Source: Sphaerobacter thermophilus DSM 20745 (GTDB lineage Bacteria; Chloroflexota; Chloroflexia; Thermomicrobiales; Thermomicrobiaceae). Taken from it: 64,000 nt of DNA. The DNA lies in NCBI RefSeq assembly GCF_000024985.1, contig NC_013523.1:1178001-1242000 (forward strand). Reading direction: 5' to 3'. The translations under genes and the position numbers were made by a program. Each line of letters opens with the position of its first letter. The stretch's first letter is position 1. Shown piece by piece: positions 1-64,000 of the stretch. Under the pieces are notes generated by a model that did not search any database, was not told the DNA's origin, and saw nothing but the letters and a program-made list of their open reading frames with translations.

Positions 1-393
1 GAACTCGCTGTAGAGGTCGGACAGTGGACGGCCGAACGACTCCTCGATGGTGGCGATGATGGCCTCGGCGGGGACTGGCGGCACATGCTCGCGCAGCTTG
101 CTCAGCTCCGCCACGTACTCCGGCGGGAGCAGGTCCTCACGGGTCGAAAGGATCTGACCGAGCTTGATGAAAGTCGTGCCCAGCTCCTCGAGCGCGAGGC
201 GCAGGTGCTCGGGTTGGGTGTATCGCGGAACCCGTTTGGCGTGGCGCAGCGGCAACCGCTGGAGTGGCACCAGCGTGCTCAGGCCAAGCTGGTACAGGAG
301 CCAGCCCAGCCCGTGGCGAGAAAGGACGGTGATGATCTCCGCGTAGCGGCGCCGGTGGAGGAAGACCGGGCCGCGGAGCGAGAGCGACGGCAT
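1..393 (-). CDS. UbiB/ABC1-family atypical kinase, N-terminal part (runs off window)
   Basis: About 131 residues are visible before the gene leaves the window at base 1. The segment LGTTFIKLGQILSTREDLLP (about residues 65-85) is the KxGQ-type N-terminal signature of the ABC1/UbiB/ADCK protein-kinase-like family, followed by the usual PPVPAEAIIATIEESFG stretch. Members are ATPases linked to quinone or isoprenoid lipid metabolism at the membrane. The ATG at 393 is preceded by an AGGAG motif. The gene lies 68 bases downstream of the ABC-2 permease gene on the same strand and may be its last cotranscribed gene. The kinase core is outside the window, so activity cannot be judged. Confidence 0.85.
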   Translation of the reverse strand, partial: MPSLSLRGPVFLHRRRYAEIITVLSRHGLGWLLYQLGLSTLVPLQRLPLRHAKRVPRYTQPEHLRLALEELGTTFIKLGQILSTREDLLPPEYVAELSKLREHVPPVPAEAIIATIEESFGRPLSDLYSEF

Positions 394-461
394 CGGGCAC
401 CACACTCCTGAGGGTACAAGTCAGGAACGGCAGGGAGCGCAGGCGTGTAGCCGGCAGCGTA

Positions 462-1199
462 TCAGGGGATGTTCATCTGCCGCAAGCGGAGGGTCGCGAG
501 CGCCAGCGCGGCGATGACCAGCACCGCGAGGACGATCGTGGCGGAGGAGAGCTGCAGCGCACTATCGAGCCGGACGGCCGGGTTGTCGAGGAGCCGGACG
601 AAGACCGACTGGGCGAAGTGACGCACGCTCAGCATCTTGATGCCAGGAATGAAGCGCGCCAGTGCCGACTCCCAGATCAGGACGTAGATGATCCCTACCA
701 GCAGGGCCCGCGGGACCAGCAGGCTGACCAGCAGGAAGAGCGCACCGTAGGCGGCGACCCCGGCCAGGGTTCCTCCCAGCAGGGCGCCCAGCATGCGCCC
801 CGAGCCGCTGCCCCCAGACGCGACGACCCACGTCGCCACCAGTCCGATCGTGAAAGCCAGAGCCGTCACGAGTGCCGAGGCAATGAACTTCTCGACGATC
901 AACCGGCTGCGTGCCACGGGCTTGAGGACGATGTAGACGAGCGTCCGGTCGGCGATCTCGTTGCCGAGCGCGTTGGTCGCCAGGATCAACGTGGCGAGGG
1001 GCAGGATGGTCGGCGCCAGAATCTCAAGGAACAGGTTGGTCAGAAACTCGGCGGCGTCTCCCGTCTCACTGCTCCAGCGGAAGATGGCGGCGAAGAGGAC
1101 GGGGGTTGCTGCGAAGAGAGCGACCAGGAGGGTGGCTCGACCGGCGCGAAACTGGCGCAGCGTGAGCCACAGGATCGGCGCGCGGCGGGTAATCGACAT
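462..1199 (-). CDS. ABC-2 type transporter permease subunit
   Basis: A 245-residue polytopic membrane protein with about six hydrophobic segments. After the second comes an LATNALGNEIADRTLVYIVLKP stretch (roughly residues 78-100), typical of ABC-2 exporters, where a conserved E and R precede 'reorganised' membrane helices. It should form the membrane channel for the ATPase encoded 24 bases upstream (1224-2201). The substrate cannot be told from sequence. It is the second permease of the cluster; the other (2233-3147) differs in sequence, so the two pairs may form separate exporters or one heteromeric complex. Confidence 0.8.
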   Translation of the reverse strand: MSITRRAPILWLTLRQFRAGRATLLVALFAATPVLFAAIFRWSSETGDAAEFLTNLFLEILAPTILPLATLILATNALGNEIADRTLVYIVLKPVARSRLIVEKFIASALVTALAFTIGLVATWVVASGGSGSGRMLGALLGGTLAGVAAYGALFLLVSLLVPRALLVGIIYVLIWESALARFIPGIKMLSVRHFAQSVFVRLLDNPAVRLDSALQLSSATIVLAVLVIAALALATLRLRQMNIP

Positions 1200-1223
1200 G
1201 CTGCTCTCCGCCCTCCTCGGGGT

Positions 1224-2201
1224 CTAACGTGCGGTCACGTAGGCGAAAACGCTGGCCAGAGAGTCGTCGAGCGCCGTGACCTCGTACAGCCGGATACCGA
1301 GCTCTCGCGCAACCTTCGGCACGGCGCGGTAGAGATCCCGGACGTCGCCGGTCTCGATCAGCACGGCGTCGCCGTCGACGCGGACGCTCTCAAGTGCCGG
1401 CAGGCGGATCAGCGCGGCCGCCAGGGTACGGGCGTCATCGGCGCGCACCCGCACCCGGCGGGCGTGCTCGTCGATCTTGTCGCGAATCGCGCGGTAGTCA
1501 CCCGCCGCGGCGAGCTTCCCGTTGACCAGCACCAGAATCTGATCTGCCAGGCGCTCGACCTCGTGCAGGATGTGGGAGGAGACGATCACCGTGCGACCTT
1601 CGGCGCCGAGCGACCGGATGAGCTTGATGAGCTGGAGGCGCTGCAACGGGTCGGTGCCGGTCAGCGGCTCGTCCAGGATGAGCACTTCCGGCTCGTGGAC
1701 CAGGGCGGCAGCCACCTTGATCCGCTGGCGCATCCCCTTCGAATAGCCGCCGACCGGTCGATCCGCGGCCGCCGTCATCTCCACCCGGGCGATTGCCGCG
1801 GCTGCGGCGGCGTCTGGATCGGGCAGCCGCTGAAGGATTGCGTTGAGCCGGACGAACTCCCGACCGGTAAGGAAGGGGTAGACCACCTCCTGCTCGGGCA
1901 CGAGGCCGACGCGTCGGTAGAGCCCCGGATTGGCTCGTACCGGCTCGCCGAGCACGCGCACGGTCCCCATGGATGGGGTAAGCAGCCCGGCCAGCATCTT
2001 CAGGATCGTGGACTTGCCCGCACCGTTCGGTCCCAGGAGGCCAGTCACCCCAGGACCGATCGCGAATGAGACGTTCGACACGGCGACGACGTCACCGTAC
2101 CATTTTGACACCTCGGTGACTTCGATCGTCCGCGGGCCGTCCGGAGGCACGAACCCGGCGACCGGCCTCTGCTCTTCGGCTTGCTGTTCGACTTCTACCA
2201 C
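1224..2201 (-). CDS. ABC transporter ATP-binding protein
   Basis: A 325-residue ABC ATPase. It has Walker A (GPNGAGKST, about residues 57-65), a signature loop of the form GGYSKGMRQR, Walker B (VLILDEPLTGTDP) and the H-loop (IVSSHILHEVE). The C-terminal ~90 residues after the nucleotide-binding domain match the extra domain found in CcmA/NatA-type exporter ATPases. The start is GTG at 2201, with a GAAAGG ribosome-binding site upstream. It sits between two permease genes, 31 bases after the one at 2233 and 24 bases before the one at 462, so it most likely energises one or both. Confidence 0.9.
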   Translation of the reverse strand: MVEVEQQAEEQRPVAGFVPPDGPRTIEVTEVSKWYGDVVAVSNVSFAIGPGVTGLLGPNGAGKSTILKMLAGLLTPSMGTVRVLGEPVRANPGLYRRVGLVPEQEVVYPFLTGREFVRLNAILQRLPDPDAAAAAAIARVEMTAAADRPVGGYSKGMRQRIKVAAALVHEPEVLILDEPLTGTDPLQRLQLIKLIRSLGAEGRTVIVSSHILHEVERLADQILVLVNGKLAAAGDYRAIRDKIDEHARRVRVRADDARTLAAALIRLPALESVRVDGDAVLIETGDVRDLYRAVPKVARELGIRLYEVTALDDSLASVFAYVTAR

Positions 2202-2232
2202 CGTGCCGTGCCTTTCGGTCCGACGTAGTGCG

Positions 2233-3147
2233 TCAATCTTCGGCCAGGTAGCGCTGGTACATGACGACGCCGCAGATAGCAGCCACGGCGGCCACCACCA
2301 GGAGATAGAGCCATCCCTGTAGTGGTGTCCCGATCGGCGGTGAGCCGACCGCCGTTGCGCCGCCGAAGATCCAGTTGATGATTCGGTCCGGGACGTCGGC
2401 GAGGCTGATCAGGTCCAGGAAATCACGCCACGAGGCCGTGATGGCGCTGGCGAGCGCTTGGACGATCGCCGTCTCAATGGTGATGAACCCGATGTAGATG
2501 GCGGCCGCTACCCCTTTGCGGGCGGTGAACGACGCGATGACCAGCCCGATAGCGGCATAGAAGATTGAGAGCAGCGTACCCGTGGCCAGAATCCGGCCAA
2601 CCTCGTCGGGCTGCTCACGCAGGTAGGTGAGCGGGGAGTCGGCTAGCAGCACGTTGCCGATGAAGAGGAGCAGCGGCGGCAGAATCGCGATCGAGCCCAG
2701 AAGAATGCCGAGTGCCGCGATCTTGGCAAACAGGTAGTCGCCGCGCGTAATGGCCCGGGAGAAGTAGAGCGGGAGGACGTTCTCCCGCCGATCGTCGCAC
2801 AGCATCTCCGGCGCAGCCGCCGCGGCGAAGATCAGGAGCAAGGGCGAGAGGGCGATGTACAGGGTGCTGTAGTTGAACCCCTCTGCCACCGGGCCGACCA
2901 GGGCGCGAATGCCGATGATTACCGCCACCGGTAGGAAGGAGGCGGCGTAGAGAAAGATCGGGATAATCTTGGCCGTCCAGCGCTTCTTGACGCCCAGCGC
3001 GCGCCGAACCGAGTACCAGGTCAGCGCACGCACCGCGTGGGCACGCCCCTCCCGACGTCCCTCGTAGTGCTGGTAGCCACGATCGAAGACCTCGCCATAG
3101 CGCCCGCCGGACTGGGCGGCGCCGGCCTCACCCGGCACGCTCGACAC
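2233..3147 (-). CDS. ABC-2 type transporter permease subunit
   Basis: A protein of about 304 residues with several hydrophobic segments and the loop APEMLCDDRRENVLPLYFSR, which resembles the D/E-R 'unit' after the second helix of ABC-2 permeases. The start chosen is GTG at 3147, because a GGAGGG site lies 8 bases upstream; it overlaps the end of the preceding ATPase gene by 20 bases, which suggests translational coupling. An in-frame ATG at 3186 is possible but would deepen the overlap. The N-terminal ~35 residues are hydrophilic and contain YGEVFDRGYQHYEG, a segment often seen ahead of the first helix in this permease group. Confidence 0.8.
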   Translation of the reverse strand: MSSVPGEAGAAQSGGRYGEVFDRGYQHYEGRREGRAHAVRALTWYSVRRALGVKKRWTAKIIPIFLYAASFLPVAVIIGIRALVGPVAEGFNYSTLYIALSPLLLIFAAAAAPEMLCDDRRENVLPLYFSRAITRGDYLFAKIAALGILLGSIAILPPLLLFIGNVLLADSPLTYLREQPDEVGRILATGTLLSIFYAAIGLVIASFTARKGVAAAIYIGFITIETAIVQALASAITASWRDFLDLISLADVPDRIINWIFGGATAVGSPPIGTPLQGWLYLLVVAAVAAICGVVMYQRYLAED

Positions 3148-4105
3148 CGTCGCTCCCTCCGTTGGCTGCCAGTACCTGCTGGACATAAACGTCCTCCAAC
3201 GAGCGCGATTGCACCCGCAACCCGCGAAGGGCGACATCGAGGTCCGCAGCCGTGTCCCGGATCAGATCGAAGACCAGGTCATCGGTGTGCTTCACGGCGA
3301 GCATGCCGTCGCTCGCCGTTACGGTCGCGCCGCGCGCGATCAGGGCTTCGCGGAAGCGAGCTGCATCACCGTCGACCTCTACCAGGATGTCGCCGGCCCC
3401 CGCGATCAGCTCACGCACCGGGCCATGCTGCACCAGCCGGCCCTGGGCAATCAGCAAGACATAGTCGCAGACGCGCTCGACGTCATCGAGCAAGTGGGAA
3501 CTGAGTACCACGGTGATCCCCACCTCGCGGTGGATCCGGTTGATGAGCTGCAGCATCTCGTCCCGGCCCTGCGGGTCCATGCCGTTGGTTGGCTCATCGA
3601 GGAAGACCAGATCGGGGTCGTGGACGATCGCCTGGGCCAGCTTGACCCGCTGCTTCATGCCGGTCGAGAACTCCCGGATCAGGCGATAGCGCTCCTCGTC
3701 GACGCCACAGTGGTACAGCACCTCTGCAGCCCGAAGGCGCGCGGCTCGGGCAGGTAGCCCCGACATCTGCGCCATGTGGCCCACGAAGTCGGCGGCGGTC
3801 ACATCGCCCGGCAGGCAATCCGATTCGGGCATGTAGCCGGTGCGCTGGCGGATCTGGATACCGTCGCGGGCGATGTCAAAGCCGAGAACGCTGGCCTCGC
3901 CCTGGGTCGGGCGGATCAGTCCGAGGAGCAGCTTGATGAGGGTGGACTTGCCAGCGCCGTTTGGTCCCAGCAGACCGATGGCGCCGGGCGGCACCTCCAG
4001 GTCGAGGTGATCCAGCGCGACAACAGAGCCATATGCCTTGTGCAGCCCGCGGCTGATGATGACCGGTTCGTCGCGGTGCGGTTCCATCGACCACCCTTCA
4101 GACAA
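3128..4105 (-). CDS. ABC transporter ATP-binding protein
   Basis: A 325-residue ABC ATPase with Walker A GPNGAGKST (about residues 49-57), signature FSTGMKQR, Walker B LVFLDEPTNGMDP and switch histidine LSSHLLDD. It is the first gene of a five-gene minus-strand run (two ATPases, two permeases, ubiB-like). The start at 4105 has only a modest ribosome-binding site; an internal ATG at 4087 (MEPHRDEP) is a reasonable alternative. It pairs naturally with the permease whose start it overlaps. Substrate unknown; exporters of this sort move drugs, lipids, heme or ions. Confidence 0.9.
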   Translation of the reverse strand: MSEGWSMEPHRDEPVIISRGLHKAYGSVVALDHLDLEVPPGAIGLLGPNGAGKSTLIKLLLGLIRPTQGEASVLGFDIARDGIQIRQRTGYMPESDCLPGDVTAADFVGHMAQMSGLPARAARLRAAEVLYHCGVDEERYRLIREFSTGMKQRVKLAQAIVHDPDLVFLDEPTNGMDPQGRDEMLQLINRIHREVGITVVLSSHLLDDVERVCDYVLLIAQGRLVQHGPVRELIAGAGDILVEVDGDAARFREALIARGATVTASDGMLAVKHTDDLVFDLIRDTAADLDVALRGLRVQSRSLEDVYVQQVLAANGGSDGVERAG

Positions 4106-4211
4106 GCCTTGCTTACACCAGCGAGGCAGCAGCGCGCTGGACGCTCACCAGTATACCGCCTCGCGGCAACTCTCGGGCCCATTCCCACCGCGTCGGCCTC
4201 GTCGCTACGGG

Positions 4212-4217
4212 TATAAT
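4212..4217 (+). promoter_or_regulatory. Putative -10 box for htpX-pspAB
   Basis: A perfect TATAAT lies 43 bases before the htpX GTG in the divergent spacer between the ABC operon and htpX. No convincing -35 hexamer is present at 16-18 bases, so another sigma factor or an activator may be involved. Confidence 0.4.
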
Positions 4218-4260
4218 TCAATCGAGGTGGCTCGGTACCTTACATAAAGCGAGGAACAAC

Positions 4261-5190
4261 GTGGCAAGCACTGTCGGTCGAATGGCCCGCTGGGGCCGAG
4301 ACACTGAACTCTCTGTCCGCATGTTCATCGTGATGTTCTTGCTGGCAGCCGTTTACCTTGGCTTCATCGCGGTGTTGTGGTATGCCGGGGTGGACTTCAT
4401 CACCATGACCGTTATCGCGGCTGCGTTGCTGGGAGTTCAGTACTTCGCGTCGGACAAGATTGCGCTCATGACGATGGGCGCCCGAGAGGTCTCCCCGCAA
4501 GAGGCGCCGGAGCTGCACGCGATGGTTGATCGCCTCGCCCAGATCGCCGACCTGCCCAAGCCGCGTGTGGCCATCTCGCCCTCACGCGTACCAAACGCCT
4601 TCGCGACGGGGCGCAACCCCAAGAACTCCGTGGTGGCCGTCACGCAGGGGTTGCTGGAGCGTCTCGACCCGCCTGAAATCGAAGCGGTGCTGGCGCACGA
4701 GCTGAGCCACATCCGCAACCGCGACGTCATGGTGATGACGCTCGCGACCTTCTTCGCCGTGGTCGCGCAGTTGTTGATGCGCTGGCTGTTCTGGGGCGGC
4801 ATGTACGGCGGGTTTGGGGGCCGGCGTGGCGACCGGCGCGATGGCGGTGGCGGAGCGATCGCGCTCGTCTACCTCGCGTCGATTCTTGTCTGGGTGATCA
4901 GCTACTTCTTGATCCGCGCTCTGTCGCGCTACCGGGAGTACGCCGCGGACCGCGGCGCCGCAATCATCACCGGCGCACCGTCGCAGTTGATGTCGGCGCT
5001 CATCAAGATCAGCGGCGTGATGGATCGCATTCCCGAACGCGACCTGCGCGAGGTGCAGGGGATGAACGCGCTGTTCATCATCCCGGCTGCCAAGGGCCGG
5101 GATCTGGCCGAGCTCTTCTCGACGCACCCGTCGCTGGAGAACCGCCTGGAACGGCTGCGGCGTCTGTCGCGGGAGATGGAGGGGCTGTGA
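4261..5190 (+). CDS. htpX: HtpX-like M48 zinc metalloprotease
   Basis: A 309-residue membrane protease for quality control of inner-membrane proteins. Two hydrophobic segments near the N-terminus (about residues 20-40 and 44-62) are followed by the catalytic helix AHELSH (H146, E147, H150) and the third zinc ligand E226 in SRYREYAADR, with two further hydrophobic segments between them. The length matches HtpX (about 290-300). The start is GTG at 4261. Its stop overlaps the GTG of the next gene by four bases, so the two are probably translationally coupled; that neighbour looks like PspAB, which places this protease in a phage-shock-type envelope-stress module. Confidence 0.93.
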   Translation: MASTVGRMARWGRDTELSVRMFIVMFLLAAVYLGFIAVLWYAGVDFITMTVIAAALLGVQYFASDKIALMTMGAREVSPQEAPELHAMVDRLAQIADLPKPRVAISPSRVPNAFATGRNPKNSVVAVTQGLLERLDPPEIEAVLAHELSHIRNRDVMVMTLATFFAVVAQLLMRWLFWGGMYGGFGGRRGDRRDGGGGAIALVYLASILVWVISYFLIRALSRYREYAADRGAAIITGAPSQLMSALIKISGVMDRIPERDLREVQGMNALFIIPAAKGRDLAELFSTHPSLENRLERLRRLSREMEGL

Positions 5191-5759
5191 GGCGGTTCCT
5201 GGATGCGCTGCTGGGGCGCGCTCGACCCCTTCCGGCGAAGAACGAGCGCCTGTTCGCCATCTCCACGGCGATGGTGACCTTGGAGCTGCAGCTCGGCCTG
5301 AAGGCGATCGACCGAGCCGGGATCACCTTCAAGCCGGTCGAGTCCAACTACTTCGAGCGCATGAGCGTCGACCTGAACGCGCTCCTTGAGATCAGCACCC
5401 GCGACACCGGGTCGCGCTTCGAGACGAAGACTGACCAGTACAACTTCCGCTGGATCATCCTCCAGGATCCTGAGTTCGAGGACCTGGTCGCGACGATCCA
5501 CATCGTGAGCGAGGAGCTGGTCGCCAACGGCTTCGGCGAGCAGCTCCTTGCGAGCGTGTTCGGCTTCACCACAGCCGAGGGGCAGCACGTCTACTGGATT
5601 TACAACTACAAGCGAGGACGTTTCTACCCCTTCGTCCCGCGGGGTAATCGCGCTCGCGACAACGCGCTCGAGCTGCGGATGGGCAGCGCGATGGAGCGGG
5701 AACTGCCCGTGGAGCCGGAGCTCGAGCGCTGGTATCCCATCTGGGACATCCCGTTCTAA
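5187..5759 (+). CDS. pspAB: PspA-associated protein PspAB-like
   Basis: A 190-residue soluble protein without signal peptide or membrane helix. Its start overlaps htpX (GTGA) with a GGAGGGG site just upstream. Notable segments are KNERLFAISTAM near residues 18-29, a conserved FETKTDQYNFRW and a C-terminal RWYPIWDIPF. This architecture and its linkage to htpX match the PspAB family described with PspA in actinobacteria and relatives. Molecular function is unknown; the context implies a role in membrane stress together with HtpX, PspA and PspAA. The family assignment is from recalled sequence features, not a search. Confidence 0.75.
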   Translation: MRRFLDALLGRARPLPAKNERLFAISTAMVTLELQLGLKAIDRAGITFKPVESNYFERMSVDLNALLEISTRDTGSRFETKTDQYNFRWIILQDPEFEDLVATIHIVSEELVANGFGEQLLASVFGFTTAEGQHVYWIYNYKRGRFYPFVPRGNRARDNALELRMGSAMERELPVEPELERWYPIWDIPF

Positions 5760-5869
5760 CCGCGACGACGGCGGGCGGGCCAGCCGACGTGATCCAGCGT
5801 GAGCAGGCCACCGTCATCGGTCCTGCACGAGCAGCCACCTCGGCCGAGGGTGACACCAACTAGAGAGAT

Positions 5870-5929
5870 CACGACGAAGGGGAGCCATCATCGCTGCTCC
5901 CCTCTGTCACCCATGGAATTTTCGTCGTG
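5870..5929. terminator. Nested hairpin between converging psp genes
   Basis: Two nested inverted repeats: outer CACGACGAA (5870-5878) with TTCGTCGTG (5921-5929), and inner GGGGAGC (5879-5885) with GCTCCCC (5896-5902). It sits between the converging ends of pspAB and pspAA and is likely a shared terminator for both strands. U-tracts are poor. Confidence 0.6.
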
Positions 5930-5938
5930 CGGTAGCGT

Positions 5939-6217
5939 CTAGCCCGGAACCAGCCCGTCGCCGATGAACATCTCGCTGGCCTCTTCGAAGGTCGTGTCGG
6001 GAGGCGGCAGGACGATCTCAGATTCCACCAGCTCCTCCGCCGGGACGGGCGTGCCATGCTCGCGCACGAGGGCCAGCAGGTCGTTGAGCAGCACCTTGAA
6101 GCGGTCCTTGTCGCCGGCAGCGATGGCCGCCACAAGGTCGTTGTCGATCTCGTTCAACTTGTCGAGGTAGGCGCTGTCGATCCGGTATTGGCCCTCGGTC
6201 GCGATCCGCACGATCAT
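5939..6217 (-). CDS. pspAA: PspA-associated protein PspAA
   Basis: A small 92-residue acidic protein starting MIVRIATEGQYRID, with a helical middle and a C-terminal acidic tail. The beginning and size match the PspAA family, found directly next to pspA in actinobacteria, Chloroflexota and archaea. Its ATG overlaps the pspA stop codon by four bases (ATGA), so the two are translationally coupled and probably made in a fixed ratio. PspAA is thought to act with PspA; its biochemical role is not known. Confidence 0.85.
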   Translation of the reverse strand: MIVRIATEGQYRIDSAYLDKLNEIDNDLVAAIAAGDKDRFKVLLNDLLALVREHGTPVPAEELVESEIVLPPPDTTFEEASEMFIGDGLVPG

Positions 6218-6954
6218 TGCTGGCCTCCCTCTGGGAGCGTCTTTGGCTGCTCAGGAGCACCAAGTTCGGCCTTGAGCGCCGCCAGTTCGGCGTCAACGCT
6301 TTCGCGCACGGTGATCTGCGCCAGCTCCCGTTCGATCGCATCACGCCCGGAGGTCGTAAAGTCCTCCAATGCGCCGGAGGCGATCAGCTCGTCGATGGCA
6401 CCGGCGCGAGCCTGGAGCTGCTCGGTCTTCTCCTGGGCGCGATCGAGGGCCAGACCAACGTCGGCCAACTCCTCGGAGAGTCCGGTTACCGCCTCACCGA
6501 TACGCACCTGGGCCTCGGCCGCTGAGTACTGGGCCTTGACCACTTCCTTGCGCGTGCGGAAGGACTCGATCTTCATCCGCAGCCGGGTCTCGGCCTGCTC
6601 CAGCTTCGCCTGCTCCTGATCGAGCTGCGCCGTCTGCTGATCCAGGTCCGCCAACTGCTGCTGGATCATGGCGCGGCGCTCGAGCGCGGCGCGTGCCAGG
6701 TCATCCCGCCCAACCGCGACGGCCTGCCGCGCCTGTTCATTGAGCCGGTTGACGCTCTCCTGCAGCTTGGCCTTCTGCAGCTCTAGCCGCCGCTTGGAGG
6801 TCGCTACCTCGACGACTCCGCGCTTGACCTGCTGCAGCATCTCCAACTGGCGCTCATAGGAGTAGTCGAGCGTCTCACGCGGATCCTCGGCCGCACCGAG
6901 CAGCCGGTTCACCTTGACCTTGATGAGGGTGGTGAATCGGGATAGCAAACCCAT
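6214..6954 (-). CDS. pspA: PspA/IM30 (ESCRT-III-like) membrane-stress protein
   Basis: A 246-residue, nearly all-helical protein with long coiled coils. The N-terminus has the RFTTLIKVKVNRLLGAAEDP pattern of PspA/Vipp1, followed by an LDYSYERQLEMLQQVKRGV helix. Family members assemble as ESCRT-III-like polymers on the inner face of the cell membrane and keep it intact under stress. A promoter-like TTCACT-17-TATAAT lies 60-90 bases upstream. The gene is the first of the pspA-pspAA pair that converges on htpX-pspAB. No PspF-like activator is adjacent. Confidence 0.93.
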   Translation of the reverse strand: MGLLSRFTTLIKVKVNRLLGAAEDPRETLDYSYERQLEMLQQVKRGVVEVATSKRRLELQKAKLQESVNRLNEQARQAVAVGRDDLARAALERRAMIQQQLADLDQQTAQLDQEQAKLEQAETRLRMKIESFRTRKEVVKAQYSAAEAQVRIGEAVTGLSEELADVGLALDRAQEKTEQLQARAGAIDELIASGALEDFTTSGRDAIERELAQITVRESVDAELAALKAELGAPEQPKTLPEGGQQ

Positions 6955-7013
6955 CGTCCGTCCAATCTACTCAGTGCGATGCGCACTGCGGGCGCCGGTG
7001 AGTCGTTGCCGTC

Positions 7014-7042
7014 ATTATAGCCGCATCCAGCCGGCAAGTGAA
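7014..7042 (-). promoter_or_regulatory. Putative pspA promoter
   Basis: On the minus strand TTCACT (7042-7037) and a perfect TATAAT (7019-7014) are separated by 17 bases, about 60 bases before the pspA start. It has the shape of a housekeeping sigma-70-type promoter. Confidence 0.5.
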
Positions 7043-7093
7043 CGAAGGACAGGAACGACGACGCGGCGGTGTAAGGGGTATCGCGGCGAAGCG

Positions 7094-7114
7094 CGGCGGC
7101 GGACCGCGCCGCCG
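7094..7114 (-). terminator. GC-rich hairpin downstream of infA
   Basis: A perfect 8-bp stem (CGGCGGCG with CGCCGCCG, five-base loop) begins about 33 bases after the infA stop on the minus strand. There is no U-tract, so it may only stabilise the 3' end. Confidence 0.35.
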
Positions 7115-7146
7115 GCGTGCCGGGTGGGGAACTGGGGAAACGGCCG

Positions 7147-7422
7147 CTAGCGGTAGCGGTAGGTGATGCGACCCCGGGTCAGATCGTAGGGTGACAGCTC
7201 CACGACCACGCGGTCGCCAGGGAGCACACGGATGAAGTGCTTGCGCATCTTCCCCGCCAGATGAGCGAGGACCGTATGCCCGTTGTCGAGTTCAACCCTG
7301 AACATCGCGTTGGGCAGGGCCTCAGCGACCCGTCCCTCGACGGTGATCGCGTCGGGGTTGCTGGGGCGCGGCCCGCGTGCTGGCGCCTGCGCGCCACCTC
7401 GTCGCTGTGTTGGTCGTGCCAT
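7147..7422 (-). CDS. infA: Translation initiation factor IF-1
   Basis: A 91-residue S1/OB-fold protein that binds the ribosomal A site during initiation. The core [20 protein letters not shown] and [22 protein letters not shown] is nearly textbook IF-1. The ATG at 7422 is set by a strong AAGGAGG site. The protein carries about 20 extra N-terminal residues rich in R, P, Q and G ([12 protein letters not shown]...) that usual ~72-residue IF-1 lacks. It stands alone after treY rather than in a ribosomal-protein operon. The basic tail could bind rRNA; that is inference. Confidence 0.95.
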
Positions 7423-7763
7423 GAATCCTCCTTCTCCGCTCGCGCGGCCGATCTTCAGCCTGCCTCGGGCCTGTAGCCCGTGCACCCACACCACGGGTGG
7501 GATGCGGCCTTCGGCACGCGCAAGCCTCGTGTCTGTATCGCATCACGTGGACCGGGACTGCTATGGGAGTCTCTGCCAGCCGCGTGGTGCGGAATCCTCG
7601 CCCACGACCGGGACCGGCCGCGGCCCGCACCGGCACTTGTCGGGGTGTTGAAAGCGCCGGAGGGGCGAGAAGGCAAGAACACAACGTAATCCTACCACAT
7701 CCGGCCGACCGAGGACGCCGAACCTGACCAGCTCTCGCAACCGCGGGTTGGTGCTACCGGTGC
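7423..7763. other. Intergenic region upstream of infA, nothing recognised
   Basis: The 341 bases between the treY stop and the infA start hold no credible gene, RNA or strong promoter. A TAGGAT at 7694-7689 (minus) could be a -10 box for infA but lacks a -35 partner. Base composition is like the surroundings. Confidence 0.5.
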
Positions 7764-10619
7764 CTAACCCGCCGAGCTCGCGCGCCCGACCAGCAGGGAA
7801 ACCGGGAGCGTCCGGAGCGCGTGGTGAATGGGGATCGTCCAACCTGCCGAGCCCTGTCGGGCGCGAAGTCGTTGCCCGGTCAGCGCATCGCGCCAAACAA
7901 CCGGCGCGCCGGGCGGGAGCAGGATGCACGTGTCTCCCCACGTCCGGCGGCCGACCGGTGGGGCCGCCCTCGGTCGGAGCGTGGCGATCAGTCGTGGTGC
8001 GATCGTGACCGCCCAACGGTCGTCCTGGCGCCGCGCGAAGGCTACCAGGTGGGTTGCACGTTCGCCCCGGGACTCCAGCGGGAGGTAATCACCGCCGGCG
8101 AACAGGTCGGGCTCGGCCCGCCGGGTGGTCAGGGCACGCGTCAGCACCTCCAGCTTGATGCGCCCGTCGCTCCAGTGAGCAAGGAGGTGGGCTGAACGCC
8201 GATCAAGGGCTGAGCCGCCCTCGTCGCCGACTTCGTGCAGCATCTGTCTCAGGAGCTCGTAGTCGATCGGGCGACGGTTGTCGGGGTCTGCCAGCGTCAG
8301 GTCCCAGACCTCAGTGCCCCGGTAGATGTCGGGAATTCCGGGCGCGGTGGCGTGCAGGACGACCTGGGCCAGTCCGGTGATGGCGCCGTAGGCAGCGATC
8401 CGGCGCGTGAAACGGACGAAGTCGGGGAGGAACCGGTTCTCCTCTCCAGGCGTGAGGATGGCCTCGACGAACCCCAGCACCGCCTCCTCGTGCTCGACAT
8501 TGGGCCGGAGCCAGCTCGTGGCTGCCTTCGCCTCTCGCATGGCCTTGCGCAGGTACGTGCCCAGCCGCTCGCGGAAGTCGGTCAGGTCGGCATCCGCCAA
8601 CGGCCAGGCACCGACGAGGGTCTGATAGAGGAACCACTCCTCGTTGGCGTCGGGGACGGGACGGCCCTCGACGATCGTCTTCCACGGTTGATTCCAGCGA
8701 CTCCAGCGGCGCACCGCTCGCTCCCACTCCCCAGGCACCTCGGAGAGCGCGACAAGCCGGGCACGCACGTCCGCGCCGCGCTTGGTGTCGTGCGTCGAGG
8801 TGGTGTTGAGACTGTGCGGCCACGCTGAGCGACGATGGGCATTGAAGGCGTGGAAATTGGCCACCGGTTCTCCGTTGATGTCCGGGTCACCACCGACCTC
8901 GTTGAGGGCGAGCAGCCGGTTGTAGACGTAGAAGGCCGTATCTTCGACACCCTTGGCCGTCACCGGGCCGGTGAGCTGCTGCCACTGGGCGACGAACTCG
9001 CGCCAGGCGCGGCGTTGCTCCTCGCTCAGCGTGGGAGGGAACGCCAGCGAGAGCACGCGGCGGAGGAAGGAGAAAACCACGGCGGGCACCGTGGGCTCGT
9101 CCTGTTCGGCGGCGGCGATCGCGGAATCGACCCAGCGCGAGTCTTGTGGTGCCGATCGGTCACCCGCGGCGTAGGTCCGGTAGACGGGGAGGCACGCTGT
9201 GACCGCCACGAGCGCGGCCCGCAATTCCTCCGGGCTCAGATCACGAGCGTGGCGGTCGTGTGCCGCGATCGCTTCAAGTCGCCGCACGAGGCTCTGCGTC
9301 TCCCCCGCGAAGAGTTCGTGGATGACGCGGCGTTTCTCCCGCCGCGCCACCTCATCGAACGAGTCGTAGGCGCCGGTAAAGCGGCCGTAGCTGTTCCCAA
9401 GCTCGGCCAGCCCGTCGGGGTCGACGAAAACGGCCGTCAGGACGTTGAGGAAGTCGTACCCGGTCGTGCCGGCGACAGGCCAGTCCGGTGGGAGGTCTTC
9501 ACCAGGCGCAAGGATCTTCTCGACGACGATGTAGGGCGGCGGGGTGTCGGCGTGATCCAACCGCCGCCGCAGGTAGCGCAGGTACCCGGCCGGGTCGCGG
9601 AGGCCGTCCACGTGGTCGATGCGCAGTCCCTGCGCCTTTCCCTCTTCAATGAACCGGAAAATGAGGGCGTGGGTCGCCTCGACGACCGCCGGATCCTCGG
9701 CTCGGACGGCGACGAGGTCGCTGATGTCGAAGAAACGCCGGTAGGTCGCCCGCTCGGCTGCGACCTTCCAGAAGGCGAGCCGGTATGGCTGCGCCTCGAG
9801 TAGGGTGTGGAGCCGATCGAACGACGCGGGGTCCCCCGGCGTACCCTGTGCCGCGGCTAGACAGTCCTCGACCGCGGCGCGTCCGGTCCCTCCGCTGGTG
9901 TAGAGGGACCACAGGCTTTCGATGATAGTCCGCCCCTCCCTCGTACGACGCAAGTGGTCGTCGTCACCGAGCTTCCCGGTGGTCAGCGCATGGGAGGCTG
10001 CGGCGATCGCCCTGATCCGCTCTCGTGCTTCGTCCGAGATGGCGGCAGGGCCGTCGAGATCGAGCACCAGGTGGTACGTGCCCGGATTCAACGGGAAGCG
10101 GAGCCCGTGGTAGTCGATGAAGAGGCCGTCGGCGTCCAGCTTGAGCTGCAGAGCGCCTGACTCGAGCGCTTGCGCATACGGCTCGCCGAGGACCGGAACG
10201 AGGATCTTCTGCGGCGCTCCGGATGACGGATCCGGGCCGCGCCAGTCGATGGCGAAGAAGCCCGCGTACGGTGACGCAGGGCCCCAGGTCAGCACGTCGG
10301 TCCACCAAGGGTTCTCGGTGCTGGCAGCCATGTGGTTCGGGACGATGTCCAGGATGAGACCCATGCCGTGCGCATGCAGCTCGTCGACGAAGGCCGCGAA
10401 GTCGGCGTCCGTCCCGAGCTCATGGTTCACTCGGCGGGGATCGACCACGTCGTACCCGTGGGTACTGCCGCTCCGGGCCGCAAAGATGGGCGACGCGTAG
10501 ACGTGGCTGATCCCGAGCCGGTCGAGGTAGGGGACCAGCGCGCGTGCCTCTGCGAAGCCAAAGTCGCGGTTGAGTTGCAGTCGATAGGTCGCGGTCGGGA
10601 GGGACGGCACGCTACTCAT
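7764..10619 (-). CDS. treY: Malto-oligosyltrehalose synthase
   Basis: A 951-residue GH13 enzyme that isomerises the reducing-end alpha-1,4 bond of maltodextrin to an alpha,alpha-1,1 bond. It starts with the family hallmark PTATYRLQLNRDFGF, and has DIVPNH (91-96), the nucleophile in GLRIDHVDGL (D335), the acid/base E367 in IVVEKIL, and the third Asp in TSTHDTKRGAD (near residue 610). Length is slightly above the usual 700-800. Its ATG overlaps the treZ stop by four bases, indicating coupling. TreY and TreZ together free trehalose from glucan. Confidence 0.96.
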   Translation of the reverse strand: MSSVPSLPTATYRLQLNRDFGFAEARALVPYLDRLGISHVYASPIFAARSGSTHGYDVVDPRRVNHELGTDADFAAFVDELHAHGMGLILDIVPNHMAASTENPWWTDVLTWGPASPYAGFFAIDWRGPDPSSGAPQKILVPVLGEPYAQALESGALQLKLDADGLFIDYHGLRFPLNPGTYHLVLDLDGPAAISDEARERIRAIAAASHALTTGKLGDDDHLRRTREGRTIIESLWSLYTSGGTGRAAVEDCLAAAQGTPGDPASFDRLHTLLEAQPYRLAFWKVAAERATYRRFFDISDLVAVRAEDPAVVEATHALIFRFIEEGKAQGLRIDHVDGLRDPAGYLRYLRRRLDHADTPPPYIVVEKILAPGEDLPPDWPVAGTTGYDFLNVLTAVFVDPDGLAELGNSYGRFTGAYDSFDEVARREKRRVIHELFAGETQSLVRRLEAIAAHDRHARDLSPEELRAALVAVTACLPVYRTYAAGDRSAPQDSRWVDSAIAAAEQDEPTVPAVVFSFLRRVLSLAFPPTLSEEQRRAWREFVAQWQQLTGPVTAKGVEDTAFYVYNRLLALNEVGGDPDINGEPVANFHAFNAHRRSAWPHSLNTTSTHDTKRGADVRARLVALSEVPGEWERAVRRWSRWNQPWKTIVEGRPVPDANEEWFLYQTLVGAWPLADADLTDFRERLGTYLRKAMREAKAATSWLRPNVEHEEAVLGFVEAILTPGEENRFLPDFVRFTRRIAAYGAITGLAQVVLHATAPGIPDIYRGTEVWDLTLADPDNRRPIDYELLRQMLHEVGDEGGSALDRRSAHLLAHWSDGRIKLEVLTRALTTRRAEPDLFAGGDYLPLESRGERATHLVAFARRQDDRWAVTIAPRLIATLRPRAAPPVGRRTWGDTCILLPPGAPVVWRDALTGQRLRARQGSAGWTIPIHHALRTLPVSLLVGRASSAG

Positions 10620-12478
10620 GGCGCTTCCTTGGCGATCTGGCGGTGGTAGAGCACGGCGGCGCGAGGCGGCAGCGGCACCGCCGTGGCCTGACTGGCGTCC
10701 ACGGCATCCGGCGCACGGCTACCCGATCCGCCCCACGTAGGATCTGCGGTGTCGAGCCGCTTGTGCCAGTTCCCGCCGGGAACCGGGAGCAGTACCGTCG
10801 CGGGTTGGTCGTCGAAGTTCAACGCCAGGATGGTGGCATCCGGCCCATGCCAGCGGTGCACCAGGAGAACCCGGGCAGGCCGGGCGACTGTTACCTCCAG
10901 GGTGTCGCGCCTCAGGTGCGCCAGGGACGGCAATTCCCGCCGCAGGGTGAGGAGTTCGCGGTAGAGTGCCACGAGCTGCCGGTGCGGTTCACGATCAGCG
11001 AGGTCTGGGCGCAGGCGTGAGGAGATGAAGAGCGTGGGATCCTGGGGATCGGGCGCGTCGCGGTCCCAGTGCTCCGCGAATTCGCGCTGGCGTCCTTCAC
11101 GAACGGCAGCCACCAGGTCCGGGTCGGTGTGGCTGGTGAAGTAGTGGAAGGGGGTTGTCTCCCCATACTCTTCGCCCATGAAGAGCAGGGGGACGTAGGG
11201 TGAGAGGATCGTCGCTGCGGCGGCAAGCCGGAGCCCGTCGAACGACGTCAAGGTTGCCAACCGCTCGCCGTCCACGCGATTGCCGACCTGGTCGTGGTTC
11301 TGGACGAAAATCACCAGTTGCTGCGCCTCTACGCCCGTGAGCGGGGCGCCGAAGCGGCGTTGCCGACGCTGCGAGTACTGGCCTGAATAGACAAAGCCAT
11401 CGCGGTAGGCGCGGGCCAGGTGGTCGATGGTGCCGAAATCGCGGCGATAGGGGCTCCTCGCACCGGTGAGGAGCGCGTCGACGGCATGATGAAAGTCGTC
11501 ATTCCACTGGGCGCTCAAGCCGTATCCGCCAAGCAATGGAGGGCGAACGAGCCGCGGGTCGTTCAAGTCGCTCTCAGCGATCAGATGGACGCGCCTGTTC
11601 CGTCGCTCTGCCACGTCGTTCACCGATTCCGACAGCTCCTGGAGGAAGGGATGAGCTGAGCGGTCGAAGATCGTGTGCACCGCGTCAAGCCGCAGTGCGT
11701 CGATGTGGAGCGTGTCAATCCAGTAGCACGCGTTCTCGATGAAGTAGCGGCGAACTTCGTCGCTATGCGGGCCGTCGAAGTTCAGCGCCGCTCCCCACGG
11801 CGTGTGATAGCGCTCGGTGAAATACGGTCCGAAATCGCCCAGGTAGTTGCCCTCTGGGCCGAGATGGTTGTAGACGACGTCGAGGACCACCGCGAGACCG
11901 CGCTGGTGGCAGGCGTCGACGAGCCTCGCCAGTCCCTCCGCGCCGCCGTAACTGTTCTGAACGGCGAACGGGTAGACGCCGTCGTAACCCCAGTTGCGCT
12001 CACCCGGGAACTGTGCCACCGGCATGATCTCGATGGCCGTAATCCCAAGGTCGCGTAGGCCGTCGAGGTATGGGATCACTCCGAGGAACGTTCCCGCATC
12101 GCTGAAGGTGCCGACATGCAGCTCGTAGACGACAAGGTCACGGAGCGGGAGACCGCACCAGCCCTGGTCCGTCCAGGAGAACTCGGAGGGATCAATCACC
12201 TCTGACGGACGGTGGACTCCCTCCGGTTGGGAGCGAGAGGCCGGGTCGGGTCGCTCCAGCGTGCCGTCAAGGACAAAAGTGTAGCGGGAGCCGGGCTGGA
12301 CATCGTCGACGGTGGCGGCGTGGTAACCGCGCGGCAGAGGCCTGAGGCGCACCTCGCGCTGCGTCGGGCCCAACAGTCGCACATCAACCGTGGTGGCAAA
12401 CGGAGCCCAGACGAGGAAGTGGGTCTGTCCGTCACCCAGATAGGTCGCGCCGAGTCCTGGCTCGGCGGGCCGCATCAT
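10616..12478 (-). CDS. treZ: Malto-oligosyltrehalose trehalohydrolase
   Basis: A 620-residue GH13 enzyme with an N-terminal CBM48-type domain (about residues 10-95). It hydrolyses the bond next to the trehalose unit made by TreY. Catalytic motifs: LDVVYNH (199-205), ALRLDAVH with D265, HLIAESD with E302, and FVQNHDQ with D396. The [14 protein letters not shown] segment is characteristic of TreZ. It overlaps both neighbours, glgB (upstream) and treY (downstream), by four bases, so all three are probably co-translated. Confidence 0.96.
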
Positions 12479-14445
12479 TGCCGGGCCTCATCGGGGGCGA
12501 ACAGCACGGCCCCGAGCGGGGGAATGGTGATGGTGATCGACTGGGTGTAGCCGTGCGACGGAACCGGGTTGGCAGTCACGCCGCCGAGGTTACCCTGGCC
12601 GCTGCCGCCGTATACAGTCGCGTCGCTGTTGAGGATCTCGCGCCACCGGCCGAAGCGCGGTACGCCGATGATGTAGTTGTGGCGCGGTACGGGCGTGAAG
12701 TTGAAGGCAGCGACGATCTCGCTAACCTCAGCCCGCCCCCTGCGGAGAAAGGTCACCACGCTCTGCTCGGCGTCGTTGGCTTCGATCCAGGCGAAGCCCT
12801 CCGGGTCGAAGTCGCGTTCGTGCAGGGCCGGCTGCTCGCGGTAGAGGCGATTGAGGTCCTCGACCAGCCGCTGGATGCCCTGGTGGGGCGCGTACTGGAT
12901 CAGGTCCCACTGCACGCTGCCGTCGTGGTTCCACTCCTGCCACTGCCCGAACTCGCCGCCCATGAAGAGGAGCTTCTTTCCCGGCTGGGCCCACATGTAG
13001 GTGAGAAGCAGGCGCAGGTTGGCGAACTTCTGCCAGTCGTCGCCTGGCATCTTGCCCAGCAGCGAGCCCTTCCCGTGGGTAACCTCGTCGTGCGACAGCG
13101 GGAGCACGAAGTTCTCGGTGAAGGCGTAGATCATCCGGAAGGTCAACTCGTGGTGGTGGTAGCGCCGATGAATCGGGTCGCGGGCCATGTAGCTGAGTGT
13201 GTCGTGCATCCAGCCCATGTCCCACTTCATGCCGAAGCCGAGGCCGCCGACGTAGGTCGGGCGGGAGACCATCGGCCAGGCGGTCGACTCCTCTGCGATG
13301 GTCTGAACATCGGGATAGTGTCGGTAGACCTCTTCGTTCAGGCGGCGCAGCAAGCTGATGGCTTCCAGGTTCTCCCGACCGCCATGCTCATTGGGAATCC
13401 ATTCGCCTGGCTTCCGGGAGTAGTCGAGATAGAGCATCGACGCGACTGCGTCCACGCGCAGCCCGTCGGCGTGGTAGCGATCCAGCCAGAACAGGGCGTT
13501 GCTGAGGAGGAAGCTGCGGACTTCGTTCCGGCCGTAGTTGAAGATGTAGCTGTTCCAGTCCGGGTGGAACCCCTTGCGCGGGTCGGCGTGCTCGTAGAGG
13601 TGCGTGCCGTCGAAGAAGGCCAGGCCGAAGTCGTCAGTGGGGAAGTGGGACGGTACCCAGTCGAGGATCACGCCGATGCCGTGCTGGTGCAGGTAGTCCA
13701 CCAGGAACATGAAGTCCTGGGGCGTGCCGTAGCGGCTGGACGGGGCGAAGTAGCCGGTGATCTGGTAGCCCCACGAGCCGAAGAAGGGGTGCTCCATGAC
13801 CGGCAAGAACTCGACGTGAGTGAAGCCCATGCGGGTCACGTAGTCGGTGAGCCGCGGCGCCAGCTCGCGGTAGCTCAGCGAGCGGTTCCCCTCCTCAGGG
13901 ACGCGCATCCAGGAGCCCAGGTGGACCTCGTAGATCGCGATCGGCGCGTCGGCAGCATTGCGGGCGCCACGGGTTGCCATCCACTCCTGATCGCCCCAGG
14001 TGTAGTCGAGATCCCAGACAATCGATGCCGTCTTGGGCGGAACCTCGGTGAAGAAGGCGAACGGGTCGGTCTTGTCGACTTCATAGCCGTGGTAACGCGA
14101 GACGATGTGGTACTTGTAGAGGGCACCGTGTCCGACCCCCGGGATGAACCCCTCCCAGATGCCCGACTGTTCGCGTGGTCGGAGGAGGTGACGGGTGGGG
14201 TCCCAGCCGTTGAAGTCGCCGATCACAGCGACCCGCTCGGCGTTCGGGGCCCAGACCGCAAAGTAGGTGCCGGGCACATCCCCCACAACGATGGTGTGCG
14301 CGCCGAGATGCTCGTAGAGGCGCAGGTGGGAGCCCTCGTTGAACAGGTAGAGGTCGTCGGCGCTCAGCAGCGACGGGCTGGCTGCCGGGGACGGCCCCGC
14401 CGCGGGCGGTAGGGACGTCGATCGCCGGTCGATCTCGTTGGGCAC
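12475..14445 (-). CDS. glgB: 1,4-alpha-glucan branching enzyme
   Basis: A 656-residue GH13 branching enzyme with an N-terminal CBM48 (about residues 45-140) that transfers segments of alpha-1,4-glucan to form alpha-1,6 branches. Motifs: DWVPSHF (262-268), [17 protein letters not shown] with nucleophile D332, TIAEES with acid/base E385, and [12 protein letters not shown] with D453. The N-terminus is shorter than in E. coli GlgB (no N1 domain). GTG start at 14445, with GGAGGGG upstream. It lies between treS-mak and treZ, so branching is made together with GlgE polymerisation. Confidence 0.97.
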
Positions 14446-14574
14446 GGTGTTTCCCCTCCAGCGCGCAGTGTCTCTTGGCTTGTCCCCGGCCTTCCAAGCG
14501 GGTGAGCGAGGGCCGGCTCCGTCGATCCTCCATCCACCCTCCCCGCTGGCGCAGGCTTCGTGCCAGCTTTCCCG

Positions 14575-17940
<3,366 letters not shown>

Positions 17941-17961
17941 GACCCGCGCGAACCCTCCCCG

Positions 17962-19989
<2,028 letters not shown>

Positions 19990-20167
19990 CGGGGTGCGGC
20001 TCCTCTCTCATCGAGGTGCACTCGGGAGCAGACGACTGGTGCATAGCGGGAACGGAGTTGAAAGCGAGCGGCCCGTCCCCCTCCGGCCGCCGCGCGGGAC
20101 CGCAAGTCTTGTACCGGTGGGGACGCCGCGGGCGCCGGTCTGGCGCACCGGGCGGCCCAACCGGGCG

Positions 20168-20264
20168 TGGCGGGGGCGCATGGGAGTCGAACCCACCCGC
20201 GAGGCTCGTCACCCCGCGCACTGATTTTGAAGACCAGGCGGGCCACCGGGCCCGATCCGCCCCC
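20168..20264 (-). tRNA. selC: tRNA-Sec (anticodon TCA, selenocysteine)
   Basis: A 97-base gene including encoded CCA. It has a 6-bp D stem (CGGGCC/GGCCCG with a four-base loop), an anticodon arm CTGGT-CTTCAAA-ATCAG giving anticodon TCA, a long variable arm with a 7-bp stem (CGCGGGG/CCTCGCG) and the T arm GTGGG-TTCGACT-CCCAT. Those are selenocysteine tRNA features. The acceptor pairs over 7 bp (GGGGGCG/CGCCCCC); the eighth pair expected in bacterial tRNA-Sec is here a G-G mismatch. No selA, selB, selD or selenoprotein gene is seen in the window. Confidence 0.9.
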
Positions 20265-20294
20265 AGGATCGCTGCGTGAGCGGCTCGGCAGCCA

Positions 20295-20300
20295 AGTATA
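20295..20300 (-). promoter_or_regulatory. Putative -10 box for selC
   Basis: TATACT on the minus strand, preceded by GC, ends 30 bases before the 5' end of the tRNA-Sec gene. The same GCTATACT form precedes the tRNA-Val gene. No clear -35 is seen. Confidence 0.35.
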
Positions 20301-20352
20301 GCAGCCGGTTGGCGCCGGACGGGTCGGCGCGCCGCAGGCGCCGGCAAGGGGT

Positions 20353-20610
20353 CTACCGGCTGGGTGACCGGCGCCGAGCGTAGGCGTTCTCCAGGAGATG
20401 GTCGATATCTTCGTTCGTGAAGAGATACGTTTGCGGCACCCCGAATGTCGAGTCCGACCGTGAGTCGACCGTCGCGTACGCCTTGATGAGGAACCCCTCG
20501 GGCGTCTCGATCAGTGCGATACGCGTGAACCGGTGTTCATCCAGATAATGACCGATCGCGCGGAATGTGTCCTCGTATCGGACGCGGCGCGTACCGGTGT
20601 GATCGAGCAT
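20353..20610 (-). CDS. Small protein of unknown function
   Basis: An 85-residue protein, MLDHTGTRRVRYEDTFRAIG at the start, not recognised. It is predicted alpha/beta: a helix near residues 12-25, strands IALIETPEG and LIKAYATVD, then a helical C-terminus (NEDIDHLLENAYARRR). The ATG at 20610 has a purine-rich AGAGGGGG site. It lies 52 bases after the thiamine-diphosphate enzyme gene on the same strand and may be cotranscribed with it. No catalytic motif is apparent. Confidence 0.6.
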   Translation of the reverse strand: MLDHTGTRRVRYEDTFRAIGHYLDEHRFTRIALIETPEGFLIKAYATVDSRSDSTFGVPQTYLFTNEDIDHLLENAYARRRSPSR

Positions 20611-20662
20611 CCTCGTCCCCCTCTGTCGCTAACCCAAACCCAGCTCCTGAAGGCAGCGCTGC

Positions 20663-22339
20663 TTACCGGACCCGGTGGAACTCGTAGAAGCCCTGGTGGT
20701 GCTCCGTTGGGTCAACGGCGACATCGACGACCGCCGGCCGCCCCGCCTGGTTGGCCTCGCGAGCGGCCTGGAGCGCCGCATCGAGGTCCTCGGCGCGCTC
20801 GACGCGCGTTGCCCAGCAGCCGGCTGCGCGGGCGACGGCGACCAGGTCGACCGTGGCCGTGAACTCGGTCGCGATGACGCGTCCACCGAGGGCGGTCCGC
20901 TGGGTCCAGCGGGGCCAGCCCAGCGCTCCGTCGTTGAAGACCACCCAAGTCACCGGCGCGTTCTCCTGAACCGCGGTAACGATCTCGTGCATGCCCATCT
21001 GGAACGCACCGTCGCCGGTCGTGCAAACAACCTGCCGATCGGGCCGCGCCAGTTTGGCGCCGATGGCGCCCACGACGCCGAGCCCCATGACGGTCTGCTC
21101 CGCAGGGGGCACCACGCAGCCGGCGTCCTTGACCTGATAGTAGGGCCAATAGTAGGCCCACAGGTCCTGCGCGCCGTTTTCCAGCACGAGGATGGTGTTG
21201 TCACCGAAGACCCTGTTTATGCTGTGGACGATGCGCTTTCCCTTCAACGGGCTGGAGTTGTCCTGGGCGTCTTCGGCGGCCCGAGCGATGGCCTCGGCCC
21301 GGCGTGCACGCAACTCCTCGACCCGGGCCATGTCGGCGCGAAGGCCCCGCCGGGTCGCGCCCCGCAGCAGGGCGTCGAGAGCGAGCGCGGCATCGCTCTG
21401 AATGGCGACGTCGGGCACCCAGTTGCGCCCCAGCTCGAACGGGTCGATGTCGATCTGGATGAAGCGCGCACCCTCGGGGAAATAGTGCCAGACGCCGGAC
21501 TGGAACTCCTCCATGCGCGAGCCGACCGTGATCAGGAGATCAGCCTCCTGGTACACCGCCTTGGGGAACTCGGTGCGATAGAGGCCGACGCTGCCGCAGA
21601 ACAGCGGGTGTTCCTCGGAGATGATCCCGCGCCCGGCCGGTGTCACCAGGACAGGGATACCGAGGGCATCGGCAAATGCCTCGACCTCAGCGGTCGCGCG
21701 GGCGAGGACTGCGCCGCCGCCGCCGACGAGCACCGGTCGCTTCGCCTGCTCGATCAGGTCGAGTGCCGCTTCGATGCGTTCGAGGTCGGGCCCAGGGCGG
21801 ACACTGCGGTCCGCGGGCTGGTACGGTGTGGGCTCGACCTCCTCCAGCGCGATGTCGGCGGGGATCTCGACGTAGACCGGGCCCGGCTTACCGGTGGTCG
21901 CGATGGAAATCGCCCGGCGGATGGTCCAGGCGACCCGGTCGGGTCGTTCGACGGTGACGGCCCACTTGGTGATCGGGGTCATCATCCCGACGTGGTCGGC
22001 CTCCTGGAAGGCGCCCATGCCCTGGATGCGTGTGCTGGCGCGCACGCCGAGTGCGAGTACGGGGATGCACCCGGAGTAGGCCTCCAGGATACCAGGAACG
22101 AGGTTGGCGACGCCCGGACCCGGGCACCCGAAGCAGCAGCCGACCTGCCCGGAGACGCGCGCGTAGGCCATCGCCATGAAGGCGCCCGATGTCTCGTGCC
22201 GAACGAGGACCGGCCGGACATGCCGCGCGTCGTAGAGCGCGTCATAAAGGTGTTTGGCGCCGCCAGGGAGTCCGAAGACAAACGGGATCCCCTCAGCTTC
22301 GAGCGCCGCGACCACCTGCTGCCACGCGTTGACCTTCAC
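20663..22339 (-). CDS. Thiamine diphosphate-dependent enzyme, acetolactate synthase-like
   Basis: A 558-residue protein with the three-domain layout of the acetolactate synthase/benzoylformate decarboxylase superfamily. The N-terminal domain has the activating glutamate in VRHETSGAFMA (about residue 49) and the FGLPGG loop. A central domain covers about 190-330. The C-terminal domain has the thiamine-diphosphate motif GDGAFQMGMHEIV...FNDGALG. The partner enzyme subunit ilvN is not adjacent, so a dedicated biosynthetic role in branched-chain amino acids is unlikely. Substrate unknown. GTG start at 22339 with AAAGGGG upstream. Confidence 0.85.
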   Translation of the reverse strand: MKVNAWQQVVAALEAEGIPFVFGLPGGAKHLYDALYDARHVRPVLVRHETSGAFMAMAYARVSGQVGCCFGCPGPGVANLVPGILEAYSGCIPVLALGVRASTRIQGMGAFQEADHVGMMTPITKWAVTVERPDRVAWTIRRAISIATTGKPGPVYVEIPADIALEEVEPTPYQPADRSVRPGPDLERIEAALDLIEQAKRPVLVGGGGAVLARATAEVEAFADALGIPVLVTPAGRGIISEEHPLFCGSVGLYRTEFPKAVYQEADLLITVGSRMEEFQSGVWHYFPEGARFIQIDIDPFELGRNWVPDVAIQSDAALALDALLRGATRRGLRADMARVEELRARRAEAIARAAEDAQDNSSPLKGKRIVHSINRVFGDNTILVLENGAQDLWAYYWPYYQVKDAGCVVPPAEQTVMGLGVVGAIGAKLARPDRQVVCTTGDGAFQMGMHEIVTAVQENAPVTWVVFNDGALGWPRWTQRTALGGRVIATEFTATVDLVAVARAAGCWATRVERAEDLDAALQAAREANQAGRPAVVDVAVDPTEHHQGFYEFHRVR

Positions 22340-22535
22340 CAGCTATCCCCTTTCTTCCCGTCCCGCAGCCGGGCAGGACGCACTGCGAGGCCGGTCGGTC
22401 ATTCCCTCCGGGGTTGGTACGGTGCGTGTCAGGTTCATGCCCGGTAGGCCGGGCCTCGGCGAGTTGTGGCTATTGTGGTGGGCGGGCGAGTTCGGTGCAA
22501 GTACAATTGCTGAATCTGATTGCGTCCGAGGAGGG

Positions 22536-23378
22536 ATGGTTTACGGGAAGCCTGTGCTACCTGCGCGTGTTGATGAGCTAGAACGGGTCCGTCTCGAACT
22601 CGAGCTGCGCCGCCGCACGCTGGCGCTCGAGCAACTCCGGGCGCTCCTCACCGAGGAGGAAGCGGCCCAGGAGGCGCTACGCCGTCGCATCGAGGATCGA
22701 CTGGGACCGCTGCGGCGGGAGATCGAGCGCCTGAAGGCCGAGCTCGAGCGGATTGACCAGCGGCTCCAGCGGCTGCAGTTCGCGCGGCAGTCGCTCAGTG
22801 ACGAAGAGCTGGACCGCGAGGAGGAGACCTTCCGGGCCGAGGAAGCGGCCTGGTGGGCCGAATGGCGCCACCGGCGCGCCGAGCGGCAGACGCGGCGCGG
22901 CGAGGTGGTGAATCGAAACGGCCACGACGACATCACCCTACGCCAGCTTTACCGAACGCTGGCGCGCCTGGTGCATCCAGACCTGGCCCGCGACCCCGCC
23001 GACCGCTCGCGGCGGGAAGCCGTGATGCGCCTCGCCAACTCGGCGCGGGAGGCGGGCGACCTGGATCAGTTGCGACGCCTCCTGGCCATCTGGGCCCGGC
23101 CGGACGAGGGCGAATGGCCGCGTGATGTCGAGATCCTGCGGGCGCGGGTCGGGCAGCGGCAGGTGGAGATCGGAGAAGTACGCCGCCAGCTCAACAATCT
23201 CCGACGGCAGCCGATGGGTCGCCTGCTGCGCCGGGGTGACCTCGAAGTCCACCGCTACCTGCGCGCAGAAGAGGTGCGCCTCAATCGAGAACTTGCCATG
23301 CTCCGGCTGCGCCGGCGCAGGGCGTTGCGGCAACTCGAGGAGCGGCGTCGCGAACTCGGGGTCTCGGCAGCCGAATAG
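22536..23378 (+). CDS. Coiled-coil protein with J-domain-like HPD segment
   Basis: About 280 residues. Residues 12-120 are a highly charged coiled coil (repeats of LERVRLELELRRR type). Residues 132-190 resemble a J domain: LYRTLARLVHPDLARD with HPD at 147-149, then a helix ANSAREAGDLDQLRRLL. A second charged helical stretch (200-275) closes the protein. HPD normally stimulates an Hsp70 partner; that role is inferred. The ATG at 22536 has GAGGAGGG almost abutting it, so a downstream GTG at 22554 is possible. No Hsp70 gene is nearby. It precedes the nuclease-like gene at 23505 on the same strand. Confidence 0.75.
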   Translation: MVYGKPVLPARVDELERVRLELELRRRTLALEQLRALLTEEEAAQEALRRRIEDRLGPLRREIERLKAELERIDQRLQRLQFARQSLSDEELDREEETFRAEEAAWWAEWRHRRAERQTRRGEVVNRNGHDDITLRQLYRTLARLVHPDLARDPADRSRREAVMRLANSAREAGDLDQLRRLLAIWARPDEGEWPRDVEILRARVGQRQVEIGEVRRQLNNLRRQPMGRLLRRGDLEVHRYLRAEEVRLNRELAMLRLRRRRALRQLEERRRELGVSAAE

Positions 23379-23504
23379 CGGCACTCCACAACATCTTCCA
23401 CCCGGCGCTCCATAATGCGTCGTGTTCCGCGCTTCCCTGCTATGCTTGGGATGTAGTGCCCAACGGGCGATCGTCTCCCGGGCGGCCGGCAGTGGAAGGA
23501 GCGG

Positions 23505-24776
23505 ATGGCACTCGTGAGCCGACGTGCGGCGGCAAGTGGCCCTGGCGCCTGGCGTTGGCGCGGTCGGGGACCGTCCATGCGGGCGGTGGAGGGCAACGTC
23601 GTATCCGAAAAGGTTCCCGGCGGGTCCCTCATCGCCGCGGTGCTGGACCGCGAGTTGATGGCGTGGAGCGACCGCGGCGGCGCCAGCCGCTACCTGGGCG
23701 AACGCTGGTCCGAGCAGTGCACAGTTGCGCTCGAAGAGGCCGTCGGCTCGGAGGTGCCGGTGCCGCGGGGGCGACCATTTACGCTGCGCGCGGTCGTCCG
23801 GCTCGATGAGAACCCCGAGATTGCGATCCAGGCCGGCCAGCACAAGCTCGTAAACCCCGACTTCGTCCTCTACGGGAGCCGTGATGGCGAGGAGCACATC
23901 CTCCAATCGGCCGATGCCAAATTCGCGGTCGATACTATTCGCTCGCCCCAGGTGAGCGCAGCGGCACTTGAGGCGCTGCTGGCGGTCGAAGGGGGGCTGG
24001 TGGGCGCGGCCATCGAGGCCAAACTCGGCGGCCCCGTCGGTGACCCGTACCGGGTCGAGCAGGGAGTGTTCCTCAGCCCGATCAGCCCGCTCACCGACTA
24101 CTTCCTGCCGCGCGTGACGTCCGGCCCGGGGGCACCGGTCGACCCACAGGAGGTCATCCTGCTACCGGTGGACCCGGTGGCCATGTTCACCGGTCTGCCG
24201 ATGACGCGGCTGATCGGCATCCTGGCCCGCATTGACCGACTCCCGGTCAGCCCCCGGGAGAACATCCTGTCAGCGATGTACTACTTCCGGCTCGCTTGCG
24301 CCTGCGCGTGGATGTGGGTCGAGGAGCACACACCGCTGCTCAGCAACGACCCGCCGCCGGAGGTCGATCCCACCGGCCTGGCCGACGAGACCAGCCGCCG
24401 CGTTCGGGGCGCACACACCGCCTATGAGGTGGTGCAGGAGTGGTACGAGACCGTAGAGCGCGTGTCGCGGTCCCGGCAGGAGGTCCGCTCCATGGCGGTG
24501 ATGCCGGTGCGTATGAGGGAAATCCGCGCGATGGTTGAGGCGGCGGGGCTCGGCGAGGATCGAGGTGTCCTGCGCCGGGTGCGTGGTGCGCTGGAGCGAC
24601 GGTATCGGACGCGGCTGGTAGAGACGGTCGGAGAGATCCCGGCCCGGCCCAACCGGCCACTGCCCGCCATCCTCGAGGACGTCGCCAATGCCAGCCGTGG
24701 GCTCTATCCAGAGCTGCGCCGTTTGGCCGCCGAACTCGTCGAGCGCGAGGCCGCCGAGGCGCGCGGCGAACGGTGA
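23505..24776 (+). CDS. Unrecognised protein, possible PD-(D/E)xK nuclease fold
   Basis: 423 residues, no known family recognised. Residues 60-145 carry a pattern like the PD-(D/E)xK nuclease core: E70 in a helix (GERWSEQCTVALEEAVG), then VNPDFVLYG (P118-D119) and, after a turn, ILQSADAKFAVD with D137-x-K139. The rest is mostly helical, with paired segments around MYYFRLACACAWMWVEEH and a basic C-terminus. AAGGAG precedes the ATG at 23505. It lies 126 bases after the J-like coiled-coil gene, same strand. The nuclease idea is inference from spacing of acidic and lysine residues only. Confidence 0.7.
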   Translation: MALVSRRAAASGPGAWRWRGRGPSMRAVEGNVVSEKVPGGSLIAAVLDRELMAWSDRGGASRYLGERWSEQCTVALEEAVGSEVPVPRGRPFTLRAVVRLDENPEIAIQAGQHKLVNPDFVLYGSRDGEEHILQSADAKFAVDTIRSPQVSAAALEALLAVEGGLVGAAIEAKLGGPVGDPYRVEQGVFLSPISPLTDYFLPRVTSGPGAPVDPQEVILLPVDPVAMFTGLPMTRLIGILARIDRLPVSPRENILSAMYYFRLACACAWMWVEEHTPLLSNDPPPEVDPTGLADETSRRVRGAHTAYEVVQEWYETVERVSRSRQEVRSMAVMPVRMREIRAMVEAAGLGEDRGVLRRVRGALERRYRTRLVETVGEIPARPNRPLPAILEDVANASRGLYPELRRLAAELVEREAAEARGER

Positions 24777-24803
24777 TCTTACCCGGCGAACGCCGGATTC
24801 CGG

Positions 24804-25097
24804 TCAGTCCAGGTGCATCACCTCGGTCGCCACGTCGGCGAGGTAACCCGCCTGCAGGTTCCCCTCGATGAAGCGGATGACCGTCTGCATCGTGTCGTCG
24901 ACATGGCGAGACGAATTGGAGAGGCAGACGAAGGCGACGGTGGCGACCTGCCAGGAGTCCTGATCCGCTACCTCGGCGATCGACACGTTGAAGCGCGCCC
25001 GGACTCGTTCAGTGAGCGAGCGCACGACGCGGCGCTTCTCCTTGAGCGAGTGCGCCTCCGGCATCTCGATCGTCAGGTGGCAGATCCCCAGGACCAC
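24804..25097 (-). CDS. DUF503 family protein (YlxP-like)
   Basis: A 97-residue protein. VLGICHLTIEMPEAHSLKEKRR at the N-terminus is the DUF503/YlxP signature, followed by VRARFNVSIAEVADQDSWQ. Ferredoxin-like small proteins of this family are often found beside ribosome-biogenesis genes in Firmicutes, but their function is unknown. A GTG at 25097 with an AGGGAG site upstream gives the family's usual length. Here it ends a run behind an FAD oxidoreductase, 20 bases downstream of it, an unusual neighbour. Confidence 0.9.
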   Translation of the reverse strand: MVLGICHLTIEMPEAHSLKEKRRVVRSLTERVRARFNVSIAEVADQDSWQVATVAFVCLSNSSRHVDDTMQTVIRFIEGNLQAGYLADVATEVMHLD

Positions 25098-25117
25098 GGC
25101 AGTTGGCGCTCCCTGAC

Positions 25118-26266
25118 CTAGATGACGTTGTGCTCCTGTGCCAGGCGACCCTCGCGGAAGCGGCTCGGGGCGAAGGCGGAAATGTCGACGGTCGTGGCGC
25201 GACCCTCCGTGATGAGCTCCGCCATGCACATGCCGACCGCCGGGCCCTGCATGAATCCGTGCCCGCTGAACCCTGCGGCAACCGCCAGTCCCTCGACCTC
25301 GTCGATCCAGCCCAGGAGCGGGTTGTCGTCCGGCGTGATCTCGTAGAACCCTGCCCAGCCCCGCATGACGCGCGCCTCCTCGAAGGCCGGTGCCCGCGCG
25401 CACAGGGCTTCAACGGTCCGCATCATCCACTCGTCGTCCACGGTCTTATTGAATCCGGGCGGGTCGTCGGGGTTGGCCATGCCGAAGAGGAACCCGTGGC
25501 TCTCCGGGTGGAAGTAGAGGCCGGACCGAAACTCGATCGTCATGGGGACGGTCGCGGGCACCGCGTCGAACGGCTCGGTGATGAAGCTCATGCGCCGGTA
25601 GGGCAGGATGGGGATATCGACACCCGCGAGCTCACCCACCCCGCGGGAGTGCGGTCCGGCGCAGATGATGGCCAGCGGCGTCGAAATCACCTCATCACCC
25701 GCGCGCACGCCCCGGACTCGGCCGCCTTCGATCACGAATCCGGTCGCCGCGGTCTCCTCGCGGATTTCCACGCCGAGCTGGCGGGCAGCACGGGCGATTC
25801 CGGTGGTGGCGGAGTATGGGTCGGCCCAGCCGTCGCGCGGGCAGAACGTAGCGCCCAGCACGTCGTCCACGCGCACAGCCGGATTGAGCGCGCCGATCTC
25901 GGCAGGATCTAGCCAGCGCACGGGCACACCGAGGCTCTCCTGGAGCGCGGCATTGGCTCGGAAGGTCTTGACCTCATCGTCCGTGGTCAGGAGGAACAGG
26001 TAACCCTGTTGGCGCAGGCCAATCTCGGTCCCGAACAGCTCCGGGAAGTGCTCCCAGACCTCCAGGCTGACCTGGGCCAGCCGGATATTCGTCTCCGTCG
26101 AGAACTGAAGCCGAATCCCACCGGCCGCGTCGGCGGTCGCGCCCCGAGCAATCTGATCCTGCTCCAGGACGACGATGTCCTTCACTCCGCGGGACGCGAG
26201 GTAGTAGGCAATGCTGCACCCCATGATCCCCGCGCCGATGATGACTGCATCCGCCGTGCGCGCCAT
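25118..26266 (-). CDS. FAD-dependent oxidoreductase of the DAO (glycine/sarcosine oxidase) family
   Basis: A 382-residue flavoprotein. It opens with the dinucleotide-binding ADAVIIGAGIMGCSIAYYLA (residues 5-24) and contains the DAO-type GGIRLQFS and the C-terminal AAGFSGHGFMQGPAVG loop that binds FAD, as in sarcosine oxidase beta subunits and proline-type dehydrogenases. It oxidises an amine or amino acid; the substrate is unknown. ATG at 26266 is chosen for its GGGAGG site. It is divergent from the hydroxyacid dehydrogenase gene at 26431. Confidence 0.9.
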   Translation of the reverse strand: MARTADAVIIGAGIMGCSIAYYLASRGVKDIVVLEQDQIARGATADAAGGIRLQFSTETNIRLAQVSLEVWEHFPELFGTEIGLRQQGYLFLLTTDDEVKTFRANAALQESLGVPVRWLDPAEIGALNPAVRVDDVLGATFCPRDGWADPYSATTGIARAARQLGVEIREETAATGFVIEGGRVRGVRAGDEVISTPLAIICAGPHSRGVGELAGVDIPILPYRRMSFITEPFDAVPATVPMTIEFRSGLYFHPESHGFLFGMANPDDPPGFNKTVDDEWMMRTVEALCARAPAFEEARVMRGWAGFYEITPDDNPLLGWIDEVEGLAVAAGFSGHGFMQGPAVGMCMAELITEGRATTVDISAFAPSRFREGRLAQEHNVI

Positions 26267-26430
26267 GCGCTTGTCCTCCCTCTCCGCAGCTCCCCTGCAC
26301 CATCCGCCGCAGTATAGCAAAGCGACAGGCGCGACCCGGCCGGCACTCGCGGGGTGTGGCTCATGGTACAGTGAGCCGGCATGATAGCCACTGCACCGCG
26401 GGTGAAGGGGTGAGAGGAGCGACGAGGAGC

Positions 26431-27495
26431 ATGGTTGGGGAGCGAGAGCGGATCACGGTTTTCATCACCTCGCCGCTGGAGCCGGAGCACGTCGATCGAA
26501 TACGGGAGGTCGGCGGCGATCACGTTGAGATCATCTACGAGCCGGACCTGTTGCCACCCACCCGCTACGTGGCAGACCACGACGGGCCACCCGACTTCCG
26601 TCTCTCGGAGGAGCAACAGGCGCGCTTCAATGCGCACCTGGCGCGGGCCCACGTGCTTTGGGACTTCCCGAAGCGCATCCCCGGCGACGGCGCCCTCCTG
26701 CGGATGGCGCCGAGGCTGAAGTGGGTCCAGACGACGAGCGCGGGGGTTGGGCAGCTCGTGGCGCGGCTCGGGCTGGTCGACTCCCACCTGATCGTCACGA
26801 CCGCAAGTGGGGTCCATGCAGGGCCACTGGCCGAGTTCGTCTTCATGGCTCTCCTGATGCACGTCAAGGAGTATCCGCGCCTCCGAGACCAACAGCAGGC
26901 GCACCGCTGGGAACGCTTCGCATCCGATGAGCTGGCGGGCAAGACCATGGCGATCGTGGGGCCGGGGCGCATCGGCCGTGAGGTTGCACGAATCGCTCGC
27001 TGCTTTGGCATGCGCCCGATCGCAATGGGGCGGGACTCGTCGCCGGAACGAGCGGCCACACTGGGGGTCGAGCGGCTCTACCCGCGCGAGCGACTGGGGG
27101 AGATGCTGAGTCAGGCGGACGCCGTGGTGCTCTGTTGCCCGCACACGCCGGAGACGGAGAACCTGATCGACCGCGATGCCTTCGCCGCCATGAAGGACGG
27201 CGTTGTCTTCGTCAACATCGCCCGAGGGCAGGTCGTCGACGAGGAGGCGCTGATCGATGCGCTGCGCTCGGGCAAGATCGCATTCGCCGCTCTGGACGTG
27301 TTCCGGACGGAGCCGCTTCCGGCCGACAGCCCGCTCTGGGATCTCCCGAACGTCTTGATCAACCCACATTCGGCCAGTACGGCGTACAGCGAGAACCGGA
27401 AGATCACCGAGATCTTCTGTCACAACCTCCGTTGCTTCATCGAAGGACGCGTGGACGAGATGCGCAACGTGCTGGACAAGGCACGCATGTACTGA
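26431..27495 (+). CDS. D-2-hydroxyacid dehydrogenase
   Basis: A 354-residue NAD(P)-dependent dehydrogenase reducing 2-keto acids to D-2-hydroxyacids or the reverse. Rossmann motif IVGPGRIGREVARIA, then the catalytic trio: Arg in VNIARGQVVDEEAL, Glu in VFRTEPLP, and His in INPHSAS. It has the GxGxxG-type loop with P in the second position (GPGRIG). Substrate specificity is not readable. ATG at 26431 follows a GAGGAG site. Its stop overlaps the next start by one base (TGATG). Confidence 0.9.
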   Translation: MVGERERITVFITSPLEPEHVDRIREVGGDHVEIIYEPDLLPPTRYVADHDGPPDFRLSEEQQARFNAHLARAHVLWDFPKRIPGDGALLRMAPRLKWVQTTSAGVGQLVARLGLVDSHLIVTTASGVHAGPLAEFVFMALLMHVKEYPRLRDQQQAHRWERFASDELAGKTMAIVGPGRIGREVARIARCFGMRPIAMGRDSSPERAATLGVERLYPRERLGEMLSQADAVVLCCPHTPETENLIDRDAFAAMKDGVVFVNIARGQVVDEEALIDALRSGKIAFAALDVFRTEPLPADSPLWDLPNVLINPHSASTAYSENRKITEIFCHNLRCFIEGRVDEMRNVLDKARMY

Positions 27496-28349
27496 TGCAG
27501 GGACCGGACGCGACGCCGGATCGTGGCGGATACCGCTTCCTCGCTCTGCGGAACGGGCCGGGAGCCGAGCAACTCGCTGTGACCGAGGCGATCCTTGCGG
27601 GTGTCGCGTCCGGTTCCTCACCGCCGACATTGCGGCTCTACTCCTGGTCGGAGCCGGTGGTGATCCTGGGAGTGAGCCAGCCGGCGGCCGATCTCGACCT
27701 CGACGCCTGCCGCTCGCTCGGCTACCGGGTGATGCGGCGACTCTCGGGCGGGACGGCGGTTTACCACGACGCCGAGGTGGTCAGCCTCGACCTGATCGTG
27801 CCTCCCGGTTCCTGGTTTGCGCCGTCTGATATCACCCAGACCTATGCGCGCGTCAGCCAGGTGATCGGCAGTGCCGTGGCGCGGCTGGGAGCAGATGTCC
27901 GCGCGGTGGATGTCGCCGATGCGCGCCGGTCCGTCACGCGGCCCGAGTTGCAGCCGGCATGCTTCGGCGGCCTGGCTCCGTACGAGCTGGTAGCTGGCAG
28001 TCGCAAGGTGGTCGGACTGTCGCAGATCCGGCGGCGCGAAGTCGTTGTCGTCCAGGCAGCGCTGTACACCCGTTTCTCCTACGACGCACTGGCCAGCGTG
28101 CTCCGGGTCGCAGCCGCGGCGGGCACGGAACGCTGGACTGCATTGCTGCGCGAGCATGCGGCCGGGCTTGACGAACTGCTTGGCCGCCGGGTCGAGCCTC
28201 AGGAAGTTGGCGCTGCGCTGCAGGCCGCGTTTGCCGAGGCGATCCCTGGCGGCCTGGCGACCGATGGGCTCCTCCCCGCGGAACTTCGAGCCGCCGAGCG
28301 ACTCGCGGTCGGGCGCTACGGGTCAGAGGCGTGGACCCTGCGTCGGTGA
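27495..28349 (+). CDS. Lipoate-protein ligase/octanoyltransferase family protein
   Basis: A 284-residue protein of the BPL/LplA/LipB fold. Key segments: RRLSGGTAVYHD (residues 81-92), the family's substrate-binding loop; and ACFGGLAPYELV...GSRKVVGLSQ with C156 and K171, positions used by LipM/LipL-type acyl transferases (Cys) and LplA-type ligases (Lys). The short length, lacking LplA's C-terminal domain, fits an octanoyltransferase/amidotransferase or a ligase acting with a separate partner. The one-base TGATG overlap with the upstream dehydrogenase implies coupling. Which reaction it catalyses remains open. Confidence 0.85.
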   Translation: MQGPDATPDRGGYRFLALRNGPGAEQLAVTEAILAGVASGSSPPTLRLYSWSEPVVILGVSQPAADLDLDACRSLGYRVMRRLSGGTAVYHDAEVVSLDLIVPPGSWFAPSDITQTYARVSQVIGSAVARLGADVRAVDVADARRSVTRPELQPACFGGLAPYELVAGSRKVVGLSQIRRREVVVVQAALYTRFSYDALASVLRVAAAAGTERWTALLREHAAGLDELLGRRVEPQEVGAALQAAFAEAIPGGLATDGLLPAELRAAERLAVGRYGSEAWTLRR

Positions 28350-28415
28350 CTCCCTGTCGAAGCTGGCACGGAAATCGCGCTGCTGTCGTGCCCGGATTCA
28401 CACCGGTCGAGTGTG

Positions 28416-28440
28416 CTGCCGCCGGCGTCGCCGGCGGCAG
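28416..28440 (+). other. Strong GC hairpin in the leader of the CBS gene
   Basis: A perfect 10-bp stem (CTGCCGCCGG with CCGGCGGCAG, loop CGTCG) ends seven bases before the GAGGGAG ribosome-binding site of the gene at 28460. With no U-tract it is not a classical terminator; it could end the previous transcript or limit translation. Confidence 0.5.
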
Positions 28441-28459
28441 ATCGTGAGGGAGCATGCGC

Positions 28460-28945
28460 ATGACGCAGACGACGATGGAAGTCACCGTCAAAGAGATCAT
28501 GACGCCGAATGTGATCACGGTCTTCCCTCAGACGGGCGTCGATGAGGTGGCGCGGCTGCTGTATGCCCATCGAATCAGTGGAATGCCCGTGGTGGACGAA
28601 ACAGGTGCCCTGCTCGGGATCGTCAGCGAGTTCGATGTGATCAGCAAGAAGGGACGGACGGCCGCGGACATCATGACCCGCGACGTCATCAGCGTCTTGG
28701 AGGATGCCCTGGCCGAGCAGGTAGCCGGGATCCTGACCGAGCGAAACGTGCGACGAGTCCCGGTGACGTCCGAGGGCCGGCTGGTCGGTATCGTCAGCAG
28801 GTCCGACCTGGTGAGGCTCTTCTCGATCACCAGGTGGGCGTGTCCCGATTGCGGCTACTTCGTGCGCGGTTTCCACCGTCCCGACGCGTGTGAGATGTGC
28901 GGCTCGACCGCCATCGAGCTGCAACGAGACCCACCCGGCATGTAG
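28460..28945 (+). CDS. CBS-domain pair protein with C-terminal zinc ribbon
   Basis: A 161-residue protein: two CBS motifs (about residues 13-63 and 71-122; VKEIMTPNVITV and AADIMTRDVISVL), each binding adenine nucleotides as a Bateman module. After residue 127 comes a ribbon CPDCGYFVRGFHRPDACEMC with cysteines at 128, 131, 144 and 147, likely binding zinc or iron. Such proteins sense energy charge; the ribbon may make a protein or nucleic-acid contact. The second ATG (28460) is preferred because GAGGGAG sits 8 bases ahead of it. No obvious enzyme partner is adjacent. Confidence 0.88.
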   Translation: MTQTTMEVTVKEIMTPNVITVFPQTGVDEVARLLYAHRISGMPVVDETGALLGIVSEFDVISKKGRTAADIMTRDVISVLEDALAEQVAGILTERNVRRVPVTSEGRLVGIVSRSDLVRLFSITRWACPDCGYFVRGFHRPDACEMCGSTAIELQRDPPGM

Positions 28946-28958
28946 CGCCACGCCACCG

Positions 28959-30242
28959 TCAGGGGACCGCGGAGGTCGCCGGCTCGGCCTGGGCAGGAGC
29001 CTGCGTGGCTGCACGCTGCCGCACACGCCAGAAGTACCCGGTGAAGACCGAGGTGCTCCCGATCTGTGACAGCGCGAAGATGATGAAAACGGCGTTGTAG
29101 CCGGCCGCGACGATGATCTGCCCAGCCAGCAGGCTGGCTGCGGCGTACCCAAGGTTCCACATGCCGCTGCGCAGGCTGAAGGCGTTGGCTCGTGCCCGCG
29201 ACGGGAGCATTTCGGAGATGAAGGTCGAGTTAATCGGCCAGGCCACGCTCAGCGCAGTCATCCGCACGATGTGCGCGATCAACGCCAGTCCCAGGCTGGG
29301 CACCAGCGGCAGTACCAGGAAGAAGGGGACAGGCAAGAGGCGCAGCAGTGCCTCGGCGCCCAGCGGGCCGAACCGGCGGCCGATCGCCGGTGCCCCCAGT
29401 CCTACGACCGCAGCAACCACCCCGGCCAAGGCGTAGATGAGTCCGATCTGGCTCGGACCGGCACCGATGCTGGCCAGGTAAACGTTGTAGAACGGCACGA
29501 CCGCGCCGGAGCCGATGCTCAGGACCAGCCCGGCGAGCACGAACATCGTGATATGGCGGCGCACGGTGCGTCGCGTGGGCGTCGCCTCGCTGACGATGAA
29601 CGCCTGCTGCCCCGTTTCGCTGGCCCGGTGGCCGCGAGCATGCTGCATCCGCCACAGCGGGACGAGCGCGAGCACGCCGAGCACCACGCCGGCGATCAGA
29701 GTCACACGGTAGGCCGTCACGCCCGTGGGAGAGACATCGAAGATCACGCTAATCAGTCGCGGGGACCAACCGCCGATGAGGCTGCCGAGCGTCGCTGACA
29801 GCGACTGGATCGAGAAGGTCACTGCGGCCGCGACCGACCGTTTCTCCGGGCGAGCCCATTCGACGATGAACGGCATGACCGGGACGACGACGAAGGCCGA
29901 GGCGCCGCCTGCGATCACCGACGTCGCGAGGATCACCCAGGGTCGATCCACCATCGCGAGGATGAGCGACGCGACGAGGAAGACGGCTGTGCCGAACGTC
30001 AGGCAGGCCCAGTTGCCGAACCGGCCGATCAGCGGCCCCATCACCAGTGCGGCGCCGGCCATGGCGAGGGTGTACACCGCGTTGTAGCTGCCGATGAAGT
30101 CCTCGCGGTGCGACAGGCTCACGAGATAGAGGTTGTAGATGAGTGCGAACACGCCGATGGCGATGTTGGCGAAGAGGTTGAAAACAAGGAAGAGCCTAAT
30201 CTCCCGGCGAAAGCGCTTGATCTCATGCACGAACTCGACCAC
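28959..30242 (-). CDS. MFS transporter
   Basis: About 427 residues with 12 predicted membrane helices in two halves joined by a charged loop near residue 200. The N-terminal half has the A-motif-like GPLIGRFGNWACL and the C-terminal half GAPAIGRRFGPLGAEALL. Substrate unknown; drug or small-metabolite export is common for this sort. The start is uncertain: GTG at 30242 is chosen, with the first helix starting a few residues later; TTG at 30257 and GTG at 30266 are alternatives. The gene is divergent from otsB. Confidence 0.85.
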   Translation of the reverse strand: MVEFVHEIKRFRREIRLFLVFNLFANIAIGVFALIYNLYLVSLSHREDFIGSYNAVYTLAMAGAALVMGPLIGRFGNWACLTFGTAVFLVASLILAMVDRPWVILATSVIAGGASAFVVVPVMPFIVEWARPEKRSVAAAVTFSIQSLSATLGSLIGGWSPRLISVIFDVSPTGVTAYRVTLIAGVVLGVLALVPLWRMQHARGHRASETGQQAFIVSEATPTRRTVRRHITMFVLAGLVLSIGSGAVVPFYNVYLASIGAGPSQIGLIYALAGVVAAVVGLGAPAIGRRFGPLGAEALLRLLPVPFFLVLPLVPSLGLALIAHIVRMTALSVAWPINSTFISEMLPSRARANAFSLRSGMWNLGYAAASLLAGQIIVAAGYNAVFIIFALSQIGSTSVFTGYFWRVRQRAATQAPAQAEPATSAVP

Positions 30243-30297
30243 GGTCCCCCCGGTCAATCCCTCCACTGTTCCCCAGCGCCCTGAGCGGCGCCGGGTG

Positions 30298-30327
30298 ATT
30301 ATATTAGTCCGAGGGGGTGGATGTCTG
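30298..30327 (-). promoter_or_regulatory. Putative promoter of the MFS gene
   Basis: Minus-strand CAGACA (30327-30322) and perfect TATAAT (30303-30298) with an 18-base spacer, about 55 bases before the GTG at 30242. Confidence 0.45.
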
Positions 30328-30389
30328 GGATCCAGGTCATGAGATCTTCCGGACCGTCCGACCAGGGTGCCCAATGGAGAGGGGGCCAC

Positions 30390-31190
30390 GTGACGCAGGC
30401 CATGGAGGTTGCTGAGCGTGCGGCTGCTGTGTTGGCACACCGCCCGGCGGGCTTACTGACCGATATCGACGGTACGATCAGCCGGGTTACCGCGCCGGCG
30501 GAGGCGGCCACGGTGGAACCCGCTGCCCGGGCGGCACTCGCGCGCCTCGCAACCGTCCTCGATGTCGTAGCGGTCGTCTCCGGCCGCTCCGCGGCCGATG
30601 CTCGGCGACTGGTCGATGTCCCCCGACTCGTCTACATCGGCAACCACGGGCTTGAGCGCTGGCACGATGGTCAGGTCACCGCGTCGCCCGAGGCCACCCG
30701 GTTCCGCGATCGGATGGCGCGCGTGGCAGCGCAGATGCAGGCGACGCTGACGCTGCCGGGCGTGCGCGTCGAGGATAAGGATCTGACCCTCTCGATCCAC
30801 TACCGCGAGACGGCAGACCCGGCAAGCGCCGAGGAGGCCGTGCGTGCGGCGCTTCTTCCCGTGTCAGAGGCCGAGGGGCTCGTCGTTCGGCCCGGCCGGA
30901 TGGTGTTCGAGGTGCGGCCGCCGATCACGATGAACAAGGGGACGGCTGCCCGCGATTTGATCCGGGAGCGGGGCCTGCGATCCGTCGTCTTTGTGGGCGA
31001 CGACGTGACCGATCTGGACGCGATGACCGAGATCCAACGGCTCTCGGCAGAGCAGGGACTGCGCGCGCTCACGGTCGGCGTGGTTGGCCCAGAGACGCCC
31101 CCCGCCATCGCCGAGCAGGCCGACATGACCGTTGACGGCGTCGATGGAGTGATCGCCTTCCTCACTGCGCTTGCCGACCGACTGGGATAG
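30390..31190 (+). CDS. otsB: Trehalose-6-phosphate phosphatase
   Basis: A 266-residue HAD-superfamily phosphatase that dephosphorylates trehalose-6-phosphate. Catalytic motif I is LLTDIDGTIS (two Asp residues), with VVSGRSAADARRLV, YIGNHGLERW, and the motif IV metal site FVGDDVTDLDAM. The GTG at 30390 has GGAGAGGGG 6-7 bases upstream; earlier ATG codons lack a ribosome-binding site. Trehalose-6-phosphate synthase (otsA) is not in the window, so the partner must lie elsewhere. It links to the glucan block through trehalose. Confidence 0.92.
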   Translation: MTQAMEVAERAAAVLAHRPAGLLTDIDGTISRVTAPAEAATVEPAARAALARLATVLDVVAVVSGRSAADARRLVDVPRLVYIGNHGLERWHDGQVTASPEATRFRDRMARVAAQMQATLTLPGVRVEDKDLTLSIHYRETADPASAEEAVRAALLPVSEAEGLVVRPGRMVFEVRPPITMNKGTAARDLIRERGLRSVVFVGDDVTDLDAMTEIQRLSAEQGLRALTVGVVGPETPPAIAEQADMTVDGVDGVIAFLTALADRLG

Positions 31191-31266
31191 GGTCACCGCG
31201 CCACTCCGGACGGTCCCATGCCACCCATGACGCTGCAAGGGACGGGAGAGGCTGCGCGGGCAGGGA

Positions 31267-32763
31267 CTAGCCCGGCGGCAACAGTGGATCGAGCGGCGCG
31301 ATGGGGCGACGAAGGCGCTGGTAAGGGAAGAATCCGAAGTCAGGGACGGTCACCCCGGGTGTGGCGACGGCGACCATGTTGGCGGAGACAGCGCTGAAGC
31401 CGACGCGGTAGCGCAGGCTCGACTTGACGACCAGAATGCGCTTGGCCGACGGGTCGATCCCGTGGGCGCGGAAGATGGCCGGATCGTCGAGCTCGACGCG
31501 GCGCTCAGCCAGGATGATAGCGACATCCCCCTCGTGGCGGCCTCTCGCTTCCAAGACGACTGAGCGACCCAGATCAACGTGGCGCCCGGTGTCGATCGGC
31601 CCCTCGCGTACGATCCTCCCGGGCCCGATGAATGCCACACGGCCGCGGACATCGATGGGGTAGCCGTGAAGCCGGTCACGCCGCGCTCCGACGGACAGTG
31701 CCACCTCGGCGCCGACGCCCGCAGCGATGGCCGCGTCGACCGCGTCGGGGTCGGTCAGCACCCCGATTGCAGCCCCGCGTGCTCCCAGATCAAGCAGACC
31801 CCAGAGAAGTCCGGTCCCGTCTCCCGGCCCGCCCGCGCCCGGATCGTCCCCGGTGTCGGCCAGGACGACCGGATGCTCCCGGGCCGCCATCGCGTCGTGG
31901 ATGGCGGTCTCGATGTTAGCCGGGTACACCGCCAAATGGTCACAGCGCTCGACGACGGCGGCCTCCAGAGTTGAAGCAACGTCGGCGGCGCGAGCCGGCT
32001 CTCCGTCCGTCGCCACGACGACGGCCGCTCCGGCGTGTGGCACGTCTGCGTAGGGGAAACCGCCGGAGACCACGGTGCACAGCACGTCCGGTTCCCGTTC
32101 GAGCTGACGCGTCAGCTCCGCGATCTCGGCCATGGCACCGACGCCGGTGTCCTGGGCGGAGAGTGGCACGAGGACTGGGACTTGGCGCAGCGCAACGGCA
32201 GGCCGGACCTCACCTGAAGCGACCAGCGCGAGGAGCGTCAGCGCCCGCTCCCCGCGGGCGGCAGGGGCGATTTCCGGGACCGTGCTCGGGCCGACCACCA
32301 GCGTCGCCATCTCAACCAGGCGGGGAGAGATGTTCGCGTGTGGTCCGACCGTGGCGACGATTGGGACTGACTCACCCACGGCGTCCCGCACGGCTGACAG
32401 GAGGGTCGCTTCCGCCTCCGGGTCGCTGACCGTGATTAACCCGCCGCTGACATCGAGTAGCACGCCGTCGATCGCGCCGCGCTCCTCACGGAGGCGGGAG
32501 CACAGTTCGTTGGTCAGGCGCTCGAAGTCCGTATCGGCGAGCGGGCCGCCGCTCGGGGCGCGGGCCTCGATCAACGGGACGATATCGTGGCCGAGACGCG
32601 CTGCCGCCCGGATAGCTCCGGCAAGGGTGGTGTTGGCATCGCTGGCGGCGTCGATCAGGGCGTCGCCTTCGATGTACCGGCATGCCGCAAAGTCGGCCAG
32701 GGTGGTGGGAACCGGCGAGAAGCTGTTCGTTTGGTGCCAGATCGCCCCGATGGCAAACCGCAC
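31267..32763 (-). CDS. M81-family (MlrC/microcystinase-like) protein with altered metal-site motifs
   Basis: A 498-residue protein with the M81/MlrC layout: N-terminal IGAIWHQTNSFSP (usually HETNTFSP), central LLDVSGG (102-108; usually LHGAM), VGPHAN (139-144; usually LDLHAN), and the well-kept C-terminal DDPGAGGPGDGTGLL. MlrC-type enzymes are zinc hydrolases of linear peptides. Here E-to-Q, D-to-G and loss of the LHG motif suggest that the zinc site is changed or lost. GTG start at 32763, with GAAGGGAG upstream. The gene is divergent from accDA. Confidence 0.8.
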   Translation of the reverse strand: MRFAIGAIWHQTNSFSPVPTTLADFAACRYIEGDALIDAASDANTTLAGAIRAAARLGHDIVPLIEARAPSGGPLADTDFERLTNELCSRLREERGAIDGVLLDVSGGLITVSDPEAEATLLSAVRDAVGESVPIVATVGPHANISPRLVEMATLVVGPSTVPEIAPAARGERALTLLALVASGEVRPAVALRQVPVLVPLSAQDTGVGAMAEIAELTRQLEREPDVLCTVVSGGFPYADVPHAGAAVVVATDGEPARAADVASTLEAAVVERCDHLAVYPANIETAIHDAMAAREHPVVLADTGDDPGAGGPGDGTGLLWGLLDLGARGAAIGVLTDPDAVDAAIAAGVGAEVALSVGARRDRLHGYPIDVRGRVAFIGPGRIVREGPIDTGRHVDLGRSVVLEARGRHEGDVAIILAERRVELDDPAIFRAHGIDPSAKRILVVKSSLRYRVGFSAVSANMVAVATPGVTVPDFGFFPYQRLRRPIAPLDPLLPPG

Positions 32764-32901
32764 CGCAAGCGCTCCCTTCTACGGCGCGTCCGCTCCGCCA
32801 CTGCGGGTGCATGGTAGCAGACTCGCCAACCTGCTGCCCCGGGGTCTGATATGATCGTGGCAGCGACGACAGGAGAGACGGAAGCGCGGTCGGAGGCGAC
32901 G

Positions 32902-34725
32902 ATGGGACTCAGCCGGGAAGCCAGACCCGAGGAGAGTCGTACGCAGCGGGCGGACGGGGTAACGCAATGCCCGCAGTGCGGCGCTGACCTCACTACGGAT
33001 GCAACGTACGCGCGCTACGGTGTCTGCGCCGCCTGCGGGCACCACATGACGATCCCGGCGCTGCAGCGGATTGAACTGCTTGTCGACCCGGACTCGTTCG
33101 AGGAGTTCAACCAGCATCTGGTCTCCGTCGACCCGCTCGTCTTCTCAGACCGCCTGCCGTACCGGCGTCGGGTGCTGGAGGCGCGCGAGCAAACCGGCCT
33201 GACGGAGGCGGTCGTCACCGGGACGGCGCGCATCATGGGCCACCCGGTCGTCGTGGCAGTGCTCGACTTCCGCTTCCTCGGCGGGAGTATGGGCTCGGTT
33301 GTCGGCGAGAAGGTCACCCTGGCGTTCGAACGGGCAGCCGAAAAGCGCATCCCGATCATCACCGTCGCCGCGTCGGGCGGCGCCCGGATGCAGGAGGGCA
33401 TGCTCAGCTTGGTCCAGATGGCCAAGACGGCCGCGGCGGCCAAGCGAGCGCACGACTCGCACGTGCCCTACATCTCCATCCTCACCAACCCGACGACGGG
33501 CGGCATCTATGCCAGCTTCGCCAACCAGGGCGACATCATCCTGGCCGAGCCGAAGGCGCTGATCGGCTTCGCCGGTCCTCGCGTGATCGAGCAGACGGCG
33601 GGTCGCGATGAGGTGCGGTCGCACTCGGCGGAATTCCTCTACGCGCACGGCTTCATCGACCAGGTGGTGGCGCGTCCGCGCCTGCGCGACACGGTCGCGA
33701 CGATTCTCCGCATCGTTAGCCAGCGCGGGGTGATCAAGCGCGATGAGCGACCCGTGATGCCCAAACCCGGCGCCAGTGCCGAGCGGGCCTGGGATATCGT
33801 TCAGATCGCGCGACACCCCGAGCGTCCCACGACCCTCGACTACATTCGGCGCATCAGCCCGCAGTTCGTTGAGCTGCATGGCGACCGGCTGTATGGCGAC
33901 GATCCCGCGATTGTGGGCGGGCTTGGCGAGATCGCAAACCGCGGTGTGGTCATCATCGGCCATGAGCGCGGCCACGGGGATCCGGCGCGGCGCGGAGGGC
34001 AGGCACTGCCGGAGGGTTACCGGAAGGCGATGCGGCTTATGGACCTCGCGGCACGCCTGCGCCTGCCGGTCATCACCCTGGTGGACACCCCTGGGGCCTA
34101 CCTCGGCGAGGGCGCCGAGGAGCGCGGGATCGCGATGGCGCTAAGCGACTCGCTCGCGCGGATGAGCGTGCTCCCGGTGCCGACCATCGCGGCCATCATC
34201 GGTGAGGGCGGCAGCGGCGGGGCACTTGCGCTTGGTGTTGCCGACCGGATCCTGATGCTGGAGCGTGCGGTTTACAGCGTGATCGCTCCCGAAGGCGCCG
34301 CGGCGATCCTGTTCCGCGACGCGTCCCGCGCGCCGGAAGTCGCGGAGTCGCTGAAGATTACGGCGGCCGACTGCTTCCGGCTCGGCGTGGTCGATGGCGT
34401 CGTGCCCGAGCCGGAGGGAGGCGCCCACACCGATCCGGACTACGCCGCCGCACTCCTGCTCCACGCTCTGACGGACGCGCTGGGTGAGCTGGTGGACGTT
34501 TCGCCTGAGAAGCTGGTTCGCGAGCGCTACCGCAAGTTCCGGCGAATGGGTCAACATAACACGTACCTGCGTGAGATGATCGCGCAGGAGGTGACGGAGT
34601 GGAGCGGGCGTGTTTCCCGCACCCTGGGGTCGATCCGAGACCTGCTTCCGTTCGGCGAGGGGGAGCACGAGGATCACGGCGACGAGCCCGGTAAGGTGCC
34701 ACCCCAGGAGGAGGTCGTCTCGTGA
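32902..34725 (+). CDS. accDA: Acetyl-CoA carboxylase carboxyltransferase, fused beta-alpha subunits
   Basis: A 607-residue fusion of AccD (residues ~20-290) and AccA (~300-600), transferring carboxyl from biotin to acetyl-CoA in the first step of fatty-acid synthesis. The N-terminal zinc ribbon has cysteines 23, 26, 42 and 45. The beta part shows the crotonase-like ASGGARMQEG and TGGIYASFA loops; the alpha part has LVDTPGAYLG, GEGGSGGALALG and GAAAILF. E. coli encodes them apart. ATG at 32902 (GGAGG upstream) is chosen, because the earlier ATG at 32851 falls in a TATGAT -10-like sequence. Confidence 0.95.
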   Translation: MGLSREARPEESRTQRADGVTQCPQCGADLTTDATYARYGVCAACGHHMTIPALQRIELLVDPDSFEEFNQHLVSVDPLVFSDRLPYRRRVLEAREQTGLTEAVVTGTARIMGHPVVVAVLDFRFLGGSMGSVVGEKVTLAFERAAEKRIPIITVAASGGARMQEGMLSLVQMAKTAAAAKRAHDSHVPYISILTNPTTGGIYASFANQGDIILAEPKALIGFAGPRVIEQTAGRDEVRSHSAEFLYAHGFIDQVVARPRLRDTVATILRIVSQRGVIKRDERPVMPKPGASAERAWDIVQIARHPERPTTLDYIRRISPQFVELHGDRLYGDDPAIVGGLGEIANRGVVIIGHERGHGDPARRGGQALPEGYRKAMRLMDLAARLRLPVITLVDTPGAYLGEGAEERGIAMALSDSLARMSVLPVPTIAAIIGEGGSGGALALGVADRILMLERAVYSVIAPEGAAAILFRDASRAPEVAESLKITAADCFRLGVVDGVVPEPEGGAHTDPDYAAALLLHALTDALGELVDVSPEKLVRERYRKFRRMGQHNTYLREMIAQEVTEWSGRVSRTLGSIRDLLPFGEGEHEDHGDEPGKVPPQEEVVS

Positions 34726-34942
34726 ACGCCGCTCCCGGCGCCCGCGCCGAACCGCTCTGACCAAGGCAGGGTAGCCCGAGCACGCGCAGGGCCACCGTCC
34801 GACTAAGGCGGGCTGTATGCCGCTCAGAGTCTCCCGCGCGTCTTCGTCGGGGGAGCGGTGCGCCATGCACCGCCGGCGGCAACCACAGCACACCACTCGC
34901 CCCGAGCGGGACGTTTGCCGTGTGACCGTCGTGGATCCCGGC

Positions 34943-36610
34943 TTACTGGCTCGGCGGGATCGGCGCCCGGAGTCCGTTCTCTTCGGCGAAGGCAATCGCC
35001 TCGGGGTAGCCCGCATCGACATGGCGCATGACCCCGATACCCGGGTCGTTCGTCAGAACCCGCTCCAGACGGCGGGCGGCCTCCGGGGTGCCGTCCGCGA
35101 CGACGACCATGCCGGCATGGATCGAGAGCCCGATCCCGACGCCGCCCCCGTGGTGGACCGATACCCAGGAAGCGCCGGACGCGGTGTTGAGCAGGGCGTT
35201 CAGGATCGGCCAGTCGGCGATCGCGTCCGAGCCGTCGCGCATCCCCTCCGTCTCCCGGTACGGTGAGGCGACGGAGCCGGTGTCCAGGTGATCCCGGCCA
35301 ATGACGATCGGCGCCTTCAGTTCGCCCGTGCGAACCATCTCGTTCAGGCGCAGGCCGAAGCGGGCCCGCTCGCCGTAGCCCAACCAGCAGATGCGGGCCG
35401 GAAGGCCCTGGAAGGGCACCTTCTCCTCAGCCATGGTCAGCCACCGCCGGAGTGCCTCGTTCTCGGGGAAGAGTTCGATGGCGGCCTGGTCGGTCTTGCG
35501 GATGTCCTCCGGGTCACCTGAGAGTGCCACCCAGCGGAATGGCCCCTTCCCCTGGCAGAAGAGCGGTCGAATGTAGGCCGGGACGAAACCGGGATAGGCG
35601 AAGGCGTCCTCGACCCCGGCAACCAGTGCCTGCCCGCGGAGGTTGTTGCCGTAGTCGAAGACGACCGCGCCTCGGCGCTGGAACTCGAGCATGGCCTGGA
35701 CGTGCTGGGCCATGCTCCGCATCGCGCGGTCGGTGTAGATCTCCGGCGACTTCTGACGCAGGAGCAGCGCGTCTTCTAGGCTGATCTCGGCCGGGACATA
35801 GCCGCCGACCGGGTCGTGGGCAGACGTCTGGTCGGTGACCACGTCCGGCATGAAGCCGCGCTTGAGGAGATCGGGCAGGACCTCTGCCGCGTTGCCGAGC
35901 AGGGCGATTGAGAAGGGGCGGCGCTCGCGGCGTGCGGCCTCGACCTGGCGCAGGGCATCGTCCAGGTCGGCCGTCCACGCGTCGCAGTATCCGATGCGCA
36001 CCCGGCGTTGGATTCGCTCGGGATCGACTTCAACGACGAGGGCCACACCGCCGTTCATGGTGACGGCGAGCGGCTGAGCGCCGCCCATGCCGCCGAGGCC
36101 GGCGGTCAGCACAACCCGGCCGGACAGAGAGCCGTCGAAGTGCTGGCGGGCCACTTCGGCGAAGGTCTCGTAGGTCCCCTGCAGGATGCCCTGGGTTCCG
36201 ATGTAGATCCAGCTCCCGGCCGTCATCTGGCCGTACATGGTCAGACCGAGCGCTTCGAGCCGTCGGAACTCGTCCCAGGTGGCCCACTGGGGTACCAGCA
36301 TGGCGTTGCTGATCAGCACCCGCGGGGCCAACTCATGCGTGCGGAAAACGGCTACCGGCTTGCCGGACTGGACGAGCAGCGTCTCGTCGTCCCCGAGCTG
36401 GCGCAGTTCTCGGACGATGGCGTCGAAGCATGCCCAGTTGCGCGCCGCCTTACCGGTGCCGCCGTAGACGATCAACTCCTGCGGCGCCTCGGCGACCTCC
36501 GGGTCGAGGTTGTTCATCAACATCCGGAGCGCGGCCTCTTGCTGCCAGCCGCGACACGAGAGTTCTGTGCCCCTGGGGGCCCGCACCTCCCGCGGTTGTC
36601 CCTCGATCAT
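34943..36610 (-). CDS. hutU: Urocanate hydratase
   Basis: A 555-residue NAD-dependent urocanase converting urocanate to imidazolonepropionate, the second step of histidine breakdown. Hallmarks: [11 protein letters not shown] (about 49-59), [26 protein letters not shown] and the [17 protein letters not shown] segment near residue 370. Length agrees with the family (about 556). Its ATG overlaps the hutH stop (TGATG), so hutH and hutU are one operon. Later genes (hutI, hutF/G) are not in this window. Confidence 0.97.
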
Positions 36611-38196
36611 CAGACGCCTCCCTCTTCGATCTCCTGCGCCGTGGCACTTTCAGGTGACTGGACCAGCGCTGCGTCGACCGCCTGCTGAAGCGTCCCTGAG
36701 CGGATCAGGTCGCGCGCGGTTTCGATGAGCTGGTGGAGCGGCGGCCCGTCGCGTTCGAGGAAAGGGATCTGCGCGCGAACAGTGCGGTAGGCCGCCTGGG
36801 TTCCGATCCCCCACGGTTCGCGCTCGTTCAGGTCGAGGGCCTGCGCGGCGCAGAGCACTTCGATCGCCACAATCGTCTCGGTGTTCGCGACGACCCGCGC
36901 GAGGTGCCGCGCGGCTGTGGTGCCCATGCTGTTGAAGTCTTCGATGTCGGCCGACGTCGGGATCGAGTCGACGCTGGCCGGATGTGCCAGCGTCTTGTTC
37001 TCACTCGCCAGCGATGCAGCCACATACTGGGCGATCATGAACCCCGAGTTGATCCCCGGCTCGGGCACCAGAAACGCGGGAAGGCGACTGGAACGCGGGT
37101 CGACGAGGCTGGCGATGCGGCGCTCAGTGAAGGTGCCCAGCGACGCGATCGCGACCTTCAAGTAGTCCGCCGGGAGCGCCACCGGGTGACCGTGAAAGTT
37201 GCCGCCGGAGACCACGCCGGTGTCGTCAGGGAAACAAAGCGGATTGTCCGTCACGGCGTTGATCTCGATCTCCACCGCCTGCCGCACGTGCTCAAGCGCG
37301 TCTCGGACGGGCCCGATCACCTGCGGGATGCAGCGGAGGGTGTAGGCGTCCTGGACCGCGCCGCGGCGCGGGCGGGGGAGCGTTCCATCCCGCTCGAGCA
37401 AGTTCCGCATTCGGGCGGCCGTTGCCACCTGTCCCGCGTGGGGTCGAATCTGGTGCACCTGCGCGGCCAGCGCCGCGGGGTCGCCCCCGATTGCCTCGAA
37501 GCTCATCGCGGCAGCGATCTCGGCGGCGCGCAAGAGGCGCTCGCTGTCCGCCACTGCCAGCGCCAGGAGCGCAGTGATGATCTGGGTGCCGTTGATGAGC
37601 GCCAGCGCCTCCTTGGCCTCGAGTGTGATCGGAGTGATGCCGGCCTCGGCCAGGGCATTCTCAGCAGGGAGCACCTCGTCGCGCCGGCGCACCTGCCCCT
37701 CCCCGATCAAAGGGAGCGCGAGGTGAGCCAGCGGGGCGAGGTCGCCGCTCGCTCCGACTGAGCCTTGCTCGGGGACGACAGGGTGGATCCGTGCGTTGAG
37801 TAGATCGATGAGGCGCTCTACTACGATCGGACGCACCCCGGAGTAACCGCGAGCGAGTGCCTGGGCGCGCAGCAGTAGCGCAGCACGCACCACGTCATCT
37901 GGAAGCGGCGGACCGACTCCTGCCGCGTGGGAACGCAGCAAGTTCACCTGGAGTGCGGCCCGGTCTTCGGGCGAAATAGCCACATCGGCTAGCGCCCCGA
38001 AGCCGGTCGAGACGCCGTAGACAGGCCGACCCTCAGCGATGGCCTCGTGGACTGCGGCGCGGCTCCGCTCCATCGCCGCGCGGGTATCGTCAGCAAGCGC
38101 GACGGTCCTTCCCGCGCGTGCGACGGCAACCACGTCCGCAATCCGCAACGGGCTGCCGCTGAGGGTCACATGATGGTCGCTGTCGTTTCCCGACAC
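36610..38196 (-). CDS. hutH: Histidine ammonia-lyase
   Basis: A 528-residue enzyme that removes ammonia from histidine to give urocanate. [15 protein letters not shown] contains the Ala-Ser-Gly that cyclises to the MIO cofactor; VYGVSTGFG and the [12 protein letters not shown] motif are also present. GTG at 38196 is selected because GAGGAGGG lies 7 bases upstream and the length then matches the family (about 510); the longer upstream frame is non-coding in character. First gene of hutHU. Confidence 0.96.
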
Positions 38197-38415
38197 TGAT
38201 TGTCCCTCCTCGTGGCGCGCGGATTGGTCGTTGCCGCGAGGTCGTGACACGACATCGGTGTGAGCCAGTGTACCCGGTTCCGCCGCCGGGCGCACCGGAG
38301 GGACCGTCCGAACGCATTCGGCTATCATTGGCGCGTAATCTGCAATTTGGCGGGGGTTGGGGGCAGTCCGTGTGCGACGCGTGAGGGGCCAAGACGTGGT
38401 TGGAGAGCAGAAACC

Positions 38416-39489
38416 GTGAGCGACGAGGTCTTGGCTGCGCGTTGGAAGCGTTGGCTCCTGGTCACAGCGGCGGTGCTCGTTGTGTTCTGGGTGCTGTGGC
38501 GTACGCGCGACGCGCTTCTGCCGTTCCTGCTTGGCGCGATCATCGCGTACCTCCTCGCTCCAGCCGTCGACTTGCTGCAGCGAGCGTTGCCCCAGCAAGG
38601 CCGCCTGGCCCGGCTGGCTCGCCCGCTCGCCATCCTCCTGGCGTATGTCTTCGCGCTCGCGATCCTGACCGTCGCCGGCTTCTATCTCGTCCCGCCGCTC
38701 ATTGACCAGACAGTTGAGTTCGTCCGCGACCTCCCCAGCTACTGGGACGACGTCCGGCGCGAGAGCAACGCGCTAATGCGGCTGTATGAAGCTCGTGTCC
38801 CAGAGGACATGCGCCGTCAGATCGAGGCGAATCTGGGTGCCCTCGGGCAGCAGGTAGGCACCGCTGCGCGCACCGCGATGATGGTCACCTTCGGCGCGGT
38901 GACGACGATCATCGGCTTCGCTGCCGGGCTCCTCTTGCTGCCCTTGTGGCTGTTCTACGTCCTCAAGGACCAACAGCGGGGGCTTGAGTGGTTCTACGGG
39001 CTGTGGCCGGAATCCTGGCGACCGGACGTTCGCGCCATCGTCGGGATGGTCGATGACGTGATGTCGGCCTATGTCCGGGGACAGCTCTTTCTCGGGGTCG
39101 TGATCGGCGTGGTCACCGGGATCACGATGTGGCTGATTGGCATCCCGCAGTCGCTCGTCCTCGGTGTGCTGGCCGGCTTTTTTGAGTTGATCCCGGTGCT
39201 CGGCCCGTGGTTGGCCTTCGTCGCCGCGGCGCTGGTCACGCTGGCGACCGAGCCTGACCGCATCCTCTTCGTGGGAATCGCCTTCCTGGCGATCCAACAG
39301 CTTGAGAACACGTTCCTGGTGCCGAAGATCCAGGGCGACGCCGTGCGGGTTCACCCGGCCCTGATCATGGTGCTGCTCGTGGTCGGCGGGTCGCTGTGGG
39401 GCGTGCTCGGGATGATCTTCATTGTGCCCCTGACGGCCGTGCTCCGCGATATCTTCGTGTACCTCTACCACCGGACGGGTAAGGTGTGA
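38416..39489 (+). CDS. AI-2E (PerM/YdiK) family transporter
   Basis: A 357-residue membrane protein with about eight helices in the PerM layout: two near the N-terminus (residues ~13-50), one at 70-90, a hydrophilic amphipathic stretch (95-160), then five at the C-terminus containing the conserved FFELIPVLGPWL and ENTFLVPKIQGDAVRVHP. The family includes AI-2 exporters and Na/H antiporters; the substrate here is unknown. GTG at 38416 follows GGAGAG. Alone on the plus strand, divergent from hutH and convergent with lysS. Confidence 0.9.
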   Translation: MSDEVLAARWKRWLLVTAAVLVVFWVLWRTRDALLPFLLGAIIAYLLAPAVDLLQRALPQQGRLARLARPLAILLAYVFALAILTVAGFYLVPPLIDQTVEFVRDLPSYWDDVRRESNALMRLYEARVPEDMRRQIEANLGALGQQVGTAARTAMMVTFGAVTTIIGFAAGLLLLPLWLFYVLKDQQRGLEWFYGLWPESWRPDVRAIVGMVDDVMSAYVRGQLFLGVVIGVVTGITMWLIGIPQSLVLGVLAGFFELIPVLGPWLAFVAAALVTLATEPDRILFVGIAFLAIQQLENTFLVPKIQGDAVRVHPALIMVLLVVGGSLWGVLGMIFIVPLTAVLRDIFVYLYHRTGKV

Positions 39490-39631
39490 TCCCGAGTGCG
39501 GGTCATGCCGTGAGGTCGTGTCACCTGGACGCGGAGTCGCCGCGCGCCGCGCAGCGGCGGACAACTCAGCTCAGGATGACACGGGCGCGTCACGGGTGCA
39601 GGGTGCCCTCAGGCGTGGGAATGAGGCGAAA

Positions 39632-39651
39632 GGGAGGGCGAGTGCCCTCCC
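39632..39651 (-). terminator. Hairpin at the lysS 3' end
   Basis: An 8-bp perfect stem GGGAGGGC/GCCCTCCC with a four-base loop touching the lysS stop codon; on the minus strand it is followed by TTTCGCC. Also lies about 140 bases after the PerM-like gene that converges. Confidence 0.5.
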
Positions 39652-41192
39652 TACGCGTCATCGTCCGTCTCTGTGCTCGGGGTCGGAAGGCCGGCGAGGA
39701 TCGGAGTCGGCTTGGAGCGCAGGTGCGGGAAGAGGATGACCTCACGGATGTTCTGCTGGTCGGTCAGCAGCATCGTCAGCCGGTCGATTCCCAGCCCGAA
39801 GCCACCGGTGGGCGGCATACCGTACATCAGAGCGTTGATGAAGTCGTCGTCGATCGGCATCGCCTCGAGGTCACCGGCCGCGCGGTCGCGGGCCTGCGCC
39901 AGGAAGCGCTCGAGCTGATCCATTGGATCGTTCAACTCGGTGAAGGCGTTCCCCATCTCCATCCCGGCGATGAAGGGCTGGAAGCGCTCGGCGATGCTGG
40001 GATCCTCCGGGCTGCGCTTGGCCAGTGGCGACAGCTCCACCGGGTAGTCGACCAGGAAGGTCGGCTGGATGAGGTTGGGGCGGACGAACGTCTTCATGAG
40101 CTCGTCGATGATGCGCGGCCACACCGTGGTCGGCTCGACATCGGCACCGAGCGCCTTCGCCCGCTCATAGAGTTCGCGCTGGTCGGTCACTTCGCGGTAG
40201 TCGATGCCGGTGGCGTCGATCAGTGCCTGGCGCAGTGGCACGCGGGGCCAGGGCGGGGTCAAATCGATCTCGTGGCCGGCGTAGGTGAGCTTCGTCGTCC
40301 CGAGCGCCTGCTCCGCGACGTACACGAACATCTCTTCGACCAGTTCCATGACGTCGTGGTAGTCGGCGTAGGCCATGTAGAACTCGAGCATGGTGAACTC
40401 GGGCGAGTGCCGCGCGTCGATTCCCTCGTTGCGGAAGTCCTTCGCGATCTCGTAGACCCGCTCGTAGCCACCGACGAGCAGGCGCTTGAGGTACAGCTCG
40501 TCGGCGATACGGAGGTAGAAAGTCTGGTCGAGCGCGTTGTAATAGGTGGTGAATGGCCTGGCCGCCGCGCCGCCGTACAGCGGTTGGAGCACCGGCGTCT
40601 CCACTTCGAGGAAGCCACGCTCGTCGAGGAAGCGCCGGATGGCTCGGATCGCGTTCGCGCGAATGACGAAGATGCGGCGGGTTTCCTCGTTGGCCATCAG
40701 GTCGGCGTAGCGCTGCCGGTAGCGGGTCTCGACATCTTGGAGACCGTGCCACTTCTCCGGCGGCGGGTTGATGGCCTTGGCCAGCAGCCTGAACGCCTTG
40801 ACTTCGACCGTCACCTCACCGGTGCGGGTGCGGAAGAGGTTCCCCTCTGCCTCGATGAAGTCACCCAGGTCGATGAACCGCTTGAAGTGGGCAAGCGCAT
40901 CGTCGCCCACGACGTTTCGGCGCAGGTAGACCTGGATCGCGCCGCTCCCGTCGCGGATATGGGCGAAGACGGACTTTCCCATGTCGCGCACGGCAGTCAC
41001 ACGGCCCGCAACGGTGATCGTCTCGGGGTCGTGCTCGGTGTCCAGGGTCGGCTCGATCTCGGTGAAGCGCGCCAGCGCCTCCTCAGCCGTGTGGGTGCGG
41101 TGGCTGTGAGGTGGGTAGGGATCGATACCCTGCTCACGAAGCGCTTCGGCCTTTTCCAGCCGCTGGCGTTGCTGTTCGTTCAACTCGATCAA
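39651..41192 (-). CDS. lysS: Lysyl-tRNA synthetase, class II
   Basis: A 513-residue synthetase. An N-terminal OB-fold anticodon-binding domain spans residues ~45-160 (VAGRVTAVRDMGKSVFAHI). The class II core has VETRYRQRYADLM, motif 2 FRNEGIDARHSPEFTMLEFY, and motif 3 GFGLGIDRLTMLL. The start is TTG at 41192: GGAGGG lies 10 bases upstream, whereas no ATG is available near the family start. It follows greA with a strong hairpin between, so some readthrough or an internal promoter would be needed to make LysS. Confidence 0.96.
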   Translation of the reverse strand: MIELNEQQRQRLEKAEALREQGIDPYPPHSHRTHTAEEALARFTEIEPTLDTEHDPETITVAGRVTAVRDMGKSVFAHIRDGSGAIQVYLRRNVVGDDALAHFKRFIDLGDFIEAEGNLFRTRTGEVTVEVKAFRLLAKAINPPPEKWHGLQDVETRYRQRYADLMANEETRRIFVIRANAIRAIRRFLDERGFLEVETPVLQPLYGGAAARPFTTYYNALDQTFYLRIADELYLKRLLVGGYERVYEIAKDFRNEGIDARHSPEFTMLEFYMAYADYHDVMELVEEMFVYVAEQALGTTKLTYAGHEIDLTPPWPRVPLRQALIDATGIDYREVTDQRELYERAKALGADVEPTTVWPRIIDELMKTFVRPNLIQPTFLVDYPVELSPLAKRSPEDPSIAERFQPFIAGMEMGNAFTELNDPMDQLERFLAQARDRAAGDLEAMPIDDDFINALMYGMPPTGGFGLGIDRLTMLLTDQQNIREVILFPHLRSKPTPILAGLPTPSTETDDDA

Positions 41193-41250
41193 CAGTGGAT
41201 GCTCCCTCCACGTCGGCTGACCTGTTGCCGACGGAACGCGACGCAAATCA

Positions 41251-41284
41251 AAAGCCGCGGCGCTTATACAGCGTCCGCGGCTTT
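41251..41284 (-). terminator. Hairpin between greA and lysS
   Basis: A perfect 10-bp inverted repeat AAAGCCGCGG (41251-41260) with CCGCGGCTTT (41275-41284), plus an inner CGC(T)/(A)GCG pairing. On the minus strand it starts 20 bases after the greA stop and ends in TTTTGATTT, resembling an intrinsic terminator or attenuator before lysS. Confidence 0.65.
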
Positions 41285-41303
41285 CCCGTCCAGTGTGATC
41301 GGC

Positions 41304-41774
41304 TCACTCAACCTTTTCAATGGTGAATGAGGTCTCACCCCCGGGCGCGCGGACGACAACCGAGTCGCCCACGCGTTTGTCGAGCAGGGCGGCGCCCACC
41401 GGTGACTCCGTGGAGATCTTGCCCTGGAGGGTGTTGGCCTCCTCGGGGCTGACCAGGATCCATGTTTCCGCCTGCCCTGTCTCGTCCACGATGGTGACGC
41501 GCGAGCCGAGCTTGACGACGCCGTCGCTCTTCCCGGGCGCGATGACGCGCACGCGGCGCAGCAGGTTCTCGATCTCCCGGATGCGCGCCTCCAGTTGGAT
41601 GAGTTCTTCCTTGGTGTCCTCGTACTCGCTGTTGTCGGACACATCGCCATCCATACTCAGTTCCTGGATGCGCGCGGTGACGTCAGGGAGCTTAACAGTC
41701 CGTAGGTGATGGAGCTCGCGCTCGAGGTCGGCCTTGCCCTCCGCCGTAAGCGTGACAGGACGCTCGCTGGCCAT
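41304..41774 (-). CDS. greA: Transcript cleavage factor GreA
   Basis: A 156-residue RNA polymerase factor that rescues backtracked complexes. N-terminal coiled coil begins LTAEGKADLERELHHLRTVK; the tip has DGDVSDNSEYEDTKEE with the acidic residues that act in the active site of the polymerase. C-terminal FKBP-like domain: GSRVTIVDETGQAETW and STESPVGAALLDKRVGDSV. ATG at 41774 is after a GAAGGG site. Upstream promoter TTGCAA-16-TATACT (41987-42014) would give a leader of about 200 bases. Confidence 0.96.
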   Translation of the reverse strand: MASERPVTLTAEGKADLERELHHLRTVKLPDVTARIQELSMDGDVSDNSEYEDTKEELIQLEARIREIENLLRRVRVIAPGKSDGVVKLGSRVTIVDETGQAETWILVSPEEANTLQGKISTESPVGAALLDKRVGDSVVVRAPGGETSFTIEKVE

Positions 41775-41986
41775 GTCTACCCTTCTTCCACGAGCACGTC
41801 GAGCCGCAGCCCCACAGGCCGAAAAGTCCGCCGACGCGGCGACGACGGGACGCCGGATCGGATGTGACGTAGGACAACCGCTGCGTGTGCGTAGTCGCCG
41901 CCGGGGCGTGCGGCCACGATGCGGACGTGCGAATAGCCTGATAGCCGAGGACACATGCACCCTCGGCCGTCCACGCTGTGCTTACT

Positions 41987-42014
41987 AGTATAGCCAGATT
42001 GGCGGGGCTTGCAA
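41987..42014 (-). promoter_or_regulatory. Putative greA promoter
   Basis: Minus-strand TTGCAA (42014-42009), 16-base spacer, TATACT (41992-41987). Good match to a housekeeping promoter. The leader from here to the greA ATG, about 205 bases, holds no recognised element. Confidence 0.5.
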
Positions 42015-42077
42015 CGTTTCGGGGGTGGTCTCCGGCGCAAGCGAGCTGTGACCGGCCCGCCGGCTGCCCCGGCCGTC

Positions 42078-42154
42078 TGGTGGGTGAGCAGGGACTTGAA
42101 CCCCGGACCTCGCGGATGTGAACCGCGCGCTCTGACCAGCTGAGCTACTCACCC
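42078..42154 (-). tRNA. tRNA-Val (anticodon CAC)
   Basis: A 77-base gene with encoded CCA. Acceptor GGGTGAG/CTCACCC, D arm with GCTCAGCTGGTCAGAGC, anticodon arm CGCGG-TTCACAT-CCGCG (anticodon CAC, reads GUG), and T arm GGGGTTCAAGTCCC. All arms pair well. Its -10/-35 elements lie just upstream at 42168-42197. Confidence 0.95.
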
Positions 42155-42167
42155 GCGCGCCGGTGCA

Positions 42168-42197
42168 AGTATAGCACCCACCAGTCCGGCTCGGCAA
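42168..42197 (-). promoter_or_regulatory. Putative tRNA-Val promoter
   Basis: Minus-strand TTGCCG (42197-42192), 18-base spacer, TATACT (42173-42168) placed 14 bases ahead of the tRNA 5' end. Same GCTATACT form as before selC. Confidence 0.5.
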
Positions 42198-42315
42198 TGC
42201 CGGTGAAACTCCGGATCGGCGAAAAGCCTGTGCTATCATGCTACCCATCAAGCTCGCGTGGCGCGGCGTGATCCGTTGCCGCGAAACTGTCGCGCCGCGG
42301 CGTAGCTCGCGTTAG

Positions 42316-43296
<981 letters not shown>

Positions 43297-43310
43297 CGTT
43301 GGGACTTGCC

Positions 43311-44618
43311 ATGGCGGGCGACACGGCTCGGCGGGCTCCGGGGCCCTGGACGCGGACGTGGGAGGACCCCGAGGCGATGCTCGGGGTCGACGCCGCGCGG
43401 GAACAGGTGCTGGCCGCCGTGCGCCCGCTACCACCTGTCGAGCTCCCCCTGCTCGACGCGGCCGGCCTGGTGCTGGCCGAGGACGTGGTTTCCGACGCTG
43501 ACATCCCCCCGTTCCGAAACTCCGCCATGGATGGCTATGCGCTGCGTGCGGCCGATGTCGCCGGAGCGACCGCCGAGCGGCCGGTCCGCCTGACGGTCGT
43601 GGGCGAAGCCGCCGCCGGCACGGGCTTGCCGCCGGCGATCGGCCCTGGGCAGGCGGTGCGTATCATGACCGGCGCGCCGATGCCCGAGGGCGCGGATACC
43701 GTCGTTCGGTTCGAGGAGACCGACGAGTTCGACACCGGGCCGCGGCGCTCCGAGGTGGCGGTGCGGCGGGCCGTCCGAGCGGGAGAGAACGTGCGCGAGG
43801 CCGGTGAGGATGTCCGCGCGGGCGCGGTAGTGCTCCCGCGCGGCACGGTGCTCCGGCCGGCCGCGATCGGCGTGCTGGCGTCGCTGAACCGCGCGACCGT
43901 CCGGGTTCACCGTCGGCCGCGGGTGGGGATCCTCTCAACCGGAGACGAGGTTGTCGACCTCGGCCCGCCGCTGCGTCCGGGCCAGATCCGCAACAGCAAC
44001 AGCTACACGCTTGCCGCGCTCGTCCGGGAATCAGGCGGCGAGCCGGTCCTGCTCGGTGTGGCGCGGGATCGGACAGAGGAGATCCGCGCCAAGCTGCGCC
44101 AGGCAGAGGACGTCGACCTGCTCGTCACCTCGGGCGGCGTCTCGATCGGTGACTTTGATCTGGTCAAGCAGGTCCTGCAAGCCGAGGGAGAGGTAGCGCT
44201 GTGGCAGGTCCGCATCAAGCCGGGCAAGCCCATGGCGTTCGGCCGCATCGGGTCAGTGCCCCTACTTGGCCTGCCGGGCAACCCCGTAGCTGCATTCGTG
44301 GCGTTCGTGCAATTCGGTCGACCCGCGCTGCGCAAGATGCTCGGTTACCGCGACCCGGGCATCCCCACGCTACGCGCCCGGCTGCTCAGCGGGCATGAGA
44401 ACCGCGGCCGGCGGCGGCACTTTGTGCGCGGCATCGTGGAGCGCCGCGGCAACGAGTGGGTCGCCTGGCCCTGCGGGCTCCAGGGCTCCGGCGTGCTGAC
44501 CTCCGTCACGGCGGCTAACTGCCTCATCATCTTGCCGGAGACCTGGGACTCCGCGGAGCCGGGAGACGAGGTGGAAGTCCAGCTCCTCGACGGCGTCTTG
44601 CCCGGAGGCGCAGCCTGA
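43311..44618 (+). CDS. moeA: Molybdopterin molybdenumtransferase
   Basis: A 435-residue MoeA that inserts molybdenum into molybdopterin adenylate in molybdenum cofactor synthesis. Domain III motifs are PFRNSAMDGYALR and IMTGAPMPEGADTVV; the MoaB-like domain has LSTGDEVVDLG, SYTLAALVRESGG and VTSGGVSIGDFD; PLLGLPGNPVAAF precedes the C-terminal beta domain. Start unclear: ATG at 43311 is used, but ATG at 43377 (closer to the usual family start, GGGAGG ~10 bases upstream) would shorten it by 22 residues. It lies 14 bases after mdh. Confidence 0.94.
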   Translation: MAGDTARRAPGPWTRTWEDPEAMLGVDAAREQVLAAVRPLPPVELPLLDAAGLVLAEDVVSDADIPPFRNSAMDGYALRAADVAGATAERPVRLTVVGEAAAGTGLPPAIGPGQAVRIMTGAPMPEGADTVVRFEETDEFDTGPRRSEVAVRRAVRAGENVREAGEDVRAGAVVLPRGTVLRPAAIGVLASLNRATVRVHRRPRVGILSTGDEVVDLGPPLRPGQIRNSNSYTLAALVRESGGEPVLLGVARDRTEEIRAKLRQAEDVDLLVTSGGVSIGDFDLVKQVLQAEGEVALWQVRIKPGKPMAFGRIGSVPLLGLPGNPVAAFVAFVQFGRPALRKMLGYRDPGIPTLRARLLSGHENRGRRRHFVRGIVERRGNEWVAWPCGLQGSGVLTSVTAANCLIILPETWDSAEPGDEVEVQLLDGVLPGGAA

Positions 44619-44738
44619 TCCCCGGCGCGCAGTTCGACACCGGTTCTCGCGACCAAGTAAGCTTTCGGCGTGATACGCTGGTCGATCTGCGCCAGCGAGA
44701 CGAGCAAGCGCCGAGCGCGCGAAAGGTGACATGACGCC

Positions 44739-45698
44739 ATGGGGATTCGAGACTTTGTCAGCGTCGTTCGAGAACTCAGCTTTGACCAACTGCGCGCCGA
44801 GGCGTTGCTGGCGCCTCGGATCCTGGTGATGGCCAAGGACCACGAACAGGTCGTGGCTTGCCGCGATCTGCTGTTCGGGGCTGATTCCGAGGCGTACGTC
44901 GATCTGCACCACACCGGCGAGACCGCTCCGGACCCGCTGGAATACGACGTGGTTGTCTCTGTCGGGCCGCTGGATACCGCAACGGGACGCACCTGGCGCG
45001 ATCTGTTCCGCCGGGTTGACGAGCCGATCCGTGTCGTCGAGGTGGACCCACGCCTTCTCCAGGGCATCGGCAATGTCGAAGACGTGCGCAAGCGCATCGC
45101 CGACGTTGCCGACGAGCGCGCGCTGGCGATCGGCCGCTACATCGACGCTATGCGCGACGCGTGCGCCGAGCAGACCGTGGGCTCGACTTCGGCGGTGAAC
45201 GCGCAGTTCGCGCTGTTGTCGAACCTGCCGACAGTATTGCCGGTGGTCGGTAACCTCGTCGCTGTGGGGGCCGACTTCCTGGTCCTCACCAAGAACCAGT
45301 TGATGATGATCTACAAGTTGGCGGCGATCTACCAGCGCGACCTGGACGACCGCTGGAGGATCTACGGCGAGATGGTCCCCGTCGTCGGGAGCGGTCTGGT
45401 CTGGCGCACGATCGCGCGGGAGGTCGCGGGGTTGATGCCGCTGGCAGTGGGTACCGTCCCGAAGGTGGCGATCGCCTACGCCGGCACATACGCGACCGGA
45501 CGCGCCGCGTTACTCTACTACCAGAAGGGCGCGCGGATCGATCCCAGCCAGATGCGGATCCTGTACGAAGAGGCGCTTACCACCCTGCGTCGGAACCCGC
45601 TGCTGTTCACGCGCAATGGAGCGAAGCGCTCGGACGAGCCGGTGAGCGAACACGCGGATCAGCAGTCCGCGTCCCAGGACCAGCCGCCCGAAGCGTGA
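44739..45698 (+). CDS. Membrane-associated protein with DUF697/YcjF-like region
   Basis: 319 residues. Residues 25-125 resemble a compact alpha/beta domain (APRILVMAKDHEQVVACRDLL, DVVVSVGPLD) without GTPase P-loop. From about 150 a hydrophobic region follows: PTVLPVVGNLVAVGADFLVL, then MIYKLAAIY and further helices to ~260 (GLMPLAVGTVPKVAIAYAGTY). This helical run resembles the DUF697/YcjF membrane domain that often accompanies GTPases. The C-terminus is acidic and polar. ATG at 44739 follows AAAGGTGA. Function unknown. It may be cotranscribed with moeA (120-base gap). Confidence 0.7.
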   Translation: MGIRDFVSVVRELSFDQLRAEALLAPRILVMAKDHEQVVACRDLLFGADSEAYVDLHHTGETAPDPLEYDVVVSVGPLDTATGRTWRDLFRRVDEPIRVVEVDPRLLQGIGNVEDVRKRIADVADERALAIGRYIDAMRDACAEQTVGSTSAVNAQFALLSNLPTVLPVVGNLVAVGADFLVLTKNQLMMIYKLAAIYQRDLDDRWRIYGEMVPVVGSGLVWRTIAREVAGLMPLAVGTVPKVAIAYAGTYATGRAALLYYQKGARIDPSQMRILYEEALTTLRRNPLLFTRNGAKRSDEPVSEHADQQSASQDQPPEA

Positions 45699-45784
45699 CA
45701 GCGCCTTCGGGAAAAACGGGTGGAGTTAACAGGGTTCCATTCTGCTGCGTGAACGCGCCGTGCCAACACAGTGAGGACAAGCAA

Positions 45785-45819
45785 ACGGGGTTGGCGAAGA
45801 AAACACTCGCCAACCCCGT
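45785..45819. terminator. Perfect 13-bp hairpin between convergent genes
   Basis: ACGGGGTTGGCGA (45785-45797) pairs fully with TCGCCAACCCCGT (45807-45819) around a nine-base loop. It separates the plus-strand DUF697-like gene from the minus-strand sigma-54 activator, so it probably terminates both. T-tracts are short. Confidence 0.65.
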
Positions 45820-45837
45820 CCCACATTCCCGCGGTAA

Positions 45838-47235
<1,398 letters not shown>

Positions 47236-47347
47236 CGAATCCTCTTCCCTCACTCCGCACGCACGTGACGGCCCGGCTTCTCCCCGCCTCTTGTGGAGTG
47301 TGCCCTCGCAGTATAACAAATCGGTTTGGATGTCGGGAGCACCCCGA

Positions 47348-47376
47348 TGGACGGCGCTTGGAGCCGGGGGTAGAAT
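47348..47376 (+). promoter_or_regulatory. Putative aroKB promoter
   Basis: TGGACG (47348-47353), 17-base spacer, TAGAAT (47371-47376), 53 bases before the aroKB start. Modest match to the -35 consensus. Confidence 0.4.
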
Positions 47377-47428
47377 CGCGCCGGCCCCAAGGTCCGGCGA
47401 CCACGCGGGAAAGAGGCAAGGCGGCGTG

Positions 47429-49075
47429 ATGATCCTGGAGCGCGTTTACCTGATTGGCTTGAGCGGCAGCGGGAAGACCACGCTGGCCCCCCTGCTCGCT
47501 GAGCGCCTCGGGTTCGAGGCGGTTGATATTGACGCCGAGGTCGAACGGCATTTCGGCCGCTCCATCCCCGACATCTTCGCCGCCTTCGGCGAGCCAGTGT
47601 TCCGTGCCGCGGAGCGGGATGCGCTGGCGCAGGCGAGCCGTCGCACGCGGGTCGTCGTAGCGACCGGCGGCGGAGCGGTGCTGGACCCCGCGAACTGGGC
47701 CTCCATGCGGCCGCGCAGCGCGATTGTGCACCTGACGGCAGCACCCTCGGTGCTCATCGAGCGGCTCGAAGCGGCTGTACGCGCGACGCCGATGGCCGAG
47801 CGCCCCCTCCTGCGGGGAGACGACCCGCTGGCGCGGTTGGAGTCGCTCTGGCAGGCACGGCGGCACCTGTACGAGCAGGCCGACCTCACGATCGACACGA
47901 CCGGCAAGTCGCTCGATGCGCTCGCCCAAGAGATAGCCGGCCAGATCACGGCCCTCGACCGCGCCGGCGTGATCCCGGTCGACAGCCTCGGCACGCCGAG
48001 TGGTCGGTCGGATCTCTACGCCGCTCCCGGCTTGCTCGCGGAGGTGGGAACTCTCGCCCGGCGGCGGTGGCCGAAGGCGCGGCGGGCATGGGTCATTGCC
48101 GACGAGCACGTCCTCCCGCTGTGGGGCGCGCCCGTCGAGGGGTCCTTTACTCAGGCAGGCTTCGACGTGACGATGCGAGCGGTCCCGGCTGGAGAGGGCA
48201 GCAAGTCGTTCCAGGAGGCCAGCGCACTCCTGGATTGGCTGCTGGGTGGCGGGATCGAGCGCGGCGACGTGGTGGTGGCACTCGGGGGTGGCGTGGTTGG
48301 CGACCTTGCCGGATTCGTCGCAGCGATCGTGCTCCGCGGCGTCGGCCTCGTGCAGCTCCCGACGAGCCTGCTGGCGATGGTCGACAGCAGCGTCGGGGGT
48401 AAGACCGGCGTGAACCACACGCTGGGCAAGAACTTGATTGGCGCGTTCTACCAGCCGCCGCTCGTCGTAGCCGACCCGCACGTCCTGCGTACGCTGCCGC
48501 CCCGTGACCTGCGAAATGGCTGGGCGGAGATCGTCAAGCACTCAATGATCGAGTGCACGGCAACCGCCACACCGGAGCCGGTCCTGCTCCCGTGGCTTGA
48601 GGGGCGAACGCCCGTCGGGGGTCTCGGAGAACCGGGAGAGCTGGCGGCGCTCATCGCCCACAACATCCGCCTGAAGGCTGCGGTGGTTCGGGCCGACGAG
48701 CGCGAGGCGGGGTTGCGCCGCATCCTCAATTACGGTCATACGCTGGGACACGCCATCGAGGCGGCCGGGTACCGCTACCTGCACGGCGAAGCAGTGGCGC
48801 TGGGGATGCGCGCCGCGGCGCGGCTCGCCCACCGGCTCGGCCTCTGCGACGCGGACCTGGTCGCGCGCCAGGATGCCCTGCTCGATCGGCTCGACCTGCC
48901 GCGGACCTATGACGGCGAGTGGGAGCCGGTGCGGGAGCATCTGCTGCGGGATAAGAAGGTCGTGCAGGGCACGCTGACCTGGATCTTGCCGGAAGGGCCA
49001 GGGCGCGTGGTCGTTCGCCGCGACGTTCCACTGGAAGCCGTCGAAGCCGTTGCCCGAGAGATCGGCGCGCGTTGA
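47429..49075 (+). CDS. aroKB: Fused shikimate kinase / 3-dehydroquinate synthase
   Basis: A 548-residue fusion of two shikimate-pathway enzymes. AroK (residues ~1-170): P-loop GLSGSGKTT, then VDIDAEVERHFGRSIPDIF, VVVATGGGAVLD and RPLLRGDDPL. AroB (~185-540): GEGSKSFQ, GGGVVGDLAGFVAA, PTSLLAMVDSSVGGKTGVNH, WAEIVKHSMIE, and NYGHTLGHAIE for zinc and NAD binding. The two catalyse non-consecutive steps (AroB is step 2, AroK step 5), so fusion would serve balanced expression rather than channeling. ATG at 47429 (GTG at 47426 also possible). Confidence 0.95.
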   Translation: MILERVYLIGLSGSGKTTLAPLLAERLGFEAVDIDAEVERHFGRSIPDIFAAFGEPVFRAAERDALAQASRRTRVVVATGGGAVLDPANWASMRPRSAIVHLTAAPSVLIERLEAAVRATPMAERPLLRGDDPLARLESLWQARRHLYEQADLTIDTTGKSLDALAQEIAGQITALDRAGVIPVDSLGTPSGRSDLYAAPGLLAEVGTLARRRWPKARRAWVIADEHVLPLWGAPVEGSFTQAGFDVTMRAVPAGEGSKSFQEASALLDWLLGGGIERGDVVVALGGGVVGDLAGFVAAIVLRGVGLVQLPTSLLAMVDSSVGGKTGVNHTLGKNLIGAFYQPPLVVADPHVLRTLPPRDLRNGWAEIVKHSMIECTATATPEPVLLPWLEGRTPVGGLGEPGELAALIAHNIRLKAAVVRADEREAGLRRILNYGHTLGHAIEAAGYRYLHGEAVALGMRAAARLAHRLGLCDADLVARQDALLDRLDLPRTYDGEWEPVREHLLRDKKVVQGTLTWILPEGPGRVVVRRDVPLEAVEAVAREIGAR

Positions 49076-49203
49076 TTCGGTTTCCGTAGCTCCTCTGCCG
49101 CGGGCAATCCGCATTCGGTTGCCCGATTCCCGCAACGGCAGTATCCAAAATGCCGAATTCGTACAGTCAGATGACGGTGCTGAGCTCGAGGAGGAGTAGG
49201 AGT

Positions 49204-50544
49204 ATGCTCGGACGTCAGCTCACACGTCGTGCCGCTCTGCAGACGATCGGGGGTGGCGTACTCGGGAGCCTGCTGCTCAGTGCGTGTGGCGGCTCGTCCA
49301 ACGAGACCACCCAGACCGCTGAGAGTACCCCAACGCCCACTACTGCTGCATCCGGCGGCGGAACGTCGAGCACCCCAACCGCGGAGGCCAGTCCCACTCC
49401 TACCACCCAGTCAACTACCGGGGGGACGCCGGCGTCAGGCGAGCCGGTGCGCGTCGGTGTGATCGCTACGCTCTCCGGCGTCTACACGTCGCTCGGGGAG
49501 AACATGATCGGTGGGATCCAGGTCGCTCTTGACGAGGTGGGCGGCGTCGCCGGGGGACGGCCGATCGAACTCGTGATCGAGGACTCGGCCGGTAGCCCGG
49601 ACCAGGCGCTCGCCAAGGCACGCCAGCTCATCGAGCGGGACCGGGTGCACATGCTGGCTGGCGTGATCCTGAGCAATGAGGCGGCTGCGCTGCGCGACTA
49701 TGTCGTACAGCAGCAAGTCCCGTGGATCATCGGGAACGCGGGTCTCCCGGGCCTGACGCGCGACCCCAACCTGCGGAGCCCGTACATCTTCCGCGTCTCC
49801 TGCGCCAACGGGCAATACGAGGCACCGTTTGGGCAGTACGCCTACGAGAAGCTGGGGTACCGGCGCATCATCCTGACCGCTCTGGACTACTCTGCCGGTC
49901 ACGACAAGGCCGGCGCGTTCGGGAAGCGGTTCGTGGAGGCCGGTGGCGAGATCGCGGGCGAGGTCTACGCGCCCATCGACACGCAGGACTACGGGCCGTA
50001 CCTCCAGCGTATCCAGCAGATCGATGCCGATGCTGTGTTCGCCTTCTACTCCGGCGGCGACGCCGCACGGTTTGTCCCGCAGTATGTGGACTTCGGCCTC
50101 GCCGACATCTACCCGTTGATCGGCTCGGGCGACACGGTCGACGAGAACATTCTGGCCGAGCAGGGCGATGCCGCCATCGGCGTGATCAGTGTCCTGCACT
50201 ACTCGCCGCTTTACGACTCGCCGGAGAACCAGAAGTTCGTCGAGGCATTCCGCGAGCGCTATGACGCCGCCACCGGCCAGTTCTCGTACCAGGGCTATCT
50301 GAACGGGCGGGTCATCGTGGAGGCGCTCAACGCGATCGACGGCAACGTCGAGGACACGGAATCGTTCTTGCAGGCCCTCCGCGAGGTCCAGTTTGTCGGT
50401 CCGGCTGGGGAGTTCCGCTTCCACCCCGAGTCGCAGGGGCCCGTCATCCCCGTGTTCGTTCGGCGCGTCGAGGAGTTGCCGGATGGGACGCTGGGCAACG
50501 TCGTGATCGACGAACTCGGCGCTGTCGACGACCTGTCGTACTAG
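49204..50544 (+). CDS. ABC transporter substrate-binding lipoprotein (branched-chain amino acid/aromatic type)
   Basis: A 446-residue lipoprotein. The signal carries a twin-arginine-like pair (TRRAALQ, residues 7-13), a hydrophobic stretch and the lipobox LLLSAC with the acylated Cys28. A low-complexity S/T/P linker (~30-75) spans the wall region. The ligand-binding part has two periplasmic lobes (VRVGVIATLSGVYTSLGENMIGGI) of the LivJ/peripla_BP_6 type. Its transport partners are not beside it. Next genes point to aromatic metabolism, and this group of binding proteins is known to bind aromatic acids; binding of an aromatic is inference. ATG at 49204, GAGGAGGAG upstream. Confidence 0.9.
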   Translation: MLGRQLTRRAALQTIGGGVLGSLLLSACGGSSNETTQTAESTPTPTTAASGGGTSSTPTAEASPTPTTQSTTGGTPASGEPVRVGVIATLSGVYTSLGENMIGGIQVALDEVGGVAGGRPIELVIEDSAGSPDQALAKARQLIERDRVHMLAGVILSNEAAALRDYVVQQQVPWIIGNAGLPGLTRDPNLRSPYIFRVSCANGQYEAPFGQYAYEKLGYRRIILTALDYSAGHDKAGAFGKRFVEAGGEIAGEVYAPIDTQDYGPYLQRIQQIDADAVFAFYSGGDAARFVPQYVDFGLADIYPLIGSGDTVDENILAEQGDAAIGVISVLHYSPLYDSPENQKFVEAFRERYDAATGQFSYQGYLNGRVIVEALNAIDGNVEDTESFLQALREVQFVGPAGEFRFHPESQGPVIPVFVRRVEELPDGTLGNVVIDELGAVDDLSY

Positions 50545-50593
50545 AGATGCGAGGCGATTGCAGGGAACCGTACGGGATAGTGGGGAGAATACT

Positions 50594-51994
50594 GTGACCG
50601 CAGAGAAAACCCGCTCCTTGCAGGACATCGTCAGCAGCGTGCCGAACGTGGTGGACTTCCTCCGCAACAACATCTCGGGGGCGCGCATCTACCCAGTGGT
50701 GCCCCCGGAGTTCACCAACTGGCGGGACGAGCAGCATTCCTGGCAGGAGACGGTCTGCCTCTTCGACCTCTCCTACCACATGACCGACCTGTATGTGAGT
50801 GGTCCCGATGCGTTCCGCCTGCTGGAGCGGCTGGCGATCAATAGCTTCCGAGGCTTTGAGCCCGGCGGCGCCAAGCAGTTCGTCTGCTGCACGCCGGACG
50901 GCTACGTGATCGGCGACGGGGTGCTCTTCTACCTCGAGCCGGAGCACTTCAACCTCGTTGGTCGCCCCTCGATGCACAACTGGGTGCAGTACCACGCCGA
51001 AACGGGCGGCTACGATGTGCAGCTCGAGCGCGACGAGTGGGCGGTCGGAGACCCGAACCGGCGCCGGAAGGTGTACCGGTTCCAGCTCCAGGGGCCGAAC
51101 GCACCGGCGCTGCTCGAGAAGCTCAACGGTGGCCCGCTGCCGCCGATCAAGTTCTTCCACACCGGCTGGATCACCATCGCCGGGCACAAGGTGCGCCTCC
51201 TGCACCACGGGATGATCGGCGTCGCGGGTGGCGAGCTGATCGGCCCGTTCGAGGAGGGGCCGGAGGTCAAGGCGGCGATCGTCGAGGCCGGCAAAGAGTT
51301 CGGCCTGCGGCAGGTCGGCTCCCGCGCCTACTCGAGTAACACGCTGGAGTCGGGTTGGATCCCGTCGCCGCTACCGGCGGTGTATACGGGCGACGAGCTG
51401 CGGGCCTACCGCGAGTGGCTGCCGGATACGTCTTTCGAGGCGGTCGGCTCGCTCGGTGGGAGCTTCGTCACTCCCAACATCGAGGACTACTACCTCAATC
51501 CGTGGGAATTGGGTTATGGGCGAATCCTGAAGTTCGACCATGACTTCATCGGGCGCGAGGCGCTCGAAGAGATGGCGAAGCGGCCGCACCGCAAGAAGGT
51601 GACGCTGGCTTGGAACGGCGAAGATGTCGCAAAGGTCTTCGCCGCGCTCTTTACCAAGCCCAAGGGTCAGCGCCCCAAGTACATCGATCTGCCGGGCACC
51701 CAGTACGCCACCTGGATGTACGACGCGGTCCGGAACAAGCAGGGCGACATCGTCGGCATCTCGACCTTCTGCGGCTACAGCTCGAACGAAGCCTCGATGC
51801 TCTCGCTCGCAATGGTGGACGAGGCGTACGCGAAGCCAGGCACCGAGGTGATCCTGGTCTGGGGCGAGCCGGACGGCGGCACCCGGAAGCCGTCGGTCGA
51901 GCGGCATGTGCAGGTCGAGCTGCGTGCCACGGTCGGCCCCGTGCCCTACGCCGAGCCGTCCCGCCGGTATCGGGAGACGGTCGTCGGACGCTAG
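50594..51994 (+). CDS. Aminomethyltransferase (GcvT)-fold protein, LigM-like O-demethylase
   Basis: A 466-residue protein with the GcvT fold, which binds folate. Similar in length and start (PPEFTNWRDEQHSWQETVCLFDLSYHM) to the tetrahydrofolate-dependent O-demethylases LigM/DesA, which take methyl groups from vanillate or syringate. The GcvT-type LEPEHFNLVGRPSMHNWV and GVAGGELIGPFEEGPEVKAAI segments are seen. Not GcvT itself: no gcvH/gcvP nearby and the sequence differs from glycine cleavage T protein. The extradiol dioxygenase just downstream supports aromatic use. Specific substrate is inferred only. GTG at 50594 after GGGGAG. Confidence 0.8.
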   Translation: MTAEKTRSLQDIVSSVPNVVDFLRNNISGARIYPVVPPEFTNWRDEQHSWQETVCLFDLSYHMTDLYVSGPDAFRLLERLAINSFRGFEPGGAKQFVCCTPDGYVIGDGVLFYLEPEHFNLVGRPSMHNWVQYHAETGGYDVQLERDEWAVGDPNRRRKVYRFQLQGPNAPALLEKLNGGPLPPIKFFHTGWITIAGHKVRLLHHGMIGVAGGELIGPFEEGPEVKAAIVEAGKEFGLRQVGSRAYSSNTLESGWIPSPLPAVYTGDELRAYREWLPDTSFEAVGSLGGSFVTPNIEDYYLNPWELGYGRILKFDHDFIGREALEEMAKRPHRKKVTLAWNGEDVAKVFAALFTKPKGQRPKYIDLPGTQYATWMYDAVRNKQGDIVGISTFCGYSSNEASMLSLAMVDEAYAKPGTEVILVWGEPDGGTRKPSVERHVQVELRATVGPVPYAEPSRRYRETVVGR

Positions 51995-52005
51995 GCTTGA
52001 ATGAC

Positions 52006-52031
52006 GCCCCGGCGCTTCGGAGCGCCGGGGC
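52006..52031 (+). terminator. Hairpin after the LigM-like gene
   Basis: A perfect 11-bp stem (GCCCCGGCGCT/AGCGCCGGGGC) with a TCGG loop, starting 11 bases after the LigM-like stop. No U-tract follows. It may process or stabilise the transcript ahead of the dioxygenase gene. Confidence 0.5.
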
Positions 52032-52139
52032 TCGATCTCGCTTAGGTAGTCCGGCGTTAGCGGGGAACGCCTCGCTCCACGTGCCCGACCTCAGCGCTCG
52101 TGGGCGCACGCGGGCGGGGCGGGATGGGAGTTGTGAACG

Positions 52140-53111
52140 ATGGATGAGATGCGTTTGTGGATTGGCGAGCCCCGCTTTGACCTGGCGCACCTGGCGCACG
52201 TCGAACTCATCACACCCACCCTCGACGAGAGCGTGCGCTTCTTCACCGAGTTCCTCGGCTTGATCGAGAGCGGCCGGAAGGGCAACTCGGTCTACCTCCG
52301 GGGTTGGGACGACTACGCTCACCACACCTTGAAGCTGACCGCCGGCCCGGTGCCGATGATGGAGCACTTCGCCTTTCGTGTGACGTCGCCTGAGGCGCTC
52401 GATCGCTGCGTGGCCGAGGTCGAGAAGGCGGGTCTCGGTATCGGCTGGATCGACGGTGACGAGGGGCACGGCCGGGCCTACCGCTTCCGCACGCCCGACG
52501 GCCATGTCGTCGAGTTGATCTGGGACATCGAGTGGTACCAGCCGACCCCGGAGACGAAACCGGCCCTGAAGAACCAGGCCTCGCGGTTCCCGGCGCGAGG
52601 CTGCAACCTCCGCCGGCTCGACCACATCAACCTGTTCGCCGTCGACGTCCGCGCCTGCCGCGTGGCGTTGCAGGAGACGCTCGGTATGCGCTTTACCGAG
52701 GGGATCGTGTTCGACGACGGCTCTGAGAAGGGCGCGTGGCTCACCTCGAACAACAAGGGGTACGAGGTGGCCATCACCGAGGATGCGACCGGTACACCGG
52801 GCCGCTTCCACCACGTCTGCTACGCGGTCGATACCCGCGAGGAGGTGCTGAGGGCGGCGGACATCGCGATCGAGTTCGGCGCCCCCATCGAGTACGGCCC
52901 TCACAAGCACGCGATTCAACAGACGGTCTTCCTCTACGTCATCGAGCCGGGCGGGCATCGCGTCGAGATCGGTTGCCCCGGCGCGCGGCTCGTGGTCGCG
53001 CCCGACTGGAAGCCGATCATCTGGAGCCAGGCGGAGCGCCAGCGTGGGCAGGCCTGGGGGTTGCAGACCGTTGCGACCTTCCACACCCACGGCACCCCGC
53101 CGGTGAAGTAG
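52140..53111 (+). CDS. VOC-family extradiol (catechol 2,3-) dioxygenase
   Basis: A 323-residue type I extradiol dioxygenase that opens a catechol ring next to the diol using Fe(II). It has two vicinal-oxygen-chelate halves (residues ~15-130 and ~157-285). The active half has iron ligands H162 (LDHINL), a His at 224/225 (RFHHVCYA) and E276 (GGHRVEIG). An N-terminal half without ligands is usual. It follows a LigM-like O-demethylase gene and a solute-binding protein, so a lignin-aromatic or related catechol is the likely substrate class. Confidence 0.9.
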   Translation: MDEMRLWIGEPRFDLAHLAHVELITPTLDESVRFFTEFLGLIESGRKGNSVYLRGWDDYAHHTLKLTAGPVPMMEHFAFRVTSPEALDRCVAEVEKAGLGIGWIDGDEGHGRAYRFRTPDGHVVELIWDIEWYQPTPETKPALKNQASRFPARGCNLRRLDHINLFAVDVRACRVALQETLGMRFTEGIVFDDGSEKGAWLTSNNKGYEVAITEDATGTPGRFHHVCYAVDTREEVLRAADIAIEFGAPIEYGPHKHAIQQTVFLYVIEPGGHRVEIGCPGARLVVAPDWKPIIWSQAERQRGQAWGLQTVATFHTHGTPPVK

Positions 53112-53239
53112 CGAGCTGGCGTTGTCGCCGCCGAGCGATGCCAGCGGGCAGTTCGATGTCCACCGTCCGGTGGTGTGCCTGTCGACTTTGGCCGTCCCTT
53201 CGGGTGTACCGCACGACTTAACTGGAGAGGCCCGGTGCG

Positions 53240-53268
53240 TTGTCGCGCTCCGGGCCCTGTGCTATAGT
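53240..53268 (+). promoter_or_regulatory. Promoter upstream of the SAM riboswitch
   Basis: TTGTCG (53240-53245), spacer of 17, TATAGT (53263-53268). It lies about 27 bases before the riboswitch aptamer and would drive the mtnA-ahcY-metK unit. Confidence 0.65.
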
Positions 53269-53294
53269 GCGGCGCAAAGTGAATAGAGCGGTCT

Positions 53295-53453
53295 CTCTTA
53301 TCCAGAGTGGTGGAGGGAACGGCCCGACGAAGCCCGGCAACCGACGGATCGCACGGTCCGCGCGGTGCCAATTCCGGCAGCGGCGTTGCCGCTGAGAGAT
53401 GAGAGTGACGCGGGAGTCAACCGGCTTCTCGCTCACGAGAGGCCCTTTTGTTT
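53295..53453 (+). promoter_or_regulatory. SAM-I (S-box) riboswitch with terminator
   Basis: The aptamer (53295-53405) has P1 CTCTTATC/GATGAGAG, the kink-turn core AGAGTGGTGGAGGGA, GCCCGACGAAGCCCGGCAACC and GGTGCCAATTCCGGCAG, a close match to the S-box consensus. Downstream comes a terminator stem GGCTTCTCG/CGAGAGGCC (53423-53431, 53436-53444) followed by CTTTTGTTT. The 3' P1 strand can pair instead with the terminator's 5' strand (TGAGAG with CTTCTCG). When SAM is bound, P1 is held and the terminator forms, so high SAM should turn expression off. It precedes mtnA, ahcY and metK. Confidence 0.95.
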
Positions 53454-53511
53454 GCACCATGATGCGATCGGGGATACGGACCGGTTCGACCGTGCCGCCT
53501 GGTGGGCTCCG

Positions 53512-54564
<1,053 letters not shown>

Positions 54565-54595
54565 ACTGAGGCGATGCCGCGGTTGGGCGTGGTGA

Positions 54596-55894
<1,299 letters not shown>

Positions 55895-55951
55895 AGGAAT
55901 GGCAGGCGCCATCCCCGGCGGCCGGATCGCGGACTAGCGAAAGGGCAACCA

Positions 55952-57187
<1,236 letters not shown>

Positions 57188-57221
57188 GGCGCGTGGCCGG
57201 TCGTACGGCGGATGTGACGCG

Positions 57222-58169
57222 ATGCGGGCGCTGATTACGGGGGGCAGCGGCTTCGTCGGGCGGCATCTCGCGGCGCACCTGCGCGCCGAAACCGATTGGG
57301 AGATCGTCGCGCTCGGCGCGCGCCGGGCTCCGGTGTTGCCGGGCGTCACCGGCGCCGCCTGCGATCTGTCCGATCGGGCCGCGGTGGATGCGGTGCTCCG
57401 GCGCTACCCGCCCGATATCGTCTTCCACCTTGCCGCCCGCACATCGGTGCCAGAGGCGTTCGTTGAGCCCGGGGCGACGCTGATCAACAACGCCATCGCC
57501 CAGATCAACTTGTTCGAATCCATCCACGCGCTGGGCCTGGATCCGGTCATCCTGGTGGCCGGGTCGAGCGAGGTCTATGGCCCGGCACCGCCGGAGGCGA
57601 TGCCGCTGGACGAGCGGCAGCCATTCCTGCCTGCCAACCCGTACGCCGTGAGCAAGGTGGTGCAGGATATGCTGGCCGTCCAGTACGGCCTGAGCCACCA
57701 GATGCGCATCGTACGGGTCCGTCCGTTCAACCACATCGGACCGGGGCAGAGTGAGCGCTTCGTGGTGGCGAGCTTCGCGCGTCAGATCGCCGCGGCGGAG
57801 CAGGGCCTGATCGAACCTGTCGTCCGAGTCGGGAATCTGGACGCGCAGCGCGACTTTCTCGATGTCCGGGACGTCGTGCGAGCCTACCGCCTCGTGGCGC
57901 AGCCGGAGCTGGCAGGCGAGGTGTTCAACGTCGCCAGCGGCGTCCCGCGCTCGATCCGTCAGGTGCTCGATCGCCTGCTGGCGCTCGCACGGCGGCCGAT
58001 CGAGGTTCGTCCAGACCCGGCGCGACTGCGCCCCTCTGACGCGCCGGTGGTCTACGGATCATCCGCCAAGCTGCAGCAGAGCACCGGCTGGGAACCGGAG
58101 ATCCCCTTCGAGCAGTCCCTGATCGATACTCTGGAGGACTGGCGGGAGCGCGTCGCCCGCGAGGGCTAG
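57222..58169 (+). CDS. NAD-dependent sugar-nucleotide epimerase/dehydratase family
   Basis: A 315-residue extended short-chain dehydrogenase. N-terminal TGGSGFVGRHLAAHL (NAD loop), then VFHLAARTSVPEAF, the Ser in VAGSSEVYG, and the YxxxK pair YAVSK. RPFNHIGPGQSERFVVASFARQI and DAQRDFLDVRDVVRAY resemble GDP-mannose 4,6-dehydratase/GDP-deoxysugar reductase (Rmd-type) proteins. Substrate not provable here. It lies 34 bases after metK in the same direction, ends four bases inside the convergent formyltransferase-like gene. Confidence 0.88.
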   Translation: MRALITGGSGFVGRHLAAHLRAETDWEIVALGARRAPVLPGVTGAACDLSDRAAVDAVLRRYPPDIVFHLAARTSVPEAFVEPGATLINNAIAQINLFESIHALGLDPVILVAGSSEVYGPAPPEAMPLDERQPFLPANPYAVSKVVQDMLAVQYGLSHQMRIVRVRPFNHIGPGQSERFVVASFARQIAAAEQGLIEPVVRVGNLDAQRDFLDVRDVVRAYRLVAQPELAGEVFNVASGVPRSIRQVLDRLLALARRPIEVRPDPARLRPSDAPVVYGSSAKLQQSTGWEPEIPFEQSLIDTLEDWRERVAREG

Positions 58170-59152
58170 CGATCGTTTCTTCCCTCGGTGATCTTGGCGT
58201 CGAGCACGCCGTCCGCGAGCTGGATGGCGGCGCCTCGCGGTCCGGGTTGGACCAACTCGCCGAGGGAGATTCCCGGCCGCACTCCGGTCACGAGGGAAAT
58301 GATGAACGTCCTCCTTCCGTCGGTGAACCAGGGTTGGTAGCCCAGCGGCAGGATGCCGCGGGCGAAGTGCCAGGCGCGGGTGCAGGTCCACTCCGGATCG
58401 ATCTTCAGGTCATCCTCCTCAGGCCAGCCCTCGTAGCTGGCTCCCGTCGTCGGTTGGGGGCGTGGCCGGAGCGCGCCTATAGCGGCCTGCGCGACCACTT
58501 GCACCAGCAGGTCGGCGCCGACCTCGGCGCACCGTGCCTCCAGCACGTCGCCGGGCAGCCCCGGCTCGACCGGAATCGTGTGCTGAGCGACGATATCCCC
58601 GGCGTCGAGTCGATCGGTGAGGAGGTGCACCGTGACGCCGGTGTGGGTGTCTCCGCACCGGTAAACCCAGAAGAGCGGGTCCGGCCCTCGGTGGCGGGGA
58701 AGGAGCGATGGGTGGACGTTGACCGCTCCGCGCGTCGCCAGTGACCGCACCTCCGGTGGTATCCAGAGTGGAAAACACGAGACCGCGATGACATCCGGCG
58801 CAGTCTCGGCGAGCGCGTGCCGGGTGGCAGTCGCGCGGAGGTCGGTGACCTCGAACATCGGCGCGGCGACCTCCGCGGCCAGCGAGTCTAACGCCGGTCC
58901 ATGGGCCTTCCCAGCAAGAGGCAACGTCGGGCCACGGCGCGGCTCGCGGCGGCGGATCGGTGTCGCATGCGGCCCTGGTCTCGGCGGGGCGGGTACGACC
59001 ACGCCGACGAGGTTCGCGCCCGCGTCGATCAGCGCGCGCAGTGGGACAGCGGACAGGCGACAGTGCCGGCCGAAGAAGAGTACGCGGCTTCCGCGCGCGT
59101 TAGCGGCGTCCACCGCAAGTTCCCCGCGTTCCGAGGGCGCTGCGTTTGACAT
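58166..59152 (-). CDS. Formyltransferase-family protein (Fmt-like)
   Basis: A 328-residue protein with the formyltransferase core: FFGRHCRLSAVPLRALIDAG at the start, PDVIAVSCFPLWIPPEV, then NVHPSLLPRHRGPDPLFW with the catalytic N145 and H147, and TDRLDAGDIV with D183. A C-terminal Fmt-like part follows. Much of the fold agrees with Fmt, but a start-codon tRNA formyltransferase is usually beside def/priA; here it faces an epimerase, so a sugar- or other-amine formyltransferase is possible. Weak ribosome-binding site. Its start overlaps the yggX promoter. Confidence 0.8.
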   Translation of the reverse strand: MSNAAPSERGELAVDAANARGSRVLFFGRHCRLSAVPLRALIDAGANLVGVVVPAPPRPGPHATPIRRREPRRGPTLPLAGKAHGPALDSLAAEVAAPMFEVTDLRATATRHALAETAPDVIAVSCFPLWIPPEVRSLATRGAVNVHPSLLPRHRGPDPLFWVYRCGDTHTGVTVHLLTDRLDAGDIVAQHTIPVEPGLPGDVLEARCAEVGADLLVQVVAQAAIGALRPRPQPTTGASYEGWPEEDDLKIDPEWTCTRAWHFARGILPLGYQPWFTDGRRTFIISLVTGVRPGISLGELVQPGPRGAAIQLADGVLDAKITEGRNDR

Positions 59153-59175
59153 CCGTTGTTCCGATCCGCTACGCT
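59146..59175 (+). promoter_or_regulatory. Putative yggX promoter
   Basis: A perfect TTGACA (59146-59151), 18-base spacer, TACGCT (59170-59175), 40 bases before the yggX start. It overlaps the start codon of the divergent formyltransferase-like gene. Confidence 0.5.
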
Positions 59176-59214
59176 AGCGAGTCGATAGTCTTATGCAGCC
59201 GAAGGAAGGGCCGC

Positions 59215-59538
59215 ATGGCCAGACTAGTGCAGTGTGCCAAACTGGGGCGTGAGCTACCGGGTCTGGAGAAGCCACCATTCCCTGGTCCGCTGGGCGAGCG
59301 CATCTACAACGAGATCTCGGCCGAGGCCTGGGACATGTGGAAACAGCAGCAGACGATCATCATCAACCACTACGGCCTCAACCCTGCCGACCCCGATGAC
59401 CGCCAGATGCTACGCGAGTTGATGGAAGAGTTCTTCTTCGGCGCCGGTGCGCGTATGCCCGAGGGTTGGACACCCGTCGGTACCGGGGGCGGCGGTGCCC
59501 CGGCGAAAGGCGGCGGCGCTCCGCGCCGCAAGAAGTAG
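59215..59538 (+). CDS. YggX-like Fe(II)-trafficking / oxidative-damage protection protein
   Basis: A 107-residue small protein. The core is MARLVQCAKLGRELPGLEK, then PGPLGERIYNEISAEAWDMW, and a C-terminal helix MLRELMEEFFFG. The key Cys7 of E. coli YggX is kept at position 7. YggX lowers damage by iron in the Fe-S cluster supply. A glycine/alanine-rich, basic tail (GAPAKGGGAPRRKK) is extra. The family is best known from proteobacteria. ATG at 59215 behind AAGGAAGGG. Confidence 0.88.
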   Translation: MARLVQCAKLGRELPGLEKPPFPGPLGERIYNEISAEAWDMWKQQQTIIINHYGLNPADPDDRQMLRELMEEFFFGAGARMPEGWTPVGTGGGGAPAKGGGAPRRKK

Positions 59539-59561
59539 CGGCACCGGCTGCGTGGCCACGC

Positions 59562-60842
59562 TCAGCGCGCTGGAGCCGCGATCGGTCGGAGCCTGATCTC
59601 TGGCGTGATGCGGATCCGCAGGCGGCCGTGCGCCTCTCGGAGCGCTGCCTCGACCGCTACCGGCGTCTCGGCCCGCGCGAAGATGAACCCAAGATAGCTG
59701 GCCCCCTCCGGTAGCGCCGCGATCGGATGATTCAGCCGGGCGGTGATCTCGACCCCGGTGATGCCCGGCACTTTGGATGCTTCCTCGACACCATCAACCC
59801 GACGCAAGATCCCGGATGCCGGGATCGGGATCATCATGACCCCGACGGCAGGTGCCGCCATGTCCGGTTCCGGGAGCCGCTCGCCGACGGCCTGCAGTAG
59901 GATCAAGTCCTCTAGCTTGTATCCAGTGCCAAACTCGAGCACGGTGGAGCAGAGGCCGCCGATTGAGCGCCCGGCCATCTCGATGATCCACGGACCGCGT
60001 TCATTGATCCGCAACTCGGCGTGGATCGGCCCCTGGCGTAACCCGAGTGCGGCCGCGCCACGTGCGGTCGTCTCCGCGATGGCGGCCTGGGTCTCCTCGG
60101 GCAACCGTGAGGGGGTGACGTAGATCGTCTCCTCAAAGAAGGGGCCGTCGAGCGGGTCCGGCTTGTCGAACAGCGCCAGTACCTGTAGCCCGTTTTCCGT
60201 GAGCAGACCCTCGAGAGCCACTTCGAATCCCGGGAGAAACTCCTCCACCAGGATCGACGCCGCTTCCGGCGCCCAACCTTCGGAAGCCAGGATGTCCCGG
60301 GTGCGGGCGAAGGCGGCAACGAACTGGTCCGGGTCGTCGGCGCGGATGACCCCGCGGCTGCCGGAGAGAATCGTCGGCTTGACCACGCATGGGTAGTTGA
60401 CCTGTCTGGCGATGTGGGCCGGATCGCTGGCGGCCGAGAACCGCTGGAAGTGGGGGACGGCCACGCCCCCAGCGGCAAGCATCTCCCGCATCAGGTATTT
60501 GTCGCGCGCCGCGAGGGCCGCATCCGGCGCGTTATGCGGCAGCCCCACTCGGGCGCAGGCGAGCGCCGCCAGGACCGTCGCGCTGTCGTCGAGCGGTAGG
60601 ATCGCATCGACCGGCTGCTCCCGGACGAAGGCCGCGACCTGCTCGGCGGCGCGCTCCGGCCGCGTGAAGTCGACACCGAGCGGCACGTTCCACTCGCGCG
60701 CCAGCGGCTCCGGCAGGTCCACCGCCTGGATCGCTTCCAGTCCGAGCCGCTCGGCCGCGGCCAGGAACGCGGGCGTCCGGTAACTCGCCGGGGTGGTCAA
60801 AAGGAGAACACGCTTCCGCTGGTTCCCGTTCGTCTGGCCCAT
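59562..60842 (-). CDS. ATP-grasp enzyme of unknown specificity
   Basis: A 426-residue ATP-grasp ligase (carboxylate-amine ligase-like). N-terminal Rossmann-type VLLLTTPASYRTPAFLAAAERLGL, central ATP-binding YPCVVKPTILSGSRGV and VEEFLPGFEVALEG, then metal-binding HAELRINERGPWIIEMAGRSIGG. The motif IIEMAGR fits the DXXXE-like grasp site of peptide- or carnosine-synthase-type members. A C-terminal domain of about 110 residues follows. Substrates are not apparent. Converges with yggX, 23 bases apart. Confidence 0.85.
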   Translation of the reverse strand: MGQTNGNQRKRVLLLTTPASYRTPAFLAAAERLGLEAIQAVDLPEPLAREWNVPLGVDFTRPERAAEQVAAFVREQPVDAILPLDDSATVLAALACARVGLPHNAPDAALAARDKYLMREMLAAGGVAVPHFQRFSAASDPAHIARQVNYPCVVKPTILSGSRGVIRADDPDQFVAAFARTRDILASEGWAPEAASILVEEFLPGFEVALEGLLTENGLQVLALFDKPDPLDGPFFEETIYVTPSRLPEETQAAIAETTARGAAALGLRQGPIHAELRINERGPWIIEMAGRSIGGLCSTVLEFGTGYKLEDLILLQAVGERLPEPDMAAPAVGVMMIPIPASGILRRVDGVEEASKVPGITGVEITARLNHPIAALPEGASYLGFIFARAETPVAVEAALREAHGRLRIRITPEIRLRPIAAPAR

Positions 60843-61041
60843 CTGAACTCTCCGGGGTCGTCGGGCGAAGGTGAACGCTCAGCCGGTTCAACGTGTGCCG
60901 GTCGGTTTGCGGCCGATGCCACACCGAAACTATAACAGAGGCACCGCCGGTGCTCTTCCCGTGCGCCATCCCGGCGGTGCCCGATCTCGCCCAGGCTGAT
61001 TCCGGTGGTGGCGTATCCGCCGCGGCCGCACGCGGACCGCG

Positions 61042-62214
61042 CTATCTCCTCCGTGCCTGCTCGCTCCAGTCTTGCAGTTCTGCCTGCATCGCGGCGAAGT
61101 TGTCGGCGGATGCCGGGTGGAGTTGGAGCTTTGGCCCTGGTGGGTCGAGGAAGCGCCCCTCGATATACCCGGCCATGCCGTCGGCGACGATGAACCAGCA
61201 GTGCCCGATGCCCTCGAAGGCGGGCTCAGGCGCTGTCGCTCCGAGCGTGCGCGCGATGTCGCGCGCTGCGGCCTCGGCTTCGGCCGTCGCGAAGACGGCA
61301 GCCTTCGGCAGCGGCATCCCGTTGGCCGTGTGGACAGCCGACGAATCGCCGATGGCCCAGATCCCGTCGATCTCGGTCCGTAGCGTGTCGCGGTCGGCGA
61401 CGAGCCAGCCGCTCTCGATCAGCCCGGATTCGGTGAGTACCGACGGCGCCGCGTGCGGCGGTACTACCACTAGCAGGTCCCAGGACTCGGTCCGGCCGGA
61501 TGCGAAGGTCGCGCTTCGCTGCTCATGATCGACCGCCGACAGTTCCTCGCCGGTGTGGACCGTGATGCCCTGCTCCTGGAGCATCGAGCGGATCGTCTGG
61601 CCCATCTCCGGCCCGCCAGCCGCGATCGGCGACGGCTCGGGCGTGAAGAGGTCGATCTGGACCCCACATGTCACACCGCGCTCGCGGAGTCGGTCGGCAA
61701 TGAGGAGCGCGGCCTCGTACGGCGCGGGTGGGCACTTGTAGGGGAGGCGGCTGACGATGATGCAGACCCGGCCGCCGGAGAAGCTCTCAAGGCGGCGGTT
61801 CAGCCGCCAGGCACCCGACAGGCTGTAGAACTCCTCGGCGGCGTTCGCGTCGATCGCCTCCTTGAGTCCCGGAATCAGATCGGGACGGAGGTCGGCGCCG
61901 AGCGCCACAAGCAGTGCATCGTAGGCGATCTCACCGGCCGATGTGCGGACGCGCCGCGCACCCGTGTCGATCCCCTGCACCTCGGCCTGGACGAACTCCA
62001 CTCCTTGCGGGAGAGCGTCGCGAACCGAGATCGATGCCGCATCGGGCTCGAGCCATCCGCGCATGACGAGCAAGTGGCTGATACCCAGCGTCTGTCGGTC
62101 GGTCCGATCGACGACCACGACGCGGTCACCGTCCGGCAGATAGTGCCTTAGGTGCTGGGCGGCAGCCGACCCACCGGGGCCAGCGCCGAGTACGAGAACG
62201 GTCCTGGCCTGCAT
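61042..62214 (-). CDS. FAD/NAD(P)-binding oxidoreductase, sulfide:quinone reductase-like
   Basis: A 390-residue flavoprotein of the SQR/FCSD group. FAD loop TVLVLGAGPGGSAAAQHL (5-22), second motif LLVALGADLRPD, and a YKCPPAPYEAALL segment with C161, the place of a redox cysteine in SQR. A second cysteine falls in GIGHCWFIV (~345), near the C-terminal redox cysteine of SQR. The third cysteine of the classic type is not obvious, so it may be a type IV-VI SQR or another flavoprotein. C-terminal IWAIGDSSAV is the FAD-ribityl motif. ATG at 62214. Confidence 0.82.
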   Translation of the reverse strand: MQARTVLVLGAGPGGSAAAQHLRHYLPDGDRVVVVDRTDRQTLGISHLLVMRGWLEPDAASISVRDALPQGVEFVQAEVQGIDTGARRVRTSAGEIAYDALLVALGADLRPDLIPGLKEAIDANAAEEFYSLSGAWRLNRRLESFSGGRVCIIVSRLPYKCPPAPYEAALLIADRLRERGVTCGVQIDLFTPEPSPIAAGGPEMGQTIRSMLQEQGITVHTGEELSAVDHEQRSATFASGRTESWDLLVVVPPHAAPSVLTESGLIESGWLVADRDTLRTEIDGIWAIGDSSAVHTANGMPLPKAAVFATAEAEAAARDIARTLGATAPEPAFEGIGHCWFIVADGMAGYIEGRFLDPPGPKLQLHPASADNFAAMQAELQDWSEQARRR

Positions 62215-62447
62215 GACCCTTCCTCCCTCCTGCTGCCCAGGGCGTCTCGAGACGACCCCCTACCTGTGGAACCGTACCGCGATTCGCGGGCGCTGGCCAG
62301 AGGGGCCATCGCTTGACAGGTCGTTGGGTGCCCGCCGAGAATCGGCGCGCGGATGCATTTGGGAAACGAGCGGTGGGCGTTGGTTGCCGCAGGCCGGACT
62401 TCCGGTGGAGCGAGGAACACGCCCGCCGATCGGTGAGGAGGGATTCC

Positions 62448-64000
62448 GTGGATCCGAGGCTGTTCCGGTCGCTGGAGTGGCGCTGCATCGGTCCCCATCG
62501 GGGTGGACGCGTGTCGGCCGTCGCGGGTCACCCGACCGAACGGGAGACTTTCTACTTCGGCGCATGTGCCGGCGGCGTCTGGAAGACGACGAGCGGCGGC
62601 GCCTACTGGGAAAACATCTCCGACGGATACTTCAAGACGTCTGCTGTCGGCGCAATCGCAGTCGCCACCTCGGACCCGAACGTCATCTACGTGGGCACCG
62701 GCGAGTCCAACATCCGCAGCAACGTGTCGCACGGCGATGGTGTCTACAAGTCGACCGACGGCGGCCGAACCTGGCGCAACATGGGGCTGGCCGATACCCG
62801 CTACATCAGTGACATCCAGATCCACCCAGCGAACGCGGACATCGTGTTCGTCGGCGCGCTGGGGCACGCCTGGGGCCGCAACGAGGAGCGCGGAGTGTAC
62901 CGCTCGCTCGATGGCGGCGTTACCTGGGAGAAGGTGCTCTATAAGAGCGATCGGGCAGGCGTCGCGGATCTCTCCATGGACCCCAGCAACCCGCGCGTCA
63001 TCTTCGCGACCATCTGGCAGGCCCAGCGCTACCCCCACGCACTGATCAGCGGCGGGGAGGACTCCGGGCTCTGGCGGAGCCTGGACGGTGGTGACACCTG
63101 GGAGGACATAACCCGCAATCCCGGTCTCCCCGGTGGGATCTGGGGCCGATGCGGTGTGGCGGTGTCCCCGGCGAAGCCCGGGCGCGTCTGGGCGCTAATC
63201 GAGGCCGAGGATGGTGGGCTCTACCGGTCGGAGGACTACGGGAATACCTGGCAGAAGGTGAACGACGACCGGGAGCTGCGGCGGCGCCCGTGGTACTACA
63301 TGCGGGTCTTTGCCGACCCCTCAGACGCCGACACTGTCTGGGTGCTGAACCTCCAAGCGTGGAAGTCGACCGACGGCGGAAAGACGTTCTTCGCGGTCCC
63401 GACGCCGCATGGCGACAACCACGACCTCTGGATCGACCCGAACGACTCCAACCGCATGATCGAGGGCAACGACGGCGGCGCCTGCGTCACCTTCGACGGC
63501 GGCCGCACCTGGTCCAGCATCCTCAATCAGCCGACGGCTCAGTTCTACCATGTGATCACCGACGACCAGGTGCCATACAACGTCTACGGCTCACAACAGG
63601 ACAACTGGGCGATGCGCGTGCCCAGCATCGGCTTTGAAGGTGCCATCACCTGGGCCAACTACGTCGAGCCGGGTGGCGGCGAGAGCGGCTACATCGCGAT
63701 CAGCCCCAAGCCGCCGCACCGCGTCTTTGGTGGTGGCATCGGAACCGGCGCCGGGCACGGGCGGCTCATCGCCTGGAACCCTGAGACGGGCCAGAAGCGC
63801 AACGTCACGGTGTGGCCGGAGGTGCACGGCTTCGGTGCAGGGGCCGAGTCGCTGAAGTACCGTTTCCAGTGGACTTTCCCGGTCCAGTTCTCGCGCCACG
63901 ATCCCAACGTCCTTTACATCTGCTCCAACCACGTCCACCGCAGCACCGACGAGGGGTCGAGCTGGGAGACCATCAGCCCCGACCTGACCCGTAACGACCC
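62448..64000 (+). CDS. Asp-box (VPS10/sortilin-like) beta-propeller protein, N-terminal part (runs off window)
   Basis: About 517 residues are visible before the window ends. It contains at least seven Asp-box motifs of SxDGGxTW form (for example STDGGRTW, SLDGGVTW, SLDGGDTW, SEDYGNTW, STDEGSSW) spaced 50-90 residues, forming beta-propeller blades, and the start FRSLEWRCIGPHRGGRVSAVAGHP is usual for VPS10-type exo-glycosidase-like proteins. No signal peptide is visible. Role unknown; family members are often cell-surface or intracellular scaffolds. GTG at 62448 has GAGGAGGG 6-7 bases upstream. Confidence 0.85.
   Translation, partial: MDPRLFRSLEWRCIGPHRGGRVSAVAGHPTERETFYFGACAGGVWKTTSGGAYWENISDGYFKTSAVGAIAVATSDPNVIYVGTGESNIRSNVSHGDGVYKSTDGGRTWRNMGLADTRYISDIQIHPANADIVFVGALGHAWGRNEERGVYRSLDGGVTWEKVLYKSDRAGVADLSMDPSNPRVIFATIWQAQRYPHALISGGEDSGLWRSLDGGDTWEDITRNPGLPGGIWGRCGVAVSPAKPGRVWALIEAEDGGLYRSEDYGNTWQKVNDDRELRRRPWYYMRVFADPSDADTVWVLNLQAWKSTDGGKTFFAVPTPHGDNHDLWIDPNDSNRMIEGNDGGACVTFDGGRTWSSILNQPTAQFYHVITDDQVPYNVYGSQQDNWAMRVPSIGFEGAITWANYVEPGGGESGYIAISPKPPHRVFGGGIGTGAGHGRLIAWNPETGQKRNVTVWPEVHGFGAGAESLKYRFQWTFPVQFSRHDPNVLYICSNHVHRSTDEGSSWETISPDLTRND

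Follow-up and report, generated by a model that had tools for sequence, protein, structure and literature searches.

A probable new chromosomal PD-(D/E)xK family in Chloroflexota, mainly single-copy, with a possibly relocated third carboxylate

The active site of the central PD-(D/E)xK nuclease superfamily is usually described as two or three acids and a lysine, a third carboxylate being common but dispensable (PMC551604); in some members a residue of the second half-motif, either the lysine or the acid, is relocated (PMC551604). The COG4636-type nucleases (migrated lysine; PMC551604) and the Cfr10I/NgoMIV-type enzymes (migrated acid) are thus precedents for residues that move while the site is kept. 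Among described proteins, those closest to the family presented here are structural matches to its predicted nuclease-like domain: the nuclease domains of BsmI, FokI and PaqCI, which rank best (Z 6.0–6.9); EndoMS/NucS and Hjc (Z 5–6), which have a comparable chromosomal single-copy lifestyle; and the defence nucleases HamA (Hachiman) and SduA (Shedu) (Z 4.5–6.8).

Here we describe two consecutive genes, P0001 and P0002 (Table 1), in a stretch of 64,000 nucleotides (hereafter the window) of the Sphaerobacter thermophilus DSM 20745 genome (two contigs, 3.99 Mb). P0002 very probably represents an undescribed, mainly single-copy, chromosomal PD-(D/E)xK family, so far seen in Chloroflexota only, the one phylum covered by genome-scale profile searches. 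With the superfamily it shares the core topology of its model, the PD and DxK half-motifs and a near-invariant glutamine after the DxK strand. Unlike the superfamily's Pfam, NCBIfam and PDB members, to which it has no detectable sequence similarity, P0002 carries a long C-terminal helical domain and, in the window's lineage, lacks the helix glutamate. The best explanation of the whole, which we consider likely, is a chromosomal nuclease family with a D119/D137/K139 site, a moved third carboxylate and a processing role, with P0001 as a separate protein. The superfamily is known; new are the family, for which no database model exists, and possibly a variant of the active site.

Both P0001 and P0002 are real proteins, because purifying selection on them is strong (pN/pS against the nearest relative is 0.04 and 0.05, respectively). 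Coordinates, strand and residues of both genes agree with the initial annotation. A later start of P0002, at the ATG at 23577, is possible, because residues 1–19 have low confidence in the structure model and relatives mostly align only from about residue 25–33.

Table 1 Features of the P0001–P0002 locus (positions in the window)
Feature	Position	Strand	Description or basis
P0001	22536..23378	+	280 aa; N-terminal coiled coil, J-like segment, C-terminal basic helical region
P0002	23505..24776	+	423 aa; proposed new PD-(D/E)xK family
P0002 nuclease-like domain, residues 28–236	23586..24212	+	AlphaFold2 model, structural matches
Residue 69 (Ser), position of the relatives' helix glutamate	23709..23711	+	Alignment
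D101, directly after the first core strand; candidate replacement carboxylate	23805..23807	+	Alignment, homologues in genome G024
D119 of the PD half-motif	23859..23861	+	Conservation
D137-A138-K139, DxK half-motif	23913..23921	+	Conservation
Q149, directly before the following helix, near-invariant	23949..23951	+	Conservation
P0002 C-terminal all-helical domain, residues 235–423	24207..24773	+	AlphaFold2 model

The initial annotation had recognised no family for either gene as a whole, and neither protein passes any curated family cut-off. Single-protein and profile searches of Pfam, NCBIfam, PHROGs, PADLOC and PDB sequences with P0002 gave nothing significant, and a literature search found no paper on it. 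The gene, to which no function is assigned, is kept by most of the order: it was found in 50 of 61 genomes (25 of the 28 good ones), as a rule in one copy. Profile searches also detected relatives in 38 of 400 sampled Chloroflexota genomes and in at least 14 Chloroflexota families outside the window's class. Several genomes of the window's own family lack P0002 or hold a broken copy, and the gene is therefore dispensable there. In genus g6 of this family (loci L071, L078, L049 and L077), P0002 appears to be decaying, being divergent in G007, fragmented in G010 and G013 and missing from G016, with P0001 intact.

D119, D137 and K139 are invariant in all 58 aligned members of the P0002 family, and Q149 is kept in 57 of them; two other analyses agree on these four residues. 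The acids and the lysine of the (P)D...Xn...(D/E)xK pattern are thus conserved throughout, with the PD and DxK half-motifs 18 residues apart in P0002, whereas the proline of the PD half-motif (P118) is not universal among homologues. The initial annotation had proposed a nuclease core from the spacing of E70, P118-D119 and D137-A-K139. These residues are present as described, and the proposal survives for D119, D137 and K139; E70 varies among the 58 members and is rejected as a catalytic residue. Residue spacing alone is weak evidence, because PD-x(8-30)-[DE]xK also occurs in 14 of 406 other proteins of at least 250 aa encoded in the compared loci, all 14 with an upstream glutamate. At the level of sequence, it is conservation, not spacing, that is decisive in treating the predicted nuclease motif as real.

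Full-length P0002 was modelled by AlphaFold2 with a mean pLDDT of 92.9 and a pTM of 0.88, and the domain alone with values of 89.7 and 0.83. DSSP assigns helix 60–78, strands 92–99, 120–126 and 130–138, helix 152–159 and strand 182–192, in the same order for the domain alone. Both models thus contain a mixed β-sheet core in α-β-β-β-α-β order, the restriction-endonuclease-like arrangement, in which D119 directly precedes the second core strand and the DxK half-motif ends the third. Nearly all of the best 50 VIA-align matches of domain 28–236 are PD-(D/E)xK proteins. The top match is BsmI (Z 6.9, 138 aligned residues, 4.2 Å), and HamA (6.8), XisH (6.5), NucS (6.2), PaqCI (6.2) and FokI (6.1) are also matched, as are EndoMS, Bax1, Hjc, McrC, Can2, MspJI and BamHI. 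The full-length model likewise matches PD-(D/E)xK proteins, over residues 57–230. Every single structural match has a Z below 8 and all Foldseek E-values exceed 0.001; against viral models, Foldseek gave only E-values above 0.3. The predicted PD-(D/E)xK assignment accordingly draws on many weak, independent nuclease matches together with the invariant residues, and not on any one match. With invariant D119, D137 and K139, near-invariant Q149, the core topology of the models and matches almost exclusive to the superfamily, the nuclease idea of the initial annotation appears right in kind.

The two clades of the family, which together provide a clear test set of about 60 aligned members, differ at the catalytic helix. 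Within the first core helix, all 20 relatives from outside the order have glutamate at column 69 (G-x-R-W-E), and all 38 members of the window's lineage have alanine or serine. The main P0002 lineage forms one side of a fully supported branch of the tree. D101 is fixed in the same 38 members, and aspartate is found at this column in 6 of the 20 outside homologues, each of which also has E69. The swap between E69 and D101 is therefore not strictly exclusive, since these six hold both acids. Genome G024 belongs to a deeply branching family of the order; its two P0002 homologues, both very divergent, lie on separate contigs (L166 and L167), retain the glutamate at column 69 and lack D101. By topology, the ends of strands 92–99 and 130–138 and the start of strand 120–126 should lie at one edge of the model, which would place D101 next to where the second strand begins and so near D119. 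D56 was considered as the replacement acid, being present in 37 of 38 members of the lineage, but it is also found in 6 of 20 outside homologues and sits before the helix, and D101 is preferred.

The simplest reading suggested by these alignments is a relocation of the carboxylate. More specifically, the third catalytic carboxylate may have moved from E69 to D101, where the first core strand ends, by way of intermediates that still live as homologues with both acids, and may so have produced a new active-site variant; we put this forward tentatively, as somewhat short of an even chance. The migrations known from COG4636-type and Cfr10I/NgoMIV-type enzymes differ from it, as the residue that moves there belongs to the DxK half-motif (its lysine or its acid), whereas in the P0002 lineage it would be the third carboxylate, borne by the helix. 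The family would then be a natural case of active-site rewiring in PD-(D/E)xK nucleases.

Some proteins with the PD-(D/E)xK fold are non-nucleases, and the window's lineage, with alanine or serine for the helix glutamate in 38 of 38 members, could have kept the fold as a binding or structural factor and be catalytically dead. We consider this unlikely, because D119, D137, K139 and Q149 are still conserved in the lineage without E69 and D101 is fixed exactly where E69 was lost; moreover, two acids and a lysine can suffice in the usual description of the site (PMC551604).

If P0002 is an active nuclease, D119, D137 and K139 of the domain at about residues 28–236 would bind one or two Mg2+ ions and activate the water that cleaves the phosphodiester bond, and Q149 would support this site. 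D101, in place of helix residue 69, would probably supply the third carboxylate in the window's lineage, and the C-terminal helical domain probably serves in substrate binding or oligomerization. P0002 is most likely a nucleic-acid-processing nuclease of the chromosome, which would act in the processing or repair of DNA (or RNA) rather than in restriction or phage defence.

A more specific role could be imagined in mismatch repair or Holliday-junction resolution, for which P0002 would stand in as EndoMS/NucS or Hjc do elsewhere. NucS, EndoMS, Bax1 and Hjc are indeed among its structural matches, and a search with PF01939 shows NucS to be missing from the Sphaerobacter genome and from nearly all relatives in the order. 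P0002 itself, unlike EndoMS/NucS, does not match PF01939, and the same genomes encode MutL (28 of 28 good genomes) and RuvC (27 of 28), P0002 carriers included. Since both are present, nothing obvious needs replacing; a replacement of MutL or RuvC by P0002 is rejected, and we regard the broader stand-in role as very unlikely.

Gene context argues for P0002 as a stand-alone chromosomal enzyme. No conserved functional neighbour across the phylum was seen in the compared loci. In family f3, P0002 lies downstream of a conserved set of surface-polysaccharide-like and membrane genes, and in family f2 and other classes the surrounding housekeeping genes differ from lineage to lineage. A multi-spanning membrane protein of about 700 aa without a Pfam match (cluster c1; L095 5851–7944 and equivalents) is encoded upstream, but as a constant neighbour within f3 alone. 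In 23 compared f3 loci its gene immediately precedes P0002, and is itself preceded there by flavoprotein, GtrA-like and glycosyltransferase-like genes. In one distant genome (L152 6312–8188), a single case, the P0002 homologue overlaps a downstream endonuclease III-like gene by four bases.

The context also sets P0002 apart from its best structural matches. Unlike BsmI, FokI and PaqCI, the family was noticed in no restriction-modification context and is single-copy and widely kept; unlike HamA and SduA, it was seen beside neither a HamB-like helicase nor any other defence gene. A PADLOC profile search with P0002 matched no catalogued defence protein, and at the sensitivity used no match was obtained on plasmids, phages or viral contigs. 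These results lend no support to the defence module that the initial annotation had considered as one possibility.

P0001 carries its HPD motif at residues 147–149, in a J-like segment of about residues 131–186, and the motif and its surrounding residues are invariant in all 17 relatives. With J-domain proteins (PF00226) it shares the invariant HPD in a Y..LAR..HPD helical pattern; unlike them, it has a coiled-coil flank, stays below the Pfam cut-off (17.6 bits against 27.8, E 0.004) and has no Hsp70 among its scanned neighbours. Sub-threshold matches to DnaJ were obtained for 16 of the 17 members (E up to 0.1, best 0.00027), and the P0001 profile weakly finds solved J-domains (PDB 2qsa, E 0.00013). 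Both the J-like segment and the lack of a nearby Hsp70 had been noted in the initial annotation and are borne out here.

P0001 and P0002 adjoin on the same strand only within the window's own family, in the genomes that have retained both. The matched segments there range from a 38-base overlap to 144 bases apart, with about 1.2 kb between them in one case. The initial annotation had suggested a pair conserved across Thermomicrobia, and the neighbourhood comparison restricts it to this family. The adjacency could reflect a functional module in which a J-protein and a nuclease act together in nucleic-acid processing or phage defence. However, near-complete genomes G004 and G016 hold P0001 without P0002, and in G010 and G013 only P0002 fragments lie beside it; the two genes are on different contigs in f2, and in f3 and other classes P0002 has no adjacent P0001. 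Neither protein matched plasmids, and the negative PADLOC result bears on this reading as well, which we think quite unlikely. As P0001 persists without intact P0002 in four genomes and is encoded on a separate contig in f2, it is independent of P0002, which makes a dedicated module of the two genes unlikely. From its motifs, P0001 would be a separate coiled-coil, J-like putative co-chaperone whose adjacency to P0002 is lineage-specific.

The neighbours scanned around the two genes comprise a thiamine pyrophosphate (TPP) enzyme, DUF503, an FAD oxidoreductase, a 2-hydroxyacid dehydrogenase and a CBS protein. Beside the TPP-enzyme gene, an 85-aa open reading frame (window 20353–20610, minus strand) with no Pfam match occupies the same position in nine of the loci compared within the window's own family. 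The DUF503 gene (window 24804–25094, minus strand) is convergent to P0002, an arrangement that is kept in several genomes of this family.
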